Assembly (NCBI GenBank): GCA_017998575.1
Contig: JAGOCV010000153.1
Location: forward strand, 1 to 9,311
Source of the DNA: Burkholderiaceae bacterium
GTDB taxonomy: Bacteria > Pseudomonadota > Gammaproteobacteria > Burkholderiales > Burkholderiaceae
DNA: 9,311 nt
Direction: 5' to 3'
Shown: positions 1 through 9,311 of the stretch, piece after piece
Layout: each line of letters starts with the position of its first letter
How positions within the stretch are numbered: the first letter of the stretch is position 1
Notes under the pieces: generated by a model
What the model was told of the DNA's origin: nothing
Database searches by the model: none
The model's input: the letters and a program-made list of their open reading frames with translations, nothing else
Position numbers and translations under genes: made by a program

Positions 1-509
1 GGCAGCAGCCTGTGCGTGAGCGCGTCGACGGCCGCCACGTGCATCGCCGTGGGGAACACGTCGTTGCTCGACTGGCTGCGGTTGACGTCGTCGTTGGGGT
101 GCACCAGGCGGCCCTCGCCACGTTCGCCGCCCAGCAGTTCGCTGGCGCGGTTGGCCAGCACCTCGTTGACGTTCATGTTGGTCTGCGTGCCCGAGCCGGT
201 CTGCCACACCACGAGCGGGAACTCGTCGGTATGGCCGCCGCCGATCACCTCGTCCGCCGCGGCCACGATGGCCTTCGTTTTCTTCTCGTCCTGCAGGCCC
301 AGCGCATGGTTGACCACGGCCGAGGCGCGCTTGACCTGGGCCAGCGCCCGGATGATCTCGCGCGGCTGGCGCTCGCCCGAGATGTCGAAATTCTGCAGCG
401 AGCGCTGCGTCTGCGCGCCCCAGAGCCTGTCGGCCGGGACCTCGATCGGGCCGAAGGTGTCCTTCTCGGTGCGGGTGGCGCCGCGGGGGGTGGATTGGCT
501 TGTGCTCAT
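1..509 (-). CDS. fumC: Fumarate hydratase class II (FumC), N-terminal part, cut by window edge
   Basis: This is the iron-independent fumarase of the TCA cycle, which interconverts fumarate and L-malate in the cytoplasm as a homotetramer of the aspartase/fumarase superfamily. Translating the minus strand from the ATG at 509 gives 169 codons beginning [20 protein letters not shown]. Family hallmarks follow: [18 protein letters not shown] near residues 24-41, the substrate-binding segment [13 protein letters not shown] at about 105-117, and [21 protein letters not shown] at about 137-157. Full-length FumC is about 460-470 residues, so roughly two thirds, including the superfamily signature loop (GSSxMPxKxN), lies left of the window. 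The Shine-Dalgarno site is weak (AGG about 11 nt upstream). The gene diverges from a class I fumarase, so the two isoenzymes share one intergenic region. The identification is very secure. Confidence 0.97.
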
Positions 510-578
510 GGCAATACGTGACCTGTCAAAATAGCGGGCTGGGGACAGCCTTGCCCAAGGCCCTCCAGCATAGCCTCT

Positions 579-597
579 GATAAAAGCAATTCTCATC
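579..597. promoter_or_regulatory. Possible Fur-box-like site between the two fumarase genes
   Basis: The 19 bases from 579 read GATAAAAGCAATTCTCATC and agree with the classical Fur consensus at 12 of 19 positions by my own alignment (the GATAA start, the central AAT and the ATC end). The site lies about 57 bp upstream of the class I fumarase start and about 70 bp upstream of fumC, so it could influence either. A 12/19 match is suggestive only: a chance A/T-rich promoter element would look similar. Confidence 0.25.
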
Positions 598-653
598 TGA
601 TGGTCGGATCACCGCCTGCTGCGGATGCGTGTTGCACCCAACCCCACGACGCC

Positions 654-2204
654 ATGACCACGATCAAACAAGCCGACCTGATCGAATCGATCTCCGCCGC
701 GCTGCAGTACATCAGCTACTACCATCCCGCCGACTACATCGCCCACCTGGCGCGCGCCTACGAACGCGAGCAGAGCGCGGCCGCCAAGGACGCGATCGCG
801 CAGATCCTCACCAACAGCAAGATGAGCGCGACCGGCCAGCGCCCCATCTGCCAGGACACCGGCATCGTGAACGTGTTCCTCAAGGTGGGCATGGGCGTGC
901 GCTGGGAGGGCTTCACGGGCAGCCTCGACGACGCCGTCAACGAGGGTGTGCGCCGCGGCTACAACCACCCCGACAACACGCTGCGCGCCTCGGTGGTGGC
1001 CGATCCTCACTTCGCGCGCAAGAACACGAAGGACAACACGCCGGCCGTGATCTTCACCGAGCTCGTGCCCGGCGACACGCTGGACATTACCGTCGCGGCC
1101 AAGGGCGGCGGCTCCGAGAACAAGAGCAAGATGGTCATGCTCAATCCCGGCGACTCCATCGTCGACTGGGTGCTCAAGACCGTGCCCACCATGGGCGCGG
1201 GCTGGTGTCCGCCCGGCATGCTGGGCATCGGCATCGGCGGCACGGCCGAGAAAGCCGTGCTGATGGCCAAGGAAAGCCTGATGGACGACATCGACATGTA
1301 CGAGCTGCAGGCCAGGGCCTCGCGCGGCGAGAAGCTGTCGCAGGTCGAGGAGATGCGGCTGGAGCTCTACGAGAAGGTCAACGCATTGGGCATCGGCGCC
1401 CAGGGCCTGGGCGGCCTGACCACCGTGCTCGACGTCAAGATCAGGATGTACCCCACGCATGCGGCCAGCAAGCCCGTGGCCATGATTCCCAACTGCGCGG
1501 CCACGCGCCATGCGCACTTCGTGATGCGGGGCGACGGCCCCGTGTACCTCGAGGCGCCCAGCCTTGACCTGTGGCCGCAGGTGAACTGGGCTCCCGACGA
1601 GAAGAAGAGCAAGCGCGTCAACCTGGACACGCTCACGCCGGCAGAAGTCGCCAGCTGGAAGCCGGGCGACACGCTGCTGCTCAATGGCAAGATGCTCACG
1701 GGCCGTGACGCCGCGCACAAGCGCATCCAGGGCATGCTGGCCAAGGGCGAAAAGCTGCCGGTGGACTTCACCAACCGCGTCATCTACTACGTGGGCCCGG
1801 TCGATCCGGTCAAGGGCGAGGCCGTGGGCCCGGCCGGCCCCACCACCGCCACGCGCATGGACAGCTTCACCGACATGATGCTCGAGCAGACCGGCCTGAT
1901 CGCCATGATCGGCAAGGCCGAGCGCGGCGCGGCCACCGTCGAGTCGATCAAGAAACACAAGAGCGCCTACCTCATGGCCGTGGGCGGCGCGGCCTACCTG
2001 GTCTCCAAGGCGATCAAGACCGCCAGGGTGGTGGGCTTCGAGGACCTGGGCATGGAAGCGATCTACGAATTCGACGTGGTCGACATGCCCGTGACCGTGG
2101 CCGTGGACTCGGGCGGCACCAACGCGCACGTGACCGGCCCGGCCGAATGGCAGAAGCGCATCGCCTCGGGCGAGTTCAAGCGCATTCCGGTGGCCGCCGC
2201 CTGA
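654..2204 (+). CDS. fumA: Class I fumarate hydratase (4Fe-4S, single chain)
   Basis: This is the iron-sulfur fumarase of the TCA cycle, hydrating fumarate to L-malate. I place the start at the ATG at 654 (516 aa, MTTIKQADLIES...), because homologues of this type begin there and the 18 residues added by the ATG at 600 are unlike the family. Neither start has a clear Shine-Dalgarno site. Three Cys in family motifs are the expected cluster ligands: PICQDTG (C66), GWCPPGM (C185) and NCAATRHAHF (C281). Other conserved blocks are GGGSENKSKM (151-160), GPTTATRMDSFTDMM (395-409) and SGGTNAHVTGPAEWQ (486-500). The N-terminal alpha domain (to about 340) and the C-terminal beta domain are fused, as in E. 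coli FumA and the parasite enzymes, and the length is normal. Its TGA overlaps the murI ATG, so the two are probably translationally coupled. The 4Fe-4S type is sensitive to oxygen and iron limitation, unlike the divergent fumC product. The symbol fumA is used for the class; some annotators would write fumB. Confidence 0.95.
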   Translation: MTTIKQADLIESISAALQYISYYHPADYIAHLARAYEREQSAAAKDAIAQILTNSKMSATGQRPICQDTGIVNVFLKVGMGVRWEGFTGSLDDAVNEGVRRGYNHPDNTLRASVVADPHFARKNTKDNTPAVIFTELVPGDTLDITVAAKGGGSENKSKMVMLNPGDSIVDWVLKTVPTMGAGWCPPGMLGIGIGGTAEKAVLMAKESLMDDIDMYELQARASRGEKLSQVEEMRLELYEKVNALGIGAQGLGGLTTVLDVKIRMYPTHAASKPVAMIPNCAATRHAHFVMRGDGPVYLEAPSLDLWPQVNWAPDEKKSKRVNLDTLTPAEVASWKPGDTLLLNGKMLTGRDAAHKRIQGMLAKGEKLPVDFTNRVIYYVGPVDPVKGEAVGPAGPTTATRMDSFTDMMLEQTGLIAMIGKAERGAATVESIKKHKSAYLMAVGGAAYLVSKAIKTARVVGFEDLGMEAIYEFDVVDMPVTVAVDSGGTNAHVTGPAEWQKRIASGEFKRIPVAAA

Positions 2205-3013
2205 TGGATGCACAGCCGCCCCTGCAGCCCGGCGCGCCGATCGGCGTGTTCGACAGCGGCATCGGCGGCCTGTCCATCCTGGCTGCGCTGCGCGTGGCCA
2301 TGCCGCGCGAGCACTTCGTCTACTACGCCGACAGCGGGCATGCACCCTACGGCGAGAAGGGCGGCGCGTTCGTGCAGCAACGCTCGCTCACCGTTGCCGA
2401 GGCGTTGCAGCGCGAGCATGGCATCAAGGCCCTGGTGGTGGCCTGCAACACCGCCACCACGGCCGCCATCGGCCTGCTACGCGAACGCTGGCCGCGCCTG
2501 CCCATCGTGGGCGTGGAGCCCGCGCTCAAACCCGCCCTGCTGCTCACGCAGACGCGCCGCGTGGGCGTGATCGCCACGCGCGTTACGCTGGAGAGCGCAC
2601 GCGTGGCCGCGCTGCTGGCCGGGCTGCAACACGAGGCCCGCTTCGTGCTGCAACCCTGCGATGGCCTGGCCGAGGCCATCGAGCTCAACGACACGCCCAC
2701 CATCGCCGCACTCAGCCGGCGCTACCTGCGGGAGCTGGGCACGTTCGGCCACGCGCCGGGCGAGATCGACACGCTGGTGCTGGGCTGCACCCACTACCCG
2801 CTGGTGATCGACACGCTGATCGAGCAACTGCCCGAGGGCATCGAGCTCGTGCACACCGGCCCGGCCGTCGCGCGCCAGTGCGCGCGCGTGCTACAGGCTG
2901 CCGGACTGCAGCACGAGGGGCGCGAGCACGCGGGCGAGGTGATCTGGCGCACCAGCGGCGAGCCCGCCGCGCTGCAGGATGCCGCCCGGCGCTGGCTAGG
3001 GCTGGGCGGCTGA
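2204..3013 (+). CDS. murI: Glutamate racemase
   Basis: A cytoplasmic, cofactor-independent racemase that makes D-glutamate for peptidoglycan. The start is the ATG at 2204, which shares one base with the preceding TGA (TGATG) and gives 269 aa, normal for the family. Key motifs are IGVFDSGIGGLS (13-24), YYADSGHAPYG (40-50, substrate pocket), VVACNTATTA (78-87) with catalytic Cys81, and LVLGCTHYPL (191-200) with catalytic Cys195 followed by His197. Both Asp/Glu racemase half-domains are complete. An in-frame ATG further upstream (2147) lies inside the fumarase gene and adds unrelated residues, so I reject it. The gene is probably expressed from the fumarase promoter by read-through and coupling. 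Its 3' end overlaps the convergent transporter gene by 18 bp. Confidence 0.96.
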   Translation: MDAQPPLQPGAPIGVFDSGIGGLSILAALRVAMPREHFVYYADSGHAPYGEKGGAFVQQRSLTVAEALQREHGIKALVVACNTATTAAIGLLRERWPRLPIVGVEPALKPALLLTQTRRVGVIATRVTLESARVAALLAGLQHEARFVLQPCDGLAEAIELNDTPTIAALSRRYLRELGTFGHAPGEIDTLVLGCTHYPLVIDTLIEQLPEGIELVHTGPAVARQCARVLQAAGLQHEGREHAGEVIWRTSGEPAALQDAARRWLGLGG

Positions 3014-4333
3014 GGCCGTAGCGTCTGCAGCTTCTGCGGCAGCGCGGCCCCGGCCCACGTTCACGGTAGCCAGCAGCACGAGGCCGGCCAAGAACAGGAA
3101 GGCCGTCGAGAGGATGGCCGTGCGCTGGTTGCCGCCTGTGGCCCAGGTGATGGCGCCGTACGTCAGCGGCCCGATGATGCTGGCCAGCCGGATCGCGAAC
3201 GTCCAGAGGCCGTAGAACTCGGCCAGTTGCCGCCGCGGCGCGAACATGCCGGCCATGGCCCGGCCGGCCGACTGGCTCGAACCCATGCACAGGCCCGCGA
3301 TGGCTGCGGCCCACCAGAACTGGCCCTTGGTGGTGCTGACGGCAGCGATGATGCAGGTGGCGATCCAGCCCACCAGCGTGACGGCCAGTGCGAGCTTGTG
3401 GCCGATGCGGTCCTGCCAGTAGCCGAAGGCGAACGCGCCACCGGCCGCCGCCAGGTTGAGCACGAAGATGAGCACCATGGTTTCCTGCTGCCGGAAGCCG
3501 ATCACCTGCTCGGCATAGATGGCCGCCAGCGTGATAGCCACCGCCACACCGCCCTGATAGAACACGGCGCAGGCCATCAGGCGCACGAAGTCGCTGTAGG
3601 CCCGGGCCTGGGCGAAGGTAGCGCGCAACTGCGCCAGCGAGGCGGCCAGGCCGCCACGTCGCAAGGCCTGGGCGTCGGGCTGCGCACGCTCGCCCAGCAG
3701 CCGGAACGTCACCAGCGCTGCCAGTCCGTACAGCACGGCTGTGATCAGCATGGTCACGGGCACGAAATGGCTGGCGGGCAAGCCGCGCGCCTGGGCCCAC
3801 AACACGTAGCCCAGGCACAGGCCCAGCGCCAGCATGCCGCCCAGATAGCCGAAGCTCCAGCCCCAGCCGCTCACGCGGCCCAGCGCGTCGGGTCGGGCCA
3901 GTTCAGGAAGGAAGGCGGCAGAAAGCGACTCGCCCGCCGAGAAGAACGCGTTGGAGAGCACGATCAGCAGCATGGCCAGCGCGACGGCCGTCGTGCCCTC
4001 TGCACGCGGCGTGAAGGCAAGCGCCGCGGTGGTGACCACGCATCCCACGGTCACCCAGGCCAGCAGCCGCTTCTTGGCCGCTCGCAGGTCTGCATAGGCG
4101 CCCAGGCTCGGCATGGTGAGCATCACGATGGCGTAGGAGATGCTCAAGGCCACCGTCCACGCGAAGGTGGCCCATTCGGCGCCCTCGGCAATGCCCCCCA
4201 CGAAGTAGGCCGCGAATACGGCCGTGAGCACCACCGTGGTGTAGCCCGAGTTCGCGAAGTCGTACATGGCCCAGCCAAAGACCTCGCGACGCCGTACGCC
4301 GGGATTGAGTGCGTCCTGAGAAAACATGGCCAT
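2996..4333 (-). CDS. MFS transporter of the Atg22/UMF1 type
   Basis: A 445-aa inner-membrane protein of the major facilitator superfamily. The N-terminal block VFGWAMYDFANSGYTTVV (18-35) is the hallmark of the UMF1/Atg22-like branch. About twelve hydrophobic segments can be seen, in two halves separated by a charged loop around 213-245. Each half has a motif-A-like loop: PSLGAYADLRAAKKR at 75-89 and GYWQDRIGHKLAL at 304-316. The substrate is unknown; yeast Atg22 exports amino acids from the vacuole, but bacterial members are mostly uncharacterised. The start at 4333 is supported by an AAGGAG sequence 7 nt upstream; the ATG at 4327 would leave a 13-nt spacing. The gene follows the 209-aa gene by 71 bp on the same strand and may be co-transcribed with it. 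The C-terminal tail (429-445) is Ala-rich and low in complexity. Confidence 0.9.
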   Translation of the reverse strand: MAMFSQDALNPGVRRREVFGWAMYDFANSGYTTVVLTAVFAAYFVGGIAEGAEWATFAWTVALSISYAIVMLTMPSLGAYADLRAAKKRLLAWVTVGCVVTTAALAFTPRAEGTTAVALAMLLIVLSNAFFSAGESLSAAFLPELARPDALGRVSGWGWSFGYLGGMLALGLCLGYVLWAQARGLPASHFVPVTMLITAVLYGLAALVTFRLLGERAQPDAQALRRGGLAASLAQLRATFAQARAYSDFVRLMACAVFYQGGVAVAITLAAIYAEQVIGFRQQETMVLIFVLNLAAAGGAFAFGYWQDRIGHKLALAVTLVGWIATCIIAAVSTTKGQFWWAAAIAGLCMGSSQSAGRAMAGMFAPRRQLAEFYGLWTFAIRLASIIGPLTYGAITWATGGNQRTAILSTAFLFLAGLVLLATVNVGRGRAAAEAADATASAAQP

Positions 4334-4340
4334 GTCGCGA

Positions 4341-4346
4341 CTCCTT
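4341..4346 (-). promoter_or_regulatory. Ribosome binding site of the MFS transporter
   Basis: AAGGAG on the minus strand, 7 nt before the ATG at 4333. It favours that start over the second ATG at 4327. Confidence 0.75.
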
Positions 4347-4404
4347 CAAGCAGGCGCGAGCATAGCCCACGCGCACGACACGGGCCGACGCGGCCGGGCC
4401 GGGC

Positions 4405-5034
4405 TCAGTGCAGGTGGCGGGGGCGGCGTCCACCGCCATGGCCGCCGGGGGCACCCGGGCCGCGCGGCGGCTTGCCGATTTCGAGCGAATTGACCAGCTT
4501 GTCGAAGCGGTCGCCGAAGAGCTTGTCGATCTCGGCCACGACGCCGCCGAGCTCGGCACCATCGAAATGACGCTCCATCAGGCTGACCACGTCTTCCACC
4601 AGCAGGTCGCGCTGCACCTGCATGATGGCCGCGGGCGTGGGGCCCACGAACAGCATCACAAAATCGTCGCGTGCCTCGCGGCCGGCGTCTTCGTCTTCCT
4701 CGTCGAACTCGGTGTCGTAGAAGGACACCTCGAGAGCCGCACCCTGCTCTGCCAGCTCATTGAGCGACATGCACAGTTCGTCGAGCGACTGCCGGAAGTC
4801 TTCATCGCCAGGCACCGTCCAGCAGATCTGCAGCAGATGCTTGGCGGCGTCGAACTGGATGCCCGGCTCTTCTTCGTAGACGCTGGGGGCGCCGTCGGCG
4901 AGCGAACGCGCCCCGGCGTACTTCCACAGGGGTCGCAGCGCGTCCTGGAGCTGCTCGTAGCCGACATCGGCGCGCAACTGCACATCGCCGTGTACGTGGA
5001 TTTCGAAAGGGGACTCTTCGTTGTATCGGGCCAT
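4405..5034 (-). CDS. Conserved-looking acidic protein of unknown function
   Basis: A 209-aa soluble protein with no signal peptide or membrane segment. I do not recognise a characterised function; it reminds me of a Comamonadaceae-restricted family (tentatively DUF6806), which I could not check. The N-terminus carries FEIHVHGDVQLRADVGYEQLQ (10-30). The middle has a strongly acidic run, FDEEDEDAGREARDD (110-124). A conserved-looking helical region, VGPTPAAIMQVQRDLLVEDVV (130-150), follows, then an amphipathic stretch EIDKLFGDRFDKLVNSLEIG (168-187). The tail from 188 is Gly/Pro/Arg/His-rich and ends RRPRHLH. A start at 5034 is the only reasonable one, although the Shine-Dalgarno site is poor. 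The gene lies 71 bp ahead of the transporter on the same strand, so a shared transcript is possible. The coding signal is good: base composition matches the host and no better frame competes. Confidence 0.8.
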   Translation of the reverse strand: MARYNEESPFEIHVHGDVQLRADVGYEQLQDALRPLWKYAGARSLADGAPSVYEEEPGIQFDAAKHLLQICWTVPGDEDFRQSLDELCMSLNELAEQGAALEVSFYDTEFDEEDEDAGREARDDFVMLFVGPTPAAIMQVQRDLLVEDVVSLMERHFDGAELGGVVAEIDKLFGDRFDKLVNSLEIGKPPRGPGAPGGHGGGRRPRHLH

Positions 5035-5143
5035 GGATGCGCTCTGGGGGAAGCTGGCATTTTCGCACGCGGACGATGCGGCGGGGGAACGGGGTCGAGC
5101 CGGCAGGAATCCTCATGGCCGCCAGGGCGGCCCGCGCGTCTGC

Positions 5144-5168
5144 TTCGCCTTTCATGACGACACTTCGC
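5144..5168 (+). promoter_or_regulatory. Perfect PIP box (TTCGC-N15-TTCGC), HrpX/HrpB-type operator
   Basis: TTCGC occupies 5144-5148 and is repeated exactly at 5164-5168 with 15 bases between. This is the full consensus of the plant-inducible promoter box bound by AraC-family HrpX in Xanthomonas and Acidovorax, and it also fits the hrpII box read by Ralstonia HrpB. The direct repeats are oriented to drive the plus strand. The site lies 89 bp upstream of the ATG of the 143-aa gene. At the usual 30-32 nt downstream there is GAGCAT (5201-5206), which fits the YANNNT minus-10 pattern except at its first base; a full match, CATGGT, lies at 5204-5209 (35 nt). Confidence 0.8.
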
Positions 5169-5247
5169 ATGACAACACCCATCGTCCGCGCGCCTGCGCC
5201 GAGCATGGTGGTACTGGACCTCGCATTGAGGCCAGCCTTCAACCAGC

Positions 5248-5252
5248 AGGAG
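5248..5252 (+). promoter_or_regulatory. Ribosome binding site fixing the start of the 143-aa gene
   Basis: AGGAG with a 5-nt spacer to the ATG at 5258. The reading frame is open back to 5021, but this site and the PIP box upstream place the true start at 5258. Confidence 0.8.
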
Positions 5253-5257
5253 TCACC

Positions 5258-5689
5258 ATGGGAATCGGAGCACCAATCGCAACAACACTATTAGGCGGCG
5301 CATCCGCACTCGACGGCGCGTCCGGATCCGGACCCGTATCTATCCTCGACAAACTTCGCGGCACGCTCCAGAACGGCGCTCAGAACCTGCTCGGATCGTT
5401 GACGGAACTCTTCAAGGGCAACCTGAAGGGCGCAGCGAGTCAATTCATTGCAGGGTGCTTCGGCGCACCGCCACCCGGCCAAACCGATCAAGCCAACAAG
5501 GACTTCGGCGCGTCCAGCGGCCTCCTGCTCGCGGACCCATTGAAAGGCACGTTCAGCCCCATGCAAAGCGAGGGGACCGACGATGAATACGAAGACGACA
5601 AGGCTGAGATCAACAAGAAGGAAGCCGAAGACAAGATGTTCAGGACTCTGGAACTGAACAAGATCTACAGCAACAGCATCGCCGGATGA
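5258..5689 (+). CDS. Candidate type III-secreted or Hrp-associated protein, 143 aa
   Basis: I recognise no family. The N-terminus MGIGAPIATTLLGGASALDG has an aliphatic residue at position 3 and no acidic residue before Asp19; with the PIP box upstream, this resembles a type III secretion signal. Residues 28-68 form amphipathic Gly/Leu/Ala-rich segments (ILDKLRGTLQNGAQNLLGSL, then LFKGNLKGAASQFIAG). A Pro/Gly linker follows (69-75). From about 105 the chain is highly charged (GTDDEYEDDKAEINKKEAED) and ends in a likely helix, MFRTLELNKIYSNSIAG. That ending recalls the C-terminal helices of filament, needle or rod subunits, but this is only an impression. By hand count GC is about 58% over 5281-5689, well below the flanking genes, and codons such as CTA, TTA and GTA appear that neighbours avoid, suggesting horizontal acquisition. 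It overlaps the next gene (ATGATG). Alternatives are a small effector, a translocon accessory or a filament-like subunit. Confidence 0.75.
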   Translation: MGIGAPIATTLLGGASALDGASGSGPVSILDKLRGTLQNGAQNLLGSLTELFKGNLKGAASQFIAGCFGAPPPGQTDQANKDFGASSGLLLADPLKGTFSPMQSEGTDDEYEDDKAEINKKEAEDKMFRTLELNKIYSNSIAG

Positions 5690-6069
5690 TGGGCAACACC
5701 ACCGCCACCCCACGGGCCAGCGACGAAGCCTGCGTGCTTGCGCACGCGATGGCGGAAGCCCTGCTCAGTTGCGCGTCGGACGACGCCGAGCGTCTGTACG
5801 GTGAGCTGTGCGAAGCCGAGCCCCGCGCCCGCGACATGCTCATCTATCCGATGATGATCGCAGCGCAGCGCAATCGCCTGCTCGACTTCTACCGGGACCT
5901 TCACGAGAACGACCCCGACAACCACCTGGAGATACAGGCACTGTGCCTGCACCGCCTGGGCGATCCGGGATGGGAGCGCGTGGCGCGGCAGGTCGCGGCC
6001 AGTCATGCCGACCCCGTGGTGCAGCACGCCATGCGCGAATTGATGGGCCAGCCCGAGCCGGTGCAGTGA
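5686..6069 (+). CDS. HrpB1/HrpK-like acidic helical protein, 127 aa
   Basis: A small all-helical protein with no lysine and about 21 acidic against 11 arginine residues. It looks like two to three TPR-like helical hairpins: ACVLAHAMAEALLSCASDDAE (15-35), LIYPMMIAAQRNRLLDFYRDL (52-72) and LEIQALCLHRLGDPGWERVA (81-100). The segment ALCLHRLGDPGW followed by a helix and DPVVQHAMREL (109-119) resembles the end of the HrpB1/HrpK family (SctX/PscG-like type III secretion proteins). Tandem ATGs at 5686 and 5689 overlap the preceding stop, so translation is coupled to the 143-aa gene. In this position an acidic helical protein could be a dedicated chaperone or an apparatus accessory for the upstream product. 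The family assignment rests on recollection of a pattern, not on a search; a generic TPR-like protein remains possible. Confidence 0.75.
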   Translation: MMGNTTATPRASDEACVLAHAMAEALLSCASDDAERLYGELCEAEPRARDMLIYPMMIAAQRNRLLDFYRDLHENDPDNHLEIQALCLHRLGDPGWERVARQVAASHADPVVQHAMRELMGQPEPVQ

Positions 6070-6088
6070 CCACGGGCCGCGCACGACC

Positions 6089-6568
6089 ATGCGCCGACTG
6101 AGGCTCACGCCGCGCATCGACCTGGAAGTTTTCTTCCGGGCCGAGCCGGCGCTGCGTCACCCCTCTGGCGGTCTTCCGGATGAAGCCGCCATCGCCGTGC
6201 TGCGTGCGCGTCTGCAGCACTGCCCATCCATCGGCTTCGAGATGGACGGGCAGGCGATCGGCGGCCTCATCCTCGAAGGGCACGAAGCGTTCATCGCCGT
6301 CCTGCCCAACGCGCATGGTCACTGGGCTTTGCTGCTCAAGCCGGCACTGGACTGGCTTTTCGGCCTGCGCGCAGCCGTTCTCGCGCGCGTGGCGGTCGAC
6401 AATCACAGCAGCATCGCGCTGATGGAGCGCCACGGCTGGCGCAGGCTGCGCGCGGACGCGTCGACCATCAGCTACCTGATGGTGCCGCTGTCGGGGACGC
6501 GCAAAACGGCCTATCGCTTTCGCGAAGACGCTGCGGCGCGCCGACCCCCGGCAGCTTCGGCCGGATGA
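6089..6568 (+). CDS. GNAT-fold acetyltransferase-like protein with an unusual CoA loop
   Basis: A 159-aa protein with the late part of a GNAT fold: a strand AFIAVLP (67-73), a loop-helix NAHGHWALLLKPALDWLFG (74-92), a strand AAVLARVAVDN (95-105) and a helix SSIALMERHGWRRL (107-120). The VDNHSSIALMERHGW block is typical of motif B in GNATs. The CoA pyrophosphate loop, normally Q/R-x-x-G-x-G/A, reads N-A-H-G-H-W here: only the central Gly is kept, so acetyl-CoA binding may be altered or lost. Similar loops occur in small GNAT-like proteins of phages. The gene begins 19 nt after the 127-aa gene without a clear Shine-Dalgarno site and probably belongs to the same transcript. The C-terminal tail (146-159) is low-complexity Ala/Pro/Arg. 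The substrate is unknown; it could be a partner encoded in the cassette or a host protein. Confidence 0.72.
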   Translation: MRRLRLTPRIDLEVFFRAEPALRHPSGGLPDEAAIAVLRARLQHCPSIGFEMDGQAIGGLILEGHEAFIAVLPNAHGHWALLLKPALDWLFGLRAAVLARVAVDNHSSIALMERHGWRRLRADASTISYLMVPLSGTRKTAYRFREDAAARRPPAASAG

Positions 6569-6600
6569 TTGCGCGGCTCGCCCGCTGCCGACAACGACGC

Positions 6601-7386
6601 CTAGGTCAGGACGCCGGCCGCGAGCAGCGGCTCGCACCACGCCAAGCCTTCTGCCGGCGTGCTGCGAGGCCGATATTCGAAGCCCAGCCACGCGCTGTCG
6701 CCCTGCTGCTGCAACTGCTGCACGGCCGCCTGCAGACCATGCATCGACAGGTCGGGTTCATGCCGGCCATCGACTCCCGCGATCTGCGCATGGCCGATCC
6801 AGCCGCGCGCACGCGCCAGTTCATCGGCCAGCACCAACCCCTCCTTCATGCAGTGATAGAAATCGAACTGCAGGCGCAGCCAGGGCGAATCGAACGTGCG
6901 CAGGATCGCCAGCGCCTGCTCTGGCCGGTGATAGAAATATCCCGGCACGTCCGCGCGGTTGAGCGGCTCGAGCATGAGCGTGATGCGCGCTTGTGCCGCA
7001 AGCGCCGACGCCAGGGCGAGGTTGTCGGCAAAGGCTGACTGGCACCGCAGGTGCGGCAGATCTGCCGTCCGCCCGGCCATCAGGTGGATACGCGCACAGC
7101 CGATGGTCTGGGCCACCTCGAGCGCACGTTCCAACCCGCTGCGAAAGCGCGCTTCGTCGCCCGGCCGCGCAGCCCAGCCGTGGCTGCCGGCACCCTCTTC
7201 TACCGGAGTGTTGATCAATACCGGCGCCAGGCCGCTGGCACGCAGCGCGTCGGCATACCAGGCCGGCGACCGGTCGTACGGAAAGAGAATTTCAACGGCG
7301 CGAAAGCCATCGCGCGCCGCCGCGTCGAAACGCGCCTCCAGCGGCAGATGGGCATACAGCAGGCTCAGATTGGCGGCGATTCGCAT
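6601..7386 (-). CDS. Hydroxypyruvate isomerase family TIM barrel (Hyi/OtnI-like)
   Basis: A 261-aa cytoplasmic sugar isomerase-like protein of the xylose isomerase-like TIM barrel fold. Hyi interconverts hydroxypyruvate and tartronate semialdehyde; the related OtnI acts on 2-oxo-tetronate. The start MRIAANLSLLYAHLPLEARF and the segment GFRAVEILFPYD (27-38) are typical, as is LINTPVEEGAGSHGW (57-71). Candidate catalytic and metal residues are Glu140 (LMLEPLNR), Asp175 and His178 (FDFYHCM), His199 and Gln201 (GHAQIAG), and Glu237 (GFEYRP); the two Glu match the paired catalytic glutamates of E. coli Hyi. The frame stays open upstream through tRNA-Leu, but the ATG at 7386 gives the family length. 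There is no good Shine-Dalgarno site. No glyoxylate carboligase or tartronate semialdehyde reductase gene is adjacent, so the substrate cannot be fixed. It is convergent with the GNAT-like gene, 32 bp apart. Confidence 0.88.
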   Translation of the reverse strand: MRIAANLSLLYAHLPLEARFDAAARDGFRAVEILFPYDRSPAWYADALRASGLAPVLINTPVEEGAGSHGWAARPGDEARFRSGLERALEVAQTIGCARIHLMAGRTADLPHLRCQSAFADNLALASALAAQARITLMLEPLNRADVPGYFYHRPEQALAILRTFDSPWLRLQFDFYHCMKEGLVLADELARARGWIGHAQIAGVDGRHEPDLSMHGLQAAVQQLQQQGDSAWLGFEYRPRSTPAEGLAWCEPLLAAGVLT

Positions 7387-7476
7387 GGCGGGCGCATCTT
7401 GCGGCAACCGGGGCTGGCGCGCAACCTCGTGGGGTGACGGCAATCGTGCCGGCCGTCCGGCGTAATGCGAAGAGAC

Positions 7477-7566
7477 TGGTGCCCGAGGCCGGAATCGAAC
7501 CGGCACGCCCTTTTCAGAGGCGGCGGATTTTAAGTCCGCTGTGTCTACCGATTTCACCACTCGGGC
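7477..7566 (-). tRNA. tRNA-Leu (UAA)
   Basis: Minus strand, with a 7-bp acceptor stem GCCCGAG (7566-7560) pairing with CTCGGGC (7487-7481), discriminator A and an encoded CCA (7479-7477). The anticodon loop is CTTAAAA with anticodon TAA. A class II variable arm is present (GCCTCTGAAAAGGGC region), and the T loop reads GGTTCGATTCC. Without CCA the gene is 87 nt. Confidence 0.96.
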
Positions 7567-7579
7567 CGGATAACGAAAC

Positions 7580-7606
7580 AGCCCCGGCAACATTGCTGAC
7601 GGGGCT
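7580..7606 (-). terminator. Hairpin between tRNA-Cys and tRNA-Leu
   Basis: AGCCCCG at 7580-7586 pairs with CGGGGCT at 7600-7606 (7 bp, 13-nt loop). On the minus strand it is followed by GTTTCGTTA, a weak T-tract. It could be a leaky terminator or a processing signal downstream of tRNA-Cys. Confidence 0.4.
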
Positions 7607-7612
7607 GCTCGA

Positions 7613-7686
7613 TGGAGGCGCGTACCGGAGTCGAACCGATCTAAACGGATTTGCAATCCGCTGCATAACCGCTTTGCTAACGCGCC
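7613..7686 (-). tRNA. tRNA-Cys (GCA)
   Basis: Minus strand, acceptor stem GGCGCGT (7686-7680) pairing with ACGCGCC (7623-7617), discriminator T and an encoded CCA (7615-7613). The anticodon loop is ATTGCAAAT with anticodon GCA. The T arm has GGTTCGACTCC. It is 71 nt without CCA, the usual length for this tRNA. Confidence 0.96.
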
Positions 7687-7712
7687 GGTTGTGCCTTCAG
7701 GAAACTTCCAAC

Positions 7713-7739
7713 AAAAAAGGGAAGCCTTGACTTCCCTTT
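7713..7739 (-). terminator. Rho-independent terminator-like hairpin between tRNA-Gly and tRNA-Cys
   Basis: On the minus strand AAAGGGAAG (7739-7731) pairs with CTTCCCTTT (7724-7716) around a 6-nt loop and runs into six T residues (7718-7713). The stem and T-tract form a good intrinsic terminator directed at transcripts leaving tRNA-Gly. Its place inside a tRNA cluster suggests partial termination or a separate downstream promoter. Confidence 0.65.
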
Positions 7740-7771
7740 GATGCCGACGACGTTGGCGGTCATCGAATATA

Positions 7772-7847
7772 TGGAGCGGGAGAAGAGTCTCGAACTCTCG
7801 ACCTCAACCTTGGCAAGGTTGCGCTCTACCAACTGAGCTACTCCCGC
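7772..7847 (-). tRNA. tRNA-Gly (GCC)
   Basis: Minus strand, acceptor stem GCGGGAG (7847-7841) pairing with CTCCCGC (7782-7776), discriminator T and an encoded CCA (7774-7772). The D arm reads TAGCTCAGTTGGTAGAGC, the anticodon loop CTTGCCAAG carries GCC, and the T arm has AGTTCGAGACT. It is the first gene of the cluster, 102 bp after lon. Confidence 0.97.
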
Positions 7848-7858
7848 GTAAGCCTCGC

Positions 7859-7888
7859 AGTATATGCCATTTTTTGAGTTTGTGGCAA
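7859..7888 (-). promoter_or_regulatory. Sigma-70 promoter of the tRNA cluster
   Basis: On the minus strand TTGCCA (7888-7883), an 18-nt spacer and TATACT (7864-7859) precede tRNA-Gly, leaving 11 nt to its mature 5' end. The bases after the minus-10 box are GC-rich (GCGAGG), the type of discriminator found in stringently controlled stable-RNA promoters. Confidence 0.7.
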
Positions 7889-7907
7889 CCGAGGCTAAAA
7901 ATATTTG

Positions 7908-7936
7908 AAAAAAGTCGGGCGGGTCTGCGCGACTTT
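7908..7936 (-). terminator. Rho-independent terminator of lon
   Basis: On the minus strand AAAGTCG (7936-7930) and CGACTTT (7917-7911) form a 7-bp stem with a GC-rich 12-nt loop, followed by a run of T residues (six T counted at 7913-7908). It lies 13 bp past the lon stop codon, just upstream of the tRNA promoter. Confidence 0.75.
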
Positions 7937-7948
7937 CTTCACTCACGC

Positions 7949-9311
<1,363 letters not shown>

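Follow-up and report, generated by a model that had tools for sequence, protein, structure and literature searches.

A PIP-box-led cassette of three small genes as a putative type III substrate-chaperone unit in Burkholderiaceae

What three small, closely packed genes led by a PIP box may do among ordinary housekeeping genes is the question raised by this locus. The window, meaning the whole stretch of 9,311 nucleotides analysed here from a Burkholderiaceae bacterium, carries an exact PIP box of the form TTCGC-N15-TTCGC (TTCGCCTTTCATGACGACACTTCGC) on the forward strand at 5144..5168. The first gene on the same strand, P1 (5258..5689), begins after a further 89 nt and encodes a protein of 143 aa; its ribosome binding site, AGGAG at 5248..5252 (+), was recognised from the sequence and sits five bases ahead of the start. 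P1 overlaps the second gene, P2 (5686..6069, forward strand, 127 aa), by 4 nt at an ATGA junction, and a gap of 19 nt separates P2 from the third gene, P3 (6089..6568, forward strand, 159 aa). Outside the cassette, on the reverse strand, lie genes for a DUF6806 protein (4405..5034; PF20621, E 1.7e-86) and for a xylose-isomerase-like TIM barrel (6604..7386; PF01261, E 5.6e-33), the latter perhaps a hydroxypyruvate isomerase. Housekeeping genes thus surround the cassette in the window, with no hrp island there, and an Rfam search of window positions 5000-6700 gave no match. All elements of this layout that the initial annotation had listed (box, ribosome site, three genes with their overlap and gap, and ordinary flanks) were confirmed on the sequence.

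The best account of this arrangement, and one that we consider probable, is an HrpX-controlled unit composed of an export substrate, its dedicated chaperone and a GNAT-fold accessory. An AraC-type activator of the HrpX/HrpB kind would bind the box and switch on one message. P1 would be the substrate exported through type III secretion, and P2, a TPR-like HrpB1 paralogue, would hold it in the cytoplasm, most likely by the conserved C-terminal end of P1. In effect, P2 would then pass P1 on to the export gate, a service that YscG renders to the needle protein and IpgC to translocators. P3 may play an accessory part, either by modifying P1 or P2 or by binding to one of them. HrpX control, P1 export, P1-P2 binding and any role of P3 are what we infer here. 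The earlier idea of a substrate, a chaperone and a modifier acting together fits this account, with P1 as a putative export substrate and P3 as a weak candidate for an enzyme.

A single other genome-contig locus with all three genes was found, namely L001 on contig JAFKGD010000003.1 of a Burkholderiales MAG (G001), where the gene order and the neighbours are as in the window. The two loci share DNA at 94.8% identity along 5072 bases and at 90.7% along 2339, and the P2 and P3 proteins are 88% and 89% identical, respectively. For P1, 65 of 122 aligned residues agree; its N-terminal half is rewritten and its charged C-terminal end is well kept. Between the window and L001, dN and dS (NG86) are 0.41 and 0.64 for P1, 0.066 and 0.40 for P2, and 0.059 and 0.17 for P3, a contrast that would be expected of a chaperone encoded beside an exposed substrate. 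P1 has a GC content of 0.583, compared with 0.667 for the window; it matches no family in Pfam, NCBIfam or PHROGs, and a protein search returned no relative beyond P1 itself. In the promoter, the half-sites of the box (9110-9134 in L001) are identical at 10 of 10 bases and the whole box at 21 of 25, while identity drops to 24 of 62 alignment columns just upstream of the box and 28 of 59 just downstream (39-47%). Such unchanged half-sites in diverged DNA may be read as a footprint of selection. The AGGAG element is also kept. As a separate observation, the blastn match between window and L001 stops inside the 3' end of a tRNA-Gly(gcc) gene (window 7772-7847; near 11701 in L001); ARAGORN did not find this tRNA in L001, and the arrangement looks like an element inserted at the tRNA in the MAG.

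The rival explanation that survives best, unlikely as it appears to us, is that the cassette is a relic or a domesticated unit, whose hrp cluster was lost or never present and which now has no need of type III secretion, for example because P2 and P3 act in the cytoplasm as a TPR-GNAT pair that answers to a different regulator. The housekeeping surroundings agree with this, and so does G001, a MAG whose completeness is not stated, in which profile searches gave no HrpX match at E 0.001, no apparatus HrpB1, and HrcJ, HrcC and HrcV only below the curated cut-offs, these matches being taken for flagellar or general secretion relatives. However, MAG bins often miss islands, and we think an hrp island missing from the bin more likely than an idle box; HrpX was found in all four of the other cassette genomes that were searched. 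Unchanged half-sites in a diverged promoter, three open frames and the low dN/dS of P2 and P3 also speak against a relic, as do other PIP-led genes of G001 that look effector-like by eye, one of them with a glutaminase domain.

The reading as an HrpX-controlled export unit can be compared with relatives of the cassette in other genomes. With a profile built from 31 P3 proteins, 399 genomes sampled from the family yielded a P3 gene in 5, and 399 sampled from the order in 1, which was G001 itself. This rarity of P3 counts against the reading; absences are soft here, as the genome-wide searches scored at most 9 (P3), 10 (HrpB1-type) or 7 (HrcJ) first-look candidates per genome. The gene is also present in the one genome of G044's genus that was searched and in 13 of the 17 genomes of the genus of G265, which is by inference Paracidovorax, given the named matches P0020 (P. 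oryzae) and P0017 (P. anthurii). All 13 Paracidovorax cassettes begin with a gene for a protein of 459-654 aa, which is followed by genes for P2-like (127-133 aa) and then P3-like (162-170 aa) proteins, and in each of them (L041-L043, L114-L123) a near-PIP box, TTCGC-N15-ATCGC, lies 133-140 nt before the first start. In the three genomes checked (G265, G386 and G328), hrcC is located about 4 kb from the cassette on the same contig, and in G328 a single contig carries the cassette, HrcC, HrcJ, HrcV, HrpX and the apparatus HrpB1 inside a span of about 37 kb. The comparison of gene order, proposed at the outset as a check, supports the idea in that the order recurs beside hrp genes. Additionally, among the boxes of L041 are some identical to those of APS58_2329, hrcC, XopP and APS58_2347, and among those of L042 are two identical to the boxes of APS58_2329 and hrcC; these four boxes are listed as HrpX-dependent in Acidovorax citrulli M6 (Table 2 of PMC6913199).

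Outside Paracidovorax, the composition of the module varies. G044 has a PIP box followed by P2-like and P3-like genes and no first gene; HrcN- and HrcT-like frames were recognised by eye elsewhere on its contig. In both G227 and G271, an exact PIP box leads a first gene (164 aa in one genome, 99 aa in the other) and a P2-like gene, with no P3 match, and HrcJ is over the cut-off in both. From these two modules, it follows that the first gene and P2 may be an older core, with P3 as a later addition. In an alignment of nine rows, which has 26 invariant columns and carries no E-value, the 164-aa protein shows 40-46% identity with the N-terminal regions of first-gene products from seven Paracidovorax cassettes and 38% with the 99-aa protein. 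P1 has no detectable kinship with the first genes of other cassettes (hhalign probability below 1%); the idea that P1 is a shortened Paracidovorax first gene was tempting by eye and found no support in the profile comparison. G282 has a P2-like gene that was placed by eye, and no first gene of at least 80 aa was found before it. Across the sampled genomes, HrcJ is over the cut-off in 7 of 8 with a recognised P2-clade gene, compared with 49 of 391 others (Fisher p 5e-6), where the eight were recognised by tree or by eye and are not independent, three coming from one genus. The pair of P2-like and P3-like genes also occurs behind a PIP box on a Burkholderia arboris plasmid, the sole plasmid record matched both by P0020, the Paracidovorax P3 relative, and by the P2-like protein of G227. 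There, the pair stands behind a harpin-like frame (by eye, with no family match) that has a PIP-like box of its own; the first gene of G227 found no match among the plasmid records.

The nature of P2 is central to the proposed function. Its match to PF09613 (HrpB1_HrpK) has an E-value of 7.5e-5 and 22.8 bits, below the cut-off of 29.3, and its match to TIGR02561 reaches 14.9 bits, below the cut-off of 123.85; a protein search gave two other relatives, at 88 and 79% identity. The cassette P2 clade matches the apparatus HrpB1 profile (hhalign, 98.9%). In a tree that omits six further HrpB1-type rows (L048, L054-L057, L059), 20 cassette-type rows split from nine apparatus HrpB1 rows with 100/100 support. 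Judged by these comparisons, P2 is homologous to HrpB1 but belongs to a separate paralogous clade and is not the apparatus HrpB1. The initial description of P2 as an HrpB1/HrpK-like partner therefore stands as to homology and has to be narrowed as to membership. As a side observation, [LMV]RA ends the nine apparatus HrpB1 proteins (L045, L046, L047, L049, L050, L051, L052, L053, L058) and is absent from cassette P2 proteins; IRA ends all 13 Paracidovorax first-gene products.

Several observations are relevant to a chaperone role. Among 18 P2-like proteins, the SctY profile matches 15 and the YscG/SsaH profile 3 (E up to 0.1, the best 9.5e-5, with those viewed singly below cut-off), and TPR_19 matches 14; the window's own P2 is matched by neither SctY nor any TPR model. 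The predicted model of P2 is helical, and its top 12 Foldseek rows comprise one YscG chain and eleven IpgC chains, none of them significant (best E 0.58). Searches of solved structures by sequence, with P1, P2, P2-like and first-gene queries, gave nothing significant. On this evidence, P2 may bear a slight resemblance to the TPR chaperones YscG, SctY and IpgC. A gene for a putative, presumably exported substrate lies directly ahead of P2 in the window, in L001, in the 13 Paracidovorax cassettes and in G227 and G271, with G044 and G282 as exceptions. HrpB1 itself is reported to reside in the periplasm and to bind peptidoglycan (Hausner 2013, cited by PMC11834469 and PMC5684485), which would point P2 away from a role as a cytoplasmic chaperone.

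There is a second rival, which we rate as quite improbable: P2 could be an HrpB1-like accessory part of the apparatus, periplasmic and involved in pilus assembly, and P1 an alternative pilin or inner-rod-like subunit. The homology of P2 to HrpB1 and the small size of P1 in the window lineage are compatible with this, as is a published account in which HrpB1 is predicted to be an inner rod protein and presumed to provide a platform for assembly (PMC5684485). Yet the P2 clade stands apart from the apparatus HrpB1 in the tree and is without the C-terminal tail of that protein; in length, P2 falls short of the nine apparatus proteins compared by 22-46 residues. Four cassette genomes, moreover, hold a full HrpB1 as well, and first genes that range from 99 to 654 aa are unlike a pilin. 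A dedicated chaperone behind its substrate remains the preferred reading of P2.

The box that should place this unit under HrpX deserves separate consideration. PIP-like matches are common: the window holds two one-mismatch matches where 1.36 are expected, and exact TTCGB-N15-TTCGB sites number 94 in G001, against 61 for a reversed control pattern. A single box is for this reason weak evidence, and the box count alone was dropped as an argument. The same frequency is what could favour a chance box, that is, a random PIP-like match before three small genes of unrelated function. We regard this as very improbable, since the box rises above chance through half-sites conserved inside diverged promoter DNA, and PIP or near-PIP boxes precede P2-like genes in Paracidovorax, G044, G227 and G271. 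The earlier claim of a PIP box is thus upheld by half-sites conserved together with the operon, although one box by itself means little. A minus-10-like element, also claimed, did not hold up. The expected minus-10 spacing in PIP promoters is about 30-32 nt, and no element at this spacing was seen by eye in the window or L001; a YANNNT candidate, CATGGT, begins 36 nt past the box in the window (by eye), with nothing comparable in L001, so that it is not conserved.

P3 matches PF00583 (Acetyltransf_1) at E 0.0015, which is below the cut-off. Its AlphaFold2 model has a pLDDT of 84, and comparison with known structures gave 234 matches with E no higher than 0.001; among the 50 matches listed, nearly all are acetyltransferases by name. 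P3 is, according to this model, a protein of the GNAT fold. A protein search returned 30 other relatives. The usual acetyl-CoA motif of GNAT proteins, [QR]xxGx[GA], is found in none of the 31 rows of the family; in its place, all 31 rows have A[HF]IAVL followed by [HR]GxWA. In other words, P3 shares the fold of GNAT acetyltransferases and differs from them in this motif, and it may bind CoA in another way or not at all. As to the earlier GNAT-like label, the fold was borne out by model and structural matches, but the claim of an enzyme is weakened. Descent from phage or mobile-element genes, with a phage-type acetyltransferase and structural partners, is scarcely credible and was rejected. In its favour, one PHROG hit by P3 (E 3.6e-6) bears the name acetyltransferase. 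Against it, P3 has no match among 50,697 phage records, P1 and P2 match no PHROG, and 59 candidate stretches from viral contigs yielded no confirmed relative, so that the check on unrelated settings such as phage structural regions came back without phage relatives.

Compared with known systems, the cassette can be classed as a variant of substrate-chaperone operons. With the HrpX/HrpB regulon of A. citrulli M6 (PMC6913199), it shares the TTCGB-N15-TTCGB box and a box-to-gene distance inside the range of 1-615 given in Table 2 of that paper, and cassette relatives lie in the same hrp island. The differences are that the minus-10 spacing is not kept in the window cassette and that the Paracidovorax near-PIP box, having one mismatch, escapes any exact-consensus search and would do so in that study; the words acetyltransferase, GNAT, HrpB1, HrpK and chaperone are absent from the paper's main text. 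P2 is homologous to the HrpB1/HrpK family over most of its length, and departs from it in scoring below both cut-offs, in its separate clade, in its shorter length and in its position outside the hrpB operon. With YscG/SctY, which serve needle and early substrates, and IpgC/SycD, which serve translocators, the cassette has in common a small protein, helical in its model, that is encoded right after a putative export substrate; the profile and fold resemblance is weak, P2 itself has no significant match, and no YscE-like partner was recognised. The hpaT-hpaH operon of Xanthomonas translucens (PMC5483457) is, like the cassette relatives, short, PIP-led and located at the edge of an hrp cluster, and its translocon-like first gene product is likened to the cassette first gene by description. 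Its second gene is described there as lytic-transglycosylase-like, not HrpB1-like, and a GNAT gene is not part of the operon as described. The composition of the cassette, which the initial annotation could match to no described effector set, is not confined to the window, given that in Paracidovorax the P2-P3 pair follows another kind of first gene; the cassette itself was not found described in the open-access literature searched.

A broader and more tentative reading, which we hold possible without favouring it, concerns the P2 clade as a whole. These proteins would be dedicated TPR chaperones derived from HrpB1, with substrates exchanged in length and sequence between lineages and, in some lineages, with a GNAT-fold modifier that acts before export. 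If true, group II Hrp systems would possess a type III substrate module of a new kind, and HrpB1 would be recast as TPR chaperone-like. Substrate-specific TPR chaperones are well known from the needles of animal pathogens, and for plant-type Hrp systems it is mostly general chaperones, HpaB among them, that have been described. If a substrate, an HrpB1-type TPR protein and a GNAT-fold protein do form a conserved PIP-led unit, this would add a class of dedicated chaperones; it would also hint at the true role of HrpB1 and prompt one to ask whether substrates are modified before they are exported. Additionally, one copy comes from a MAG for which no plant host is known, which hints that the reach of HrpX-type control may go beyond known plant pathogens.

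The PIP sites of G001 offer a lead of their own. Of the 94 sites, 39 lie outside strongly coding frames according to our own filter, and by-eye picks from these 39, which are a lead and no count, include PIP-led genes with effector-like N-terminal ends at L011, L147, L171, L197, L153 and L005. Their GC content is 0.58-0.63 for L011, L147, L171 and L197, 0.66 for L153 and 0.70 for L005. The gene at L153:1-1203 (reverse strand), cut by the end of the locus, has a glutaminase domain (E 9.8e-13) behind about 260 residues, and L197 contains HELRH, which we take to be a zinc-protease-like motif. Among plasmid records, no match was found for the L153, L171 and L011 proteins, and L197 gave only partial matches of 33-38% to 7 records. 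A further GNAT-like gene of G001 (L016:1571-2203; RimJ type by eye) starts 45 nt past a PIP-pattern site.

Another genome, G097, is of interest at the loci L203 (C3:37500-43000) and L204 (C23:208500-214000). Two of its HrpB1-type genes lie a short distance apart in the vicinity of HrcJ. Elsewhere in the same genome, a PIP box is accompanied by a frame of 697 aa, a further gene of HrpB1 type and a frame of 443 aa that looks translocator-like by eye. Judged by eye, G097 again pairs HrpB1-type genes with export-like proteins.
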